Positions 1 through 64,000 of a stretch of 64,000 nucleotides of DNA are shown one piece after another. The stretch covers positions 310,001 through 374,000 of the forward strand of contig NZ_CP151767.2 of the NCBI RefSeq assembly GCF_038443705.2, given 5' to 3'. Under the pieces are notes generated by a model. The model made no database searches. It was not told the DNA's origin and worked only from the letters and a program-made list of their open reading frames with translations. The position numbers and the translations under genes are program-made. The DNA comes from Yoonia sp. SS1-5 (GTDB lineage Bacteria > Pseudomonadota > Alphaproteobacteria > Rhodobacterales > Rhodobacteraceae). Positions within the stretch are counted from its first letter, which is position 1. Each line of letters begins with the position of its first letter.

Positions 1-3000
1 ATTTCCGCAAAGCCGGCGTGCCATCGGCACTGAAAAAGGTTAAGGAAAAGGGCGTTCCCGCGTTCCTGTGGAAATCCGTTCCGGCCAAGGGTGCCACATT
101 CGGCGGCGAGACATCCGCCAAGCAGGTTTTTGATCGCCTTGCCGGTGCGTGGACCTACTGGGGCTGGAAAGGCGGCTACTTTACCAGCGAAGAAGACGCA
201 CGCGCCTATTTCGATGAGATGCGCTACATGCTGGCCACCCAGCGCGCTGCCCCGAACAGCCCGCAATGGTTCAACACCGGCTTGCATTGGGCCTACGGCA
301 TTGATGGTCCCGCACAGGGGCACCACTACGTCGACTACCAAACCGGCGAACTGACCAAATCAACCTCGTCTTACGAGCATCCGCAGCCGCATGCCTGCTT
401 TATCCAGTCCGTCGACGATGATCTGGTCAATGATGGTGGCATCATGGATCTGTGGGTGCGCGAGGCCCGGCTGTTCAAATATGGCTCTGGTACCGGCACG
501 AACTTTTCCAGTTTGCGCGGCGAGGGCGAACCATTGTCAGGTGGCGGCAAGTCTTCGGGCCTGATGGGTTTTTTGAAAATCGGCGACCGCGCGGCGGGTG
601 CTATCAAGTCAGGCGGTACAACCCGCCGGGCGGCCAAGATGGTGATCGTGGATGCCGATCACCCCGATATCGAGGAATTCATCAACTGGAAAGTCATTGA
701 AGAACAAAAGGTTGCCTCTATCGTTGCCGGTTCGAAAATGCACGAGCGGTATCTGAACGCGATCTTTGCCGCGATCAAGACATGGGATGGGGAAGAGGTC
801 GCAGCCTACGACCCCAAGAGCAACGAAACGCTTGCTGCAGCCGTCAAGGACGCCAAGAAATCCGCGATCCCCGAGACCTATATCAAGCGCGTTCTGGATT
901 ATGCCAAGCAGGGCTATGACAGCATTGAATTCCCGACCTACGACACGGATTGGGATAGCGAGGCTTATTCATCCGTCTCTGGCCAGAACTCCAACAACTC
1001 CATTCGCGTGACCGACGCTTTCCTGAAAGCCGTCGAAGACGATGCGGACTGGAAACTGATCAACCGCAAGAACGGCGAATGTGCCAAGATCATCAAGGCC
1101 CGCGATCTGTGGGAACAGGTTGGCCACGCGGCCTGGGCCTGTGCCGATCCCGGCATCCAGTACCACGACACGGTCAACGCCTGGCACACATGCCCCGAAG
1201 ATGGGGCGATCCGCGGCTCAAACCCTTGTTCTGAATACATGTTCCTTGATGATACAGCGTGTAACCTTGCCTCGATGAACCTCCTGACCTTCTATAAGGA
1301 CGGGCAGTTCCAGGTCGAAGACTACATGCACGCCACACGTCTTTGGACGGTGACGCTGGAAATCAGCGTGATGATGGCGCAGTTCCCATCCAAGGAAATC
1401 GCGCAGCGGTCCTATGACTTCCGCACCTTGGGTCTGGGCTATGCCAATATCGGCGGTCTGCTGATGAATATGGGGCTGGGCTATGACAGCGACGAAGGCC
1501 GGGCCATGGGCGCCGCCCTGACGGCGATTATGTCCGGTGTGTCCTATGCGACGTCTGCCGAAATGGCGGGCGAGCTTGGGCCATTCCCCGGCTACAAGAA
1601 AAACAGCAAGCATATGTTGCGGGTGATCAAGAACCACCGGCAGGCGGCGTTGGGCAAGACAACCGGCTACGACAAGCTGGATGTAAAGCCCGTCCCGCTG
1701 GACCACGCAAACTGCCCGGATCAGCGGCTGGTCGAACTGGCCGTCGGGGCATGGGACGAGGCGCTGACACTGGGCAAGAAACATGGCTACCGCAATGCGC
1801 AGGTGTCCGTGATTGCGCCCACCGGTACAATCGGTCTGGTCATGGATTGTGATACAACCGGGATCGAGCCGGATTTCGCATTGGTGAAATTCAAGAAACT
1901 CGCCGGGGGTGGCTACTTCAAGATCATCAACCAATCCGTGCCAGCCGCGCTGGAAAAGCTGGGCTATGGATCGGCGCAGATCGAAGAGATCATCGCCTAT
2001 GCCGTGGGCCACGGGTCCATCGGTCAGGCACCTGCGATCAACCACACATCCCTGATTGGGCACGGGTTCGGGCAGGCCGAACTGGACAAGGTCGAGGGGG
2101 CGCTTGCCTCTGCATTCGACATCCGGTTCGTGTTCAACCAGTGGACGCTGGGCGAGGAATTCTGCACCAAGACGCTGGGCATTCCCGCTGAAAAGCTGAA
2201 CGATCCGACCTTTGATCTGCTGCGCCACCTAGGCTATTCCAAACAGGATATCGACGCGGCCAATGACCATGTCTGCGGAACGATGACGCTGGAAGGCGCG
2301 CCCTATCTGAAGGAAGAGCATTACAATGTCTTCGACTGCGCCAACCCCTGCGGCAAGAAAGGCAAGCGTTATCTGAGCGTTGACAGTCATATCTACATGA
2401 TGGCCGCGGCCCAGTCCTTTATCTCGGGTGCGATCTCCAAGACGATCAATATGCCGAATGACGCAACCATCGAGGATTGCCAGAAGGCCTATGAATTGTC
2501 CTGGTCGCTGGGTGTGAAAGCCAATGCGCTCTACCGCGATGGATCGAAACTGTCCCAGCCACTTGCTGCCGCCCTGGTCGAGGATGACGACGAGGCGCTC
2601 GAGACACTCGAAAGCGGATCAACCAACGAAAAGGCCGCCGTGCTGGCCGAAAAGATCGTTGAAAAGATCATCGTGCAAGAGGTCCGCAACCGCGAGCGCG
2701 AAAAGATGCCGCAGCGCCGCAAGGGCTATACCCAAAAGGCCATCGTTGGTGGGCACAAAGTGTATCTGCGGACAGGCGAATATGAAGATGGCTCTCTGGG
2801 TGAGATTTTCATCGACATGCACAAGGAAGGTGCGGGCTTCCGGGCGATGATGAACAACTTCGCCATCGCGGTGTCTGTTGGTCTGCAATATGGTGTGCCG
2901 CTCGAAGAATTCGTCGATGCCTTCACCTTCACCAAATTCGAGCCGGCCGGCATGGTTCAGGGCAATGACAGCATCAAGAATGCGACCTCGATCCTTGACT

Positions 3001-3470
3001 ATATCTTCCGCGAGCTGGCCGTGTCCTATCTGGATCGCACCGATCTGGCACATGTGAAACCCGAAGGCGCGACATTTGACGATATCGGCCGGGGCGAACA
3101 GGAAGGGGTGTCCAATATTCAGGCCCCAACCGAGAATGCCGCCAGCCGGTCGCTTGAAGTACTCAAGCAAATCTCCTCGACAGGCTATCTGCGCAAGCGG
3201 ATGCCGCAGGATCTGGTGGTGCTGCAAGGTGGGATGGGCGCTACTGCCCTCGCCACAGGCACAGACCCATCCGCAGCCCTGCAAACACTGGTGCCGCAGG
3301 CAGAGACCGCAACCGTTGCCACTGGCACCGCAAGCCTGTCAGCCCGCGACAAGGCCAAGATGCAAGGCTACGAGGGTGACCCATGCGGCGAATGCGGCAA
3401 CTACACGTTGGTGCGGAACGGAACCTGCATGAAATGCAACACCTGCGGTGGAACGTCGGGTTGTAGCTAA
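1..3470 (+). CDS. nrdJ: Adenosylcobalamin-dependent (class II) ribonucleotide reductase, 5' truncated by window edge
   Basis: Reduces ribonucleotides to deoxyribonucleotides for DNA synthesis, using adenosylcobalamin to start the radical; cytoplasmic and oxygen-independent. The frame is open to the window edge ([13 protein letters not shown]), so about 70 N-terminal residues lie outside; a GTG at 18 is internal. Visible are the finger-loop region [11 protein letters not shown] with the N-x-C-x-E signature, and a Cys-rich C-terminal tail (CGECGNY...CMKCNTCGG), a zinc-ribbon-like end typical of the Rhodobacteraceae enzyme. The protein closely resembles that family along its whole length. It needs B12, which fits the cob genes at 30-34 kb. 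A structured 3' region and an intrinsic terminator follow. Confidence 0.97.
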
Positions 3471-3476
3471 GGAATA

Positions 3477-3529
3477 GGGGGGGCAGGTCGGACGCCGCAG
3501 GTTTCTGCGAAATCCGCACTGTCCCCCCC
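3477..3529 (+). repeat. GC-rich stem-loop in the nrdJ 3' region
   Basis: Seven G followed by CAG (3477-3486) can pair with CTG-T-CCCCCCC (3519-3529). Further small palindromes follow to about 3600. It starts 6 nt after the nrdJ stop and lies upstream of the T-tailed terminator, so it is probably an mRNA 3' end structure. No T tract follows it. Confidence 0.5.
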
Positions 3530-3650
3530 GGCGAGGCGCCAAAGGCGCTTTACAGGGCTCCGGGGCGGGTGCGCTCGCCCCCGGCGTCGATCAGGCCGCA
3601 GGCAACAAACCGAGCGGTATTTAAAGAGTGAGCCTGATCAACGAAACTAT

Positions 3651-3676
3651 AGGGTCCCTGCGGGGACCCTTTTTTG
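3651..3676 (+). terminator. Rho-independent terminator of nrdJ
   Basis: AGGGTCCC-TGC-GGGGACCCT forms an 8-9 bp GC-rich stem with a short loop, followed directly by TTTTT. It lies inside a longer open frame of the next gene, which argues that the real start of that gene is downstream (3751). Confidence 0.85.
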
Positions 3677-3750
3677 TCTCGCGCGGCTTTCAAGCCGCCG
3701 ATCAATCGGTGATAGTTGTCGCCAGACTGAATGTGGCGCAGGGGCATCTG

Positions 3751-4530
3751 ATGCAGATCGAAGACATCGTTGATATGGCGACCTATCCCATTGCTGACGC
3801 GGGCTTTGCGGCAACCTGCAACACAAAGCTCGACGCGGACGGTGTTCTTGTCTTGCCGGATTTCATCCAGGCCAAGGCGCTCGCGGATATTCAGGCCGAA
3901 GCCGTCGCGAAACAGGATCAGGCCTATTTTTGTGCGCAGGATCATTCGGTGTACCTGACCCCGGACAATCCGGCTTTTGGCGCGGATCACCCGGCCAATC
4001 GCAAGGTGACGTCATCCAAAGGGTGCATTTGCGATGATGTGATCGCGGGCAACTCGCCCTTGCGGGCGCTTTATGATGATGTGGCATTTCGGCGCTTTGT
4101 GGCGCGCACGACCGGGCAGGCGGGGCTTTACCCCTATGCCGACAATCTGTCCTCGATCAATATCCACTATGCCAAGCGCGGGCAGGAATTGGGCTGGCAT
4201 TTTGATAATTCGTCATTCGCCATCACGCTTTTGATCCAAAAGCCTGCAGCGGGCAGTCGGTTTGAATATATCAAGGATTTGCGCGATGCGGATGCGGGGG
4301 ATCTGAATTACACCGGTGTGGCGGCATTGCTTGATGGCGCGACCCAACCGGATGTGTTGGCGATGGACCCCGGAACGCTCGTGCTGTTTCGTGGGCGCAA
4401 TTCCATCCACCGGGTGTCGCCCAACGAAAGCGACATCACCCGCATGCTGGCGGTTCTGGCCTATAACGCAGAACCGGACGTGTCATTGTCGGAAAGCGCG
4501 CGCATGACATTCTATGGACGGCTCGACTAA
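3751..4530 (+). CDS. 2-oxoglutarate/Fe(II)-dependent dioxygenase family protein
   Basis: A 259-residue protein with the double-stranded beta-helix iron site: H-x-D in LGWHFDNSSF and the distal His followed by Arg in NSIHRVSP. It probably hydroxylates an unidentified small molecule or amino acid using 2-oxoglutarate and O2. The open frame extends back to 3628, but that start would place the nrdJ terminator inside the coding region, so ATG 3751 is chosen, with a weak AGGGG before it; ATG 3775 is also possible. The gene stands alone between a terminator and a nested palindrome. Substrate unknown. Confidence 0.8.
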   Translation: MQIEDIVDMATYPIADAGFAATCNTKLDADGVLVLPDFIQAKALADIQAEAVAKQDQAYFCAQDHSVYLTPDNPAFGADHPANRKVTSSKGCICDDVIAGNSPLRALYDDVAFRRFVARTTGQAGLYPYADNLSSINIHYAKRGQELGWHFDNSSFAITLLIQKPAAGSRFEYIKDLRDADAGDLNYTGVAALLDGATQPDVLAMDPGTLVLFRGRNSIHRVSPNESDITRMLAVLAYNAEPDVSLSESARMTFYGRLD

Positions 4531-4551
4531 AGCGTTATGCGAAAAACCTGT

Positions 4552-4598
4552 ATCACCTAACGCTGCCTGAAATCATAGATTTCAACGCGTTACGTGAT
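4552..4598. repeat. Nested palindrome after the dioxygenase gene
   Basis: Outer arms ATCACCTAACGC (4552-4563) and GCGTTACGTGAT (4587-4598) pair with one C-C mismatch. They enclose a perfect hairpin, TGAAATC-ATA-GATTTCA (4568-4584). It lies 22 nt after the upstream stop codon. It has no T tract, so it looks like a REP-like element or RNA-stabilising structure rather than a standard terminator. Confidence 0.6.
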
Positions 4599-4701
4599 GC
4601 GCGATGTCTGAGGTATTTCGTCAAACGCTGTCGTTGTTTCGAAACACGCTGGGCATTTCGCCGTCTGTCGGGCAACATTCCTCTGAACCACCGGGGGACA
4701 A

Positions 4702-6621
4702 ATGATGACCGACTTTCTGCTGCTGGCTTTTGTGTTTTTGATCGCGGGCGTGATCTCTGTGCCAATCGCGACGCGCTTTGGGCTGGGGTCGGTTCTGGGC
4801 TACCTGATCGCCGGTATCCTGATCAGCCCGATCCTGGCAGTTTTCAATGTTGATGTGATCTCGATCCAGCATTTCGCCGAATTTGGTGTGGTGATGATGC
4901 TGTTCCTTGTCGGGCTGGAACTGGAACCAAAGCTGTTATGGTCGATGCGCGCCCGTCTGCTGGGCCTGGGCGGCGGGCAGGTGGGGCTGACGACATTGGC
5001 GGTCATGGGGATTGCAATGCTGTTTGGCCTGCAATGGAGCGTGGCGCTGGCCGTTGGTCTTGTTTTGGCGTTAAGTTCGACGGCTATCGTGCTGCAAACG
5101 CTGAATGAAAAAGGCCTGATGAAAAGTGATGGCGGGCAATCCAGCTTTTCGGTTCTGCTGTTTCAGGACATTGCGGTGATTCCGATGCTGGCGCTGGTCC
5201 CCTTGCTGGCGCTGCCCGAACTGGCCGATGTCGCGGCCCATGGCGCCGACGCCGCACATGGCACGGACGCCGCGCATGGTGACGGCCATGATGATCATGG
5301 CGAGGCGATGAGCCTTGTTGCGGGGCTGAACGGCTGGCAGACGGCGCTTGTCAATCTGGCGGCCATTGCGGCGGTGATCGGGATCGGCAGTTTTCTGACA
5401 CGGCCGATCTTTCGCTTTATCGCAAGTGCCAATCTGCGCGAGCTTTTTACGGCAACGGCCCTGATGATGGTGGTCGGCATCGCGCTGCTGATGTCATTGG
5501 TGGGGCTGTCCCCGGCCCTTGGCACATTCCTTGCAGGTGTTGTGCTGGCCAACAGCGAATACCGACACGAGCTGGAATCCGATATCGACCCGTTCAAGGG
5601 GCTGTTGTTGGGACTGTTTTTCATGACCGTGGGGGCAGGGATCAACTTTGGTCTGCTGGGCGAGAACCTGTTGCTGATCCTTGGCCTGACGCTTGGGTTG
5701 ATCGCGATCAAGGCGGCGGTGCTTTTGATCCTTGGCTTTGTGTTTGGTGTCCGGGGGACGGATCGGTGGTTGATGGCGCTTGGGCTGGCGCAGGCGGGGG
5801 AATTCGGCTTTGTGCTCTTGTCGTTCACGGTGGCCAATGCAGTCATTCCGCCAGCCCTTGCCGATCAGTTGCTACTGGTTGTCGCCCTGTCGATGCTGCT
5901 GACCCCGGCCTTGTTCATTTTCTATGATCGGGTCATCGCCCCGCGCGCATTGGAAGATGCGCAAGGTGCAGCCGATGAGATCGAGGAGCAGGGCCAAGTG
6001 ATCATCGCAGGCGCCGGACGGGTAGGCGGTATCGTCCGCCGTATCCTGAGCGCTGCGGGCTACAAGCTGACGGTCGTCGACTACAACGCCAAGCATCTGG
6101 AAAATATGCGTCAATTCGGGGCGCGGGTTTATTATGGCGATGCCACCCGGCCCGATCTTTTACATGCCGCGGGTCTGCATGACGCCAGGATTCTGGTGAT
6201 TGCCATTGACGATGAGGATAAGATCACCGGTCTGGTCCATTATGTCCGCCAGAACTATCCCGACGTGCATGTCATCGCCCGCGCCATCAACCGCCATCAT
6301 GTCTATGCGCTATGGGCCGCCGGGTGTCGCGATATCATCCGCGATACCTATGACAGCTCTCTTCGGATCGGCCGATCTGCGTTAGAGGCGATGGGCATTG
6401 CCGCCCATGCGGCCGATCAGATGGTGCAGGCGTTTAATGCCGCCGACCGTGCCTCGATGATTGAACTGGCGGATGCCTATGATCCGGCCATCCCCGTGAT
6501 GGAGAATGCGGCCTATGTGGCCCGGGTCCGCGAGATTATCGGCCCCCGCGAGGCGGCCCTGCACAAGGAAATGATGGACATTCTGGATAGCGCACCGATA
6601 GCCGACCCCGCCAAGGGGTAA
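4702..6621 (+). CDS. Kef-type monovalent cation:proton antiporter (CPA2) with TrkA-N domain
   Basis: A 639-residue inner-membrane protein of the CPA2 family, probably exchanging K+ or Na+ for H+. About twelve hydrophobic segments fill residues 1-415, including the family patches FLVGLELEP and LALSSTAIVLQTLNE. A soluble C-terminal TrkA-N (Rossmann) domain starts near residue 430 with GAGRVGGIV and continues with TVVDYNAKHLE and YGDATRPD, so NAD(H) gating is likely. A loop at residues 178-200 is very rich in His and Asp (five His in AHGxDA-type repeats), which is unusual. The start is one of two adjacent ATGs after CCGGGGGA. It could be called KefB, KefC or YbaL; I cannot separate these. Confidence 0.9.
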   Translation: MMTDFLLLAFVFLIAGVISVPIATRFGLGSVLGYLIAGILISPILAVFNVDVISIQHFAEFGVVMMLFLVGLELEPKLLWSMRARLLGLGGGQVGLTTLAVMGIAMLFGLQWSVALAVGLVLALSSTAIVLQTLNEKGLMKSDGGQSSFSVLLFQDIAVIPMLALVPLLALPELADVAAHGADAAHGTDAAHGDGHDDHGEAMSLVAGLNGWQTALVNLAAIAAVIGIGSFLTRPIFRFIASANLRELFTATALMMVVGIALLMSLVGLSPALGTFLAGVVLANSEYRHELESDIDPFKGLLLGLFFMTVGAGINFGLLGENLLLILGLTLGLIAIKAAVLLILGFVFGVRGTDRWLMALGLAQAGEFGFVLLSFTVANAVIPPALADQLLLVVALSMLLTPALFIFYDRVIAPRALEDAQGAADEIEEQGQVIIAGAGRVGGIVRRILSAAGYKLTVVDYNAKHLENMRQFGARVYYGDATRPDLLHAAGLHDARILVIAIDDEDKITGLVHYVRQNYPDVHVIARAINRHHVYALWAAGCRDIIRDTYDSSLRIGRSALEAMGIAAHAADQMVQAFNAADRASMIELADAYDPAIPVMENAAYVARVREIIGPREAALHKEMMDILDSAPIADPAKG

Positions 6622-6692
6622 GGTATACCGGACGTTGCCCTGCCGGCGCTGCGTTTCTATCGTCGGAACCGACAAAAAAGGGAGGCTGACCA

Positions 6693-7478
6693 ATGCGTTG
6701 CCATGAAGTGGATTATGAGATTTTCGGCGATGATATGCAGATCGTCGAGGTCGAGCTTGACCCGCAAGAGACCGTGATCGCCGAGGCTGGCGCGATGAAT
6801 TACATGGAAGACGGGATCGGGTTCGAGACCAAGATGGGCGATGGATCGTCCCCATCGGGTGGCGTGATGAACTCGCTTTTGAATGTGGGCAAGCGCGTGC
6901 TGACGGGCGAGAGCATTTTCATGACCCATTTCAGCAATAACGGGCAGGGCAAGAAACGTGTGGCTTTTGCCGCCCCATACCCTGGCAAGATTGTCCCGAT
7001 CAATATGGCCGAGATGGGCGAGGAATTGTTGTGCCAGAAAGATGCGTTTCTCTGCGCGGCCTTTGGCACATCCACCGATATCGCCTTTCAGCGTCGTCTG
7101 GGTGCGGGGTTCTTTGGGGGCGAAGGTTTTATCCTGCAGCGCCTGCGCGGCGACGGCATGGCCTTTGTCCATATGGGCGGCACCGTCATCAAGCGCCAGT
7201 TGCAACCGGGCGAGACATTGCGGGTTGATACCGGCTGCATCGCGGCGTTCACGAAAGACGTGGATTACAATATCGAACGGGCAGGCGGGTTGAAATCCAT
7301 GGTGTTTGGCGGCGAGGGCTTGTTTCTGGCAACATTGCACGGCCCCGGAACGGTGTATTTGCAAAGCCTGCCATTCTCACGTCTGGCCGACCGTGTCCTG
7401 CGGGCCGCTGGCCCCGGCGGCAGCAAGGGCGAAGGGTCCGTGCTGGGCGGATTGGGCGATATGTTTGGTGACCGCTAG
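6693..7478 (+). CDS. AIM24 / TIGR00266 family protein
   Basis: A 261-residue soluble protein of the AIM24 (TIGR00266) family, found widely in bacteria and related to a yeast mitochondrial protein. The family fold is a beta-rich tandem repeat; a biochemical role is not settled. Typical segments are [13 protein letters not shown] near the N terminus, [12 protein letters not shown] in the middle and [26 protein letters not shown] near the end. A strong GGGAGG precedes the ATG. Its stop lies 2 nt from the stop of the convergent cupin gene. Whether it shares transcription with the antiporter 71 nt upstream is unclear. Confidence 0.85.
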
Positions 7479-7480
7479 GG

Positions 7481-7900
7481 TCAGGATCCGATATCCAATT
7501 CAGGCGGCGCAAGCGTGAACCCGGCAAAGTCGAAACCGGGCGAGACGGTACAGCCCACCAGCGTCCAGTCGCCCGTACTGCGTGCGGCCTGCCAGTGATC
7601 TTTCGGGACGATCAATTGTGGCTTGTCGCCCGCAGCCAGATCAGGACCCAGACGATGCAGTGTTGCGGGTCCTGCGGCGTCCGCCGCCATGGACAGAATG
7701 ATCGGCGCGCCTGCGTAATAGTGCCAGATTTCGACCGCATCGACCTTGTGCCAATGGCTTGATTGCCCGGCTTTCAACAAAAAATAGATACATGTTCCGG
7801 TCGGGCGGCCCGCGTTTTCGGCGACCCAGGTCTGCCGATAGAAACCGCCCTCTGGATGGGGTTTCAAATCAAGCTGGGCGATGATGTCATCCGCAGTCAT
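7481..7900 (-). CDS. Cupin-like protein (DUF985)
   Basis: A 139-residue protein of the DUF985 cupin family. It opens with the usual LKPHPEGGFYRQTW; further cupin strands carry GTCIYFLLKAGQSSHWHKVDA, with His residues in place for a metal site, and GCTVSPGFDFAGF near the end. The enzymatic role is unknown for most members. The frame can be extended to a TTG at 7924, but ATG 7900, preceded by GGACAG, fits the family N terminus better. It converges on the AIM24 gene with a 2-nt gap. Confidence 0.8.
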   Translation of the reverse strand: MTADDIIAQLDLKPHPEGGFYRQTWVAENAGRPTGTCIYFLLKAGQSSHWHKVDAVEIWHYYAGAPIILSMAADAAGPATLHRLGPDLAAGDKPQLIVPKDHWQAARSTGDWTLVGCTVSPGFDFAGFTLAPPELDIGS

Positions 7901-7971
7901 GTTCTGTCCGTTTGATTGCTGCAAAGACGTCCGACGCCTGATCCATAGGCCGGTGCGGGCTTATCCAGCGA

Positions 7972-9476
<1,505 letters not shown>

Positions 9477-9494
9477 TTAGCGGTATCGGCGGTT

Positions 9495-10385
9495 CTATAA
9501 CGCGGGATGTGCGCTAAGTGAAGCACGCCGCAGACGTGCCTCGCGCATCAAGGTGAAAAGGCCCGATCCAATGACGATGCTTGCCCCAATGAGTGTGGCG
9601 GCATCGGGTATTTCGTCAAAGAACATGACCCCAAGGATCAGGGCGAAGATCATCCGCGAATACCGGAAGGATGAGATGACCCCGGCATTGCCATGACGCG
9701 TCGCGGCGACGATGGCCAGATAGGCGGCGACCCCGATGACGACGCAACCGACAAGGATCAGACTTTGGCGCATATCGGGGACGACCCAGCTGTTTCCCTG
9801 CGTCAGGCTGAGCAACACACCTGCCGGCACGATCAGCGCAAAGGTATGTGTGGCCAATTGTGGCCCGCTGAGCGAGACGCGCAGCGCCCGCGTCAGCAAA
9901 TCGCGCGCCGCCAGCCCCAGCATGCCACCCACGGCCAGCAGCGTGGCACTGTTAAAGCCCGCCATCCCGGGCCGTATGATGATCAACACGCCCAGAAAAC
10001 CGATGATGATCGCAATCCAGCGCCGCCAGCCAACCTGTTGCCCAAGGAAAACTGCGGCCCCCATGGCCACAACAAGGGGCGTTGCCTGTATGACGGCGGA
10101 TGCGGTGGTCAGCGGGATGCGCGACAGGGCTGTCACAAACATGACCGATCCGGCCACATCAAACGCGCTGCGCAACATGACCTTGCGGTCAAGATATTCA
10201 GGTTGCCACAGCGGAATGCCTTTGATCAGAAACCAGCTGACAAAGATCAGCAAGCCGCCTGCGCAGACGGCTGCGAGGATCTGACCGATGGGAATGGTCG
10301 ACGTCAGCGACTTGATCAGCGCATCCTCGATGGCAAAACAAGCCATCGCCAGAACCATCAGCGCAGCACCGCGGATGTTTTCCAT
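9495..10385 (-). CDS. DMT superfamily (EamA) transporter
   Basis: A 296-residue inner-membrane protein with about ten hydrophobic segments arranged as two EamA repeats, typical of drug/metabolite exporters. The first repeat starts with GAALMVLAMACFAIEDALIKSL and the second with LLAVGGMLGLAARDLLTRAL. Substrate unknown. Its ATG overlaps the stop of the Fur-family gene by one base (TAATG), so the two are one translationally coupled operon. That suggests, but does not prove, a link to metal or oxidative stress. Confidence 0.85.
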   Translation of the reverse strand: MENIRGAALMVLAMACFAIEDALIKSLTSTIPIGQILAAVCAGGLLIFVSWFLIKGIPLWQPEYLDRKVMLRSAFDVAGSVMFVTALSRIPLTTASAVIQATPLVVAMGAAVFLGQQVGWRRWIAIIIGFLGVLIIIRPGMAGFNSATLLAVGGMLGLAARDLLTRALRVSLSGPQLATHTFALIVPAGVLLSLTQGNSWVVPDMRQSLILVGCVVIGVAAYLAIVAATRHGNAGVISSFRYSRMIFALILGVMFFDEIPDAATLIGASIVIGSGLFTLMREARLRRASLSAHPAL

Positions 10386-10807
10386 TATGTGTCGCTATCC
10401 GATTTCAGCGGTACGCCGTAAAGTTCCAGCCGGTGGCCCATCAACCGATAGCCAAGCTTGGCCGCGATCCGTTCCTGCAAGGCCTCGATTTCCTGATCAA
10501 CAAACTCGATCACAGCGCCGGAATGCATATCAATCAGGTGGTCATGATGATCCCGGTCCGCAGATTCGTAACGCGCCCGCCCGTCACGGAATTCATGTTT
10601 GTCCAGGATCCCCGCCTCTTCAAACAGCTTGACGGTCCGGTAGACCGTGGCCAGCGAAATACGCGGGTCAGCCGCCGCCGCGCGATTGTAGAGCTCTTCG
10701 ACATCGGGATGATCATCGGCGGCTTCCAGCACCGTCGCGATGGTGCGCCGTTGTTCGGTCATGCGCAGGCCGTTGGCCTCGCAGCGGGAAAGAATGGTCG
10801 AGGTCAT
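10385..10807 (-). CDS. Fur-family transcriptional repressor (Fur/Mur type)
   Basis: A 140-residue metal-responsive repressor. The N-terminal winged helix reads GLRMTEQRRTIATVLE with the recognition helix ISLATVYRTVKLFEEAG. The metal-binding dimer domain carries DHHDHLIDMHSGAVIEF. The length and the HHDH motif match the alphaproteobacterial Fur/Mur (manganese uptake regulator) group. The Irr-type heme motif is not obvious. No CxxC structural zinc site is seen. It is followed by a DMT exporter in the same operon. I cannot tell iron from manganese control. Confidence 0.85.
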   Translation of the reverse strand: MTSTILSRCEANGLRMTEQRRTIATVLEAADDHPDVEELYNRAAAADPRISLATVYRTVKLFEEAGILDKHEFRDGRARYESADRDHHDHLIDMHSGAVIEFVDQEIEALQERIAAKLGYRLMGHRLELYGVPLKSDSDT

Positions 10808-10873
10808 GCGCCCCTCTGTCTTTGGATTGGCCCCCTCATATCCGTCAGCGCGGATGGTTTCCAGAGCGATGCG

Positions 10874-11725
10874 TCAATATTCGAGCGTGCCTTTCATGGT
10901 CAGGATAGCCCGCCCGCTGATGGTGATCGCCGCGGTATCCCCATGCTGGGTGCTGGCCCGAATGACCGACGGCCGCCCCATTTGCACCCCTTGATGAATG
11001 GTGAGGTCCTGATCGGCCCCCCGGGCCTCGGTCAGCAGGGCGGCCAGCGTTGCCGCCGCACTGCCTGTTGCCGGATCTTCGGGGATATTGTCGAGCGGCG
11101 CAAACATGCGCGCATGGATGACATCGCCATTGGCGACATAAGGAAACAGGGCAAAATCCAACCCCGCCGGATGCGTTTGCGCGCCAAGCCTGATCTGATC
11201 TGTCACCGGCATGCATTGGTCCAGCCAGTGTTGCGCCGACAGTTCCACCAGAACAAAGGGCAGTCCAAGGCTGGCCTGCACGGGCGCATGCGTCGCGGTG
11301 GAAATCGCGTTTTGGGGCAGGCCAAGGGCGGCGGCCACCAGCGCGGGATCAGGTGTGGCCAGCCGCTCCAATGCCGCAGTCGTCGTAAAGCGGGCCGCGC
11401 CTGCATCGGCGTGACAGGGGATCGGCCCCACCCCAAGCTCCAATGTCATCTCAGGTTCCGCCCCCAGATCGCGCAGGGCGATGGCGGTGCCAATGGTCGG
11501 ATGCCCGGCAAACGGGATTTCCATGGTTGGCGTAAAGATCCGCACTTTCGCTGTATAGGCCGCGTTACCGGGCGGATAGACAAAGGTCGTTTCCGAAAAG
11601 TTGAACTCCCGCGCAATCCTTTGCAGGTCCTGTTCGGGCAGGCCGGCGGCATCGGTGATCACGGCGAGCTGGTTGCCGCCAAATGCCCTGTCGGTGAAAA
11701 CGTCATAGACGCGAAAATCTGTCAT
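10874..11725 (-). CDS. PhzF family isomerase-like protein
   Basis: A 283-residue protein of the PhzF / diaminopimelate-epimerase-like fold. Visible are the N-terminal [18 protein letters not shown], the catalytic-Glu region [30 protein letters not shown] and the second-lobe [15 protein letters not shown]. PhzF itself isomerises a phenazine precursor, but most bacterial members act on unknown substrates and no phenazine genes are nearby. It is a stand-alone gene read in the same direction as fur, with 66 bp between them. Confidence 0.88.
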
Positions 11726-11782
11726 GGGGTGCCTCCGCCCTGACGTTTAGCAAGGCTTTCGCACAGGCGATAGCACCGGCTG

Positions 11783-12607
11783 TCACAAGCCGGGAATTTT
11801 AAGCCAGGTCCCGCCAAGCCGCCGGACGACTGCGCCGCTGCCGATCTTGAACCGGGCAAGCCCGGGCGCGTTTTCCGTGTCGATCTGGCCCAGATCAAGC
11901 CGCATCAGCCGCTGTTTGGCAAACATGTTGGCCGCATGCACCAACAGCAATTGATGCGCTGCGGCTTGTCGCCCCGGCACGCTGGTCCAGCCCACATGAT
12001 ATGTTGCAACAGGCGGGTGTCTGACAAACAGCATACCCGCGACAGGCGCGGCCCCGTTGGCTGCAAAGACGATGACCACTTCCTGCGGTCTGACGGCTGC
12101 GATGGCGTGCAGGATCGCATGCGGCAGGGCGCTAAAGCCCTTGCGGTGTTGCTGTTCCCTGTCCGCGCGCAACAGCCAGTCATGGTTGCGCGCGTCGAAC
12201 TGGGCCGTTTTGATCGTCAGGCCGGATTGCACCGCCTTGGTGTAGCTGTTGCGCCATTTGCCATGTGCCCGCGCCAGCCGATCGGCGGGACTGCCCAGCA
12301 GCGACAATTCGGCCATTGATGCCCCAGTATGGATTTGCCGGTATCCGGCCGCGCGCAGCGACGGGCAGGGATGTTCTGCATTGATGATATGTAGACCACT
12401 TTGCCGCAGGGTTTCTGCCCGCGCTTTGTGGTCATGACAGGCCGTCCAGACCGGCCCGCGCGAGGCAAGGCAAAGCCCGTAGCGCCGCACGATCTGCACC
12501 GGTGCGGCCCCGGTAAGCGAGAGCCGTTCAACCTTGCGCCCCAAACGTGCCAGCGCCGCCGCAAAGATCGGGTGTTGTTGCAAAGGCAGGGCGATTGGCG
12601 CGGACAT
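11783..12607 (-). CDS. GNAT / FemAB-like acetyltransferase domain protein
   Basis: A 274-residue protein resembling the GNAT-like Acetyltransf_6 group. The C-terminal half has the pattern WLLRADREQQHRKGFSALP, then VVIVFAANGAAPVAGMLFVRHPPVATYHVGWTS, as expected for a GNAT core; it ends with LDLGQIDTENAPGLARFKIGSGA, resembling the FemAB 'fKigfG' motif. Substrate unknown; such proteins often act on cell-surface or peptide amines. Single gene, divergent from a small membrane ORF. Confidence 0.65.
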   Translation of the reverse strand: MSAPIALPLQQHPIFAAALARLGRKVERLSLTGAAPVQIVRRYGLCLASRGPVWTACHDHKARAETLRQSGLHIINAEHPCPSLRAAGYRQIHTGASMAELSLLGSPADRLARAHGKWRNSYTKAVQSGLTIKTAQFDARNHDWLLRADREQQHRKGFSALPHAILHAIAAVRPQEVVIVFAANGAAPVAGMLFVRHPPVATYHVGWTSVPGRQAAAHQLLLVHAANMFAKQRLMRLDLGQIDTENAPGLARFKIGSGAVVRRLGGTWLKIPGL

Positions 12608-12655
12608 GGCTGCTGTTAAGCCATCTGAAACCTAAATGATGGTTAATCCCTGGCC

Positions 12656-12796
12656 ATGGAACAGCGACAAAAACAGACAGTGGCCGGGATATATGCGCCG
12701 CCGCCACGGCCGACACCGCTGGGGGCCGCGTTGGTGGCGGCGCTGGTGACCGCACCATTTGCGCTGATTGTTCTGTTGCTGCGCTTATTGGGATAG
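12656..12796 (+). CDS. Predicted 46-residue single-span membrane protein
   Basis: A short frame starting MEQRQKQTVAG with a Pro-rich stretch (APPPRPTPLG), then one strong hydrophobic segment (AALVAALVTAPFALIVLLLRLLG) ending at the stop. This order of charged head, proline linker and terminal membrane helix looks like a real small protein. No clear ribosome-binding site is visible. It ends 15 nt from the tyrS stop, convergent. No family recognised. Confidence 0.45.
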   Translation: MEQRQKQTVAGIYAPPPRPTPLGAALVAALVTAPFALIVLLLRLLG

Positions 12797-12811
12797 GGCC
12801 GCGGCGTCGGC

Positions 12812-14068
12812 TCAGGACAGTTGCACCAAGGCGTGGCGTTTCTTGCCTGCGCTCAGCTTGATTGGGGCGGCGAGGGCTGCGGCATCGACCATCAGGCCTG
12901 CATCACTCAGCGGTGCGTCATTCATTCTTGCACCATTCTCGGCGATCAGACGCTTGGCCTCTTTGCCGCTTTTGGCAAGACCCGCCTTGACGATGAGTTG
13001 CACAATCGAGATCCCATCGCCCAGCTCGTCCGGGCTAAGTCGTAATGTCGGCAGGTCGTCACCCACACCGCCCTTTTCGAACACTTCGCGGGCTGTGGCC
13101 TCGGCTGTTTTTGCGGCCTCTGCCCCGTGCAGCAATGTCGTGACTTCATTGGCCAGGATGATTTTGGCGGCGTTGATCTCGGACCCTTCCAGAGCGCCCA
13201 GACGGTCGCATTCATCCACGGGCAGTTCGGTGTAGAGTTTCAGGAAACGCCCGGTATCGGCATCGGTGGTGTTCCGCCAGAATTGCCAGAATTCGTAGGG
13301 TGAACACATATCCGCGTTCAGCCACACAGCCCCGGCCTGGGATTTGCCCATCTTCTTGCCGTCACTTGTGGTCAGCAAAGGCGATGTCAGCCCGTAAATC
13401 TCGTGATCCAGCACGCGGCGCGTTAGGTCGATGCCGTTGACGATATTGCCCCATTGGTCGGACCCGCCCATCTGCAGCAGGCAGCCATAGCGCCGGTTGA
13501 GTTCAAGAAAGTCGTAGGCCTGCAGGATCATGTAGTTGAATTCGAGGAATGACAGGGATTGTTCCCGGTCCAGCCGCGACTTGACGCTTTCAAACGACAA
13601 CATCCGGTTGATCGAGAAATGCCGCCCGATATCGCGCAGGAAATCGAGGTAGTTCAACCCGTCCAGCCATTCGGCATTGTTGATCATCAGCGCATCGGTC
13701 GGGGCTTGGCCATAGGAAAGGTAGGCGGCAAAGACCTGCTTGATCCCGGCGATATTGGCGTCGATCTGCTCTGGCCCGATCAGAGGGCGTTCATCGGCCC
13801 GAAATGACGGATCGCCCACCTTTGTGGTGCCGCCACCCATCAGGGTGATCGGCTTATGCCCTGTCTTTTGCAGCCAACGCAGCATCATGATCTGGATCAA
13901 TGATCCGACATGCAGCGATTTTGCTGTTGCGTCAAAGCCGATATAGGCAGGCACGACCCCATTGCTGAGCGCCTCGTCGAGGCCCTGATAATCCGTGCAG
14001 TCGGCGAGAAAGCCGCGCTCCATCATGATGGCGATGAAATCGGATTTGGGATGGTAGGTCATGGGCAA
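12812..14068 (-). CDS. tyrS: Tyrosyl-tRNA synthetase
   Basis: Charges tRNA-Tyr with tyrosine in the cytoplasm. This 418-residue class I synthetase has the HIGH-type motif HVGS at residues 53-56 after [12 protein letters not shown], the tyrosine-pocket region [26 protein letters not shown] ([10 protein letters not shown]), and a KMSKS-type loop KKMGKS near residue 240. The C-terminal 60 residues look like the S4 RNA-binding domain ([19 protein letters not shown]). ATG 14068 or the ATG two codons later are both possible. It is divergent from anmK across 57 bp. Confidence 0.97.
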
Positions 14069-14125
14069 AGTCCGTTAAGTTTGTCAGGCCTGTCTATAAG
14101 CGGCCCATTGGCCAAGGGGAAGTGG

Positions 14126-15217
14126 ATGTTGCAGCATGGTACGCTGAGCGTGTTGGGAACAATGTCGGGCACCTCGCTGGACGGGGTCGATGCCGCTGTG
14201 CTGGAAACCGATGGCCACGTCATCCACGGGTTTGGCCCGACGGCCTACCGGGCCTATAGCGACGCGGAACAAGCGACCTTGCGCGCTCATCTGGGCCAGT
14301 GGCAGGGCGACGACATATCGGCGGCTGCCAGATTGGTTGAGGCGGCACATCTGTCGCTGATGGCCGGTTTTGATGCCGTTGATCTGGGAGCGTTTCATGG
14401 CCAAACCCTCGCCCATGATCCGGGCGGGCGGGGCACGCACCAATGCGGCGATGGCGCCCGTTTGGCTGCGGCGCTGGGGAAACCCGTTGTCTGGGATTTC
14501 CGAAGCGCAGATGTGGCCGCGGGCGGGCAGGGTGCGCCGCTTGCCCCGTTTTATCATTTTGCGCTGGCCAAATGGCTGGATGCCACCGCACCGATCGCGT
14601 TTTTGAACCTAGGCGGTGTGGGGAATATCACCTGGGTTGACCCGTCCAAGGATGCGCCCGAGGATCCCGGCGCCTTGCTCGCCTTTGATACCGGCCCGGC
14701 GAACGCGCCGATCAACGACCTGATGCAGGCCCGCTTCGGGCTGGATTACGACAAGAATGGTGCCTTGGCAGCACAGGGTGCTGTGGACAGCCAAGTGCTG
14801 GCGGCGTTTGCGGCCTCTGCCTATTTCGCGCAACCCGTGCCCAAGTCGCTGGATCGGGATGCATTCGCGGCACTTTATGCGGCCACAACCGCGCTTGCCC
14901 CTCCAGATGCCGCCGCAACCCTGACGCAGGCCTGCGTGACGGGCGTGCGTCTGGCGCTCGCGCATTGCCCGGTCACCCCGTACAAGGTTCTTGTGGCTGG
15001 CGGCGGGCGCAAAAATGCGACATTGATGGGGTGGCTCGACGCGGCCCTTCCTTGCCCTGTGATCCCTGTGGACACTGTCGGACTGGATGGCGACATGCTT
15101 GAGGCGCAGGCCTTTGCCTATCTGGCGGCGCGGGTTGTGCGGGGTTTGCCGATATCGGCACCCGGAACGACTGGCGTGGGCCAACCGATCCGCGGCGGTG
15201 TTGTCAGCGCGCCCTAA
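14126..15217 (+). CDS. anmK: Anhydro-N-acetylmuramic acid kinase
   Basis: Hydrolyses and phosphorylates 1,6-anhydro-MurNAc to MurNAc-6-phosphate in cell-wall recycling. The 363-residue protein has the signature [19 protein letters not shown] at its N terminus, [11 protein letters not shown], the sugar-site [23 protein letters not shown] and the nucleotide-site region [13 protein letters not shown]. The frame reaches back to 13910 inside tyrS, but ATG 14126, preceded by AAGGGGA, gives the family N terminus and clears tyrS. It is a single gene. Confidence 0.95.
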
Positions 15218-15528
15218 ACATCCCGGCAGCCAGACGCGCATGGCTGCTCTCCTTGAACATCGGCAGCGCGGCGGTGCTGGCTTGCCTGCTGCGCAAAACA
15301 GGCATCCAGTGGGCTTAATCACCCGCATTTTTCGGAAACCCGTCGATATGGGGGTGTGGGGCTGGAATTAAAGGCCATGTTTCACTGATGCGCGGGCATT
15401 GGCCGAGAAAAATGAGCTGCCTGATCCCTTTTTGGCCGAGCGCAATCACAGGCCCGTGAGGGGGATGGAACTTTTTCCATTCGATGCCAGTTAAGCCTCA
15501 CACAACAACCGATTAACGGAGATTAAAA
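15218..15528. other. Gene-free 311 bp upstream of the outer-membrane protein gene
   Basis: No convincing small gene. GCAGCC-N10-GGCTGC just after the anmK stop could be a weak 3' structure. Nearer the downstream gene is a hairpin GATGGAA-CTT-TTTCCATT around 15463-15481. The last 30 bases hold an A-rich leader with GGAGATTAAAA before the ATG at 15529. I see no clear sigma-70 promoter. Confidence 0.5.
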
Positions 15529-16149
15529 ATGAAACCGACTTTTACAGCCGCTCGCGCGAGCATGTTCGCCCTGCCTTTTGCCATCTTTGGTGGCGTGGCA
15601 ACTGCGGGTGGTCTGGCAGAGCCTATTGCAACCCCAGCCCCCGCACCCGTTGTGCCGGTCGCGCCAGTTCCTGTTGCAGGTGACTGGACCGGTTTTTACG
15701 CCGGTGCACAGCTTGGCTATGGCGAGCTGGATTCCGACGCATTGGACGATGACACAAACGGCGCCGTCTATGGTGCGCATGCCGGTTACCTTTACGACCT
15801 GGGCAGCGTTGTTCTGGGTGGTGAGCTTGATCTGGACGGCACCAACATCGAAGACGAAGATGCAGATGTCGCGCTTGATACAGTGACCCGCGCGAAACTG
15901 CGCGTTGGCTACGATGCCGGTGCATTCATGCCCTATTTCACCGGTGGTATCGCACAGGCCCGTACATCCGGCGCCGTTGACGGTGACGGAACAGGCGGCT
16001 TTGCCGGTCTTGGTCTTGAATACCGGATCAGCGACAGCCTGCGCGTTGGTGGTGAGGTGCTGCAGCACCAGTTCGAAGACTTCAACGATGTTGATGGTCT
16101 GGATATCGACGCCACAACAGCAACAGCACGTGTGTCTTTCCAGTTCTAA
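15529..16149 (+). CDS. Outer-membrane beta-barrel protein (opacity/OmpA-like porin)
   Basis: A 206-residue protein with a signal-peptide-like N terminus (AARASMFALPFAIFGGVATAGG), a Pro/Ala/Val-rich linker (EPIATPAPAPVVPVAPVPV), then alternating beta strands: WTGFYAGAQLGYGELDSDA, YGAHAGYLYDLGSVVLGGEL, AKLRVGYDAG, FMPYFTGGIAQA. It ends in TARVSFQF, with the terminal Phe expected for BAM-dependent outer-membrane insertion. The eight-strand barrel is an inference. GGAGATTAAAA before the ATG and a strong terminator behind it suggest a well-expressed single gene. Confidence 0.85.
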   Translation: MKPTFTAARASMFALPFAIFGGVATAGGLAEPIATPAPAPVVPVAPVPVAGDWTGFYAGAQLGYGELDSDALDDDTNGAVYGAHAGYLYDLGSVVLGGELDLDGTNIEDEDADVALDTVTRAKLRVGYDAGAFMPYFTGGIAQARTSGAVDGDGTGGFAGLGLEYRISDSLRVGGEVLQHQFEDFNDVDGLDIDATTATARVSFQF

Positions 16150-16174
16150 GACCGGAACAGACAGATCGACAAAG

Positions 16175-16204
16175 AAGCCTGCGGCGTTTGTCGCAGGCTT
16201 TTTT
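16175..16204 (+). terminator. Rho-independent terminator of the outer-membrane protein gene
   Basis: AAGCCTGCG and CGCAGGCTT form a perfect 9-bp stem around an 8-nt loop, followed by a run of T. It begins 25 nt after the stop codon. Confidence 0.9.
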
Positions 16205-16208
16205 CATT

Positions 16209-17018
16209 TCAGCCCAGCATCCGGTCCACCTTGCCGCTGCTGATCCCTTCGGCCAGCCGCGCAAAGCTGCCCCCTTCGAACATCTCGCGACCCGCATCAT
16301 GGATTGCCCGGTGGCAAATCCGTGCAAGCGATGATCCGAGCGATATGCGCGCAGCGCCCACCTGCGCGAAATCAGCCAGCGATGCTGCCGTAAAAGTCCC
16401 CGCAACCAAGGCATTGACCGGGGCGTCCACTGCCGCACAAATCTGCGCCAACGCGGCCATATCGGGCGGCATGGGCGCATAGAGGCAATCCGCACCCGCA
16501 TCCGCAAAGGCCTGCAAGCGCCGGATCGCCTCGTCTGTGTCATATTGGCCCCGCAAGATCCCGTCCGCGCGGGCGGTCAGCACAAAATCGTCCGGCAGGC
16601 TGCGTGCTTCTGCAGCGGCGGCCTTGATCCGCTCAACCGCAAGATCGAATGGATAGGCCGTATCATCCGGCAATGCGATGTCTTCGATACAGATGCCTGC
16701 CAGGCCAGCCTCGGCCGCCAGTCGGACCGTTTCGGCGCAGATGTCCGGTGCGTCCCCGAACCCGTTTTCAAAGTCACCCTGCACAGGCAAATCGGTTGCG
16801 CCAACAATATCAGCCGCATGCGCTAATGCTTCATCCCGGTTCAGCGTGCCGCCATCGGGGCGGCCCAGCGTAAACGCATGCGCCGCAGACGAGGTAGCCA
16901 GCGCCTTGGCCCCGAGTGATTTCATCATCAGGGCTGATCCGCGATCCCAGACATTGGCCATCACAAATGGTGCGCCCGGCACATGCAAGGCGCGGAACGT
17001 TTCGGTGGCGTGGGTCAT
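16209..17018 (-). CDS. Isocitrate lyase / PEP mutase family protein
   Basis: A 269-residue TIM-barrel enzyme of the PEP mutase / 2-methylisocitrate lyase superfamily. FVMANVWDRGSALMM, ATSSAAHAFTLGRPDG, GDFENGFGD (metal-binding acidic site) and GICIEDIALPDD are in the usual order. The lyase catalytic motif KKCGH is absent, so it is not a standard isocitrate lyase; the substrate may be an oxaloacetate- or carboxyphosphonate-like acid. Its ATG overlaps the ada stop by 4 bp, so it is coupled to an alkylation-repair gene, an odd partner. Confidence 0.85.
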   Translation of the reverse strand: MTHATETFRALHVPGAPFVMANVWDRGSALMMKSLGAKALATSSAAHAFTLGRPDGGTLNRDEALAHAADIVGATDLPVQGDFENGFGDAPDICAETVRLAAEAGLAGICIEDIALPDDTAYPFDLAVERIKAAAAEARSLPDDFVLTARADGILRGQYDTDEAIRRLQAFADAGADCLYAPMPPDMAALAQICAAVDAPVNALVAGTFTAASLADFAQVGAARISLGSSLARICHRAIHDAGREMFEGGSFARLAEGISSGKVDRMLG

Positions 17019-18076
17019 GATGTTTTCCTTTTTGCGTAATGGCGTTCAAGTTCGATCAGTTTTTGTTTGCGCCACAGGCCGCCACCATATCCGGTCGATT
17101 GGCCATCGGCTGCGATCACCCGGTGACAGGGGATGATCAGCGCAATCTGGTTGACCCCGTTCGCGCGGGCCACGGCACGGGTGCTTTGCGGTGTACCCAT
17201 CTCACGGGCCAATGCGCTATAGCTGCGCGTGTCACCAGCCGGGATCTTGCGCAGCGCCTGCCATACCTGCCGCGTAAAGGCCGACCCGTGCATGACAAGC
17301 GGGATGTTAAAGACGGCGCTTTCCCCACTGAAATAGCGCCCCAATTCGGTCTGAAGTTGCGCAAAAATGGCAAAGCGGCCGATGCCGATATCATCTTTGA
17401 CCATTTTGCGCAGCCGCTTGAGCTCGGTCGGCAGGGCCTTGCGGTCGGCAAATTCCAGCAGATGCAGGGCCGATTTGTCGGTGACCGCGATCATGCTGCC
17501 CAGCGGTGTGTTGATATAGGCCGCGCGCAGCATCGCGCCCTTGGGAAAACTGTTGGGTGGGGCGCCCAGCAACCGGGCAAAGGCGGTCCGAAAGGCCTGC
17601 GGGCTTTCAAAGCCTGCATCCAGCTGCGCGTCGATCACCTTGCCTGTTTCCAGCGCGGTGAACCCCTGCGCCAGGCGCCGTTGCCGGGCCATATCCAGAA
17701 AGGTCATTCCAAAATGCCGTTTGAAGCTGCGCCGGATGGTCGAGGGGTCATAGCCACGTCTCACAAGGTCCGCCTCGCCCCAGCGGTATCCTGGATCGGC
17801 ATCCAATGCCGCCATCAGGTCCTTGATGGCAGGGTCGGCTGCCGCAGCGGGCGCCAGTGGGTGGCAGCGTTTGCAGGGGCGAAAACCTGCATCCAGGCAA
17901 GCACCCAGATCAGGGTAGAAGCTGCAATGCGCCCGCAGCGGTTTGCGGGCGGGGCAGGTCAATCGGCAAAACACGCCCGTTGTGCTGACGCCCACATAGG
18001 CGCGCCCGTCATAGCGGGGATCGCGGCGCAACAGGGCCTCATAAAGCGTATCATCAGATGGCAAATCAAAGAGCAT
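17015..18076 (-). CDS. ada: Ada: bifunctional methyl-phosphotriester sensor / O6-methylguanine-DNA methyltransferase
   Basis: Removes methyl groups from DNA and activates its own regulon. The N-terminal zinc domain has Cys at 37, 41, 68 and 71 (CRLTC...CKRC); the first acts as the methyl acceptor in the family. An AraC-type helix-turn-helix follows (RRSFKRHFGMTFLDMARQRRLAQG), then the alkyltransferase domain with the active-site IPCHRVIAADG near the C terminus. At 353 residues the length is that of full Ada. It is co-transcribed with a PEP-mutase-like gene through an ATGA overlap. Confidence 0.95.
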   Translation of the reverse strand: MLFDLPSDDTLYEALLRRDPRYDGRAYVGVSTTGVFCRLTCPARKPLRAHCSFYPDLGACLDAGFRPCKRCHPLAPAAAADPAIKDLMAALDADPGYRWGEADLVRRGYDPSTIRRSFKRHFGMTFLDMARQRRLAQGFTALETGKVIDAQLDAGFESPQAFRTAFARLLGAPPNSFPKGAMLRAAYINTPLGSMIAVTDKSALHLLEFADRKALPTELKRLRKMVKDDIGIGRFAIFAQLQTELGRYFSGESAVFNIPLVMHGSAFTRQVWQALRKIPAGDTRSYSALAREMGTPQSTRAVARANGVNQIALIIPCHRVIAADGQSTGYGGGLWRKQKLIELERHYAKRKTS

Positions 18077-18126
18077 ATGACAGGTCTATGCGATTCCACT
18101 GCGCCGTGCCGCCTGATTTCGGGCGT

Positions 18127-19302
18127 TTATTGCGTCGCAAGCGACTTTGCGAAATTCACAAGTTTTTGCAGGGCGCCGACATAGGCATCATCGTCGATTG
18201 TCATCGCGACCCGGACATGTCCGGCGGCCGCCTGACCAAAGCTTTCGCCGGGCATCACGGCAATCTGTTCGGCGTCCAGCAACGCATTTGCAAAACCCTC
18301 GCCATCCAGTCCGGTACTGCGAATGTCCAGCATGACATACATAGCCCCTTGCGCAGGCACCGCGCGCACCGTGTTCTGGCCGCGCAGCACCTCTAGCGTC
18401 AACGCCCGTCGGCGCCGAAATGGCGCGGCGACGGCTTCCTCGGCATCCGTACCCTGCGCCAGTGCGAATGCGGCCGCGTCCTGCACAAAGCCTGCAACAC
18501 CATAGGTGGTATGCGTGGCCAGGTCGATCATATGCCCGATCACATCATGCGGGCCGCAGACCCAGCCCACGCGGCTGCCGGTCATCGCATGGCTTTTAGA
18601 CATGGAGCCCACAACAAGCGTCCTGTCGACCATACCTGCCAGCCCACGCGGGCTGATATGCGCGCCGTCCCAGACCTGGGTGTCATAGACCTCGTCCGAG
18701 ATCAGCCACAGATCATGGTCCTGGCAGGCGCGTGCGATCCCATCCAGCGTCTGGGCCCCGTAGACCGCCCCCGTCGGATTGTTAGGGGTATTGATCAAAA
18801 GCGACACGGCGTCACCGGCCACCGCTGCAATTGCATCATATTGGGGCTGAAAGCCTGTGTCGGGGCTGGTGATGATGGCGCGCGGGATAGCTCCCACAGC
18901 GCGCAGGGTACCGGGGTAGGTCGTGTAATAGGGATCGCAATAAAGGGCTGTATCCCCTTGATTGCAGGTGGCAATATGGGCAGCAAACAGGCCGGCCTGT
19001 CCGCCGGGGGTGATCAGGATGTTGTCCATATCCGTGGGAACACCGGTCCGCGCGGCGATCCGTGCCGCCACGGCCTGCCGCAGCGCATCGGTTCCGGGGA
19101 CCATGGCATAGCCGGTATGCCCACCCCGGGCAGACGCATCCATGGCCTGCAGGATTGCAGGGCTGGTGGTGATTTCATGTTCGCCGATGGTCAGTTCGGT
19201 GACTTGCGTGCCGGCGGCAATCATGCGGCGGGCGCGGTAAAACACGTCCCAGCCGTCAGAACCGCCGCCCGTAATATTTGTGATGCGTGATGAAAGTTCC
19301 AT
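18127..19302 (-). CDS. Class I/II pyridoxal-phosphate aminotransferase
   Basis: A 391-residue fold-type I aminotransferase. LLINTPNNPTGAVYG and LISDEVYDTQVWDG carry the Asn and Asp/Tyr contacts of the cofactor, and VVGSMSKSHAMTGSRVGWV carries the Schiff-base Lys. A late RVAMTIDDDAY holds the substrate-carboxylate Arg. Probably acts on aspartate or aromatic amino acids; exact substrate unknown. The frame can start at 19338, overlapping soxR, but ATG 19302 (MELSSRITNITGGGSDGW) gives the usual N terminus. No clear ribosome site is visible at either start. Confidence 0.88.
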   Translation of the reverse strand: MELSSRITNITGGGSDGWDVFYRARRMIAAGTQVTELTIGEHEITTSPAILQAMDASARGGHTGYAMVPGTDALRQAVAARIAARTGVPTDMDNILITPGGQAGLFAAHIATCNQGDTALYCDPYYTTYPGTLRAVGAIPRAIITSPDTGFQPQYDAIAAVAGDAVSLLINTPNNPTGAVYGAQTLDGIARACQDHDLWLISDEVYDTQVWDGAHISPRGLAGMVDRTLVVGSMSKSHAMTGSRVGWVCGPHDVIGHMIDLATHTTYGVAGFVQDAAAFALAQGTDAEEAVAAPFRRRRALTLEVLRGQNTVRAVPAQGAMYVMLDIRSTGLDGEGFANALLDAEQIAVMPGESFGQAAAGHVRVAMTIDDDAYVGALQKLVNFAKSLATQ

Positions 19303-19334
19303 AGGCGCAGGGGAAAACCGAACGCCGTGGCCTG

Positions 19335-19778
19335 TCAACCAGATAGACGGGTCAGGTTGCGCGGGCCGGGGCCGTCTGCGGCCTTTGCGTCACCGGGATT
19401 GTAAAGCCGGCAGGCTGTCAGGCTGAGGCATCCGCAGCCGATGCAGCCATCCAGCTTGTCGCGCAATTCCTCTAACGCGGCGATTCGCGCGTCGATCTTG
19501 GTGCGAAATGTTTTGCTGATCCGGGTCCAGTCGGCCTTGGTCGGGGCCTTGTGATCGGGCAGGGCGCGCAGGTGATCCGCAATTTCCGACAGTGGAAAGC
19601 CCAGCCGCTGTGCGGCCATCACAAATGACAGCCGGCGAATGTCAGGGCGTCCATAGCGCCGATGCCCGCCCTTGTTTCGCAGGGGTTTGACGATGTCATG
19701 GGTCTCGTAAAAGCGGATCGCGGACACGGCCAATCCGGTACGATCCGACAATTCACCGATGGTCAGGCCATGGGTCAT
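19335..19778 (-). CDS. soxR: SoxR redox-sensing MerR-family activator
   Basis: A 147-residue dimeric activator. The MerR winged helix (LTIGELSDRTGLAVSAIRFYE) is followed by a dimerising helix and the [2Fe-2S] cluster site C-x2-C-x-C-x5-C at residues 112, 115, 117 and 123, diagnostic of SoxR. Oxidation of the cluster by redox-cycling compounds turns on promoters with an overlong spacer. A near-perfect SoxR box lies 18 bp upstream. There is no soxS nearby; the divergent genes are a 57-residue protein and a VOC protein, the likely direct targets. Confidence 0.96.
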   Translation of the reverse strand: MTHGLTIGELSDRTGLAVSAIRFYETHDIVKPLRNKGGHRRYGRPDIRRLSFVMAAQRLGFPLSEIADHLRALPDHKAPTKADWTRISKTFRTKIDARIAALEELRDKLDGCIGCGCLSLTACRLYNPGDAKAADGPGPRNLTRLSG

Positions 19779-19795
19779 GAAAAAAACCTCTTGAT

Positions 19796-19811
19796 CTCAA
19801 GTTAACTTGAG
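19796..19811. promoter_or_regulatory. SoxR box
   Basis: A perfect 16-bp palindrome, CTCAAGTTAACTTGAG, with GG following on the right only. It matches the known SoxR operator core (CCTCAAGTTAACTTGAGG) except for the outermost left base. It sits between soxR and the divergent small gene at 19855. A poor TTGATC-N19-GACAAC arrangement around it fits the long-spacer promoter type that MerR-family activators use. Confidence 0.88.
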
Positions 19812-19854
19812 GAATGACAACATCTTTGTCGGAAAAAGAAAAGGGGATTGAGAC

Positions 19855-20028
19855 ATGCCAAAATCGACACGACGCTACCAGATGAGCCCGCAGGCGATTG
19901 CAGCCTTGCGCCACGATGGGACAGGCTGGGATCACGACATCACACGTGGATGTCTGCGTTTGACCTATGATGACGGGCGCCAAACCCGCTTGACCCGGCT
20001 TTCACAGCGCATTCGGAAAGGATTCTAA
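19855..20028 (+). CDS. 57-residue basic protein, probable SoxR target
   Basis: Short frame MPKSTRRYQMSPQAIAALRHDG...RLTRLSQRIRKGF, strongly basic at both ends, with a GWDHDITRGCLRLTYDDGRQTRL centre that looks like two beta strands. AAGGGGATTGAG precedes the ATG at good distance. It is the first gene after the SoxR box, and its stop is 3 nt from the ATG of the VOC gene, so the two form an operon. No family recognised. It is a convincing gene because of signal, ribosome site and spacing together. Confidence 0.7.
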   Translation: MPKSTRRYQMSPQAIAALRHDGTGWDHDITRGCLRLTYDDGRQTRLTRLSQRIRKGF

Positions 20029-20031
20029 ACG

Positions 20032-20421
20032 ATGGCCCAGTTGGAACATATCAATGTGACCGTATCAGACCCCAAGCGAACGGCGGCGATGCTGTCGGCA
20101 CTCTTTGGCTGGACAATTCGCTGGGAAGGGGCGTCGATGGATGGGGCCGGATACACGATCCATGTCGGCAGCGACGCGACTTATCTTGCGATCTATTCGG
20201 GCACCAACCCCACGCAGACGGTGCCAAAGGCTGACGCCTCCTACCAGACACGCGGGGCCATGAACCATATCGGCGTCGTCGTGCCCGATCTTGATGCCGC
20301 CGAGGCCAAGGTCAAATCGCTTGGTTTTCAGCCTACGAGCCATGCCGACTACGAACCGGGCTGCCGGTTCTATTTTCATGACGATGATGGGATCGAGTTC
20401 GAACTGATCAGCTACGATTGA
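20032..20421 (+). CDS. VOC (glyoxalase/dioxygenase) family protein, probable SoxR target
   Basis: A 129-residue vicinal-oxygen-chelate protein: LEHINVTVSDPKRTAAML starts the first beta-alpha-beta repeat, MNHIGVVVPDLDAAEAKV the second, and FYFHDDDGIEFELISYD ends it with the metal-ligand Glu. His in the first and second repeats and this Glu fit a divalent metal site. Members include glyoxalases, fosfomycin- and bleomycin-resistance proteins and dioxygenases; position behind a SoxR box suggests removal of a redox-active compound. Its last 10 bases overlap the convergent MmcQ gene. Confidence 0.85.
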   Translation: MAQLEHINVTVSDPKRTAAMLSALFGWTIRWEGASMDGAGYTIHVGSDATYLAIYSGTNPTQTVPKADASYQTRGAMNHIGVVVPDLDAAEAKVKSLGFQPTSHADYEPGCRFYFHDDDGIEFELISYD

Positions 20422-20750
20422 GCAATTGCAGCCTGCCGTGTTTTTGGCAGGCTGCCAAAAATCAGATCATAGGATGTTTGCAGCCGGTGCCGCAGCTCAT
20501 CCGCGTCGCTGGCAAAATCGACCAGCACCCAGCTTTTGTGAAAATAGGGCGCCTTGGTCGCCGCACCGGCGTCGATCAGCATTTGGGCGGTTTCCACACT
20601 GTCGGTTTTCACGCAGACCCCGTCGATACGATCACCGAAACAGGCAAACATCTTGTCGCCGACCTTCCAGCTATCAAGTTCGGTGCTGGGATCGGATGCG
20701 CGCGCGCCGGGAAACGCCGCACAGATTTGGTTGATGACATCACGGGACAT
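20412..20750 (-). CDS. MmcQ/YjbR family protein
   Basis: A 112-residue protein of the MmcQ/YjbR fold (a CyaY-like DNA-binding fold by structure in the family). VINQICAAFPGARASDP, DSWKVGDKMFACF, VCVKTD and the C-terminal YFHKSWVLVDF followed by LRHRLQTSYDLIFGSLPK are in the usual order. The open frame runs back to 21194, but ATG 20750 gives the family N terminus and leaves the divergent DUF1697 gene free. Function unknown. It converges on the VOC gene with a 10-bp overlap of the 3' ends. Confidence 0.85.
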   Translation of the reverse strand: MSRDVINQICAAFPGARASDPSTELDSWKVGDKMFACFGDRIDGVCVKTDSVETAQMLIDAGAATKAPYFHKSWVLVDFASDADELRHRLQTSYDLIFGSLPKTRQAAIAQS

Positions 20751-20786
20751 GCGCCTAGGATGACGTAAGCAGACGGGGCTGACAAG

Positions 20787-21323
20787 ATGACGCAATGGGT
20801 CGCATTCCTGCGTGGGATCAATGTGGGCGGGCATCGCAAGATCCCGATGGCCTCCTTGCGCAAGATCTGGGCGGCACAGACCGGCATTGGCGATGTGCGC
20901 AGCTATATCGCGTCGGGCAATCTGGTGTTCACGGGGCAGGGGCCGGCGGATGATCTGGCAGCAGGCCTGCAGGCTGTCATCGCAGACACCTTTGGCTTTG
21001 ATGTGCCGGTTCTTGTGTTGTCCGCCAAGACCATGCGCGATCTGGTTGGGTCCTGCCCGTTTGCGCAGGCACCCGGCAATCGGGTTCATGCCTATCTGTG
21101 CTATACGCCGCCTGTCGTTGATTGGGACGGTGTCCGCGCCCTGCAAACGGCCTCCGAGGATGTCGCGGTGATCGGCAATGTCGTCTGGCTGCATGTGCCT
21201 GATGGGATCGGCCGGTCAAAGCTTGCCGCCCGGTTGGAGCATCTGATCGGCGTTCCGGCGACAGCCCGCAATCTCAATACGATCCACAAGATGCACGGCT
21301 TTCTTGACGGGTCGGGTGACTAG
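20787..21323 (+). CDS. DUF1697 family protein
   Basis: A 178-residue cytoplasmic protein of the DUF1697 (COG3797) family. The opening WVAFLRGINVGGHRKIPMASLR and YIASGNLVFTG are the family signature, followed by an alpha/beta repeat with VPVLVLSAKTMRDLV and a late TARNLNTIHKM. The family has no established function. It is divergent from the MmcQ gene across 36 bp and is followed by an MFS pump about 110 bp away. Confidence 0.88.
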   Translation: MTQWVAFLRGINVGGHRKIPMASLRKIWAAQTGIGDVRSYIASGNLVFTGQGPADDLAAGLQAVIADTFGFDVPVLVLSAKTMRDLVGSCPFAQAPGNRVHAYLCYTPPVVDWDGVRALQTASEDVAVIGNVVWLHVPDGIGRSKLAARLEHLIGVPATARNLNTIHKMHGFLDGSGD

Positions 21324-21432
21324 GCACTGTTTTTTGTGCACTTACCGCGACCGGGCTGCTCATCGCACCGAAATGTCGCGCCATGTCAGGTTTGCGCTTG
21401 TAAGATGACCGTCCCCGGTGTCGGGTACGTCC

Positions 21433-22626
21433 ATGCGACTAAACGGGCCATTCCTGTTCATTCTGGCGACCCTGCTGATTGATGCCATTGGTGTTGGCAT
21501 CGTCTTTCCGATCATGCCCGATCTGATGGATAGGGTCGGTGCCAGCAGCACGGCCGAGGGGGCCTTGTGGGGCGGCATCATGATGTCGGCTTATGCAGCG
21601 GCCATGTTTCTGTTCGGGCCGATCATCGGCAGTCTGTCAGATGCCTATGGACGCAGGCCGATCCTGATTGCGGCCCTCGTGACGCTGACCATTGACTATG
21701 TGATCATGGCCGTGGCGCAGACCTATTGGGTTTTGCTTGCGGGGCGGATTCTGGCGGGCGTCGCTGGTGCAACTTATATTACCGCCACCGCCTATATCGC
21801 CGATATCGCCAAACCGGCAGAACGCGCGGCCAGCTTTGGCATGATCGGGGCCGCATTCGGGATCGGTTTTGTGCTGGGTCCGGCCGTGGGCGGGGTTGCG
21901 TCGGGCTGGCACATCACAGCACCGTTCTGGATTGCGGCCGGGCTGTCAGCCCTGAATGTGGCCTTTGGGATTTTCATCCTGCCCGAGTCCCTCAAACCCG
22001 AGAATCGTAGGCCATTCGGCAGACGAGATCTGAACCCGTTTGGCACGATTGCCCGCGCCTTTGTGATCCCCGGCCTTGCCGTTCCGTTGATCTGCATTTT
22101 TGTCTTTGAGTTTGCGAATATGGTCTATGCGACGCTTTGGGCCTTTTGGGGCAGAGAGGTGTTTGCCTGGGACGGCTTTACCATCGGGCTAAGCCTGTCT
22201 GCCTATGGTGTGCTGGTCGCGGTTGTGCAGGCCGGAATCCTGCCCCGGCTTAGCGGCCGGTTGGGGGATTACCGCACCTTGCTGATCGCGGTTGTGGCTG
22301 GGGTGATCGGCATGTTTGGATTTGGGGTCACGACAACCGTGTGGGCGGTTGTGCTGGTTCTACCGGTGGCCGCATTGTCCGATATGGCGCCGCCCTTGAT
22401 CACCGCATTTGCGGCCAATCAGGTCGGGGATGATCAACAGGGTCTGGTGCAGGGCGTGATTGCGTCATTGGCCTCTGTCGCGGCGGTTGTCGCACCTCTT
22501 GCATTGACGGCAGTGTTTGAAGGTTTTGTGGACGATACCGGCGTCTATCTGCCGGGCGCACCTTTTATCGTCGGGGGGCTGTTGATCGTCGCTATCATTC
22601 CATTGGTCATGCGGATGCGAGACTGA
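21433..22626 (+). CDS. MFS efflux transporter, TetA-like (TCR/Tet family)
   Basis: A 397-residue inner-membrane protein with twelve hydrophobic segments. It has the MFS motif A GSLSDAYGRRPILIAA between segments 2 and 3, GRILAGVAGATYITATAYIAD, and the motif-C-like GFVLGPAVGG of drug/H+ antiporters. Closest in style to class C-type tetracycline exporters, but many such proteins in non-pathogens move other compounds, so resistance cannot be claimed. A GTG at 21418 in the same frame is an alternative start; ATG 21433 is preferred. No TetR-type regulator is adjacent. Confidence 0.85.
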   Translation: MRLNGPFLFILATLLIDAIGVGIVFPIMPDLMDRVGASSTAEGALWGGIMMSAYAAAMFLFGPIIGSLSDAYGRRPILIAALVTLTIDYVIMAVAQTYWVLLAGRILAGVAGATYITATAYIADIAKPAERAASFGMIGAAFGIGFVLGPAVGGVASGWHITAPFWIAAGLSALNVAFGIFILPESLKPENRRPFGRRDLNPFGTIARAFVIPGLAVPLICIFVFEFANMVYATLWAFWGREVFAWDGFTIGLSLSAYGVLVAVVQAGILPRLSGRLGDYRTLLIAVVAGVIGMFGFGVTTTVWAVVLVLPVAALSDMAPPLITAFAANQVGDDQQGLVQGVIASLASVAAVVAPLALTAVFEGFVDDTGVYLPGAPFIVGGLLIVAIIPLVMRMRD

Positions 22627-22646
22627 GTCTTGTGGGTCGCGAGCTG

Positions 22647-22683
22647 ACGGCGTCATGCCGGTCCAATACCTGCATGACGCCGT
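22647..22683. repeat. Perfect 11-bp inverted repeat after the MFS gene
   Basis: ACGGCGTCATG (22647-22657) and CATGACGCCGT (22673-22683) pair perfectly around a 15-nt loop, 20 nt after the MFS stop. There is no T run, so it is an RNA 3' structure or a protein-binding site. Confidence 0.6.
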
Positions 22684-23008
22684 TGCCACTCGTCAACAAC
22701 CTGTTACCGCGCTTGGCTGCCAAATGGGCGGCCAAGCAGAACATCGTCACCACTCACAAGGCACAATTTGCAATTCAATTGCGCCCAAAACAGGACAGTT
22801 TGTACTGGCCTTTTGGAAAGGTTCGTCACATTCCGGTCAGGTTTGAGGGGAATGGCAGACACCCGCATTTGGACGGGGGATGTGCATGCTGCAGGCGCCT
22901 GCCATTCTGTCTGGTGGGTTGGGTGGGGTACCAGATTTCCTACAACCAGTTTGCCTTAACGAAGGTTAACCGAACTCTAATGACCCAAGGCAATAGCGGG
23001 GCAATTTA

Positions 23009-23256
23009 GTGGTGAAATGTGCCATAGCACCACAAGTCAGAACAAATCCCGTCTTGCCGCCGGGACTGTCCCTTAGGACCGCGTTATCGTCTGGTTTGGC
23101 TTGCGATGACACCGTGACCCTGACCAGTTATTAGGGCTGCACCCCAGCGCCATCACATTGGGAAATTGTGCTGATGAATGCGAACCTGAGGCTGCCGCAT
23201 GACATGCTGGCGAGGGTAAACCGCGCAAACCAGTTCGTTTGCGCGGTTCGTTTTTT
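23009..23256 (+). ncRNA. Candidate structured small RNA ending at a strong terminator
   Basis: No gene lies on the + strand in the 590 bp before the terminator, yet several stems line up: GTGGTG/CACCAC (23009-23033), CATCA-CA/TG-TGATG (23151-23176) and the terminator stem. CTGGTTTG (23091-23098) can also pair with CAAACCAG (23226-23233), which would compete with the terminator. The 5' end is unknown. The alternative is a long 3' UTR of the MFS gene. It does not match the 4.5S, tmRNA or RNase P landmarks that I know. Confidence 0.35.
23219..23256 (+). terminator. Very strong Rho-independent terminator
   Basis: AACCGCGCAAAC and GTTTGCGCGGTT form a perfect 12-bp stem with loop CAGTTC, followed by CG and six T. 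The T run is only on the + strand side, so it ends rightward transcription although no + strand gene is near. Confidence 0.9.
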
Positions 23257-23278
23257 GGATAGGCTGCGATGACGCGCC

Positions 23279-23665
23279 TTAGCTCAGCGAATTCAACCCG
23301 AACATATTGCCTTCGCTGTCCTGACACAGGGTCACCCAGCCGAACGCGCCGATTGAGAATTTCGGCCGGATCACCACGCCGCCGGCATCGGCGACGCGGG
23401 CCTCTTGTTCGGCGCAGTCTGCGACCGAGAAATAGACAATTGTCCCACCAACGCCCGGACCCGCATGCGCCGATTTCGTCAGCGCACCCGCCGCACCATA
23501 GGCGCTCATATCGGCGGAAAAGGCCATCATCTGTGTTTCACCCGTGGGGTCGCCCATCGGTTCCAACTTGCGCCCCAGCACGGTTTCGTAAAACCCGACG
23601 GCCCGGTCCAGGTCATCCACATAGATATCAAACCATCCAACTGCATTCATCTGTGACATGTTCAT
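23279..23665 (-). CDS. VOC (glyoxalase-like) family protein
   Basis: A 128-residue VOC protein: VGWFDIYVDDLDRAVGFYETVLG is the first repeat, GTIVYFSVADCAEQEARVADAGG the second, and GWVTLCQDSEGNMFGLNSLS the usual end. The usual metal-ligand positions look degenerate (Trp/Phe rather than His in the first strand), so it may bind rather than convert its ligand. ATG 23665 or a downstream ATG (MNAVGWF) are possible starts. Same direction as the AraC regulator upstream, 65 nt apart, so possibly co-transcribed. Confidence 0.85.
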   Translation of the reverse strand: MNMSQMNAVGWFDIYVDDLDRAVGFYETVLGRKLEPMGDPTGETQMMAFSADMSAYGAAGALTKSAHAGPGVGGTIVYFSVADCAEQEARVADAGGVVIRPKFSIGAFGWVTLCQDSEGNMFGLNSLS

Positions 23666-23729
23666 CTCCTGATTATGTGTCGATCATGAGAGATGTTTAG
23701 CCTGCCGGTTTCGCCCGGTATTGTAGATT

Positions 23730-24485
23730 TCAGACATCGAACTTTTTTGCGAATTTTCCAGGGGTGTAGCCGGTCGCCTTGCGGAAGGAATGGATGAAAT
23801 GGGACTGATCGGCATAGGACAATGACGGCTCTCCGGTCAGGGCCTGCTGCAAGCGCAGGACTTTGAGGAAGTCATGCGGGGCAAACCCCGTCGTCTCTTT
23901 CAGTTTTCGTTGCAATTGGCGTGGCGACAGGTCGGCGATCTCGGCCATATCAGCGACCGAGAAGATGTCGTCGATATTCTGGAATATCCGCTCTGTGATC
24001 GGGTTGGCGATCACAAGTGCCTCTGCGACCAGTCTTTCGACAAATGCAATCAGGATGGCCTGCTGTGCGGCAAAATCCTTGGTGGCGAGGTCCTTGTTGA
24101 CTGCAATCAGTGGCAGGTCGCCGTGATAGGGGGCATTCACCAGCCCATAATCCACTGGCACGCGTGCCTGCTGCCAAACGCCGGGCAAAAAACGGATGTT
24201 CACATAGTGAAACGCGCGCCCAAGGCTTAACTCTTCGGCGGAGGCCCGCAATTTGGTAATCCCGGCGATGCGGGTGTCTGACTGGTCAAAGATGACATAG
24301 GTGCAGGCATCCGGCAGCGCGTGAAATCGGTAGTCATCGGGCAGGGGCGCATCCGTGCGCAGTTCCAGAAACCGATGCACAACCCCACGCAGGTGATCTG
24401 GCGGCATCGCTTCGGTGAATTGCACCGCCTCGGCCGTCTTTTCGCGGCTGTTGCCTTTTGGATCATACATGCCAGTTTTTCCCAT
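23730..24485 (-). CDS. AraC-family transcriptional regulator
   Basis: A 251-residue protein. The C-terminal 90 residues hold the double helix-turn-helix of the AraC family: FSVADMAEIADLSPRQLQRKLKETTGFAPHDFLKVLRLQQAL and SYADQSHFIHSFRKATGYTPGKF. The N-terminal 150 residues resemble the DUF6597-type sensing domain often paired with AraC heads (VVHRFLELR, CTYVIFD, VNIRFLPGVW). Ligand unknown. It is upstream of and on the same strand as the VOC gene, and divergent from the cysS leader. Confidence 0.88.
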   Translation of the reverse strand: MGKTGMYDPKGNSREKTAEAVQFTEAMPPDHLRGVVHRFLELRTDAPLPDDYRFHALPDACTYVIFDQSDTRIAGITKLRASAEELSLGRAFHYVNIRFLPGVWQQARVPVDYGLVNAPYHGDLPLIAVNKDLATKDFAAQQAILIAFVERLVAEALVIANPITERIFQNIDDIFSVADMAEIADLSPRQLQRKLKETTGFAPHDFLKVLRLQQALTGEPSLSYADQSHFIHSFRKATGYTPGKFAKKFDV

Positions 24486-24604
24486 ATCTCGCCTGTGTGG
24501 TTTAGCGGTACGCGCAGCGATCAGAAAGCCATTCTGACCACGCGGATGCCCGCACCGGACCGGAAATCATGGACATGACCCGCATATCTTGATATCGCTG
24601 CCCC

Positions 24605-24649
24605 ATGAAGAGCATCTGCATCATTCCCTGCTGCATTATTATCTGCTGA
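24605..24649 (+). CDS. Candidate 14-residue Ile/Cys leader peptide before cysS-cimA
   Basis: The frame encodes MKSICIIPCCIIIC and then TGA. Ten of 14 residues are Ile (six) or Cys (four), far above normal use. It lies 85 nt before cysS (cysteine charging), which is followed by cimA (isoleucine precursor), so its composition fits both downstream genes. No strong ribosome site is seen, and a leaderless start is possible. Stem-loops between it and the cysS ribosome site could respond to a stalled ribosome. It is classed as CDS but is probably regulatory. Confidence 0.55.
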   Translation: MKSICIIPCCIIIC

Positions 24650-24653
24650 CATC

Positions 24654-24730
24654 TGTCGCGGGTCGCTCTTTCACGTTTCCATCAGTTACTGAAGTTGTTA
24701 AGCCCGCGGCGCAATCCTGTGCGCGAGAGG
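24654..24730 (+). promoter_or_regulatory. Possible attenuator region between the leader peptide and cysS
   Basis: CGCGGG (24657-24662), 8 nt after the leader stop, can pair with CCCGCG (24703-24708). A second stem GCGCA/TGCGC (24709-24724) ends one base before the cysS ribosome site GAGAGG (24725-24730). There is no T run, so intrinsic termination is unlikely; control of translation or Rho access is more plausible. Confidence 0.4.
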
Positions 24731-24734
24731 CGTT

Positions 24735-26168
24735 ATGACACATATCAGGTTCCACAATACCAAGACCCGGCGACGCGAGGATTTCGCGCCAATTGATGCT
24801 GCGAATGTGCGCATGTATTTGTGCGGGCCAACGGTCTATGACCGGGCGCATCTTGGCAATTCGCGGAACGTGCTGCTGTTTGATGTCCTGTTTCGGATGT
24901 TTCGCCATATCTATGGGGACGACCACGTCACTTATGTGCGCAATTTCACCGATGTCGAAGACAAGATAAACGCACGCGCAGCTGAGACGGGCCGTGACAT
25001 CGGCGACATCACCGCAGAAACCATTGGCTGGTATCATCAGGATATGGATGCGCTGGGGGCGTTGCGCCCCACGCACGAGCCTCGGGCCACGGATTACATC
25101 GCCCAGATGGTCGCAATGATTGATGATCTTGTGGCCAAGGGCCATGCCTATGCCGCCGAGGGGCATGTGCTGTTCGCGGTCGCAAGCTATGAAAATTACG
25201 GATCACTGTCAGGTCGGTCCGTGGACGACATGATCGCCGGCGCCCGGGTTGAGGTCGCCCCATATAAGCGTGATCCGATGGATTTTGTCCTGTGGAAACC
25301 CTCAGGCGATGGCGAACCCGGATGGGACAGCCCGTGGGGGCGGGGGCGTCCGGGCTGGCATATCGAATGCTCGGTCATGGCGCATGCGCTTTTGGGGCAG
25401 AGTTTTGATATCCATGGTGGCGGCAATGATCTGCAATTCCCGCACCATGAGAATGAGATCGCCCAATCCGCCTGCGCCCATCCGGAGGGTGAGTTTGCCC
25501 GGTTCTGGATCCATAACGAGATGCTGCTGGTCGAGGGCAAGAAAATGTCCAAGTCCCTTGGCAACTTCTTCACTGTCAGGGATTTGCTGGATCAGGGCGT
25601 GCCCGGCGAAGTGATCCGCCTGGTGATGTTGGGGACCCATTACGGCAAGACCATGGATTGGACCGAAACCCGGCGCGCCGAGGCTGAACAGACTTTGCGC
25701 AAGTGGTACGGGATCCTGCATGGGCATGGTTTCGGCCCCGATCTGGTGGCCGCACTGACGGCGGATGGCAAATGGCAACCGGATACAGAGTTTATTGGCG
25801 TGCTGGCCAATGATCTGAACACACCCGGTGCGCTGGCGCGTCTTCATGTCCTGTCCAAGGGCAAGACCCCGGCTGCACTGGCAGGGTTTGCGCATGGGTT
25901 GGACATGCTGGGTCTGGTGAGCGACTGGGGGGCACTGCCGTTGTTTGACGGGGCCGAGGCCGGGCCGGAAGTTGCGCCCGCGATTGCCGCGCGGGTTGAT
26001 GCGCTGTTGGCACAACGCGCGCAGGCCCGCGCCGCCAAGGACTGGTCTGCTGCCGATCAGGTGCGCGACATTCTGACGGCTGCCGGGGTGCAGGTCACGG
26101 ATGTGGGCGGGCAGGCCACATGGCTGCCCGGTCCGGATTTCGATGCCGCGAAGCTGGGTGATCTGTGA
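24735..26168 (+). CDS. cysS: Cysteinyl-tRNA synthetase
   Basis: Charges tRNA-Cys in the cytoplasm. This 477-residue class I enzyme has [13 protein letters not shown] near the N terminus (HLGN at residues 39-42, zinc ligand Cys 30), [11 protein letters not shown], the [14 protein letters not shown] zinc/cysteine site, [18 protein letters not shown] and [11 protein letters not shown] near residue 270. The C terminus has the helical DALR-like domain ([21 protein letters not shown]). ATG 24735 follows GAGAGG. An Ile/Cys-rich reading frame precedes it, and cimA follows after 67 nt bridged by a 23-codon frame. Confidence 0.97.
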
Positions 26169-26239
26169 TGGGTGATCTATCTCGGGCATCCATGCGGGCG
26201 CCGACCTGTAGCGCGTTTTTGAGGGGCGTGGTTCAATGA
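26168..26239 (+). CDS. Possible 23-codon coupling frame between cysS and cimA
   Basis: The ATG overlaps the cysS stop (TGATG) and the TGA overlaps the cimA ATG (ATGA). It encodes [20 protein letters not shown] plus VVQ, which looks like no protein family. The double overlap would let ribosomes pass from cysS to cimA, but it could be chance, and cimA has its own GAGGGG. Confidence 0.25.
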   Translation: MGDLSRASMRAPTCSAFLRGVVQ

Positions 26240-27855
26240 CCAAAGAACGTCTTTATCTGTTTGATACAACCCTGCGCGATGGCGCCCAGACCCAAGGGGT
26301 GCAGTTCTCCGCCGAAGAAAAACACCGGATCGCTGAAATTCTGGACGGTCTGGGCATCGACTATATCGAAGGGGGCTGGCCGGGTGCCAACCCCACCGAT
26401 ACAACGTTTTTTGCCGAGCCACCCAAGACCCGTGCGACGTTTACGGCCTTTGGCATGACCAAACGGTCGGGCCGGTCGGCGGAAAATGATGATGTGCTGG
26501 CTGCGGTGATGAATGCCGGGACCCCGGCGGTCTGCCTTGTGGGCAAGGCGCATGACTTTCATGTGACCAAAGCGCTTGGCATTGAATTGGCCGAAAACAC
26601 GGCGAACCTGCATGCAAGCTTTGCCCATATTGCGGCCAGTGGGCGCGAGGGCCTGTTTGATGCCGAACATTTCTTTGACGGGTACAAGTCCAATCCTGAT
26701 TATGCGCTGGAGGCTATCCACGCTGCCTATCAGGCTGGCGCCCGCTGGATTGTCCTATGTGACACCAATGGCGGCACCCTGCCTGATGAGGTTGCAACCA
26801 TTGTCACTGCCGTGATCGCATCGGGTATTCCGGGTGATCACGTCGCGATCCACACGCATAATGACACCGAAAATGCCGTTGCCGGGTCTTTGGCTGCGGT
26901 GCTGGCGGGCGCGCGCCAAATCCAAGGCACCCTGAACGGGCTGGGCGAACGTTGCGGCAACGCCAATCTGACAACAATCATTCCGACCCTGCTGCTGAAG
27001 GAACCCTATGCAAGCCGGTTCCAGACCGGCGTGACCCCCGAGGCGCTTAAGGGTCTGCGCAAGGCCTCGCGCATGCTGGATGATATCCTCAACCGGGTCC
27101 CTGCCAAACAGGCCGCTTATGTGGGCGCGTCGGCCTTTGCGCATAAATCCGGGTTGCATGCTTCGGCCATTGCCAAGGATCCCACGACCTACGAACATGT
27201 TGATCCCGCCGCCATCGGCAATAGTCGTATCGTGCCGATGTCAAATCAGGCGGGCCAGTCGAACCTTAAGGCCCGTCTTGCGGATATGGGCATTGCGGTT
27301 GAGGTCGGTGATCCAGCCTTGCCCCGGATCATCGAGCGCGTGAAGGCCCGCGAGGCGCAGGGTTATACCTATGATGGCGCGCAGGCCAGTTTTGAAATAC
27401 TGGCCCGGGACGAACTGGGTATTCTGCCCCGGTTTTTTGAGGTCAAACGCTACCGGGTCACGGTGGAGCGGCGCAAGAACAAGCGCAATCAGATGGTCTC
27501 TATCTCCGAGGCGGTTGTGGTGACCAAGGTTGGCGGCAAGAAGTTTCTGACCGTGTCCGAAAGTCAGGGCCCGGACGGGTCTGATCAGGGCCCTGTCAAC
27601 GCGCTCTCGCGGGCGCTTGCAAAGGATCTGGGACCGTATCAGCAGATTATTGATGATATGCGTCTGGTCGATTTCAAGGTCCGGATCACCAATGGCGGCA
27701 CCGAGGCCGTGACCCGTGTTATCATTGACAGCGAAGACGGGCAGGGCCGCCGCTGGTCGACCGTGGGGGTCAGTGCCAACATCGTCGATGCATCCTTTGA
27801 TGCGCTGGTGGATGCGATCAATTGGAAACTGATCCGTGATGGGGCGGAGACCTGA
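26236..27855 (+). CDS. cimA: Citramalate synthase
   Basis: Condenses pyruvate and acetyl-CoA to citramalate, the first step of the threonine-independent route to 2-oxobutyrate and isoleucine. The 539-residue protein has the HMGL-like start LYLFDTTLRDGAQTQGVQFS (metal and substrate sites), ALEAIHAAYQAGARWIVLCDTNGG, the metal-ligand HTHNDTENAVAGSL, and a C-terminal LeuA dimer/allosteric domain (DFKVRITNGGTEAVTRVIID). The YIEGGWPGANPTD segment separates CimA of this type from 2-isopropylmalate synthase. The GAGGGG ribosome site suits ATG 26236. It sits behind cysS and the Ile/Cys leader. Confidence 0.93.
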   Translation: MTKERLYLFDTTLRDGAQTQGVQFSAEEKHRIAEILDGLGIDYIEGGWPGANPTDTTFFAEPPKTRATFTAFGMTKRSGRSAENDDVLAAVMNAGTPAVCLVGKAHDFHVTKALGIELAENTANLHASFAHIAASGREGLFDAEHFFDGYKSNPDYALEAIHAAYQAGARWIVLCDTNGGTLPDEVATIVTAVIASGIPGDHVAIHTHNDTENAVAGSLAAVLAGARQIQGTLNGLGERCGNANLTTIIPTLLLKEPYASRFQTGVTPEALKGLRKASRMLDDILNRVPAKQAAYVGASAFAHKSGLHASAIAKDPTTYEHVDPAAIGNSRIVPMSNQAGQSNLKARLADMGIAVEVGDPALPRIIERVKAREAQGYTYDGAQASFEILARDELGILPRFFEVKRYRVTVERRKNKRNQMVSISEAVVVTKVGGKKFLTVSESQGPDGSDQGPVNALSRALAKDLGPYQQIIDDMRLVDFKVRITNGGTEAVTRVIIDSEDGQGRRWSTVGVSANIVDASFDALVDAINWKLIRDGAET

Positions 27856-27891
27856 TTATTTGAGTATTTTTGGCAAGATGATGATGCGGGC

Positions 27892-28659
27892 ATGAGTTTT
27901 GAAGCCTGTGCCGCGCTGGTGGAGCGGGCGGACCCCGAGCGGTTTCGCGCCGCGATGGCTGCGCCATTGCCTGCCCGGCGCATTCTGTTTCCGCTTTACG
28001 CGTTTAATGTCGAGGTTGCCCGTGCTCCTTGGGTCACCGAAGAGCCGATGATCGCCGAGATGCGGTTGCAATGGTGGCGCGATGCGCTGGAAGAAATCGC
28101 CGCCCAAGGCAATGTGCGCCGGCATGATGTTGTTGATGCGCTGGCGGACGTGCTTGATCCGCCGGGCGCCGCCGCGCTGGACCGGCTGGTCGCCGCGCGT
28201 CGGTGGGATATTTACAAGGATCCGTTTGAGGATCCCGCACATTTTGATGACTATATCAACGCCACATCAGGCGCATTGATGTGGACAGCCGCCCGTTTGC
28301 TAGGTGAGGCAGAGGAAAGCGTTGTTGCACCTTTCGGATATGCGGTTGGCGTGGCGAATTTCTTTCGCGCCATCCCGCAGCTCGAGGGGCAGGGCCGCAA
28401 GCCCTTGGTTGATGGCACAACGCAGGCGGTGCGCGATCTTGCCGATGCGGCCCACGGCCGGTTGCAGCAGACTTGCGCCGGCCGGCGCGATGTTTCGACC
28501 GCCGCCGGTGCGGCCCTGATTGCAGGTTATCTGGCCCGACCTGTGCTGAAAAAGGCCATCAAAGACAGCACCGTCGTTGGTCGCGGCACCTTGGATATCC
28601 CGCCCTTGGCCCAAAGCCTGCGTCTTGCGCATGTGTCCCTGCGGGGCTGGTGGGTCTAA
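27892..28659 (+). CDS. Squalene/phytoene synthase-like protein (NDUFAF6-type)
   Basis: A 255-residue member of the trans-isoprenyl diphosphate synthase fold. The first substrate motif usual in phytoene synthases (DxxxD) is not seen; the matching segment reads LYAFNVEVARAPWVTEEPMIAEMRLQWWRDAL. YINATSGALMWTAARLLG and GVANFFRAIPQLEGQGRKPL follow in family order. Alphaproteobacterial proteins of this kind resemble mitochondrial NDUFAF6, a complex I assembly factor, rather than carotenoid enzymes. No carotenoid genes are near. It starts 36 nt after cimA and its end overlaps the convergent MFS gene by 4 nt. Confidence 0.8.
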   Translation: MSFEACAALVERADPERFRAAMAAPLPARRILFPLYAFNVEVARAPWVTEEPMIAEMRLQWWRDALEEIAAQGNVRRHDVVDALADVLDPPGAAALDRLVAARRWDIYKDPFEDPAHFDDYINATSGALMWTAARLLGEAEESVVAPFGYAVGVANFFRAIPQLEGQGRKPLVDGTTQAVRDLADAAHGRLQQTCAGRRDVSTAAGAALIAGYLARPVLKKAIKDSTVVGRGTLDIPPLAQSLRLAHVSLRGWWV

Positions 28660-29870
28660 GCGGTGGCCTTTGGTTGCCGCATCAGCCAAACCAACGCCCC
28701 GCCTGCCAGTATCAGAAACGGGATCATTGCGTAGTTCACCGCATTCCAGCCTTCAACCGGGCTGCCGCCGGAGCAATTCATCAACCCCCCCGAGGCAAGG
28801 GATGCAATGGTGACCATCCCAAACACGATCATGTCGTTCATGCCCTGCACAATACCGCGTTCATGCGGGGCATGCGCGCTTGCCAGCATCGTCGTGGCCC
28901 CGATGAACCCGAAATTCCATCCGATCCCCAACAGGATCAGCGCGCCAAAGAAATTGCCTAGGGTCACGCCGGACAAACCGACAACACCTGCCGCGGCCAG
29001 GATGATCAGGCCTGATGCCACAATCTTTTCCACACCAAACCGTGCGATCAGATGCCCCGTAAAGAAGGACGGCGCAAACATCGCCAGCACATGGGCCGAG
29101 ACGATGTCATTGGCGTGATTGGTGGTGAACCCGCAGCCCACAACCGCCAGTGGCGTTGATGTCATCACAAGATTCATCAAAGCGTAGGAGACCATCGCAC
29201 AGATGATCGCAACACAGATCCGTGGATCGCGCAGTAATTCCAGCCGGGTCCGACCCTTTGCGGCTTGAACTTGCGGTTCGGCCTTGCTGCCCTTGGGCAG
29301 ATCTAGCCAGAAGAACAGCAAAAGCCCCCCGAGGTTCAGTGCTGCAACGGCCAGATAGGTCCCCAGAAAGGGCACAACAAAGGCGTCCTGCACCAGCTTG
29401 TTCAATTGCGGCCCCACGATCGCGGAAAGCAGCCCGCCCGCCATCACATAGGATATCGCCTTGGGCCGAAAGGCCTCGGACGCAGTGTCGGTTGCTGCAA
29501 ACCGGTAAAAGCCCTGTGCGGACATATAGATACCCGTCAGGTAAGACCCTGCCAGCAGAACGACAAATGAGCCGATATAAAGCCCGTATGCTGCCACCAA
29601 CGCCCCCACAGCCCCCGCAAAGGCGCCCAGCACAAAGCCAAACCGCCGCCCGTTGCGCTGCATCAGCGGGCTAAGCCATGGCGCGGTTGTCATTGACCCA
29701 AAAACGATAAATGAGATCGGCAGGGTTGCCAGACAGGGATTGCTGGCCAATTGCCCCCCAGCCAGACCGCCAATGACAAAAATCATCGGCAATTGCGCCC
29801 CAAGAACGGCCTGCGCCATCACCAACACGGTGACATTGCGCACCGCTCGTCTGTCATCAGTCATGTTCAT
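28656..29870 (-). CDS. MFS transporter
   Basis: A 404-residue inner-membrane protein with twelve hydrophobic segments. A motif-A-like loop (LSPLMQRNGRRFGFVLG) lies between segments 2 and 3, and a central loop carries DLPKGSKAEPQVQAAKGRTR. Its second half has the helical pattern LGIGWNFGFIGATTMLASAHAPHERG typical of YbfB/OFA-like MFS proteins. Substrate unknown. It converges on the NDUFAF6-like gene with a 4-bp overlap and lies downstream of cobB on the same strand with 39 bp between, so it could be part of the cob transcript. Confidence 0.85.
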   Translation of the reverse strand: MNMTDDRRAVRNVTVLVMAQAVLGAQLPMIFVIGGLAGGQLASNPCLATLPISFIVFGSMTTAPWLSPLMQRNGRRFGFVLGAFAGAVGALVAAYGLYIGSFVVLLAGSYLTGIYMSAQGFYRFAATDTASEAFRPKAISYVMAGGLLSAIVGPQLNKLVQDAFVVPFLGTYLAVAALNLGGLLLFFWLDLPKGSKAEPQVQAAKGRTRLELLRDPRICVAIICAMVSYALMNLVMTSTPLAVVGCGFTTNHANDIVSAHVLAMFAPSFFTGHLIARFGVEKIVASGLIILAAAGVVGLSGVTLGNFFGALILLGIGWNFGFIGATTMLASAHAPHERGIVQGMNDMIVFGMVTIASLASGGLMNCSGGSPVEGWNAVNYAMIPFLILAGGALVWLMRQPKATA

Positions 29871-29909
29871 GCCGCATCGGTACGCCCCGCGAAAAGCGCT
29901 GGCAATGGC

Positions 29910-31160
29910 TTATCTGGCCCGATCAATGATATGTGCAAATGATCCCGCAACCCGTCCATCGACCAGCCCCATATCGGGCAAGATGTCCCCAGCTGCGTCA
30001 CGGGCCTGGAATAGCGGTGTTCCACGGGCAGATATGGTCGTTGCGTAATGAAACTCGTGCCCCAGCCATGGGCCGGGCAGGGGGCCGGCGGCGGCGTGCA
30101 GTTCGCGATATCCAAGATGCAGTTTGCGGGCCGCAAAGGATGTGTGCAATGCCAGAAGCCCGGCCATCGCATGGTGCTGCCCGTCTGCATCCGTCAGCGT
30201 TTGCCCCAGACACATATAGCCGCCGCATTCCCCGTAAATCTGCGCCGCGCCTGTGCCAAGGCTGCGCAGGAAGGTCTGATTGCCGGCGAGCCTGCCTGCA
30301 TGCAGTTCCGGGTATCCGCCGGGCAGGAAAATGAAATCCGCCGCTGGCGCTGCCTGATCGGCCAAGGGCGAAAAAAACGTGATCTCGGCACCCGCATGGT
30401 GCCAATCGGCGAGCATGTGCGGATATGTGAATGCAAATGCCGCGTCCTGTGCAACCGCGATGCGTTGGGCCGGCGGGCTGATCCTGCGTGGGTTGCCCGG
30501 CTCATGGGTGCGTGCCTCCAATGCCAGTAGTTGCGCCAGATCGACTTGGTCGCCGATCAGATCGGCGGCCTGATCAAGAAATGCGTCAAGGTCGGGCCGT
30601 TCCTGCGCCTGCAGTAATCCCAGATGCCGCGAGGGTTGTTGCAAGGCCGCATCGCGCCGAACGGCGCCAAAGATCGTGATGTCCTGCAGCGCCCGGCGCA
30701 GCATCGTTTCGTGCCGGACAGAGCCCACATTGTTTAGGATCACGCCCGCGATGTTCACATCTGCATCATGTGCGGCAAAGCCGTGAACCAATGGTGCCAC
30801 TGATCCGGCCATCTTGCCCGCATCGACGACCAGAACCACCGGCCAGCCCAGGATGCGGGCCAGATCGGCGGTCGCACCCTTGCCATCAGGTGGCGCCCCG
30901 TCAAACAGCCCCATGGCCCCTTCGACAATCATTGGGGTCGGGCCTGCCGCCAGCGCGCAAAGCCTTTCGGGCCGCATCGCCCAGGCATCAAGATTGACGC
31001 AGGGATGCCCGCATGCGGCCTCGTGAAAGCGTGGGTCGATATAGTCGGGGCCGGATTTGGCAGCGCGGATGGGTTGTGTGCGACTGATGGCGCGCAACAG
31101 CCCAAGGGTGATCATGGTCTTGCCACTGCCCGAGGACGGGGCGGCGATGATAAAGCTCAT
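29910..31160 (-). CDS. cobB: Cobyrinate a,c-diamide synthase
   Basis: Amidates the a and c side chains of cobyrinic or hydrogenobyrinic acid with glutamine and ATP during B12 synthesis. This 416-residue protein starts with a P-loop AAPSSGSGKTMITLGLL, has KSGPDYIDPRFHEAACG and the C-terminal class I glutaminase lobe with IYGECGGYMCLGQTL (nucleophile Cys) and HEFHYAT. The frame extends back to 31244 over cobA, but ATG 31160 starts right at the P-loop strand, 1 nt beyond the cobA stop. Whether the aerobic or anaerobic substrate is used is not visible. Confidence 0.93.
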   Translation of the reverse strand: MSFIIAAPSSGSGKTMITLGLLRAISRTQPIRAAKSGPDYIDPRFHEAACGHPCVNLDAWAMRPERLCALAAGPTPMIVEGAMGLFDGAPPDGKGATADLARILGWPVVLVVDAGKMAGSVAPLVHGFAAHDADVNIAGVILNNVGSVRHETMLRRALQDITIFGAVRRDAALQQPSRHLGLLQAQERPDLDAFLDQAADLIGDQVDLAQLLALEARTHEPGNPRRISPPAQRIAVAQDAAFAFTYPHMLADWHHAGAEITFFSPLADQAAPAADFIFLPGGYPELHAGRLAGNQTFLRSLGTGAAQIYGECGGYMCLGQTLTDADGQHHAMAGLLALHTSFAARKLHLGYRELHAAAGPLPGPWLGHEFHYATTISARGTPLFQARDAAGDILPDMGLVDGRVAGSFAHIIDRAR

Positions 31161-31161
31161 A

Positions 31162-32013
31162 TCACGCGGATTCGGCCGGGCGGCCCCGGCCAAGCGGATC
31201 GAGGTTGCGCGGGGCCTCGCCCTTTGCCATGCCTTGCCAGTCAAGCACCTGCCGCATCAGAACGGACTGTCCGACGCAGATGATCGCAGGTGGCGCAAGC
31301 CCGGCTGCGGCGATATCGGCAGTCACAGCACCCAGTGTCGTTTCAAGAACCGCCTGCTGGTCTGTGGTTGCCGTTGTCACCACCGCCACAGGTTCCGCTG
31401 CCGGGCGGCCTGCATCCATCAGTTTGGTTGCGATCTGCTGGATATGCTTCATCCCCATATAGATCACGATGACCTGTGACCCTTTGGATATACTGTCCCA
31501 GTCAAGCGAGCCCGGTGTGTTCCCCGATTGGTCATGCCCGGTGACAAATGTGACGGATTGATTGACGTCCCGGTGCGTGACGGGGATGCCTGCATAGGCC
31601 AGCCCCCCGATGCCTGCGCTGATCCCGGGGATAATCCGCACCGGCACCCCATGTTGCACAAGCGTCTGCGCCTCTTCGCCGCCGCGCCCAAAGACAAACG
31701 GGTCGCCGCCCTTCAGCCGCAGGACCTTTTTGCCCTCGCGCGCCAGATCAACCAGTCGCAACGAGATATCCCGTTGCTTTGCAGAGGGCTTACCGCCCCG
31801 TTTGCCTGCGTAGATATGCGTGGCCTGCGGCGCCCAATCGAGGATCTGTTCCTGGACCAGCGCATCATAGATCACCACATCAGCCTGTCCCAGCGCATTG
31901 GCCGCGTGCAGTGTCAGCAGCCCCGGATCCCCCGGACCCGCCCCGCAGAGCCAGACCCAGCCGGGCTGCATGATTGGCCACGCATGTGGTGGAAGGTGTC
32001 TGGTCGTTGTCAT
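31162..32013 (-). CDS. cobA: Uroporphyrinogen-III C-methyltransferase
   Basis: Methylates uroporphyrinogen III at C2 and C7 to give precorrin-2, the branch into B12 or siroheme. The 283-residue SAM-dependent enzyme has VWLCGAGPGDPGLLTLHAANAL, VVIYDALVQ, GKRGGKPSAKQ, RLKGGDPFVFGRGGEEA, the GISAGIGGLAYAGIPVTHRD segment and YMGMKHI. The open frame starts earlier, but ATG 32013 gives the family start. The 97 bp to divergent cbiD hold no B12-riboswitch B12 box (GCCACTG) that I can see. Confidence 0.94.
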   Translation of the reverse strand: MTTTRHLPPHAWPIMQPGWVWLCGAGPGDPGLLTLHAANALGQADVVIYDALVQEQILDWAPQATHIYAGKRGGKPSAKQRDISLRLVDLAREGKKVLRLKGGDPFVFGRGGEEAQTLVQHGVPVRIIPGISAGIGGLAYAGIPVTHRDVNQSVTFVTGHDQSGNTPGSLDWDSISKGSQVIVIYMGMKHIQQIATKLMDAGRPAAEPVAVVTTATTDQQAVLETTLGAVTADIAAAGLAPPAIICVGQSVLMRQVLDWQGMAKGEAPRNLDPLGRGRPAESA

Positions 32014-32110
32014 GGCTTGTTTATGCCGCCGAATGCGGGGCTTGGAAAGGTTGCAAACGACCCTCATTTGTGGATTGCCGTCATTGACTGTGCTGCCTAT
32101 CGTCGCGCCG

Positions 32111-33154
32111 ATGACACGCAAGCCGCATAGCGAATTGCGCCGAGGCTGGACCACAGGCGCCTGCGCGACCGCCGCCACAAAGGCGGCGTTGATCCGTCTA
32201 TGGGGCGGCGCGTTTCCGGCGGAGGTGCAGATCACCTTGCCGGGGGGCGAAATGCCGGTCTTTCCGCTGGCACATACCGATCATGGCCCGGGTTGGGCAG
32301 AGGTCGGCATCACCAAGGATGCGGGCGATGATCCGGACGTCACCCATGGTGCGCTGATCATCGCGCGTGTCAGCCAAGGCCGGGCCGGGCTGACATTTCG
32401 CGCAGGCGACGGGGTTGGAACTGTCACGCGGGCGGGGCTGCCCATCGGGGTGGGCGAGCCTGCGATCAATCCGGTCCCGCGGCAGATGATGCAAAGCGTG
32501 GTCGACGACCTGGCCACCAGATTTGTCCGGCCGCCTGATGTTACCATCGAAATTTCCGTGCCGGGCGGGGTCGCGCTGGCCGCAAAGACATGGAATCCAA
32601 GGCTGGGGATCAAGGGGGGGCTGTCGATCCTTGGCACAACGGGTATCGTGCGCCCTTTCAGCTGCGCGGCCTGGATTGCCTCTATTCATCGCGGCATCGA
32701 CGTGGCCCGCGCCGACGGGCTGACCCATGTTGCGGGCTGCACCGGGGCGACGTCTGAAAAGGCTGTGCAAGCGCTGCTTGCGCTGCCGGATCACGCTATG
32801 CTGGATATGGGGGATTTCGCGGGCGGTATGCTGAAATACCTGGCCAAGCACCCGGTTGACCGGATCACTATTGGTGGCGGGATCGGAAAGATCAGCAAAC
32901 TGGCCCAAGGTGCGCTGGATCTGCATTCCAGCCGGTCGCAGGTTGATTTTGAGGCCCTGGCCGCACTGGCGGGCCGGCCGGATATCGCTGATGCAAATAC
33001 AGCGCTCGAGGCCTATCAGCGCGCTGGCCCCGATCTGGCCCGCAAGGTCGCGGTCGCAGCCCGGCAGGCGGTGCAGACCCGTTTTCCCGATCTTTCGCTG
33101 GATATCATCATTGTGGATCGCGCCGGTGCGGTGATCGCAAGGGCTGGCCCATGA
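32111..33154 (+). CDS. cbiD: Cobalt-precorrin-5B (C1)-methyltransferase
   Basis: Methylates C1 of the corrin ring in the anaerobic-type route; CobF does the comparable job in the aerobic route. The 347-residue protein opens with LRRGWTTGACATAATKAAL, the CbiD signature, and has VSVPGG-type EISVPGGVALAAKTWNPRLGIKGGLSILGTTGIV and GNFAG-like MGDFAGGMLKYLAKHPVDRITIGGGIGKI. ATG 32111 is chosen inside a longer frame that runs over cobA. Its stop overlaps the cobK ATG (ATGA), so the two are coupled. Confidence 0.94.
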   Translation: MTRKPHSELRRGWTTGACATAATKAALIRLWGGAFPAEVQITLPGGEMPVFPLAHTDHGPGWAEVGITKDAGDDPDVTHGALIIARVSQGRAGLTFRAGDGVGTVTRAGLPIGVGEPAINPVPRQMMQSVVDDLATRFVRPPDVTIEISVPGGVALAAKTWNPRLGIKGGLSILGTTGIVRPFSCAAWIASIHRGIDVARADGLTHVAGCTGATSEKAVQALLALPDHAMLDMGDFAGGMLKYLAKHPVDRITIGGGIGKISKLAQGALDLHSSRSQVDFEALAALAGRPDIADANTALEAYQRAGPDLARKVAVAARQAVQTRFPDLSLDIIIVDRAGAVIARAGP

Positions 33155-33876
33155 CCCTGCTGTTGCTGGCTGGCACGGGCGAGGCGCGGGCGATTGCCCT
33201 TGCCCTTGCGGGGCGTGATGTGATCGCGTCACTGGCGGGTGCGACCCGGGCGCCCACTGATCTGGGGGTGCCGACACGGTCCGGTGGCTTTGATGGGCCT
33301 GCGGGTTTCACCGCCTTTCTTGCCGAGCACAATATCACCGCGGTTCTTGACGCCACACATCCCTATGCCGCCCGGATCACGGCCCGAAGTGCAGCTATTT
33401 GCGCGGCGCAAGATATCCCGTTTCTGCAATACCTCCGGCCGCCATGGACACCCGACGCGGGCGATCATTGGACCACGATTGGCGCCGAAGAAGACGCCGC
33501 CGATCTTATCCCGCAAGGTGCCACCGTTTTTCTGGGAACCGGGCGGCAGACGCTGTCCCGCTTTGTCAATCTGCAGGGGCGCCGGGTGATCTGCCGGCAA
33601 ATTGATCCGCCAGAGGGGCCGTTTCCCTTTCCGGGTGGCGAATTTCTGGTGGGCCGTCCGCCGTTCTCGGTTGCGCATGAGACGGCGCTGTTTCGACGGT
33701 TGGCTGTTGATTATCTGATCGTCAAGAATGCGGGGGGCGAGGCCAGCCGGACCAAGCTGATTGCGGCACGGCAATTGAACATCCCGGTCCTGATGCTGGC
33801 CCGGCCCGATCCGGGCGACTGGCCATGTGTGTCAGCGTTTGCAGATGCGCGCCAATGGGCAGAAGCCCGATGCTAG
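33151..33876 (+). CDS. cobK: Precorrin-6A reductase
   Basis: Reduces precorrin-6A to precorrin-6B with NADPH in corrin synthesis. The 241-residue protein has the N-terminal LLLLAGTGEARAIALAL, the SLAGATRAP segment, VLDATHPYAARITARSA, GRPPFSVAHETALFRRLAVDYLIVKNAGG and a C-terminal IPVLMLARP, all in CobK/CbiJ order. CobK and CbiJ are homologous; I cannot tell which substrate is used. It overlaps cbiD by 4 bp and alkA by 7 bp. Confidence 0.92.
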   Translation: MTLLLLAGTGEARAIALALAGRDVIASLAGATRAPTDLGVPTRSGGFDGPAGFTAFLAEHNITAVLDATHPYAARITARSAAICAAQDIPFLQYLRPPWTPDAGDHWTTIGAEEDAADLIPQGATVFLGTGRQTLSRFVNLQGRRVICRQIDPPEGPFPFPGGEFLVGRPPFSVAHETALFRRLAVDYLIVKNAGGEASRTKLIAARQLNIPVLMLARPDPGDWPCVSAFADARQWAEARC

Positions 33877-34499
33877 AGCGTGTCATCAAGGGCGATGCCT
33901 GCGTGGCAGAAGGAGTGGTCTGGCTCAGCGGGGTAGAGCCGCGCTTTGCCGCCCTGCAGGATGTTCTTTCCCCGCTGCCTTTGCGGCTGCGGCCTGACGG
34001 GTTTGCCGCACTGCTGAACGCGATTGTCAGCCAGCAGGTGTCTGTTGCGTCTGCCGCAGCCATCTGGGGCCGGATGGAGGTGGCAGGCATGACAACGCCC
34101 AACGCAGTCGCGGCAGCCGATCAGGATGCATTGAAATCGCTGGGGCTGAGCCGCCAGAAGGTCAAATATGCACATGCACTGGCCGCCGCCGGAATCGACT
34201 ATGCCAAACTGCGACACTTGCCGGCCGAGGATGTCATTGCACAGCTGATCGCCGTGCCGGGCATCGGGCGCTGGACGGCAGAGGTTTATGCGATGTTTTC
34301 GCTGGGGCGTGCGGATGTCTTTGCGCCCGGCGATCTGGCGCTGCAAGAGGCGGCAAAGCAGGTCTTTGATTTGCCCCAGCGACCCAGTGAAAAGGACTTT
34401 CGGCTGATGGCGCAGGCCTGGTCGCCCTGGCGGTCGGTTGCAGCCCGACTGCTCTGGGCCTACTACAAGCACAGCACGCAACGGGAAGGGATCCGATGA
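33870..34499 (+). CDS. alkA: DNA-3-methyladenine glycosylase II
   Basis: Excises alkylated bases from DNA. The 209-residue protein has the helix-hairpin-helix at about 127-140 (AVPGIGRWTAEVYAM) and the catalytic Asp 155 in FAPGDLALQEA, the pattern of AlkA/MAG enzymes; LNAIVSQQVSVASAA is the usual N-terminal family helix. It lacks the extra N-terminal beta domain of E. coli AlkA. ATG 33870 overlaps the cobK stop by 7 bp. Placing a repair gene in a corrin operon is odd, but ada is also in the window. Confidence 0.9.
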   Translation: MLERVIKGDACVAEGVVWLSGVEPRFAALQDVLSPLPLRLRPDGFAALLNAIVSQQVSVASAAAIWGRMEVAGMTTPNAVAAADQDALKSLGLSRQKVKYAHALAAAGIDYAKLRHLPAEDVIAQLIAVPGIGRWTAEVYAMFSLGRADVFAPGDLALQEAAKQVFDLPQRPSEKDFRLMAQAWSPWRSVAARLLWAYYKHSTQREGIR

Positions 34500-35164
34500 C
34501 ACGAGCACTAGAGGCGCAGCGGCGCGAACCGGCATCGGGTGAAATCCGGTCCTGCGTGGTCTTTTTGCATGGCTACGGGGCGAATGCGGCTGATCTGATC
34601 GGGCTGGCTGATCCGCTGGGGGAACATATGCCTGATACGTTGTTCATTGCGCCTGATGCGCCGGAATCCTGTGCCGGTGCGCCGATGGGGTTTCAGTGGT
34701 TTCCGATTCCGTGGATCGACGGATCATCCGAAGAGGAAAGCCGGGCAGGGTTGGACCGGGCCGCAGCTGACCTTGACGCGTTTCTTGACGGTGTGATGGT
34801 GGATGAAGATCTGCTGCCCGAACAGGTCATCGTGCTGGGCTTTTCGCAGGGAACAATGATGGCCCTGCATGTCCTGCCGCGACGCGAAGACCCGGTGGCA
34901 GGCATTGTTGCTTTCTCGGGCCGTCTGCTGGAACCCGAATTGCTGGCGGATGAGGCGACATGCCGCCCGCCTGTCTTGCTGGTGCATGGCGATCAGGACG
35001 ATGTTGTGCCGCCGCAATCCCTGCCACACGCCGCCGAGGCCTTGCAGGAGGCTGGCTGGAAAGAGGTTTACGCCCATATCATGAAGGGGACCGGGCATGG
35101 GATCGCACCAGATGGACTGCAGGTTGCGCTGGCCTTCATGCGCGACAGATTTGGGATGAGTTAG
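34496..35164 (+). CDS. Alpha/beta hydrolase (phospholipase/carboxylesterase family)
   Basis: A 222-residue serine hydrolase of the Abhydrolase_2 family. The oxyanion-side start VVFLHGYGANAADL, the nucleophile elbow GFSQGTMMALH, the Asp in LLVHGDQDDVVPPQS and the final His in GTGHGIAPDG give a complete catalytic triad. No signal peptide, so it is cytoplasmic; it probably cleaves small carboxyl esters. Its ATG overlaps the alkA stop by 4 bp, closing the chain cbiD-cobK-alkA-esterase. Confidence 0.9.
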   Translation: MTRALEAQRREPASGEIRSCVVFLHGYGANAADLIGLADPLGEHMPDTLFIAPDAPESCAGAPMGFQWFPIPWIDGSSEEESRAGLDRAAADLDAFLDGVMVDEDLLPEQVIVLGFSQGTMMALHVLPRREDPVAGIVAFSGRLLEPELLADEATCRPPVLLVHGDQDDVVPPQSLPHAAEALQEAGWKEVYAHIMKGTGHGIAPDGLQVALAFMRDRFGMS

Positions 35165-35213
35165 CCCGCGCGCGCATTTCTTAACGGAAAATACAGGGTT
35201 TCACCGCGATAAC

Positions 35214-35227
35214 AAAACAACTGTTTT
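35214..35227. repeat. Short A/T palindrome before the GGDEF gene
   Basis: AAAACA-AC-TGTTTT is a perfect 6+6 palindrome in the 82-bp gap between the esterase and the GGDEF gene. It may be a regulator site. Nothing else is clear in this gap. Confidence 0.3.
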
Positions 35228-35246
35228 ATTATTTTGGTGATGATCC

Positions 35247-35972
35247 TTGCGCATTCCTCAGCTGTTATATGTCCTTGCGCCGCATTCGGCCCTTGGGTGG
35301 ATGATCCGGCTCCCTTTGATGCTTGCGTTTTTGCTGGGGCTCAGCGTTTTGCCCGACTTTTTCCTGAGCGGACGCAAGGTTGCACCAATCGTGAATTATC
35401 TGCCGGTTGTGCTGCTGGTGGCGGGGCCGCTGACCATTGCGCTACTTTGGGCCTTATCAGGGCTCGCGGTCGAGGAAAGCAAGCGCCGCGCGATCACGCA
35501 GATTGATCCGTTGACGGCACTGCCAAATCGGCTGGCTTTTCTGCAGACCACCCGCCGAATCCTGCCGCAAAGCGGTGTTCTGCTGATGTTGCAGGTCGAT
35601 GATTTTGCGCATTTGAACGAACGGCGGGGACGCAAGGCCGGTGATCTGTGCCTGATGGCGCTTGCCCAGCGTTTCCGCGAGCTGACGCGCTATACTGATA
35701 TTGTGGGGCGGATGGGCGGTGCGTCTTTTGCTATTTATCTTCCCGGGGCCACGATTGAACAGGCGCGGGATGTTGCCGACCGGATATGCGATGGCGCGAT
35801 GGTGGTCACCCAGACGGGCATCTTACGGGTCACGATTTCGGTTGGTGCGGTGCTTGCGAACGGGCGTACCCCGCTTGACCGGTTGCTTGTGGACGCCAAT
35901 TCGGCCCTTGATGAGGCGAGGCGTGGCGGGAATGGCCAGCTGATCCTTGAAGATTGGGTGAAAGCGGCCTGA
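35247..35972 (+). CDS. Degenerate GGDEF protein with intact I-site motif
   Basis: A 241-residue inner-membrane protein: two hydrophobic segments (about 21-38 and 50-72) followed by a GGDEF domain (IDPLTALPNRLAF, LMLQVDDFAHLNE). The signature reads GGASF at 157-161 instead of GGDEF, so cyclase activity is unlikely. The allosteric I-site motif RxxD (RYTD, 148-151) stands at the normal five-residue distance, suggesting a c-di-GMP receptor. Start uncertain: TTG 35247 follows a stop codon, and ATG 35301 would keep both membrane segments. Single gene. Confidence 0.85.
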   Translation: MRIPQLLYVLAPHSALGWMIRLPLMLAFLLGLSVLPDFFLSGRKVAPIVNYLPVVLLVAGPLTIALLWALSGLAVEESKRRAITQIDPLTALPNRLAFLQTTRRILPQSGVLLMLQVDDFAHLNERRGRKAGDLCLMALAQRFRELTRYTDIVGRMGGASFAIYLPGATIEQARDVADRICDGAMVVTQTGILRVTISVGAVLANGRTPLDRLLVDANSALDEARRGGNGQLILEDWVKAA

Positions 35973-35998
35973 AACACCGGTTTGCGCCTGCGACGATG

Positions 35999-36013
35999 CC
36001 TACATAATGTAGG
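35999..36013. promoter_or_regulatory. Palindrome upstream of the HNH gene promoter
   Basis: CCTACAT-A-ATGTAGG is a perfect 7+7 palindrome. It ends 2 nt before the -35 element below, a good place for a regulator. The factor is unknown. Confidence 0.45.
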
Positions 36014-36015
36014 GG

Positions 36016-36043
36016 TTGTCACATTTCTGACGCGATATATAGT
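36016..36043 (+). promoter_or_regulatory. Sigma-70-type promoter of the HNH gene
   Basis: TTGTCA (36016-36021), 16-nt spacer, TATAGT (36038-36043). It would give a leader of about 65 nt before ATG 36114. Confidence 0.5.
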
Positions 36044-36113
36044 CCAGACTCAAGAGGATTGCGGGAGCGCCGCGTTTGCAAAAACTCCTGCATTTCGGTT
36101 GCAGGATGTGGAT

Positions 36114-36701
36114 ATGACGCAAACGGAATTCAGAAAAGACTTTGTCCGGGCGCCGGGCATGCTCAAGCATTTTCCGGCCCTGGTTTTGAATGCCGACTAT
36201 CGGCCATTGTCGTACTACCCGCTATCGCTCTGGCCCTGGCAGGAGGCGGTCAAGGCCGCATGGCTGGACCGGGTCGATATCGTCAGTGAATACGAGGAAG
36301 TCGTGCGCAGCCCTTCGACGGTGATCAAGATCCCGTCAGTGGTGGTTCTGAAAGACTATGTGAAGCCGCAAAAGCAGGTGGCGTTCACGCGGTTCAACCT
36401 GTTTTTGCGCGATGAATTCTGCTGCCAATATTGCGGCGCAAAGGGTGAATTGACGTTTGATCACGTGGTGCCGCGCGCCAGTGGCGGTGTGACCAGCTGG
36501 GAAAACGTCGTCGCGGCCTGCAGCCCCTGCAACTTGCGCAAAGGGTCGCGGTCCTTGCGGCAATCGGGATTGTCCCTGCGCAAAGCACCACGCAGGCCAG
36601 CCCCGGAACAATTGCACAATGTTGGGCGCAAGTTCCCGCCGAACCATCTGCATGATAGTTGGGTGGATTTCCTGTATTGGGATGCCGAACTGGAAGCATA
36701 G
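36114..36701 (+). CDS. HNH endonuclease domain protein
   Basis: A 195-residue protein with a two-Cys zinc knuckle (CQYCGAKGELTFDHVVPRASGG) and ACSPCNLRKGSR, giving the H-N-H metal site. The N-terminal half (FPALVLNADYRPLSYYPLSLWPWQEAVKAAWLDRVDIVSEY) is well conserved in similar alphaproteobacterial proteins. It has no toxin, phage or restriction partner here, so it looks like a chromosomal housekeeping nuclease of unknown role. ATG 36114 follows CAGGATG. It has its own promoter with a palindrome beside it. Confidence 0.88.
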   Translation: MTQTEFRKDFVRAPGMLKHFPALVLNADYRPLSYYPLSLWPWQEAVKAAWLDRVDIVSEYEEVVRSPSTVIKIPSVVVLKDYVKPQKQVAFTRFNLFLRDEFCCQYCGAKGELTFDHVVPRASGGVTSWENVVAACSPCNLRKGSRSLRQSGLSLRKAPRRPAPEQLHNVGRKFPPNHLHDSWVDFLYWDAELEA

Positions 36702-36750
36702 GCCGCTTAGCCGCTAGACACGCCGCCTGCACGCGGTTACGTAGACGCTC

Positions 36751-36762
36751 GTTAGCGCTAAC
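36751..36762. promoter_or_regulatory. LacI-type palindrome upstream of zwf
   Basis: GTTAGCGCTAAC is a perfect 12-bp palindrome with the CG centre usual for LacI-family operators, 28 bp before the zwf ATG. The agl regulator palindrome (53150-53163) shares the AGCGCT core but differs outside it. Confidence 0.45.
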
Positions 36763-36790
36763 AAAGTGATATGTGAAAGCGGAGGAAGCC

Positions 36791-38245
36791 ATGGTCGCGC
36801 GCGTTATTCCAGTCGATCCGTTCGATCTTGTGATATTTGGCGGTACCGGCGATCTGGCGCGGCGCAAGATTTTGCCCGGCCTGTTTCGCCGTTATCGGTC
36901 AGGACAAATGCCCGACGGCTCGCGGATCATCGGGGCCGCCCGATCCGATCTCGACGGGGCGGGTTACCGCAAGATGATTGCAGATGCGATTGCCGAATTC
37001 GGCGGCGATGAGGCGGGCGATCAGGATTGTCTTTCCAAGTTTCTGACCTGTCTGGATTATGTGCCCATCGACGCAAAAGGGACCGGCGGTTGGTCTGAAC
37101 TGGCCCAGTTGGTCCGCAAGGATGTGGTGCAGGCCTTTTATTTCTCGGTTGCCCCATCTTTGTTCGGCGATCTGGCCGAACGGCTGCATACCAATGGAAT
37201 TGCATCCGCCAACAGCCGGATCGTTGTGGAAAAACCCTTTGGCCGCGACCTGGAAAGCGCGCGTGCCTTGAACCGCACATTGGCCACGCATTTTGACGAA
37301 AGCCAGATCTACCGGATTGATCATTATTTGGGCAAGGAAACCGTTCAGAACCTGATGGCCGTCCGCTTTGGGAATGTGCTTTTCGAACCCCTGTGGAACA
37401 ATCACTATGTTGACCACATCCAGATCACGGTTGCCGAGACGGTCAGTGTTGCGGGCCGGGGTGCCTATTATGACCGATCGGGTGCCATGCGTGATATGGT
37501 GCAAAACCACCTGATGCAGCTTCTCTGCCTGATCGCGATGGAACCCCCCAGCCAGTTTGGCGCAGATGCGGTGCGGGATGAAAAGCTGAAAGTAATCAGG
37601 GCATTGCAGCCCGTTGATGCCCATCACATCGTCCGCGGCCAATATGATGCGGGGCCGGACGGCAAAAGTTACCGCGAAGATGCCGAAAACCCGCGCAGTT
37701 TCACCGAAAGCTTTATCGCCATGAAATGCCATATCGCCAATTGGCGGTGGGCAGATGTGCCATTCTATCTGCGCACGGGCAAACGGCTGAAGGCGCGATC
37801 ATCGGAAATCACGGTTGTGTTCAAGGATCTGGGCCATTCCATTTTCGAAGGTGACGAGGCGCGTCATCGCAATATCCTGTCCATTCGCCTGCAGCCTAAT
37901 GAGGGGATGGACCTGCAAGTCACCATCAAAGAGCCCGGCCCCGGCGGTATGCGCCTGATTGATGTGCCGCTGGATATGACCTTTGCGGATGCGCTTGGCG
38001 ACAAGGAGGTCGAAGTTGCCGATGCCTATGAACGCCTGATCATGGATGTCATCCGAGGCAACCAGACCTTGTTCATGCGCGGGGACGAGGTTGAGGCCGC
38101 CTGGCGCTGGACCGACCCCCTGATCGAAGGGTGGGAGGCGCGCAATGATGTCCCGAAACTCTATGATGCGGGGTCTGCCGGCCCCGAGGATGCTATGATG
38201 CTGATGCATCGCGACAATCGCAGGTGGCGTGATATCAAAGCCTAG
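36791..38245 (+). CDS. zwf: Glucose-6-phosphate 1-dehydrogenase
   Basis: Oxidises glucose-6-phosphate to 6-phosphogluconolactone with NAD(P)+, feeding the Entner-Doudoroff and pentose-phosphate routes. The 484-residue protein has the Rossmann start LVIFGGTGDLARRKILPGLF, the VEKPFGRDLESARAL segment and the substrate site YRIDHYLGKETVQNL. The start is ATG 36791 with GGAGGAAG 3 nt upstream; the frame goes back to GTG 36773. It is first in zwf-pgl-pgi, with 39 nt to pgl. Confidence 0.97.
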   Translation: MVARVIPVDPFDLVIFGGTGDLARRKILPGLFRRYRSGQMPDGSRIIGAARSDLDGAGYRKMIADAIAEFGGDEAGDQDCLSKFLTCLDYVPIDAKGTGGWSELAQLVRKDVVQAFYFSVAPSLFGDLAERLHTNGIASANSRIVVEKPFGRDLESARALNRTLATHFDESQIYRIDHYLGKETVQNLMAVRFGNVLFEPLWNNHYVDHIQITVAETVSVAGRGAYYDRSGAMRDMVQNHLMQLLCLIAMEPPSQFGADAVRDEKLKVIRALQPVDAHHIVRGQYDAGPDGKSYREDAENPRSFTESFIAMKCHIANWRWADVPFYLRTGKRLKARSSEITVVFKDLGHSIFEGDEARHRNILSIRLQPNEGMDLQVTIKEPGPGGMRLIDVPLDMTFADALGDKEVEVADAYERLIMDVIRGNQTLFMRGDEVEAAWRWTDPLIEGWEARNDVPKLYDAGSAGPEDAMMLMHRDNRRWRDIKA

Positions 38246-38284
38246 CCATCAGGCCCGATTGCCAGCCTCAAAGGAGCTGTAGCC

Positions 38285-38956
38285 ATGAAACTCGTCGAAT
38301 ATCCCGATGCCGAAATGATGATGATGGATCTGGCCGATACCATCGCCAGTGAGTTGAACAACGCGCTTTTGGTTGACGACCATGCCAGCCTGGCCGTTCC
38401 CGGTGGTACGACGCCGGGCCCGATTTTCGACAGTCTATGCGCCATCAACGTGGCATGGCCGCGCGTGCATGTGATGCTGACGGATGAAAGATGGGTGCCC
38501 GAGACATCGCCCCGCTCCAACACCGCGTTGCTGCGCCAGCGTTTGCTGACCGACAAGGCGGCCGCGGCCCGCTATGTCCCGCTCTATGCCGATGCGGATA
38601 CGCCCGAAGAGCGCCTGGGCGATCTGTCGCAACAGGTGCAGGCCTGCCTGCCACTGACTGTTGCCTTGCTTGGGATGGGGTCGGATATGCACACAGCCTC
38701 GATCTTTCCGGGCGCCGATCAGCTTGATCTGGCCCTGACCGGGTCCGATACGCTGGTCGCTATGCGCGCCCCCGGCGCCCCCGAACCGCGGATCACCTTG
38801 TCCGCCAATGTCCTTAAAGAGGCGATGTGCCGCCATATCGTCATCGTTGGCGATGAAAAACGGGCCGCGTTGGAAAAGGCCCGCCATTTGCAACCGCATG
38901 ATGCACCCGTGGCCGCATTGCTGCCCGGTGCAACTGTGCACTGGGCCAAGGAATAA
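38285..38956 (+). CDS. pgl: 6-phosphogluconolactonase
   Basis: Hydrolyses 6-phosphogluconolactone to 6-phosphogluconate, the step after Zwf. The 223-residue protein has the family [45 protein letters not shown] and [19 protein letters not shown] segments in order, with phosphate-binding Gly loops and the catalytic His. AAGGAGCTGTAGCC precedes the ATG. It lies 39 nt after zwf and 4 nt before pgi, so it is clearly one operon. Confidence 0.95.
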
Positions 38957-38960
38957 ACCG

Positions 38961-40559
38961 ATGTGGGACAAGCTGCGCGCATATCATAAGACAGTCGCTG
39001 ACCGGCGTTTTGCCGATATGGTCGATGCCGAACGGGCTGCTGCATTCGCCACGCAGGCAGGTGACATGCGTTTCGACTACGCCAAGACCAATATCGACGA
39101 CACGGCCCGTGATCTGCTGATCGACCTGCTTGACCAGGCGGATGTTGCGGGCAAGCGGGATGCGATGTTTGCGGGCGCTGCGATTAACGAGACTGAAGGC
39201 CGCGCGGTGTTGCATACGGCGTTGCGCAATCTTGATGGCGGCCCGGTTCTGGTTGACGGGCAGGATGTCATGCCAGCCGTGCTTGAGACGCTTGCCCGGA
39301 TGGGCAAGTTCGCCAGCGACGTGCGCGACGGCCGCTATACGGGGCAGGGCGGGCAGATCACTGATGTGATCAATATCGGCATTGGCGGGTCGGATCTGGG
39401 GCCTGCCATGGCCGTTAAGGCGCTGGCGCCTTACCATGACGGGCCGCGCTGCCATTTTGTCAGCAATGTCGATCCGGCCGATATTGGCGCCACATTACGG
39501 CAATGCGATCCGACCACCACATTGGTGATCGTCGCGTCCAAAACATTCACCACCATCGAAACCATGACCAACGCCCGCACTGCGCTGGCCTGGATGCGCG
39601 AGAAGGTCACTGATCCGGGCGCGCAATTTGCGGCCCTGTCAACGGCTGATGACAAGACGGCAGCGTTCGGCATCGCATCCGACCGTGTCTTTGGGTTCGA
39701 GGATTGGGTTGGCGGCAGGTATTCCATGTGGGGGCCTATCGGGCTGTCGTTGATGATGGCGGTTGGCGCCGATGCATTCCATGCGTTCCTGCGGGGCGGG
39801 CAGGCGATGGATTTGCATTTCAAGTCCGCTGCATGGGTCGAAAATATGCCCGCCATGCTCGCACTGGTGGGTATCTGGCACAATCAGATTTGCGGCTATT
39901 CCACCCGCGCTGTTCTGCCTTATGATAACCTTCTCAGTCGCTTACCGGCCTATCTTCAACAGCTTGAGATGGAAAGTAACGGCAAGGGCGTCAGCATGGA
40001 TGGCGCTGACCTCGCTGTTGATAGTGGCCCCGTTGTCTGGGGCGAGCCAGGGACCAATGGCCAACATGCGTTCTATCAATTGATCCACCAGGGGACCCGG
40101 GTCATTCCGTGCGAGTTTCTGGTGGCCGCCCGGGGGCATGAGGATGATTTGCACCATCAACACCAGCTTCTTGTCGCCAATTGCCTGGCCCAATCCGAGG
40201 CATTGATGCGTGGGCGCAGCCTGCCCGAGGCAACGGCCAAGGTGGCGGATAGATTCAGCGGGGATGAACTTGAACGGCAGGCCCGTCACCGGGTCTTTGC
40301 AGGCAACAGGCCATCAACGACGCTGGCTTATCCGCAGCTGACACCGTTTGTGCTGGGCCAGATTATCGCGCTTTATGAACATCGTGTGTTTGTCGAAGGG
40401 GCGGTTTTGGGGATCAACTCCTACGATCAATGGGGGGTCGAGCTTGGCAAGGAACTGGCCACCGATCTGCAGCCCGTCATCGAAGGCCGCGCTGATGCGA
40501 CGTCAAAAGATGGCTCAACTGCCGCACTTGTTAGTTTTTTGCAAAAGGCCGGGGTGTAA
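38961..40559 (+). CDS. pgi: Glucose-6-phosphate isomerase
   Basis: Interconverts glucose-6-phosphate and fructose-6-phosphate. The 532-residue protein has [34 protein letters not shown], the [16 protein letters not shown] region and [15 protein letters not shown], matching large bacterial Pgi. The frame extends to 38808 inside pgl, but ATG 38961, 4 nt after pgl, gives the proper start. In the zwf-pgl-pgi operon it can return fructose-6-phosphate to the pool made by Zwf. Confidence 0.96.
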
Positions 40560-40612
40560 CGCCGCGCGCTTTTTGCCATAAGCGCCTGCGGGGGCGGAAT
40601 TAAGGACAAGAC

Positions 40613-41074
40613 TTGATGATTGCGCAATATGCACCCTTTGCCGTCCTGGCGATCCTGTTGACGGCCACCGTGCTAGAGCTGCGAACAGGCAAGATATCCA
40701 ACTGGATCCCCTTGCTGCTTTTTGCGTTGTTTATCGCCATCGCTGCCACCATCCCGGATCGGTCCGCCCTTGCGGGGCAATTGCTGGTGGCCTTGGCCGT
40801 GTTCGGGATCGGTCTGATCCTCTTTGCGGTGAATTTTTTCGGCGCCGGTGCGGTCAAACTGATGAGCGGCGCGGCCTTGTTCACACCGCTCGACAAGGGC
40901 TGGATCACGGCCGGCATCTTTGTGGTCACGCTGGTGATTGTGACGCTTGGCGTTGTGCGGGCGCGGCGCAAATACGGCTCGGATGACAGCAAATGGGCGG
41001 TGTTGGCCAAGGAAACGCTGCCGATGAGCATGACGCTCAGCATCACGGCAGCGCTGGTGTTCTTTGTGGTCTAG
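40613..41074 (+). CDS. Degenerate A24 (prepilin peptidase-like) membrane protein
   Basis: A 153-residue protein with about five hydrophobic segments, arranged like CpaA/TadV peptidases. Both catalytic aspartates look replaced: the first region reads LELRTGKISNWI, with Glu 22 where Asp is usual, and the second GAGAVKL, with Ala 80 where GxGD has Asp. Peptidase activity is therefore doubtful. It may be an inactive homologue kept for another role. ATG 40613 or 40616 can start it. It stands 53 nt after pgi; no tad/pil genes are near. Confidence 0.75.
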   Translation: MMIAQYAPFAVLAILLTATVLELRTGKISNWIPLLLFALFIAIAATIPDRSALAGQLLVALAVFGIGLILFAVNFFGAGAVKLMSGAALFTPLDKGWITAGIFVVTLVIVTLGVVRARRKYGSDDSKWAVLAKETLPMSMTLSITAALVFFVV

Positions 41075-41097
41075 ACCGTGGCTTTGGCAGCGGTCGC

Positions 41098-41130
41098 GAC
41101 ATCGTAGGATGGGTCTTGACCCATCCCTCG
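41098..41130 (+). repeat. Palindromic repeat, copy A
   Basis: GACATCGTAGGATGG, then a stem GGATGGGTC-TT-GACCCATCC (41107-41126). Copy B at 49636-49668 (opposite strand) shares the first 15 bases, and its stem differs by compensating changes. It lies between two converging genes and ends 1 nt before the ridA stop codon. Confidence 0.75.
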
Positions 41131-41131
41131 T

Positions 41132-41482
41132 CTAGATTGCAGCTGTGACAATGATCTCAACATAAAGCGTCGGGGCGGCCAGTTTGGCCTCACCGGTCCA
41201 GCGGGCAGGTGCGTGACCCTCTGGGACCCATGCTTCCCATGCGGCGTTCATCTCAGCAAACTGGCCATTGATGTCAGACAGCCAGATTTGGGCGGTCAAC
41301 AGATTGGTGTTGTCGGTGCCGGCCTCTACAAGCAGCGCATCAATCTTTGCAAGAATATCATTGGTCTGTTCAGTCACCGACGCGCCCGCGGTGCCGACTT
41401 GACCGGCCAGATAGGCAATACCGTTATGAACCACCAATTGGCTCATCCGTGGACCAGTGTGGTGACGTGAAATCTCGGGCAT
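41132..41482 (-). CDS. RidA family protein (2-iminobutanoate/2-iminopropanoate deaminase-like)
   Basis: A 116-residue RidA/YjgF/UK114 protein. HHTGPRMSQLVVHNGIAYLAGQVGT, TEQTNDILAKIDALLVEAGTDNTNLLTAQIWL and GHAPARWTGEAKLAAPTLYVEIIVTA follow the family plan; the late Glu and the Arg of PARxxG-type sites are present (PARWTG). It probably quenches reactive enamines from PLP enzymes. It starts 20 nt after the tRNA-Gly 3' end on the same strand, with AAAAAAGGTG before the ATG, so it appears to be read from the tRNA promoter. Confidence 0.9.
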   Translation of the reverse strand: MPEISRHHTGPRMSQLVVHNGIAYLAGQVGTAGASVTEQTNDILAKIDALLVEAGTDNTNLLTAQIWLSDINGQFAEMNAAWEAWVPEGHAPARWTGEAKLAAPTLYVEIIVTAAI

Positions 41483-41502
41483 GGAACACCTTTTTTGCTG
41501 AT

Positions 41503-41576
41503 TGGAGCGGGTAACGGGAATCGAACCCGTAACTGAAGCTTGGGAAGCTTTCGTGATACCTTTTCACCATACCCGC
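41503..41576 (-). tRNA. tRNA-Gly (anticodon CCC)
   Basis: The 74-nt reverse-strand sequence begins GCGGGTATGG and ends TACCCGC-TCCA, giving a perfect 7-bp acceptor stem with encoded CCA. The D arm, the anticodon loop TTCCCAA (anticodon CCC, complement of 41542-41544) and the T arm with GGTTCGATTCC are all present. The A-C pair at the top of the anticodon stem is slightly irregular. It decodes GGG. No T run follows; ridA is next after 20 nt. Confidence 0.97.
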
Positions 41577-41632
41577 CTTGGGCGCTGGATACGCCCGGGC
41601 GCGCGTCGCGTCAACGGCATCGCGCCTGATTT

Positions 41633-43663
41633 CTAACGATTGCGCCGCCGTCTGCCCTGTCTGTCGCCACCATTATTATGGGTGACATCCGGTATGGTGA
41701 CGATGCTTCGCAATATCGGAAAGGTCTCAACCGCATTGGGAATCGCAGAGGCATTGACAAAATGCTCTTGGAATCGCGGCTCGATGGCGGTTTCGACCTT
41801 ATGGATCTTGTGCACAACGGCCTCGATTTCGCGCCGGGCATCTGTGTTCAGCAAGGCGATCCGCGCGCCTGTGCCCGCCGCATTGCCGGCACTTGTGACC
41901 TTGTCCAACGGCGCATCCGGGATCATTCCCAGAACCATGGCATGTTTGGGGCTGATATGCGCGCCAAAGGCGCCGGCCAGAACGACGCGGTCAACCTTGT
42001 CCACGCCGAATTTGTCCATCAGCAGCCGCGCACCGGAATAAAGTGCTGCCTTGGCCATCTGGATCTGGCGGATGTCGGTATTGGTCACGGTGATCCTGGG
42101 GCCACCATCGGCGGTGCCGTCATAAAGCAGGTAGGAATTCGTGCGCCCGTCCGCAAAGCAATTGGGCGCGCCCGTCTGCTCTGCCGAGCCGATCAACCCC
42201 GGTCCATCGACAATACCCGCAACGCGCATTTCGGCGATAACCTCGATAATGCCTGATCCGCAGATCCCGGTGATCCCCGTTGCGGCATGGGCGGCGGCAA
42301 AGCCGTCCTCATCCGACCACAGATCACTACCGATGCATTGAAAGCGCGGCAGTTTGGTTTCGGGGTCGATCTGCACATGTTCAATGGCCCCCGGGGCGGC
42401 GCGCTGCCCGCTGCTGATTTGCGCGCCCTCGAATGCCGGACCGGTAGGCGAGGAACAGGCAAGCACCTTGTCGCGGTTGCCCAGAATGATTTCCGCATTG
42501 GTGCCGACATCCACCAGCAGCACCAGATCATCGGATTTGTCAGGGGCTTCGGACAGGGCCACCGCCGCCGCATCGGCACCCACATGCCCCGCGATGCAGG
42601 GCAGGATATAGATCCGTGCGGCCGGATGCAGGTTCAGCGCCAGTTCCGAGGCGCGCAGCGATATCGCCTCTGACGTGGCGAGCGCAAAGGGCGCCTGACC
42701 CAACTCATAGGCATCAATCCCCAGAAACAGGTGATGCATGACCGGATTGCAGACAAACACCGCATCAACGATCAGGTCGCGATCTATCTCGGCCTCGGTG
42801 GCGATCTGCACAAACAGCGCGTTCATCCCCTCGCGGACCGCGCGTGTCATTTCTTCTGATCCGGTGGGGTTCATCATGCCATAGCTGACCCGGCTCATCA
42901 GGTCTTCGCCAAAGCGGATTTGCGGGTTCATGATCCCGGACGATGCGACGACCGCGCCGGTTTGCAGATCGCATAGATGGGCGGCGATTGTTGTCGACCC
43001 AAGATCAACCGCCAGCCCGTAGATTGTACCTTCATAAAAACCGGGCCAGATCGCGATGATCCGGGGTGAAAAGACCGCGTCGCCCAGATGAACGGCGACG
43101 GTGACTTTCCAGCCCCCTTTGCGCAGCGCCGATTGCAGGCTTGTCAGAACGCCCAGATCCGCCTCCAGATCGGGCAGATCCCAGTCGCGTTTGAGTGCCG
43201 CAACCAGCCGTTCCAGATCCCCCGACGGGTCGTGCATGTCCGGTTCGGCCACCTCGACATAATAAAGTCGCGTGGACGGGTTCATCATGATTTCACGCGC
43301 TTCGGCCCGTTTGCGCACAACCTGCTTATGCACCTGGCTTTCGGCGGGCACATCAATCACCACATCGCGCTGGATTGTTGCCTGACAACCCAGACGCCGC
43401 CCCTTTGTCAGCCCCCGCTTTTCGTCATAGCGCGCCTCAACCGCGTTCCATGCTGAAAGCGCATCATCCGCAACCGTCACGCCATGTTTCGAAAATTCGC
43501 CATAAGACGGGGTGATCTGGCATTTGGAGCAAATCCCGCGCCCCCCGCAAACGGAATCGAGGTCGACCCCCAATTGCCGCGCTGCCGTCAGCACAGGGGT
43601 GCCGACCGCAAACCGGCCGCGTTTGCCCGAAGGCGTGAAGATCACGAGTGGGTCTTGAGACAT
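41633..43663 (-). CDS. RACo-like ferredoxin/ASKHA protein (DUF4445), corrinoid reactivator candidate
   Basis: A 676-residue protein: an N-terminal [2Fe-2S] ferredoxin-like domain with Cys at 39, 45, 48 and 93 (CGGRGICSKC...C), a linker, then an ASKHA ATPase domain (LAVDLGSTTIAAHLCDLQTG, LVLLVDVGTNAEIILG, GITGICGSGIIEVIAEM, VLAGAFGAHISPKHA). RACo-type proteins use ATP to reduce inactive Co(II) corrinoids in methyltransferases. The usual partners (corrinoid protein, MtbA/MttB) are not in this window. C terminus ends in an Arg-rich tail. It fits the B12 theme. Confidence 0.88.
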   Translation of the reverse strand: MSQDPLVIFTPSGKRGRFAVGTPVLTAARQLGVDLDSVCGGRGICSKCQITPSYGEFSKHGVTVADDALSAWNAVEARYDEKRGLTKGRRLGCQATIQRDVVIDVPAESQVHKQVVRKRAEAREIMMNPSTRLYYVEVAEPDMHDPSGDLERLVAALKRDWDLPDLEADLGVLTSLQSALRKGGWKVTVAVHLGDAVFSPRIIAIWPGFYEGTIYGLAVDLGSTTIAAHLCDLQTGAVVASSGIMNPQIRFGEDLMSRVSYGMMNPTGSEEMTRAVREGMNALFVQIATEAEIDRDLIVDAVFVCNPVMHHLFLGIDAYELGQAPFALATSEAISLRASELALNLHPAARIYILPCIAGHVGADAAAVALSEAPDKSDDLVLLVDVGTNAEIILGNRDKVLACSSPTGPAFEGAQISSGQRAAPGAIEHVQIDPETKLPRFQCIGSDLWSDEDGFAAAHAATGITGICGSGIIEVIAEMRVAGIVDGPGLIGSAEQTGAPNCFADGRTNSYLLYDGTADGGPRITVTNTDIRQIQMAKAALYSGARLLMDKFGVDKVDRVVLAGAFGAHISPKHAMVLGMIPDAPLDKVTSAGNAAGTGARIALLNTDARREIEAVVHKIHKVETAIEPRFQEHFVNASAIPNAVETFPILRSIVTIPDVTHNNGGDRQGRRRRNR

Positions 43664-43757
43664 CTGTCAGGCCTGCATCATTTTGCCTATGAATACCGCG
43701 CCCTGTTCGAAAGTGAAGGTTCGTATCCGTCATAATGAATATGCGCTGCGGCATATC

Positions 43758-44450
43758 TCACCCCAGCACATCGCTTCCGAAAAGCCAGACGGCAAGCGGA
43801 ACCGGCAGCGTGGCCAGCGCGATGACCGCGAACATCCACAGGCTGTGAAACAGCCGCGTCACGCCGGCCAGCATCAGGATGCCGCCGCCACCCCCGATCA
43901 GGCTGGTGCCGGGCATGTTGATCAGCAACCCGATTGTCACATAACGGTACTGCACCAACGGGCGGGCCAGCCAGCGCGGCAGCCGATCCGTCAGCATCGC
44001 AAGCCGCTCTTGCGTGGAATGCCGCTTGATCCCGTCCAGCAACCTGCAGGCCCGCAGCATATGCAGGTCTGCAAAGACCTTGTGCAGCCAGTCAAGCGAC
44101 AGGGTCTGCCCGACCACAAACGCCGCGGAAAGTCCCACAACCGTGGCAAGATAGACAAAAGGCGCGATGGCCGCGCCCTTCATCAACAGCAGAGCGATGC
44201 CAATTTCGATCCCCGGAACGAAGGGGATCGCGATCAGGATGGCATAACCGATCACCGCCGCAATCAGCACCTGCGTGGCCGCCCGATTGGCGGCCGGATC
44301 GTCCAGCATGCGGATCCGATCCATCACCAAGTCGAAACCCCACATGATCAGATAGGCGGCGCCCGCCACCAGAATGATCCGCAACACGGTCCGGGGCAGG
44401 GCGACCCGCCAGGGTGGCGGCGTCAGGGTATGTTGGTCATCACCATGCAT
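43758..44450 (-). CDS. Conserved multi-spanning membrane protein, function unknown
   Basis: A 230-residue inner-membrane protein with five or six hydrophobic segments. VLIAAVIGYAILIAIPFVPGIEIGIALLLMKG and INMPGTSLIGGGGGILMLAGVTRLF hold conserved Gly/Pro patterns, loosely reminiscent of the SNARE-associated (VTT/DedA) proteins, but I do not see the full signature. ATG 44450 (MHGDDQHTLTPPP) is preferred over 44492. It is divergent from guaB across 122 bp. Confidence 0.6.
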   Translation of the reverse strand: MHGDDQHTLTPPPWRVALPRTVLRIILVAGAAYLIMWGFDLVMDRIRMLDDPAANRAATQVLIAAVIGYAILIAIPFVPGIEIGIALLLMKGAAIAPFVYLATVVGLSAAFVVGQTLSLDWLHKVFADLHMLRACRLLDGIKRHSTQERLAMLTDRLPRWLARPLVQYRYVTIGLLINMPGTSLIGGGGGILMLAGVTRLFHSLWMFAVIALATLPVPLAVWLFGSDVLG

Positions 44451-44536
44451 GCGCCACCCTGCATCCCAGGCCTGTCCGGGTACAAGCCACATTCAGGTGA
44501 GTTTGCCCTTTCGTGTGTTTCAGATCCATGCGATAG

Positions 44537-46021
<1,485 letters not shown>

Positions 46022-46024
46022 TTC

Positions 46025-47209
46025 ATGACCCCCGGCGCGCGGATCGCTGCGGCAATTGACGTCATTGATGCAATTCTTGCTGGCGCATCACCCGAACAGG
46101 TGCTGAAATCCTGGGCGCGTGCCAGCCGGTTCGCGGGATCAAAAGACCGGGCCGCGATCCGGGATCACGTCTTTGATGTGCTGCGTGCCAAGCGGTCGCT
46201 GGCGGCCCGTGGGGGTGCCATGACAGGCCGGGGCTTGATGTTGGGTCTATGCGCCCGCGACGGTGCTGATCTGCGCGCATTATGGTCCGGGGCGGGGCAT
46301 GGGCCATCGCCGCTATCCGCCGCAGAGGCCGCATATCTGGCCCAAACGCCCGACATGTCCCAAGCAGAGGCGCATGACATACCTGATTGGCTATGGCCCC
46401 TCTGGACGCAGAGCCTTGATGCAAATGCTGCCCCTGCGGCGCAGGCGTTGCAGCGGCGGGCGCCGATCTTTCTGCGGATCAATACCAAACGGACCACCCC
46501 GGCCGACGCGGTTGCCAGTTTGGCCCAGGACGATATTGACGCTGTCCAACATCCGGATGTTTCCAGCTGTCTGGAGGTGCGCCGCAACCCGCGCCGGATC
46601 AAGTTAAGCCAGGCCTATCAGTCCGGCCTCATCGAGCTGCAGGATGCGGCGTCTCAATTGGCGGTTGCGGCGATCCCGGTTCCGGATCAGGGGCGTGTTC
46701 TTGATTATTGCGCTGGCGGTGGCGGCAAGGCACTGGCATTTGCTGATCTGCGCAAAGCCACTGTATTTGCCCATGATATCGCGGCGGCAAGGATGGCCGA
46801 TTTGCAGCCGCGCGCCGAACGGGCAGGGGTCAAGATTGCGGCGGTCGCCACCAAAGATCTCGCGAGGTTTGAACCCTATGACGTTGTGTTTTGTGACGCC
46901 CCTTGTAGTGGTAGCGGCACCTGGCGGCGCACACCTGACGCAAAATGGCAGCTGACGGCGCAAATGCTTGATCAGTATCATGCAATGCAGGACGATGTAT
47001 TGTCGCGCGCAGTGACGCTGGTCAAACCGCAGGGATCGCTGGTCTATGCGACCTGTTCAGTTCTGAAATCCGAGAATAGTCAACGGGTTGCGGCGTTTCA
47101 GGCGCAACATCCTGACTGGCACGTTGTCGCGGAAAGGCAACTGATCCCTGGTCCCAAATGGGATGGGTTCTATTATTGCCTATTGCAAAAGCAAAAACAC
47201 AACCTATAG
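46025..47209 (+). CDS. RsmB/NOP family RNA (cytosine-C5) methyltransferase
   Basis: Probably methylates a cytosine in rRNA or tRNA using SAM. The 394-residue protein has an N-terminal NusB-like helical segment, the SAM motif VLDYCAGGGGKALAFAD, then DVVFCDAPCSGSGTWRRTPD (releasing Cys in PCSG) and GSLVYATCSVLKSEN (catalytic TC). It is shorter in N-terminal domain than E. coli RsmB, so the target base is unknown. It follows guaB by 3 nt, so both share a transcript. Confidence 0.9.
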   Translation: MTPGARIAAAIDVIDAILAGASPEQVLKSWARASRFAGSKDRAAIRDHVFDVLRAKRSLAARGGAMTGRGLMLGLCARDGADLRALWSGAGHGPSPLSAAEAAYLAQTPDMSQAEAHDIPDWLWPLWTQSLDANAAPAAQALQRRAPIFLRINTKRTTPADAVASLAQDDIDAVQHPDVSSCLEVRRNPRRIKLSQAYQSGLIELQDAASQLAVAAIPVPDQGRVLDYCAGGGGKALAFADLRKATVFAHDIAAARMADLQPRAERAGVKIAAVATKDLARFEPYDVVFCDAPCSGSGTWRRTPDAKWQLTAQMLDQYHAMQDDVLSRAVTLVKPQGSLVYATCSVLKSENSQRVAAFQAQHPDWHVVAERQLIPGPKWDGFYYCLLQKQKHNL

Positions 47210-47236
47210 TTGTTTATAGGGTGAGTGCAAGTTGGC

Positions 47237-47251
47237 TTAAGGTTTGATTAA
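47237..47251. promoter_or_regulatory. CtrA-type box upstream of cckA
   Basis: TTAA-N7-TTAA (spacer GGTTTGA) is the exact CtrA recognition pattern. It overlaps a palindrome GATTAA-TGT-TTAATC (47245-47259) and lies 48 bp before the cckA start. CtrA is the end of the CckA phosphorelay, so feedback is likely. Confidence 0.6.
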
Positions 47252-47298
47252 TGTTTAATCAGCTAAGCCTTCATTGACGAGGGAGCAGAGGTTACGCT

Positions 47299-49641
47299 GT
47301 GCCGACTGATCATGTGTTTGTGCCACCCCAAAAACCGCGGGATGTGCGCTTGCCAAAGACGATATGGCTTTGCGGGGCGGCGCTGGCTTGTTTTGGTGCT
47401 GCGACTGCCGTCTCGGGTATCGCGCAACGCGCGCTGTTGCTGGCGGGTGGTATCCTTGTGATGCTGTCGGCCTGGAACATTATCTGGTGGGCGTTACGAC
47501 GACAGGCCGCACGCGGCATTCTCGCCGAGACGCGCCGCTTGACGCAAGCCGACCCCGATCAGGTTTTTCTGACTGATGAGGCAGGCGAGATTATTCACGA
47601 AAATCCGGCAGCGATGGACCGCTTTGGCACGCGCACCGGGCAAGCGATGAGCGCCGTTCTGGGGACATTCATGGCCAGTCCCGAGGCGCTGCACAGGCGT
47701 ATGTTGGGACAGATCCGCAACGGCGCAGCCGTCAAAGAGGACATCGTCACGCGTGGTGGGCGGTTCCGCCTTTCAGTCTCGCAATTGGCGCCTGCCCATC
47801 TGCTCTGGCGGCTGGATGATTTGGGCGCGGCGGAAACACAGCCAGGCGGGTCCGATCAAAGCGGGCTGCCACAAATTGTCGCCGAACCAGATGGCCGGAT
47901 TGTTCACATCAACGCAGCCTGCCGGGCATTCCTCGGGCATAGCCCTGCCAGCCTTAGCGCATTATTCGAAAGCAGCAGCGTCCGGTCCGGGCAATCCTGC
48001 ATCGTCCAGGCGGCGGCGGGGCCGACCCGCGTGATCCTTGCCGAAATGCCGGGGCAAAGCCGGCGCCGAGAGATTTACCTGGTTGTTCTGGGGGATGTGG
48101 ATGCGCCGCGCACGGTTGGTGCGGGCTGGGATGCAATCGAGGATTTGCCGGTCCCATTGATGAAGATCGCGCCCAGCGGCGAGGTGATCGCCTCGAACCG
48201 GGAGGCGCGGCAATTGCTGAATATCAAGAATACGGATGGCAAGCGCATTGCAGACATGCTCGACGGTCTGGGTCGCCCGATCAATGACTGGCTTCGCGAA
48301 GCCGCAGAGGGGCGCGGCGGCCATGCGTCGCAATTTCTGCGCGGGCGCGGGCCCAATCAGGACACGTTCGTTCAGGTGACGCTCAACCTGTCCAGTGACG
48401 CATCCGAGGGGCATCTGATTGCGGTGCTGAATGATGTGACCGAACTCAAGACATTGGAAGCGCAGTTTGTTCAAAGCCAGAAAATGCAGGCGATCGGGCA
48501 ACTTGCAGGGGGCGTTGCACATGATTTCAACAATCTGCTGACGGCGATTTCGGGCCATTGTGACCTGCTTTTGCTGCGTCACGATGAGGGCGATCAGAAT
48601 TATGGTGATCTGATCCAGATACACCAGAATGCCAACCGGGCCGCGAGCCTTGTGGGCCAGTTGCTGGCTTTTTCCCGCAAGCAGAATTTGCAGCCCGAGA
48701 TTATTGATTTGCGGGACACCTTGTCGGACCTGACCCATCTGCTCAACCGGCTGGTGGGCGAGAAGGTCACCCTGTCGTTGAACCATGATCCGGCCCTGAT
48801 GCAGATCAAGGCGGACAAGCGGCAGCTGGAACAGGTTTTGATGAACCTTGTCGTCAACGCGCGCGATGCGATGCAGCGCGGTGGCGAGATCCGGATCGTG
48901 ACCGAGAATATGATCCTGAAATCGCAGATGGTGCGCGACCGGGCGACAATCCCGCCGGGTGAATATGTGGTCGTCAAGGTGATTGACGAGGGGCATGGCA
49001 TCACCCCGGATCGGTTGCCCAAGATTTTCGAACCCTTCTACACAACCAAACGCACGGGCGAGGGGACAGGTCTGGGCCTGTCGACGGCATACGGGATCGT
49101 CAAACAGACCGGCGGCTATATCTTTGCGGAAAGTGACGTTGGCAAAGGCACGCAGTTTTCCCTCTTGTTTCCAAGTTACGATCTGCCGGTCGCAGAACCG
49201 CTGGAGATCCAGGCCGCTGCTCCCGAACGCGCCAGCGAGAAGGTCGATGGGGTTGTTCTGTTGGTCGAGGATGAAGCACCGGTCCGGGCCTTTGCGTCCC
49301 GCGCGTTGCGTCTCCGAGGGTACACGGTTCTAGAGGCTGACTGCGCGGAAGCCGCACTTGATCTGCTTTCGGATGCGGACCTGAACGTGGATATCTTTGT
49401 GACCGACGTCATCATGCCGGGCATGGACGGGCCCACCTGGGTCCGGGTTGCGCTGGAAAAGCGGCCCGATACCAAGGTGGTGTTTGTGTCAGGCTATGCC
49501 GAAGACGCCTTTGGCGACGAAAAGAGCCGTATTCCCAATTCCGTCTTCCTGCCCAAACCATTTTCGCTAAGCGCGCTCACGCAAACGGTACAAACCCAGT
49601 TGGAGGATCATCGGCAACCTGTTCGGGCCACAGCGTCGTAA
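47299..49641 (+). CDS. cckA: Hybrid sensor histidine kinase CckA
   Basis: Top of the CckA-ChpT-CtrA phosphorelay controlling motility, gene transfer and cell-cycle functions in alphaproteobacteria. The 780-residue inner-membrane protein has two N-terminal segments (about 22-38 and 45-66), PAS-like regions to about 390, the HisKA site GGVAHDFNNLLTAI (His 408), an HATPase lobe (DEGHGITPDRLPKIFEPFYTTK, GEGTGLGLSTAYGIVKQTGG), and a C-terminal receiver with Asp 703 in VTDVIMPGMDGP and FLPKPF. GTG start after a GGGAGC-type site. A CtrA box precedes it. Confidence 0.93.
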   Translation: MPTDHVFVPPQKPRDVRLPKTIWLCGAALACFGAATAVSGIAQRALLLAGGILVMLSAWNIIWWALRRQAARGILAETRRLTQADPDQVFLTDEAGEIIHENPAAMDRFGTRTGQAMSAVLGTFMASPEALHRRMLGQIRNGAAVKEDIVTRGGRFRLSVSQLAPAHLLWRLDDLGAAETQPGGSDQSGLPQIVAEPDGRIVHINAACRAFLGHSPASLSALFESSSVRSGQSCIVQAAAGPTRVILAEMPGQSRRREIYLVVLGDVDAPRTVGAGWDAIEDLPVPLMKIAPSGEVIASNREARQLLNIKNTDGKRIADMLDGLGRPINDWLREAAEGRGGHASQFLRGRGPNQDTFVQVTLNLSSDASEGHLIAVLNDVTELKTLEAQFVQSQKMQAIGQLAGGVAHDFNNLLTAISGHCDLLLLRHDEGDQNYGDLIQIHQNANRAASLVGQLLAFSRKQNLQPEIIDLRDTLSDLTHLLNRLVGEKVTLSLNHDPALMQIKADKRQLEQVLMNLVVNARDAMQRGGEIRIVTENMILKSQMVRDRATIPPGEYVVVKVIDEGHGITPDRLPKIFEPFYTTKRTGEGTGLGLSTAYGIVKQTGGYIFAESDVGKGTQFSLLFPSYDLPVAEPLEIQAAAPERASEKVDGVVLLVEDEAPVRAFASRALRLRGYTVLEADCAEAALDLLSDADLNVDIFVTDVIMPGMDGPTWVRVALEKRPDTKVVFVSGYAEDAFGDEKSRIPNSVFLPKPFSLSALTQTVQTQLEDHRQPVRATAS

Positions 49642-49668
49642 GATGGATTTAAATCCATCCTACGATGT
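49636..49668 (-). repeat. Palindromic repeat, copy B
   Basis: The reverse strand begins GACATCGTAGGATGG and forms the stem GATGGATTT-AAATCCATC (49642-49659) with outer TCGTA/TACGA. Compared with copy A (41098-41130), GGTC/GACC has become GATT/AATC, a compensating change. It contains both the cckA stop (TAA) and the glk stop (TAG). Confidence 0.75.
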
Positions 49669-50631
49669 CAGCCCCTGTAGATGTGCTGCGGATCCTGTCA
49701 GCGCCGCGTAGTCATCCTCGATCACGTGGACGGCAAAATTGCTCATGAAACCGGCAAAACGCCCCTTGTCGCGGAAAGCGTCGCCAAACCCGAACCGGCC
49801 CAGATGCGGTGCGAAGGCGCGTGCGACACCACCTGCCAGATAAAGCCCGCCAAAAGGCAGCTGTATCAATGAGAGGTTCCCGCAGACCGTTCCCAGAATG
49901 CGGCTGAACATCTGCGCCGCTTCCGTTGCGCGTGTGTCGCTGCCATTTTGGCAAGCCTCCATGATGTCTTTTGCCGCACATTCGCGCGGATCATCCGCCT
50001 CTTGCCCCAGAAACGCATAGACCCTTTCCAGCCCCCGTCCTGAAAGGACATCCTCTACCGCCGGAAAGCCGTGCGCCGTGGATACAAACTGGCACAGACG
50101 CAGTTCACGTTCATCCCTGATCGGCAGATTGGCATGTCCACTTTCGGACGGGGTCACGATCCGCCCTTGGTCAAGGTCAAAAACCGGGGCTGCGTTGAAA
50201 CCGGTGCCGACACCGACAACAAGTTTGGCCGCGTTGGGATGCCCCAAGGGACCCTCTAGGATGGTGCGGATATTCGCGGGATCAAGGTGCCCCAGCGCAT
50301 GCCCCTGCGCTTGCAGGTCGTTGAGGATCGCAACCGTTTCCGCCCCGGTGGCCCGCCCGAGCGTGTCCTTGTCGATCGCCCAGTCGAGATTGGTCAATGA
50401 TGCCCGCCCATCCCGCACGGGGCCCGCAACGGCGACACAGGCCGCCCGTGGATCGACACCGCCTTCATCCTGGACAAAGCGGCGCAGGACCGTCTCTAGC
50501 CCCGGGTAATCGGAATTGCGATAGCGCCGAATGGTGCCATCGACAATCGTCAGCCCATCCGCAAGCGCGACCCGGGTATTTGTCCCGCCGATATCGGCGA
50601 CAAGCGAATAGACGTCTGTTGGATGCCCCAT
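49660..50631 (-). CDS. glk: Glucokinase
   Basis: Phosphorylates glucose at C6 with ATP. The 323-residue protein has the phosphate loop DIGGTNTRVALADG, the LTNLDWAIDKDTL substrate segment, KLVVGVGTGFNAA and LAGGVARAFAPHL, in the order of bacterial Glk (ROK-unlike, hexokinase fold). Its last codons (LTS and stop) lie in palindromic repeat copy B. It is read with the beta-glucosidase, 11 nt after it, so glucose released by glucosidases is phosphorylated by the same transcript. Confidence 0.93.
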   Translation of the reverse strand: MGHPTDVYSLVADIGGTNTRVALADGLTIVDGTIRRYRNSDYPGLETVLRRFVQDEGGVDPRAACVAVAGPVRDGRASLTNLDWAIDKDTLGRATGAETVAILNDLQAQGHALGHLDPANIRTILEGPLGHPNAAKLVVGVGTGFNAAPVFDLDQGRIVTPSESGHANLPIRDERELRLCQFVSTAHGFPAVEDVLSGRGLERVYAFLGQEADDPRECAAKDIMEACQNGSDTRATEAAQMFSRILGTVCGNLSLIQLPFGGLYLAGGVARAFAPHLGRFGFGDAFRDKGRFAGFMSNFAVHVIEDDYAALTGSAAHLQGLTS

Positions 50632-50642
50632 GCGTGATCTCC

Positions 50643-51965
50643 TTACCGCGCGATGGCGGTTTTCAGGGCATGATAGGATGCCTTGGGTGTGCGTTTGAGT
50701 GTCTCAAAATCGACATGCACGATGCCAAAGCGCTTTTCATAACCAAACGCCCATTCGTAATTGTCCAGCAAGGACCAGTAGAAAAAGCCTTTGACGTTGG
50801 CGCCGTCATCAATCGCTTTTTTGGCAGCCATGATATGATCGGACACAAATTGCACCCGTTCAGGATCATCGACCACGCCGTTTTCAATCTGATCTGCCCA
50901 TGCCATCCCGTTTTCGGTCACGTAAAGCGGCAGATCGCCCACATAGTCACGGGCCATCCGGGTCAGGAAATGATGCAAGCCTTCGGGGTAAATCTCCCAG
51001 CCCATTTGGGTGGTGGGCAGCTCTGTATCGACCGATCTGACCGCTGGCCAGACGGCACCCGCGTCCTGGGTCATCTTGTGGCGCGTGTAGTAATTGACGC
51101 CCAGCCAGTCGATAGGTTGACTGATCTGAGCCATGTCATCCTGCCACCCTCCGGGCATATGATCCCCAAATCCTGCAAGAACTTCAGCCGGATAGGTGCC
51201 TTTGTTCACAGCTTCAATGAACCAGCGATTGTAGATCGCATCCTGCAGATTGGCGGCATCCCGCGACGCGGCCGTGCTGTCAGCGGGGGCGCTATGTTCA
51301 AAATTCAAGACGATGCCGCAATTGTCGATCCCCGCACTGCGCAGTCGTGTCATCGCCTCGCCATGGGCCAGCATGATGTGATGCATGGCCCGCGCCGTTG
51401 CGCGCAGATCGCGCAAACCGGGGGCATGGTGCCCCAGGAAATGCGACAGGAAGGCCACGCACCAAGGCTCGTTGATAGTGGCAACTGCCGCCATCCGGTC
51501 GCCTATCCGTGCGGTGATCGCATCGGTGAAATCGCCAAAACACAGGGCTGTGTCACGGTTCGCCCAGCCGCCCTTGTCCGCCAGTGCCGATGGCAGTTCC
51601 CAATGATAGAGGGTCTGGAAGGGCTTTAACCCCCGTTCCAGAATGCCATCCACCAGCCTGTCGTAGAAATCCAAGCCTTCGGGATTGATGGTTTTGCCGT
51701 CCGGCATGACCCGCGCCCATGAGGTCGAGAACCGATAGGCATCAAAATTCCCGTCCTTGAGAAGATCAAGATCCTCGGCAAAACGATGGTAGTGGTCACA
51801 TGCCAAGGCGCCATCTTCCGCGCGGACAACATTGCCGGGGCCTGCGGCAAACGTATCCCAATGGGTTGGGCCCGCGCCGCCGAATTTATGACCTTCGATC
51901 TGATAGGCCGCAGTTGCCGCCCCAAAGACAAAATCATCAGGAAAATCAGTGCGCTTGAAGTCCAT
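50643..51965 (-). CDS. GH1 beta-glucosidase
   Basis: Hydrolyses beta-glucosides; a cytoplasmic GH1 TIM barrel of 440 residues. The acid/base Glu lies in ATINEPWCVAF and the nucleophile Glu in YVTENGMAW. FVFGAATAAYQIEGH is the usual N-terminal signature and FFYWSLLDNYEWAFGYEKRFGIVHVDFETL the usual end. The frame extends to 52007, but ATG 51965 after AAGGATAAAG is the family start. It sits between the LacI regulator and glk in one direction, so it is probably under that regulator. Confidence 0.94.
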   Translation of the reverse strand: MDFKRTDFPDDFVFGAATAAYQIEGHKFGGAGPTHWDTFAAGPGNVVRAEDGALACDHYHRFAEDLDLLKDGNFDAYRFSTSWARVMPDGKTINPEGLDFYDRLVDGILERGLKPFQTLYHWELPSALADKGGWANRDTALCFGDFTDAITARIGDRMAAVATINEPWCVAFLSHFLGHHAPGLRDLRATARAMHHIMLAHGEAMTRLRSAGIDNCGIVLNFEHSAPADSTAASRDAANLQDAIYNRWFIEAVNKGTYPAEVLAGFGDHMPGGWQDDMAQISQPIDWLGVNYYTRHKMTQDAGAVWPAVRSVDTELPTTQMGWEIYPEGLHHFLTRMARDYVGDLPLYVTENGMAWADQIENGVVDDPERVQFVSDHIMAAKKAIDDGANVKGFFYWSLLDNYEWAFGYEKRFGIVHVDFETLKRTPKASYHALKTAIAR

Positions 51966-51975
51966 CTTTATCCTT

Positions 51976-52998
51976 TCAGAGCCGCGGGCCGGTTGAACCG
52001 CCCACAATCAATTCGGCTTCCAGCAAAACGGTATTGGGGGCCTGTGACGGGTCAGTGATACTGCCAAGCAGCATTTCGGCCAACTCGCGACCAGCGTCGC
52101 GCACAGATGATCGGGTGGCCGTGAAAATCGGGGTGTCAGTGCCGTTTTGCAGATAAGACAGGACGTCATCATGGGTCACCACAGACACATCACGCCCAAG
52201 AACCAGCCCCATTTCTTCGATTGCCCGACGCGCACCCATGGCGCAAATCATTGAGGAGGCAACAATCGCAGACGGTGCATCGTTCTGGCGCAACATATCC
52301 TGCGTACTTTGATAGCCAAACAGCTCTGTCATTTCACCGGATCGCATCAGGGCCGGGTCAACCGCGATGCCCTTGGCTGCCAGTGCAGCCTCGTACCCGC
52401 CGCGACGCCGATAGGCGAAATCCATACCTTCCAGCCCATTGACCAGCCCAATGCGCTGATGTCCCAGATCAAGCAGGTATGCCGTCGCCGTCTCAAAAGC
52501 TGATTTGTTGTTCACATCCAGCCACGAATAGGGGGTTTTACAGCCAGATGCCCGCCCATGCACGGCAAAGGGCAGGCCCAGGTCATGCAGCAAGGCGATC
52601 CGCGGGTCGTTCATGCGCGGGCCATGCACAACCACCCCGTCCACGGCGCGCCGCGCCGCCAGGCCGCGGTAAATCTGTTCCTCTTCGGCATCATCGACGA
52701 TGGTAAGGATCATTTCATAGCCGTGGCGTGCATAGGTCTCGCCGGCGCCCGCGATAAAATCGCCAAAAATCGGGTTCACCATCTCATGTCTGGTCGAGAC
52801 GGGAATCACGTGACCGATGGCCAATGCCTTGCCCGTTGCCAGCCCCTTGGCGCGGGTGCTGGGACGGTAGTTGAACCGTTTTGCAGCCTGTTCCACCCGC
52901 TTGCGGGTTTCGGCGCTCACCTCTGGATAGCCGTTCAGCGCCCGGCTGACGGTTGTCTGGCTAAGCCCCAGATTTTGCGAGAGTTCTTTCAGGTTCAT
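51976..52998 (-). CDS. aglR: LacI-family regulator of the agl genes (AglR-like)
   Basis: A 340-residue repressor: helix-turn-helix and hinge at the N terminus (MNLKELSQNLGLSQTTVSRALNGYPEVS, RFNYRPSTRAKGLATGK), then a periplasmic-binding-protein-like sensor domain (PYSWLDVNNKSAFETATAYLLDLGHQRIGLVN). It is divergent from aglE and upstream of the beta-glucosidase and glk. The 255-bp shared region has two CG-centred palindromes. Inducer is probably an alpha-glucoside or glucose; this is an inference. The symbol follows the locus arrangement known from Sinorhizobium. Confidence 0.85.
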   Translation of the reverse strand: MNLKELSQNLGLSQTTVSRALNGYPEVSAETRKRVEQAAKRFNYRPSTRAKGLATGKALAIGHVIPVSTRHEMVNPIFGDFIAGAGETYARHGYEMILTIVDDAEEEQIYRGLAARRAVDGVVVHGPRMNDPRIALLHDLGLPFAVHGRASGCKTPYSWLDVNNKSAFETATAYLLDLGHQRIGLVNGLEGMDFAYRRRGGYEAALAAKGIAVDPALMRSGEMTELFGYQSTQDMLRQNDAPSAIVASSMICAMGARRAIEEMGLVLGRDVSVVTHDDVLSYLQNGTDTPIFTATRSSVRDAGRELAEMLLGSITDPSQAPNTVLLEAELIVGGSTGPRL

Positions 52999-53051
52999 CG
53001 GTTCTTTATCTGGCTTAAAAAACCGCCAATTCGGTTCTTTTTTGTATACGT

Positions 53052-53059
53052 AAACGTTT
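53052..53059. promoter_or_regulatory. Candidate LacI-type half-strength operator near aglR
   Basis: AAACGTTT with partly matching flanks (GTAAACGTTTCA), CG-centred, 54 bp before the aglR start. It could serve autoregulation. Confidence 0.35.
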
Positions 53060-53113
53060 CAGTAGCGGTCGTTTGCATAAATTCCAAGTCCTTTTTGTGG
53101 CAAGTTTGTCCGG

Positions 53114-53142
53114 TTGACACGCGCGCCGACATGGATGAGTGT
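53114..53142 (+). promoter_or_regulatory. Candidate promoter of the agl operon
   Basis: TTGACA (53114-53119) is a perfect -35 element; 17 nt on, the -10 is poor (GAGTGT). The palindrome at 53150-53163 lies where a repressor would block the start. The -10 is uncertain. Confidence 0.4.
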
Positions 53143-53149
53143 AGGACAT

Positions 53150-53163
53150 CCAAAGCGCTTTGG
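53150..53163. promoter_or_regulatory. Candidate agl operator (LacI-type)
   Basis: CCAAAGCGCTTTGG is a perfect 14-bp palindrome with the CG centre of LacI-family operators. It is just downstream of the -35 element, in the aglR-aglE intergenic region. The site for AglR is an inference from position. Confidence 0.6.
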
Positions 53164-53194
53164 CTACGATTCCAAATCGCAAGGAACAACCAAA

Positions 53195-53236
53195 GCACGT
53201 GATCGTGCAGAGATGAAAGATGCGCGCAGAGCGCGC
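53195..53236 (+). promoter_or_regulatory. Two leader hairpins before aglE
   Basis: GCACG-TGAT-CGTGC (53195-53208) and GCGCGC-AGA-GCGCGC (53222-53236) stand in line just before the aglE ribosome site GGGAGGAT. A 14-codon frame (53213-53257) passes through the second and overlaps the aglE ATG. They may stabilise or tune the leader. Confidence 0.35.
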
Positions 53237-53253
53237 GATTGGGAGGATATTCA

Positions 53254-54612
53254 ATGAAGACGAAACTGTATGCCGGTGCGGCAACGGTTGCCCTGATTGC
53301 AGGTGCAGCAAACGCAGATGGTCATCTGGCCTTTACGCCGGGCGAGGGCGATTTCAGCTGGGACAGCTATAGTGAATGGGCCGCAAAGGCGCCTGATCTG
53401 AGCGGTCAGACCGTGACGGTCTTTGGCCCATGGCTTGCCCCGGAAGATGATATTTTCCGCTCTGCCATCGCCTATTTCACCGATGCCACGGGTGCGACCG
53501 TCACCTATACAGGTTCGGACGGGTTCGAGCAGCAGATCGTGATTGATGCCGAAGCAGGCTCGCCACCAAACATTGCTGTCTTCCCACAACCGGGCCTTGC
53601 AGCTGATCTGGCCTCTCGCGGTTTGCTGGCGCCTTTGGGCGACGACATGGCCGGTTGGGTTTCGGAAAACTATGCCGCCGGCCCATCATGGGTTGATCTG
53701 GGCACATATGCCGATGCGTCTGGTGATGATCAGTTCTACGGCTTCTTCTACAACGTGAACGTCAAGTCCCTGGTCTGGTACAGCCCGGAGAATTTCGAAG
53801 ATGCGGGCTATGACGTGCCTGAAACAATGGAAGATTTGATCGCGCTGTCCGAACAGATCATTGCCGATGGCGAAACACCGTGGTGCATCGGTCTGGGATC
53901 AGGTCCTGCAACAGGTTGGCCCGCAACTGACTGGGTCGAGGACATCATGCTGCGTACCCAGGCGCCCGAAGTCTACGACCAGTGGGTCGCCAATGAAATT
54001 CCGTTCAACGACCCGAAAGTGATCGAGGCGATCGACACATTTGGGTTGTTCGCACGCAATGACGACATGGTTGCAGGCGGCTCAGCTGCGGTGGGTTCAA
54101 CAGATTTCCGCGACAGCCCAACCGGCCTGTTCTCATCCCCGCCGCAATGCTACATGCACCGTCAGGCATCCTTTGCCACTGCGTTCTTCCCTGAAGATGT
54201 CGTACCGGGCGAAGACGCTGATTTCTTCTACTTCCCTGCTTTTGAAGAGAAGGATCTGGGTAACCCGGTTCTGGGTGGTGGGACATTGATGGCCGTGACC
54301 GAAGCGTCAGACGCCACAACAGCGTTCATCGAATTCCTCAAGCAGCCAATCGCGCATGAGGTGATGATGGCGCAGACGGGTTTCCTGACGCCGCATTCCG
54401 GCGTGAACCTTGATGCCTACAAGGATGCGATCCTGCGGGGGCAGGGTGAGATTCTGCTGAATGCGACGACCTTCCGCTTTGACGCATCCGACCTGATGCC
54501 GGGCGCTGTTGGACAGGGGTCGTTCTGGACCGGTATGGTTGACTATGTTGGCGGGACATCTGCCGAAGAGGTCACCGCAGCGATCCAGTCCAGCTGGGAC
54601 GCAGCCAAGTAA
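53254..54612 (+). CDS. aglE: Alpha-glucoside ABC transporter substrate-binding protein
   Basis: The periplasmic receptor of the AglEFGK importer. The 452-residue protein has a signal peptide (MKTKLYAGAATVALIAGAANA) and a type 1 sugar-binding fold: TVTVFGPWLAPEDDIFRSAIAYF, GSPPNIAVFPQPGLAADLASRGLL, FYGFFYNVNVKSLVWYSPENFEDAG and GNPVLGGGTLMAVTE. It lies just behind the LacI-type operator with GGGAGGAT before the ATG. A hairpin follows its stop, as often seen after binding-protein genes needing extra expression. Sugar specificity comes only from the operon (alpha-glucosidase). Confidence 0.92.
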   Translation: MKTKLYAGAATVALIAGAANADGHLAFTPGEGDFSWDSYSEWAAKAPDLSGQTVTVFGPWLAPEDDIFRSAIAYFTDATGATVTYTGSDGFEQQIVIDAEAGSPPNIAVFPQPGLAADLASRGLLAPLGDDMAGWVSENYAAGPSWVDLGTYADASGDDQFYGFFYNVNVKSLVWYSPENFEDAGYDVPETMEDLIALSEQIIADGETPWCIGLGSGPATGWPATDWVEDIMLRTQAPEVYDQWVANEIPFNDPKVIEAIDTFGLFARNDDMVAGGSAAVGSTDFRDSPTGLFSSPPQCYMHRQASFATAFFPEDVVPGEDADFFYFPAFEEKDLGNPVLGGGTLMAVTEASDATTAFIEFLKQPIAHEVMMAQTGFLTPHSGVNLDAYKDAILRGQGEILLNATTFRFDASDLMPGAVGQGSFWTGMVDYVGGTSAEEVTAAIQSSWDAAK

Positions 54613-54643
54613 GCGCACCTGCCATTGTGCAAACATGACAAAC

Positions 54644-54667
54644 GTTCGGACGGGGAACCGTCCGAAC
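54644..54667 (+). repeat. Intercistronic hairpin between aglE and aglF
   Basis: GTTCGGACGG-GGAA-CCGTCCGAAC, a perfect 10-bp stem with a 4-nt loop. There is no T run. It lies 31 nt after aglE and is likely to protect the aglE message from 3' decay, raising its level over the permease genes. Confidence 0.75.
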
Positions 54668-54724
54668 ATCCTGGCGGCCAGAGGAGAGGCCGCAAGCGGT
54701 AGATAGCGACGGGGGGAGCGAGCC

Positions 54725-55732
54725 ATGCATCCAGCACTGCAAGGTTTAATGACGATCATTATCGGCGTGGGTGGCTGTGTCGGCTACTTTTATTCCGCGA
54801 ACTTGTTTCTTGATAAGGTATTGTTCAAGCCTGAGGGCCCAAATGCCGGGCGCAATATCAACCGGGCCAATATGATCCGGCCATGGCTGTTCCTGCTGCC
54901 GGCGATCATCGCGCTGGGTCTCTACCTCGCTTATCCCGTCATTGCCACATTGCGCCTTAGCTTTCTGGAACGTCTGCCGGGGAACGAGTTCGCCTTTGTC
55001 GGTTTCGAGAATTATAGCAAGATGTTCGCCGAGCCGAAATTCATCGAGGCGATGAAAAACAATATCCTCTGGCTGATCATCGTGCCCGCTGCCGCAACCG
55101 GCTTTGGGTTGCTGGCCGCGCAGCTGACCGACCGGCTTAGCTGGGGGAATATCGCAAAATCCATCGTCTTCATGCCGATGGCGATCTCCTTTGTCGGTGC
55201 GGCCGTGATCTTCAAGCTGGTTTACGAGGCCCGGCCCGAAGATGTGGCCCAGATCGGCATTCTGAACCATCTCTATCTGCTCTTTGGTGGGGCCGAACCG
55301 CAGCAATGGCTGCAAATCCCATTCTGGAACAGCCTGTTTCTGATGGTTGTGCTGATCTGGATCCAGACCGGTTTTGCGATGGTGATCCTGTCTGCGGCCT
55401 TGCGGGGCATTCCCGAAGAAACCGTTGAGGCCGCGATCATCGACGGGGCGAACCCGTTTCAGATTTTCTTCAAGATCAAGATACCCCAGATCATGTCAAC
55501 AATCGTGGTGGTCTGGACCACGATCACAATTGCCACGCTCAAGGTTTTCGACATCGTGTTCGCGATGACAAACGGGCAGTGGGAAACGCAGGTTCTGGCC
55601 AATTACATGTATGACAAGTTGTTCCGCGCCAATGACTGGGGCATGGGATCGGCTGCGGCCATGATTATCATGCTGATGGTCACGCCGATCCTTGTCTGGA
55701 ACGTCTACAATGCCCGCAAGGAGATGCGCTGA
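54725..55732 (+). CDS. aglF: Alpha-glucoside ABC transporter permease AglF
   Basis: A 335-residue inner-membrane MalF-type permease with about seven or eight hydrophobic segments; the first (LMTIIIGVGGCVGYFYSANLFL) is an extra N-terminal helix usual in AglF. The ATPase-contact EAA loop reads EETVEAAIIDGANPFQIFFKIKIPQ. ENNILWLIIVP and FVGFENYSKMF patterns are typical. The stop TGA overlaps the ATG of aglG (TGATG), so translation is coupled. Confidence 0.92.
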   Translation: MHPALQGLMTIIIGVGGCVGYFYSANLFLDKVLFKPEGPNAGRNINRANMIRPWLFLLPAIIALGLYLAYPVIATLRLSFLERLPGNEFAFVGFENYSKMFAEPKFIEAMKNNILWLIIVPAAATGFGLLAAQLTDRLSWGNIAKSIVFMPMAISFVGAAVIFKLVYEARPEDVAQIGILNHLYLLFGGAEPQQWLQIPFWNSLFLMVVLIWIQTGFAMVILSAALRGIPEETVEAAIIDGANPFQIFFKIKIPQIMSTIVVVWTTITIATLKVFDIVFAMTNGQWETQVLANYMYDKLFRANDWGMGSAAAMIIMLMVTPILVWNVYNARKEMR

Positions 55733-56889
55733 TGGATGCGATTGCAGGACGTAAGCCCATCGTCGTCTGGGCACTGAATATCTCGGTCGTTCTATTGGTC
55801 CTTTTGTGGCTGTTCCCGACCTTGGGTCTTTTTGTGTCGTCCTTCCGGACGGGGGACCAGATCACTGCCTCTGGCTGGTGGTCATCCATGTTTCCCGCCG
55901 AGCAGACGTTGCAGATCCGGGCTGCGGATCCCGATGATGCACGGGTTGATGCGGGTGATGGCGTCTTTGTGGTCGAAGGCAACATCTTTGGGGATGAACC
56001 CTTTGCCGGCGAGATCAGCGGCTGGTCGACCTCCAGCCGGACGCTGGGGGCCAATGCGCCGGGGGATACGTTTGACCTTGGCGATGGCGAGACATTCACC
56101 CTGAACGCGGACGGAACCTATATCTGGCAGGGCAATGACGACCAGATCAGTGGGCGGGCGCAGCGCGTGTTTATCGACGCAACAACGCCCCCCGATTTCA
56201 CCTTGGATAATTACAGTTTCGTTCTGTTCGACGAAAACAACTCCGAAGGGATGGCCAAGGCGTTCTTTAACACGCTGACCGTGGTGATCCCGGCGACCAT
56301 CATCCCGATCCTGATCGCGGCCTTTGCGGCCTATGCGCTGGCCTGGATGGATTTCCCGGGGCGGGCGATATTGATTGCGATTGTGGTTGGCTTGCTGGTT
56401 GTGCCGCTGCAATTGGCGCTGATCCCACTTTTGTCGCTGCATAACGCCATCGGGATCGGAAAGGGCTATCTGGGGGTCTGGCTGGCGCATACGGGGTTTG
56501 GCCTGCCGCTCGCGATCTATCTGCTGCGCAACTACATGGTAGGATTGCCGCGCGACATTATTGAGAATGCCAAGGTTGACGGGGCGACGGATTTCCAGAT
56601 CTTTACCAAGATCATTCTGCCGCTCAGTTTCCCCGCACTCGCATCATTTGCGATTTTCCAGTTCCTGTGGACATGGAATGACCTTCTGGTGGCGTTGGTG
56701 TTCCTGATTGATGCCTCGGGCCAGACGACAGTGATGACCAAACAGATTGTCGAGCTGTTAGGCACGCGCGGCGGCGATTGGGAGATTCTGGCCACATCGG
56801 CCTTTGTTTCTATCGCGGTGCCGCTGCTGGTCTTCTTTGCAATGCAGAAATATCTGGTGCGCGGCCTGTTGGCCGGATCAGTGAAATAA
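55732..56889 (+). CDS. aglG: Alpha-glucoside ABC transporter permease AglG
   Basis: A 385-residue MalG-type permease. After the first segment comes a long periplasmic insertion (about residues 45-155, DPDDARVDAGDGVFVVEG through DNYSFVLFD), characteristic of AglG proteins. The EAA loop reads RDIIENAKVDGATDFQIFTKIILPL and the C terminus has the usual QKYLVRGLLAGSVK. It forms the channel with AglF. Tandem palindromes follow before aglA. Confidence 0.92.
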   Translation: MDAIAGRKPIVVWALNISVVLLVLLWLFPTLGLFVSSFRTGDQITASGWWSSMFPAEQTLQIRAADPDDARVDAGDGVFVVEGNIFGDEPFAGEISGWSTSSRTLGANAPGDTFDLGDGETFTLNADGTYIWQGNDDQISGRAQRVFIDATTPPDFTLDNYSFVLFDENNSEGMAKAFFNTLTVVIPATIIPILIAAFAAYALAWMDFPGRAILIAIVVGLLVVPLQLALIPLLSLHNAIGIGKGYLGVWLAHTGFGLPLAIYLLRNYMVGLPRDIIENAKVDGATDFQIFTKIILPLSFPALASFAIFQFLWTWNDLLVALVFLIDASGQTTVMTKQIVELLGTRGGDWEILATSAFVSIAVPLLVFFAMQKYLVRGLLAGSVK

Positions 56890-56900
56890 AACGAAACGCT

Positions 56901-56959
56901 GTCCCGGGCCTGACCCGGGACCTCAACCTCAACCTCAGGTCCCGGAACAGGTCCGGGAC
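56901..56959. repeat. Tandem GTCCCGG palindromes between aglG and aglA
   Basis: Two 21-bp palindromes: GTCCCGGG-N5-CCCGGGAC (56901-56921) and GTCCCGGA-N5-TCCGGGAC (56939-56959). Between them is CCTCAACCTCAACCTCAG, a triple repeat of CCTCAA. This looks like a REP-type repeat pair inside the operon. Confidence 0.7.
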
Positions 56960-56983
56960 TGCGGTGCAACAGGAATAACGGGC

Positions 56984-58630
56984 ATGAACACAAACCTGGC
57001 CAGAACACCCGACATGGCGGTCGACAAGGATTGGTGGCGCGGCGCGGTGATCTATCAGATTTACCCGCGCAGCTATCAAGACAGCAATGGCGACGGCATT
57101 GGCGATCTGCGCGGCATCGTCCAGCGGCTGCCTTATATCGCGTCGCTTGGGGTGGATGCGATCTGGATTTCGCCTTTCTTCATGTCGCCCATGAAGGATT
57201 TCGGCTATGACGTCAGCGATTATTGCGACGTTGATCCGATGTTCGGCTCACTGGCTGATTTTGATGCGGTGGTCGAGACGGCGCACCGGTTGGGTGTGCG
57301 GGTGATGATTGATCTGGTGCTCAGCCATACCAGTGACCAGCACCCATGGTTTGCCGAAAGCCGGGCCAATCGGACCAATGACAAGGCAAACTGGTATGTC
57401 TGGGCCGACCCCAAACCAGATGGCACGCCCCCCAATAACTGGCTGTCGATCTTTGGCGGCTCTGGCTGGCAGTGGGATGCACGACGCGAGCAATATTACC
57501 TGCACAACTTTCTGACATCCCAACCGGACCTAAACTTTCATGAACCACAGGTGCAAGAGGCGCTGCTGGATGTGGCGCGTTTCTGGCTGAACAGGGGGTG
57601 CGACGGGTTTCGGCTTGATACGATCAACTTCTATACCCATGACGCCCAGCTGCGCGACAATCCGCCCCTGCCGCCGGAAAAACGGAACGCAACCATCGCG
57701 CCATCGGTTAACCCGTATAACCATCAGGAACATCTCTATTCCAAGAACCAGCCCGAAAACCTTGCGTTTCTGCGCAAGCTACGGGCCGTGATGGAACCCT
57801 ATGGCGCGGCGGCTGTCGGCGAGGTGGGCGATGCGCAGCGCGGGCTAGAGATTATGGGCCAGTACACGGCTGGCCATGATCTGATGCAAATGTGCTATGC
57901 GTTTGAATTCCTCGCCAAGGACCAACCCACGCCCGCCCGCATTGTCGAAGTTCTCAACCGCGTTGATGACGTCGCGGCGGATGGCTGGGCCTGCTGGGCC
58001 TTCTCGAACCATGATGTGGAACGACACGCCTCGCGCTGGGATCTGCCGCCTGCGGCGCAACGCATGTTCGCGACACTGATCATGTGTCTGCGCGGGTCGG
58101 TGTGTATCTACCAGGGCGAGGAACTGGGCCTGCCCGAGGCGGATGTGGCATTCGAAGACCTGCAGGACCCGTATGGCATCGAATTCTGGCCAGAGTTCAA
58201 GGGCCGCGATGGCTGCCGCACGCCCATGGTCTGGGAGCCCAGCAACCAGAATGGCAGTTTTTCAGAGGCCAAGCCCTGGCTGCCCGTCGCGTCAGAGCAT
58301 CTGCACCTAAGCGTCGCCGCCCAAGAGGAAGAGCCGGGCGCCTTGCTGCATCACTACCGCAAGGCCATCGCCTTTCGGCGGGCGCATTCGGCATTAAGCG
58401 TCGGCGGCCATGACAAGCTGCAGGCCAAGGGGGACGTTGTCTATTTCACGCGTATGGATGGCGATCAGACGATCTTTTGCGCGTTCAATGTCAGCGAAAC
58501 ACCGTCTGATTTTGATCTGCCTGCGGGCGATTGGGTGCGCATTGGTGACGATCTGGGCAGTGCGCAGGTATCGGCGGATGGAAGACTGCATTTGGGGCCG
58601 TGGCAGGTTTGCCTCGCGCTCAAACAATAG
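56984..58630 (+). CDS. aglA: Alpha-glucosidase (GH13)
   Basis: Hydrolyses imported alpha-glucosides in the cytoplasm. The 548-residue GH13 protein has WWRGAVIYQIYPRSYQDSNGDGIGDLRGI, DLVLSHTSDQHPWF, the nucleophile Asp in GFRLDTINFY, the acid/base Glu in AVGEVGD and the stabilising Asp in FSNHDVERH, all catalytic residues intact. C-terminal beta domain follows. It stands between the permeases and aglK. Exact specificity (maltose, sucrose, trehalose) cannot be read. Confidence 0.93.
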   Translation: MNTNLARTPDMAVDKDWWRGAVIYQIYPRSYQDSNGDGIGDLRGIVQRLPYIASLGVDAIWISPFFMSPMKDFGYDVSDYCDVDPMFGSLADFDAVVETAHRLGVRVMIDLVLSHTSDQHPWFAESRANRTNDKANWYVWADPKPDGTPPNNWLSIFGGSGWQWDARREQYYLHNFLTSQPDLNFHEPQVQEALLDVARFWLNRGCDGFRLDTINFYTHDAQLRDNPPLPPEKRNATIAPSVNPYNHQEHLYSKNQPENLAFLRKLRAVMEPYGAAAVGEVGDAQRGLEIMGQYTAGHDLMQMCYAFEFLAKDQPTPARIVEVLNRVDDVAADGWACWAFSNHDVERHASRWDLPPAAQRMFATLIMCLRGSVCIYQGEELGLPEADVAFEDLQDPYGIEFWPEFKGRDGCRTPMVWEPSNQNGSFSEAKPWLPVASEHLHLSVAAQEEEPGALLHHYRKAIAFRRAHSALSVGGHDKLQAKGDVVYFTRMDGDQTIFCAFNVSETPSDFDLPAGDWVRIGDDLGSAQVSADGRLHLGPWQVCLALKQ

Positions 58631-58642
58631 GGGAGGTGAGAC

Positions 58643-59731
58643 ATGGCTGATCTGAAACTGACAGATGTCGCCAAGATATATGGGGGCACGGTGGATGTTC
58701 TCAGGGACATCAATCTGGATATCAAAAAGGGCGAGCTGATTGTCTTTGTGGGCCCCTCTGGATGCGGTAAATCCACGTTGCTGCGGATGATTGCGGGGCT
58801 AGAGAAAATCACGGGCGGCACCCTCGAAATTGACGGCACCGTGGTGAATGACGTCCCACCGGCACAGCGCGGGATTGCGATGGTGTTCCAGTCCTACGCG
58901 CTTTATCCGCATATGACGGTGCGCGATAACATGTCCTTTGCCCTGAAACTGGCCAAGAAAACCCCTGCCGAGATTGACGAGGCCGTCAATCGCGCCGCCA
59001 AGATCCTGCAATTGGATGAATACCTTGATCGCCTGCCCAAGGCCCTGTCCGGCGGGCAGCGCCAGCGTGTTGCAATCGGCCGGTCCATCGTGCGCGACCC
59101 CAAGGTCTACCTGTTTGATGAACCGCTCTCGAACCTTGATGCCGCCTTGCGCGTGGCGACCCGGATCGAGATTGCCCAGCTTAAGGAATTGATGCCCGAC
59201 AGCACCATGATCTACGTCACCCATGACCAGGTCGAGGCCATGACACTGGCCAGCCGGATCGTGGTTCTGGCCAATAAGGGGATTGCGCAGGTCGGCAGCC
59301 CGCTAGAGCTTTACGAGCGTCCCGAAAACGAATTTGTGGCGCAATTTATCGGCTCGCCCGCGATGAATATCCTGCCGGGTGAGATTATTGGCACGGGCGC
59401 CCAAACGACCATCAAGATGGATGGCGGCGGGACGGCCGTATCGGCGGTGCCGACCACCGGTGCGGATATGGGCCTGAAAGTGAACGTTGGCGTCCGCCCC
59501 GAGGACCTGATCGAAACCACGGGTGAGTATCTTTACGAAGGGACCGTGAACATCACCGAAGCCCTGGGCGAGGTCACCTTGCTCTATTTCGAGGCTGTGG
59601 GCGGGAACGATCCTGTCATCGGGAAGCTGCCAGGCATTCACAAGGATTTGCGCAAGAAAGTTGTGCGCCTGAACGCGGATCCGGCCAAGGTGCAGGTGTT
59701 CCACGAGGGTAGGTCGCTCTATTATCGCTGA
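58643..59731 (+). CDS. aglK: Sugar ABC transporter ATP-binding protein
   Basis: The ATPase of the importer, 362 residues. Walker A GPSGCGKSTLLRM, Q-loop, signature LSGGQRQRVAIGRSIVRDP, Walker B VYLFDEPLSNLD and the switch His in YVTHDQVEAM are complete. A C-terminal MalK-type TOBE/OB domain of about 120 residues follows (ERPENEFVAQFIGSPAMNI). GGGGAGGTGAGAC precedes the ATG, 12 nt after aglA. May be shared with other sugar importers, as in MsmX-type ATPases. Confidence 0.94.
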   Translation: MADLKLTDVAKIYGGTVDVLRDINLDIKKGELIVFVGPSGCGKSTLLRMIAGLEKITGGTLEIDGTVVNDVPPAQRGIAMVFQSYALYPHMTVRDNMSFALKLAKKTPAEIDEAVNRAAKILQLDEYLDRLPKALSGGQRQRVAIGRSIVRDPKVYLFDEPLSNLDAALRVATRIEIAQLKELMPDSTMIYVTHDQVEAMTLASRIVVLANKGIAQVGSPLELYERPENEFVAQFIGSPAMNILPGEIIGTGAQTTIKMDGGGTAVSAVPTTGADMGLKVNVGVRPEDLIETTGEYLYEGTVNITEALGEVTLLYFEAVGGNDPVIGKLPGIHKDLRKKVVRLNADPAKVQVFHEGRSLYYR

Positions 59732-59802
59732 TCTGCGGGGTCTTGCGGTTGTGCCCTTGCTGTGATCGGGTCTGATCCAGCGACACGGGTGGAGGGCAGC
59801 TG

Positions 59803-60573
59803 ATGGAAACGCCGCAAAATAAACTCAAGGCGGCGTTGGTCGCAGGTCAGGTGCAGCATGGCATCTGGCTGAACACAGGCACGGCTGTGGCCGCTGAAAT
59901 CGCCGGGGGCATCGGGTTTGACTGGTGTCTGATTGATGGCGAACATGGACCCAACGCGCTGACAGAGCTTGGGCCGCAACTGCGCGCGCTGACAGCCACA
60001 GGAACCCAGGCCGTGGTGCGCATTCCCAATGCGGATGTCTGGATGATCAAGCAGGTTCTTGATTTGGGCGCGCAGACGGTTCTTGTCCCCATGGTCGACA
60101 CTGCAGAAGAAGCGGCGCGTTTGGCCCACGCTATGCGCTACCCACCCGATGGGGGGCGTGGCATGGGGGGCGCATTGGCCCGTGCGACGGGGTACGGCGC
60201 GGTGACTGATTATGTGCATACGGCCAACGCACAGATGTGCCTGATGGTGCAGGCCGAAAGTGCGGCGGCCATCCAAAACCTTGATGCCATCGCCCGAACG
60301 GACGGGGTGGATGGTGTTTTCATCGGGCCTGCGGATCTGTCCGCGGATATGGGTTATCCCGGCCAGCCTGATCATCCGGATGTCGTCAAGACGATCGAAG
60401 ACGCCATCGCGCGTATCGTTGACGCAGGCAAGATCGCGGGGATCGTCACATTCGATCCCGCTGATGTGCCGCGTTACGAGGCGCTTGGGGTAACCTTTCT
60501 GGGCGTTGGCGGCGATGTCCATACATTCCGGACAAGCCTTGCGGCCCTTTTGGGAGCGGTCAAAGCTTCCTGA
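59803..60573 (+). CDS. HpcH/HpaI family aldolase
   Basis: A 256-residue TIM-barrel class II pyruvate aldolase. The metal-binding pattern LIDGEHGPN, AVVRIPNADVWMIKQVLDLGAQTVLVPMVDTAEEA, MVQAESAAAIQNLDAI and FIGPADLSADMGYPGQPDHP are in family order. It probably cleaves 2-keto-4-hydroxy acids to pyruvate plus an aldehyde. It is 71 nt after aglK and may be the last gene of the operon. Its stop region overlaps the convergent CNNM gene by 14 bp. Confidence 0.9.
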   Translation: METPQNKLKAALVAGQVQHGIWLNTGTAVAAEIAGGIGFDWCLIDGEHGPNALTELGPQLRALTATGTQAVVRIPNADVWMIKQVLDLGAQTVLVPMVDTAEEAARLAHAMRYPPDGGRGMGGALARATGYGAVTDYVHTANAQMCLMVQAESAAAIQNLDAIARTDGVDGVFIGPADLSADMGYPGQPDHPDVVKTIEDAIARIVDAGKIAGIVTFDPADVPRYEALGVTFLGVGGDVHTFRTSLAALLGAVKAS

Positions 60574-61855
60574 TTTTCAGGGTTGCGATCCGATTTTGCG
60601 CCTTTTCAAGCACCTCGAAGCGGAAGCCATGGAAAGAAAACACCTGACCTGCGACCGGGATCAATTGTGCCTCGTGAATAACAAGGCCAGCGACGGTGTT
60701 TGCCTCCTCGTCGGGCAGGTTCCAGTCATGCGCACGGTTGAGGTCCCGGATCGTCATGCCGCCATCAACGATATAGGCGCCATCTGATGTGGGCTCGATC
60801 TGGCCTTCCTCATGCTCGTCGAATTCATCGGCGATTTCGCCGACAATTTCTTCAAGGATGTCTTCGAGAGTGATCAAACCCTCAAGCCCGCCATATTCAT
60901 CAACCACCAAGGCAAAATGCGTCTTGCGCTTCAGAAAATTGCGCATCTGTTCGCCAAGGGTCGTTGTCTCGGGGATGAAATAAGGCTCCATCGCGACCCG
61001 CATGACGTCAAATTCCTTCAGGCCCTTAGTCTGGCCGCCGGACATCAGTTTTTGCATCGCGCGCAGCAGGTCCTTGGCATGGATGACGCCCACGATGTTT
61101 TCCTGCTCGCCCTTGAACAAGGGCAGGCGGGTGTATTGGCTGGTCAGGATTTTTTCCAGAATCTCTTCTGGCGGCAATGCGGCATCAACCATTTCGATGC
61201 CGGACCTGTGCAGCATCACCTCTTCGACGGTGCGGTCATTCAGGTCAAGCGCGCCCAGAATCCGATCCCGGTCTTCTTTTTCCACGATACCTTCGGAATG
61301 GCCAAGCGACAGTGCGCCGGCGATTTCCTCGCGCACGGCAAGGATATGGCTGTCCGGATCGGTCCGGACCCCAAACAGAAACAGCACGCCGCGTACCAGA
61401 TAGCGGACAGCCGTCACCACGGGCGAGAATATCAGCACAACCGCCCCAATTGGTGCCGCAACACGGGCCGCCACCGATTCGGGATATGTGATGGCAAAGG
61501 TTTTTGGCAGCACCTCTGCAAAGATCAGCACAAGCAGTGTCATGATCAGCGTCGCTGCCGCGACCCCGTTCTGCCCGAAAAGCTGGGTGAGAACGGCCGT
61601 GGCCAACGATGTGGCCAGAATATTGACGACATTGTTGCCCAGCAGGACAGAGCCAATCAGCCGCTCGTTATCCTCGGTGATTTTCAGCGCGCGCTCTGCG
61701 CCTTTGTTGCCTTTGTCGGCAGCGGTGCGCAGCTTTCCCCGTGACGCCGCCGTCAGCGCCGTTTCCGAGCCAGAGAAAAACCCCGACAGGATCAATAGGA
61801 CAAAAATGGCGCCGGCCGTGATCCAAAAGGCCGCGTCAGATATCGTGGGTTCCAT
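60560..61855 (-). CDS. CNNM/CorC family membrane protein (hemolysin-related, DUF21-CBS)
   Basis: A 431-residue protein: an N-terminal CNNM (DUF21) membrane domain ([35 protein letters not shown]), a CBS pair around 200-325 ([61 protein letters not shown]), and a C-terminal CorC/HlyC domain ([34 protein letters not shown]). Such proteins are linked to Mg2+/Co2+ efflux or homeostasis. The frame runs to 61930; ATG 61855 is the family start. It follows xerD by 52 nt. Confidence 0.92.
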
Positions 61856-61907
61856 CAGAGGCTTTCTTCCAAAGTCGCTGCTGTTATGGGGCTTGTGCTG
61901 ACCGGCT

Positions 61908-62849
61908 TCAAGTCTTGCCGGTCTTTGCAAGTGGATGATGGTTCAGAACCAGTTCTTTCAGCCGCTCATCCAAAACATGAGTGTAGATCTCGGTCGTGGC
62001 CACGTCTGTATGTCCCAGCATGGTCTGGATTGATCGCAGATCAGCCCCCCCCGCCAGCAGATGCGTGGCAAAGGCGTGCCGCAGGGTGTGGGGTGTGACC
62101 TTGGCAGGCGAAACCCCGCCCGCGACGGCAAATTCCTTGATCAATCCGAAAAACCGGTGCCGTGTCAGGTGACCCAGCTTGCCCCGAGACGGAAAAAGGA
62201 AAGGTGATGATGGCTTGCCATCTTTCTTGGCGATGTCTTCGTTGGCGTCACGTTGCACAAGATATGCAGCGAGGGCGGTGCGGGCGGGTGGTGACAGCGG
62301 CACAAGCCGTTCCTTGCCGCCTTTGCCGCGCACCAGCAGCATCCTTGGATCACCGCGCGCAGCCGCAACCGGCAGGCTGACCAATTCGGTCACGCGCATG
62401 CCTGTGGCATAAAGCAGTTCCATCAGGCAGGTATTGCGCAACGCATCGCGCTTGCTGTTGCGCGCGGCATCCAGCAGCCGGTCAACTTCGGCGATATCCA
62501 GCGTTTTGGGAAGTTTTTGCGTCCGGCCCGGCCCCTGGATCTGGATCGCGGGGTTGTCTGTGCGCCAACCTTCTTCAAACGCAAACCGGTAAAGCTGTTT
62601 GATCGCCGACAGACGGCGGGCCCGGGTCGATTTGGCAAGGCCGGCGGCCTCGCAATCAATCAGGTAGCCCTCGACCTGGTCCTGGGTCGCTGTTGCATAA
62701 TGTTGGCCCTTGTCGGCCAGCCAGCCTGCGAAATCCTGCAGGTCGCGCGCATAGGCCAGCTGTGTGTTGGTTGCGGCGTCCAGCTCTGCGGCCTGGGCTT
62801 CCAGAAATGTCTGCACCCAGCGGGCCATGGACATATCGGCTGCGGTCAC
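61908..62849 (-). CDS. xerD: Tyrosine recombinase XerD
   Basis: Resolves chromosome dimers at dif with XerC and FtsK. The 313-residue protein has the N-terminal SAM-like core-binding domain and all catalytic residues in context: Arg in LYATGMRVTELVSL, Lys in RGKGGKERLVPL, His-x-x-Arg in TPHTLRHAFATHLL, His in MLGHTDVATTEIYTHV and the nucleophile Tyr in that segment. It overlaps the upstream hypothetical gene as ATGA. It is chromosomal, not integrative; no attachment site is seen here. Confidence 0.93.
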   Translation of the reverse strand: MTAADMSMARWVQTFLEAQAAELDAATNTQLAYARDLQDFAGWLADKGQHYATATQDQVEGYLIDCEAAGLAKSTRARRLSAIKQLYRFAFEEGWRTDNPAIQIQGPGRTQKLPKTLDIAEVDRLLDAARNSKRDALRNTCLMELLYATGMRVTELVSLPVAAARGDPRMLLVRGKGGKERLVPLSPPARTALAAYLVQRDANEDIAKKDGKPSSPFLFPSRGKLGHLTRHRFFGLIKEFAVAGGVSPAKVTPHTLRHAFATHLLAGGADLRSIQTMLGHTDVATTEIYTHVLDERLKELVLNHHPLAKTGKT

Positions 62850-64000
62850 GTCGGCCGCTCCAGGATCATCAGCTGCAGCGACGCGCGGCGGGCGAGGTCT
62901 TCCAGACCGACGGACCGGAACAGTGCAAGCGCATCGGTAATCGCCCCGCTGTCACCGGCAAAGCCTGCATTGAACATTGCAATGGCCCGCAACAAGGCTT
63001 CGCCCAATCGGCCCTCGTCGACAAGCGTCTGCAGCACTGGCGGGACAGGCGCGCCGTTGAATGCGGACTGGATGGCCAGTTCCTTGGGCGTGCTGACCGC
63101 AACCTCTTGCGGCACACCGCGTGCAATCGCCGCAAGAAACGGATTGGCGCGCGCAGCCCCTGCGGACAAGGCGACATCCTCGTAATTTGCGGACAAAAAG
63201 CCCACCAAAGCGGCGATTTCGCCGGCTTGCCCGGCAAGCCCCAGATCATAGATCGGCTCACCATAGAGCTTGGCAAAGGGGACTTCGGCCCGCGCCCGGC
63301 GCATTGCATCCCAGGCGGGCGGCAGGCTTTGCGCAATGGCCGCCAGATCGCCCGTCGCGACAGCGGCGTCGAATGTCTGAAACACCTCCGCACGGTCCCA
63401 GATACCACCCGATGCAGCGGGGGTTCGGGCCGTGTAGACATCCTGCAGGACATTCTGCGAAATCGCATCAAAGCGGGCAAGCTTTTCGACCGCTTCAAGC
63501 TGTGACTTCCAGGCGGTGGTTGTGCGCAGATCGGCATGCGCAAAGGCCACCGGCAATGTGCTTGTGATCAGCGGCTCACCAATCGCGTCATGCATCCGGA
63601 AGGTCAGCGGGCTGACACGGTCAGGCGGATCAAGCGGCGGTTCGTCCTCGTACAGCTCGGGGTCGAGGAAACGCGACAGCAATGCCTCTTCCTGGGGGTT
63701 GATGTCGCCCAGAACGCGGTGGGTGTTCAGTGTCAGTGCGGCGGCGCTCCAATCCCCGTTGCGGGCCAGACAGAAGATGCGGGCAGGGTAGGTGGGCGCA
63801 ATGGATGGGGTGTTCTTGATAACGTCGCAGGCGTCATCCTCACTGCCGGTCAGCAGGGCCACATCGAACCAGCGCCGGAACAGGGCGGGGGTGTCGGGGG
63901 TGGCCTCTTCGATCAGGGCCTTGGCCTGATCAAGGGCTGCCAGATCAAGCAGTTTATCCACCCGGGCCAGGAACAATGCGCCCTCGGGGCCCGCACCCAG
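62846..64000 (-). CDS. Hypothetical helical-repeat protein, 5' truncated by window edge
   Basis: The frame is open to the right edge (LGAGPEGALFLARVDKLLD...), so the start lies outside; a TTG at 63976 is internal. The 384 visible residues are Ala/Leu-rich short helices (KALIEEATPDTPALFRRWFDVALL, LTLNTHRVLGDINPQEEALLSRFLD) with a TPR-like feel and no clear domain. It ends in an ATGA overlap with xerD, so they are co-expressed. In related Rhodobacterales I would expect it to be conserved next to xerD. No function can be assigned. Confidence 0.75.
   Translation of the reverse strand: MGAGPEGALFLARVDKLLDLAALDQAKALIEEATPDTPALFRRWFDVALLTGSEDDACDVIKNTPSIAPTYPARIFCLARNGDWSAAALTLNTHRVLGDINPQEEALLSRFLDPELYEDEPPLDPPDRVSPLTFRMHDAIGEPLITSTLPVAFAHADLRTTTAWKSQLEAVEKLARFDAISQNVLQDVYTARTPAASGGIWDRAEVFQTFDAAVATGDLAAIAQSLPPAWDAMRRARAEVPFAKLYGEPIYDLGLAGQAGEIAALVGFLSANYEDVALSAGAARANPFLAAIARGVPQEVAVSTPKELAIQSAFNGAPVPPVLQTLVDEGRLGEALLRAIAMFNAGFAGDSGAITDALALFRSVGLEDLARRASLQLMILERPT

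Follow-up and report, generated by a model that had tools for sequence, protein, structure and literature searches.

The cysS-cimA gene pair of Yoonia sp. SS1-5 is preceded by a short leader frame dominated by isoleucine and cysteine codons. We propose that this leader is part of a ribosome-mediated attenuator fronting the cysS-cimA operon and answering a shortage of charged Cys-tRNA or Ile-tRNA; the probability of this reading is estimated at about 0.7. The idea of a dual Cys/Ile attenuator had been put forward in an earlier prediction made from the same DNA, and it was strengthened by comparison with related genomes, since the frame is conserved and leaders containing both Ile and Cys accompany cimA in the same gene run. 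Sequence comparison supports the coding frame, its Ile/Cys make-up, the tie to cimA, three predicted helices (helix A, the stop-codon hairpin and stem B) and the spacing of a promoter-like element P2; the spacing of a second predicted promoter, P1, is supported more loosely. The window, i.e., the whole stretch of DNA analyzed, comprises 64,000 nucleotides (contig NZ_CP151767.2, positions 310,001 to 374,000), and the features discussed here are listed in Table 1.

Table 1. Features at the cysS-cimA locus, numbered from the first nucleotide of the window
Feature	Position	Strand	Basis
Predicted P1 promoter: TGGACA 24570-24575, 17-nt spacer, TATCGC 24593-24598	24570..24598	+	Sequence and 172 relatives
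Leader frame MKSICIIPCCIIIC, stop TGA included	24605..24649	+	Sequence read directly; genus and family comparison
Helix A: 24607-24613 with 24665-24671	24607..24671	+	Predicted fold; 172 and 119 relatives
Small hairpin over Cys codons: 24617-24620 with 24632-24635	24617..24635	+	Predicted fold only
Stop-codon hairpin: 24641-24650 with 24655-24663	24641..24663	+	Predicted fold; covariation
Stem B: 24654-24663 with 24702-24711, contains CGCGGG/CCCGCG	24654..24711	+	Predicted fold; covariation
Promoter-like P2: TTTCCA 24676-24681, 17 nt, TAAGCC 24699-24704	24676..24704	+	119 anchored relatives
Hairpin C: 24705-24708 and 24710-24713 with 24718-24725	24705..24725	+	Predicted fold
cysS ribosome-site-like GAGAGG	24725..24730	+	Sequence
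cysS, cysteinyl-tRNA synthetase	24735..26168	+	TIGR00435, 435 bits, cutoff 340
cimA, citramalate synthase	26236..27855	+	TIGR00977, 572.5 bits, cutoff 450

Leader frame upstream of cysS

The leader MKSICIIPCCIIIC starts with ATG at 24605 and ends with TGA at 24647-24649. Direct reading revealed 6 Ile and 4 Cys codons among 14, with tandem Cys codons (TGC TGC) as codons 9 and 10. The original prediction had described exactly such a frame and had named the following genes as cysS and cimA; both gene assignments were corroborated by TIGR00435 and TIGR00977 scores above the curated cutoffs. A search of Rfam gave no match within 24400-24900 up to an E-value of 1. Two other features of the segment 24604-24660 are likewise kept in the genus, namely an overlapping frame (HEEHLHHxLLHYYLLTSVAG) and, in relatives, the 15-nt near-repeat CATCATTACCTGCTG/CATTATTATCTGCTG; the leader probably gives rise to both as side effects. 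The overlapping frame, which reads HEEHLHHYLLHYYLL in the genus, was rejected as a coding frame; its composition is without a tie to the genes.

The cysS gene was found in all 60 genomes of a first set, of which 36 belong to the same genus; one same-genus genome harbors a second, 50% identical cysS elsewhere (G017:C2:2198421-2199740). The cysS locus was read in 30 of these 36 genomes, and every one of the 30 contained the frame at a distance of 126-131 nt upstream of cysS; its commonest form in the genus is MKSICIITCCIIIC. A DNA search with a block from one relative yielded matches in 75 of 295 family genomes; the 28 matches outside the genus that were read are all located just upstream of cysS.

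The family set comprised 228 loci, including 170 further ones chosen by their cysS protein; two loci with too short an upstream sequence were left out and 226 were scored. A leader was defined as a frame of 7-22 codons that starts with ATG, contains both Ile and Cys, reaches Ile+Cys ≥ 4 and is located within 230 nt 5' of cysS. Such a frame was present at 196 of the 226 loci, as compared to 0.0232 per locus expected by chance (4,520 dinucleotide shuffles), and at 168 of 198 loci when the 28 loci picked by leader-like DNA were omitted. At a stricter setting of Ile+Cys ≥ 7, 114 loci were retained and the shuffle frequency was 0.0. Apparently, the short Ile/Cys frame is kept upstream of cysS in related genomes and it undergoes synonymous change: its length changes by whole codons and two synonymous codons each are in use for Ile and Cys. 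The 172 dereplicated leaders, mostly 13-14 codons long, consist of 30% Ile (ATT 360, ATC 289, ATA 9) and 22% Cys (TGC 438, TGT 40) in frame 0 and end with TGA (163), TAA (8) or TAG (1). Stops were found in frame 2 in 11 and in frame 1 in 20 of the 172 sequences; frame 0 contains none by construction. In one relative (L195), about 150 nt upstream of cysS, the leader (core RIIGICIR, read by eye) seemingly continues without the usual stop.

Codon content of the leader and location of cimA

Loci were scored as linked when cimA is located on the same strand within 1.3 kb, and as unlinked when at least 1.1 kb had been read without cimA. A hybrid leader containing Ile and Cys was present at 167 of 190 linked loci versus one of eight unlinked loci (Fisher test, 7e-6, uncorrected for kinship; among the eight unlinked genomes, that of L065 has cimA 1.8 kb downstream of cysS, G131 and G104 have it apart, and the other five show only 32-36% matches). 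The 28 loci whose downstream sequence was too short to score linkage all carried the hybrid leader as well. The sole unlinked locus carrying it is L068, whose leader MDWICCLCRA contains three Cys and one Ile. In a tree of 173 cysS sequences, in which L068 was entered as leaderless by hand, the eight unlinked loci required eight changes, as many as under shuffled labels (mean 7.9); hence, they do not form one clade. Eight separate losses of the leader are not expected by chance, because only 23 of the 190 linked loci are devoid of a hybrid leader. Loci with cimA and no such leader include L095, L097, L107, L109, L122, L144, L192 and L205, and furthermore L206, L219, L221, L236 and L252-L256. 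L136 carries a hybrid leader and no cimA orthologue was seen in its assembly of 870 contigs, in which the contig ends 661 nt after cysS. At L166, a frame starting MTVMVVGLII is found about 70 nt upstream of cysS, preceding a cysS-cimA pair without a Cys/Ile leader; it is perhaps another branched-chain leader.

Outside the family, a class-wide sample of 144 genomes contained cimA in 87 (E ≤ 1e-120) and cysS in 143 (E ≤ 1e-60). From this sample and a first class set, 91 non-family cysS loci were scanned; 51 had a same-strand cimA no more than 1.5 kb away (among them L325, counted as linked with cimA 870 nt downstream of cysS) and 40 did not. At 37 of the 51 linked loci, fewer than 140 nt separate cysS from the end of the longest upstream frame, and such a leader was found at none of them. 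The other 14, which are roomy, include eight with Ile plus Cys frames, a number for which the chance expectation was not computed; six of these eight are L316, L318, L320, L323, L333 and L348. The remaining two, L357 and L359, found by eye with a looser filter applied to seven loci only, have many Ile and a single Cys. Ten additional non-family loci gave no Ile/Cys leader.

Additionally, 25 named loci from Rhizobiales and a few related records were scanned, and Ile/Cys leaders were detected in nine: Roseibium (two), Labrenzia, Hoeflea, Devosia, Martelella, Zhengella, L410 and L414. In four of these, cimA is located 0.7-1.2 kb downstream and in four more 1.8-3.1 kb downstream (contigs matched by number and coordinates); the L414 locus is at a contig end. 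Aureimonas (L411) had neither cimA at E ≤ 1e-100 nor such a leader, and in Sneathiella (L404, L408) and Albidovulum (L401) cimA adjoins cysS without such a frame. The Shinella leader reads MKTVLCIRRSIIR. In Sinorhizobium meliloti Ak57 the leader MKTVICIICRNIIR precedes cysS at a distance of 153 nt, and three GFA genes, pip and cimA (identified by tblastn) follow on the same strand. The genes located between cysS and cimA in S. meliloti (L486:4423-9786) are thus three of the GFA family and a prolyl aminopeptidase gene, all in the same orientation.

In one genus of another family (G044 and G528), cysS and cimA are apart. Here the cysS leader is Cys-only, MTCRCCRKNTTES(L/P)A, and the cimA leader, MNIINAII(T/I)KGLIISG, is Ile-rich and Cys-free. 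This split, seen in a single lineage, is the cleanest sign that codon content may follow the gene. In genus g4 (G038, G524), Cys-bearing frames ending RWCCA or STICPCRCA were found and cimA gave no match at the cutoff used.

These results bear on the alternative that the leader is a Cys-only attenuator for cysS, as in the published proposal for the leader uORFC-8-2, which names Cys alone in the part of the paper available to us (PMC8632094); the Ile codons would then be passengers that maintain an AU-rich, unpaired loop or act as filler of a hydrophobic peptide. In line with this alternative, the core TGC TGC ATT ATT is nearly invariant at synonymous positions within the genus, suggesting an RNA constraint besides codon content. 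Furthermore, no comparable Ile-rich leader was seen at 14 of the 16 separate cimA genes outside the family (those of G044 and G528 being the other two) or at the separate cimA genes of G131, G104 and G229 within it. However, Ile-rich frames accompany cimA in the family, ATC and ATT are both freely used there, the separate cimA of G044 and G528 has an Ile-rich leader free of Cys, and L357 and L359 are rich in Ile with one Cys only. We therefore consider a Cys-only attenuator unlikely and prefer a leader that reads both amino acids. Far less probable is a nascent-peptide or metal/redox sensor, i.e., a Cys-rich hydrophobic peptide that arrests the ribosome or binds a ligand. The encoded peptides are short and Cys-rich and an IICCII core recurs among them, but Ile and Cys are arranged and spaced very differently from leader to leader (ICIC, CCII, IICII, ICCCI) at persisting amounts, and the link to cimA would be unaccounted for.

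Predicted RNA folds and promoters

Among the predicted folds of the proposed attenuator, the strongest conserved pairing is helix A, which is absent from the original prediction. It joins the 5' end of the putative message to RNA located past the leader stop, and a U-rich stretch comes next. For 172 sequences, pairing of the first 11 nt with a 34-nt stretch starting 5 nt after the stop gave -8.62 kcal/mol as compared to -6.89 ± 0.13 kcal/mol for permuted pairs, and the 11 nt upstream of ATG gave -9.13 versus -8.80 ± 0.15 kcal/mol (n = 172). Complementarity thus begins at ATG, with 13 standard deviations for the first 11 nt versus about 2 for the 11 nt before. At least six pairs can be formed in 148 of 172 family sequences, and the covariation test in 119 anchored sequences gave t = -11.9. 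Differing 5' ends have matching partners (GAAGAGC:GCUCUUU, AACCAG:CUGGUU, GGGAACCGC:GCGGUUCUC), and in Hoeflea the helix takes in the start codon (AUGAAAACGGC with GGCCGUUUUCGU). Outside the family, the leader's own 5' end ranked third or better against 22 foreign ones in only 7 of 23 cases; the Cys-only and Ile-only leaders of G044 and G528 failed this comparison. The T-rich stretch CTCTTTCACGTTTCC follows helix A, with a T fraction of 0.41 in the next 12 nt versus 0.21 in the whole post-stop region (n = 172). The original prediction had stated that a poly-T run is lacking. This holds insofar as no oligo-T is present and a consensus scan detected no terminator in the region, but the T-rich stretch has to be set against it.

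The stop-codon hairpin showed covariation when cognate and non-cognate arms were compared (t = -5.4, n = 146). Stem B contains the stem CGCGGG/CCCGCG of the original prediction, located at 24657-24662 and 24703-24708 with its first base 8 nt past the stop, and covaries likewise (t = -5.4, 119 anchorable of 198 sequences). Over 39 aligned sequences, its paired fraction was 89% and the covariation was matched by 7 of 500 shuffles; the outer pair was C-G in 11, G-C in 9, U-G in 1 and unpaired in 18. The first test of stem B, with a wide window, was weak (-21.95 versus -21.32, mean rank 0.44). The stop-codon hairpin and stem B share one arm (24655-24663), 3' in the former and 5' in the latter; the two folds are mutually exclusive and both covary. 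A second hairpin at the cysS ribosome site, which had also been predicted, is present in the predicted fold as hairpin C abutting this site, but its covariation was unsupported (t = -1.5).

A fixed-column covariation scan gave nothing exceeding its parallel control, which we attribute to shifting registers; indel-tolerant duplex tests were used in its place. Fold z-scores were modest (leader -1.73, whole -0.06, stem B region -1.29, Hoeflea -2.84, Zhengella -0.94). Modelled access to the cysS ribosome site increased by 0.050 with a ribosome at the Cys codons versus at the stop (68 up and 27 down of 197); this slight gain would fit, rather than prove, an ON state upon stalling.

In the predicted P1 promoter, TGA precedes TATCGC, which is located 6 nt before the leader ATG. 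This spacing predicts a leaderless message that begins at 24605 or directly beside it. In 172 dereplicated relatives, the upstream columns richest in information were TTG at -36 to -34, TTA at -13 to -11 and C at -1. With one -10 pattern, the hexamer started 12 nt before ATG in 48 and 13 nt before it in 26 relatives, 89 of 172 giving no match; a strict consensus scan of the region detected no promoter at the P1 site. The P2 element, TTTCCA-17-TGT-TAAGCC, has a fixed spacing and a variable intervening sequence in 119 anchored sequences. T was found at -23 in 118, at -22 in 119 and at -21 in 101 of these 119, and the anchor pattern fixed the -10 side (TG.TA/TA.TA), not the -35. P2 lies within the loop of stem B, and its -35 overlaps the U-rich stretch after helix A. 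By eye, a P2-like arrangement was seen in many loci that lack the leader frame; P2 is read as a putative basal cysS promoter. That the region is a DNA-level element only, with two promoters, an operator-like inverted repeat and the frame as a by-product, is highly improbable, since the fixed P2 spacing and the repeat GCGGGC/GCCCGC flanking P2 are outweighed by a frame composition far exceeding shuffles and by complementarity that begins at ATG.

Proposed mechanism and relation to known leaders

The attenuator may function as follows. Transcription from P1 would begin at the leader ATG or directly beside it, and a 70S ribosome would therefore load on the 5' end. When Cys and Ile are plentiful, the ribosome would clear the leader and the leader RNA would close on itself; helix A and the stop-codon hairpin, followed by U-rich RNA, would then lead to low read-through or low cysS translation. 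In the model, the fold containing helix A is terminator-like but weak. A ribosome stalled at an Ile or Cys codon would cover this fold and free the shared arm GCGGGC, which could pair with GCCCGC to form stem B, whereupon the message would continue and cysS and cimA would be made. The 3' arm of stem B is made after the U-rich stretch; hence, the stalled ribosome itself must block the 5'-end fold, and stem B would act on what comes after that stretch. P2 would supply a basal, leader-free message. The parts that we infer are translation of the leader, stalling, P2 activity and the OFF step, which may be weak termination, Rho action or a hidden cysS start.

As in other ribosome-mediated amino-acid attenuators, a short frame is rich in codons for the amino acids of the putatively controlled genes, and two conserved stems, the stop-codon hairpin and stem B, are predicted to exclude each other. 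In Escherichia coli, the leaders thrL (Thr, Ile) and ilvL (Ile, Val, Leu) likewise read more than one amino acid; however, these amino acids are made by the pathway under control or by one directly connected to it, whereas the leader in the window precedes genes that serve two unrelated amino acids, one through a tRNA synthetase and the other through a biosynthetic enzyme. Leaderless polycysteine short ORFs of mycobacteria were reportedly described by Canestrari in 2020. As far as the available parts of the sources go, the mycobacterial ORFs (PMC9031893) and the cys leaders (PMC1262725) share with the leader in the window a leaderless Cys-rich frame ahead of an operon and attenuation that lacks an obvious terminator; they differ in being confined to Cys, cysteine-related genes and actinobacteria, with neither Ile nor cysS-cimA. 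The trpL/peTrpL leader of S. meliloti, a leaderless 14-codon alphaproteobacterial attenuator as well, is translated according to ribosome profiling, but it is the leader of trpE and senses Trp rather than Cys or Ile (PMC10117765, in the part accessible to us).

uORFC-8-2 was described with 145 examples upstream of cysS in Rhodobacterales as a predicted Cys attenuator (RNA Biol 2021, PMC8632094); the accessible part of that paper gives a conserved AUG, tandem, mostly UGC Cys codons, stems and a 3' U-run and proposes ribosome-mediated attenuation. The leader in the window shares the location before cysS in Rhodobacterales, the conserved AUG frame and two tandem TGC codons, the prevalent Cys codon in the family. 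Judged by gene and order, its Cys half is almost certainly uORFC-8-2. The Cys positions of uORFC-8-2 are usually 14 and 15, whereas the tandem codons are the 9th and 10th of the leader in the window and similarly placed in the genus; this may reflect numbering or a different start. As for the 3' U-run, the RNA following helix A is U-rich but interrupted. As published, and within the part available, uORFC-8-2 concerns Cys sensing in Rhodobacterales only, with no tie to Ile, cimA, leaderlessness or other orders (PMC8632094). The original prediction had called the leader undescribed; the cysteine half was already predicted in 2021, and the isoleucine half with its link to cimA is new. Our literature search, covering openly licensed papers, retrieved no description of a leader that combines Cys and Ile.

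Normally, an attenuator leader reads the product of the single pathway under its control. With roughly even chances, one leaderless leader may serve as an OR gate that responds to either of two unrelated amino acids across much of the Alphaproteobacteria: it would place cysS (Cys) and the citramalate route (Ile) under a single stall signal, splitting or joining of the operon would bring a rewriting of the leader codons, and the 5' end of the mRNA, start codon included, would form the closing stem. Since S. meliloti has the leader and ribosome profiling has been published for it, the idea is directly checkable there. Threonine deaminase is inhibited by cysteine, which is a possible physiological reason for coupling cysS with cimA. 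In Roseobacter denitrificans on pyruvate, citramalate accounts for about 80% of isoleucine flux, according to the accessible part of the report (PMC2749216). The mini-gene probably lets the cell raise both cysS and cimA when either amino acid is short, in many alphaproteobacteria. The codon content seemingly tracks the downstream genes and may thus provide a natural test of the leader code, and a dual leader would bear on the question of why cysS and cimA travel together.
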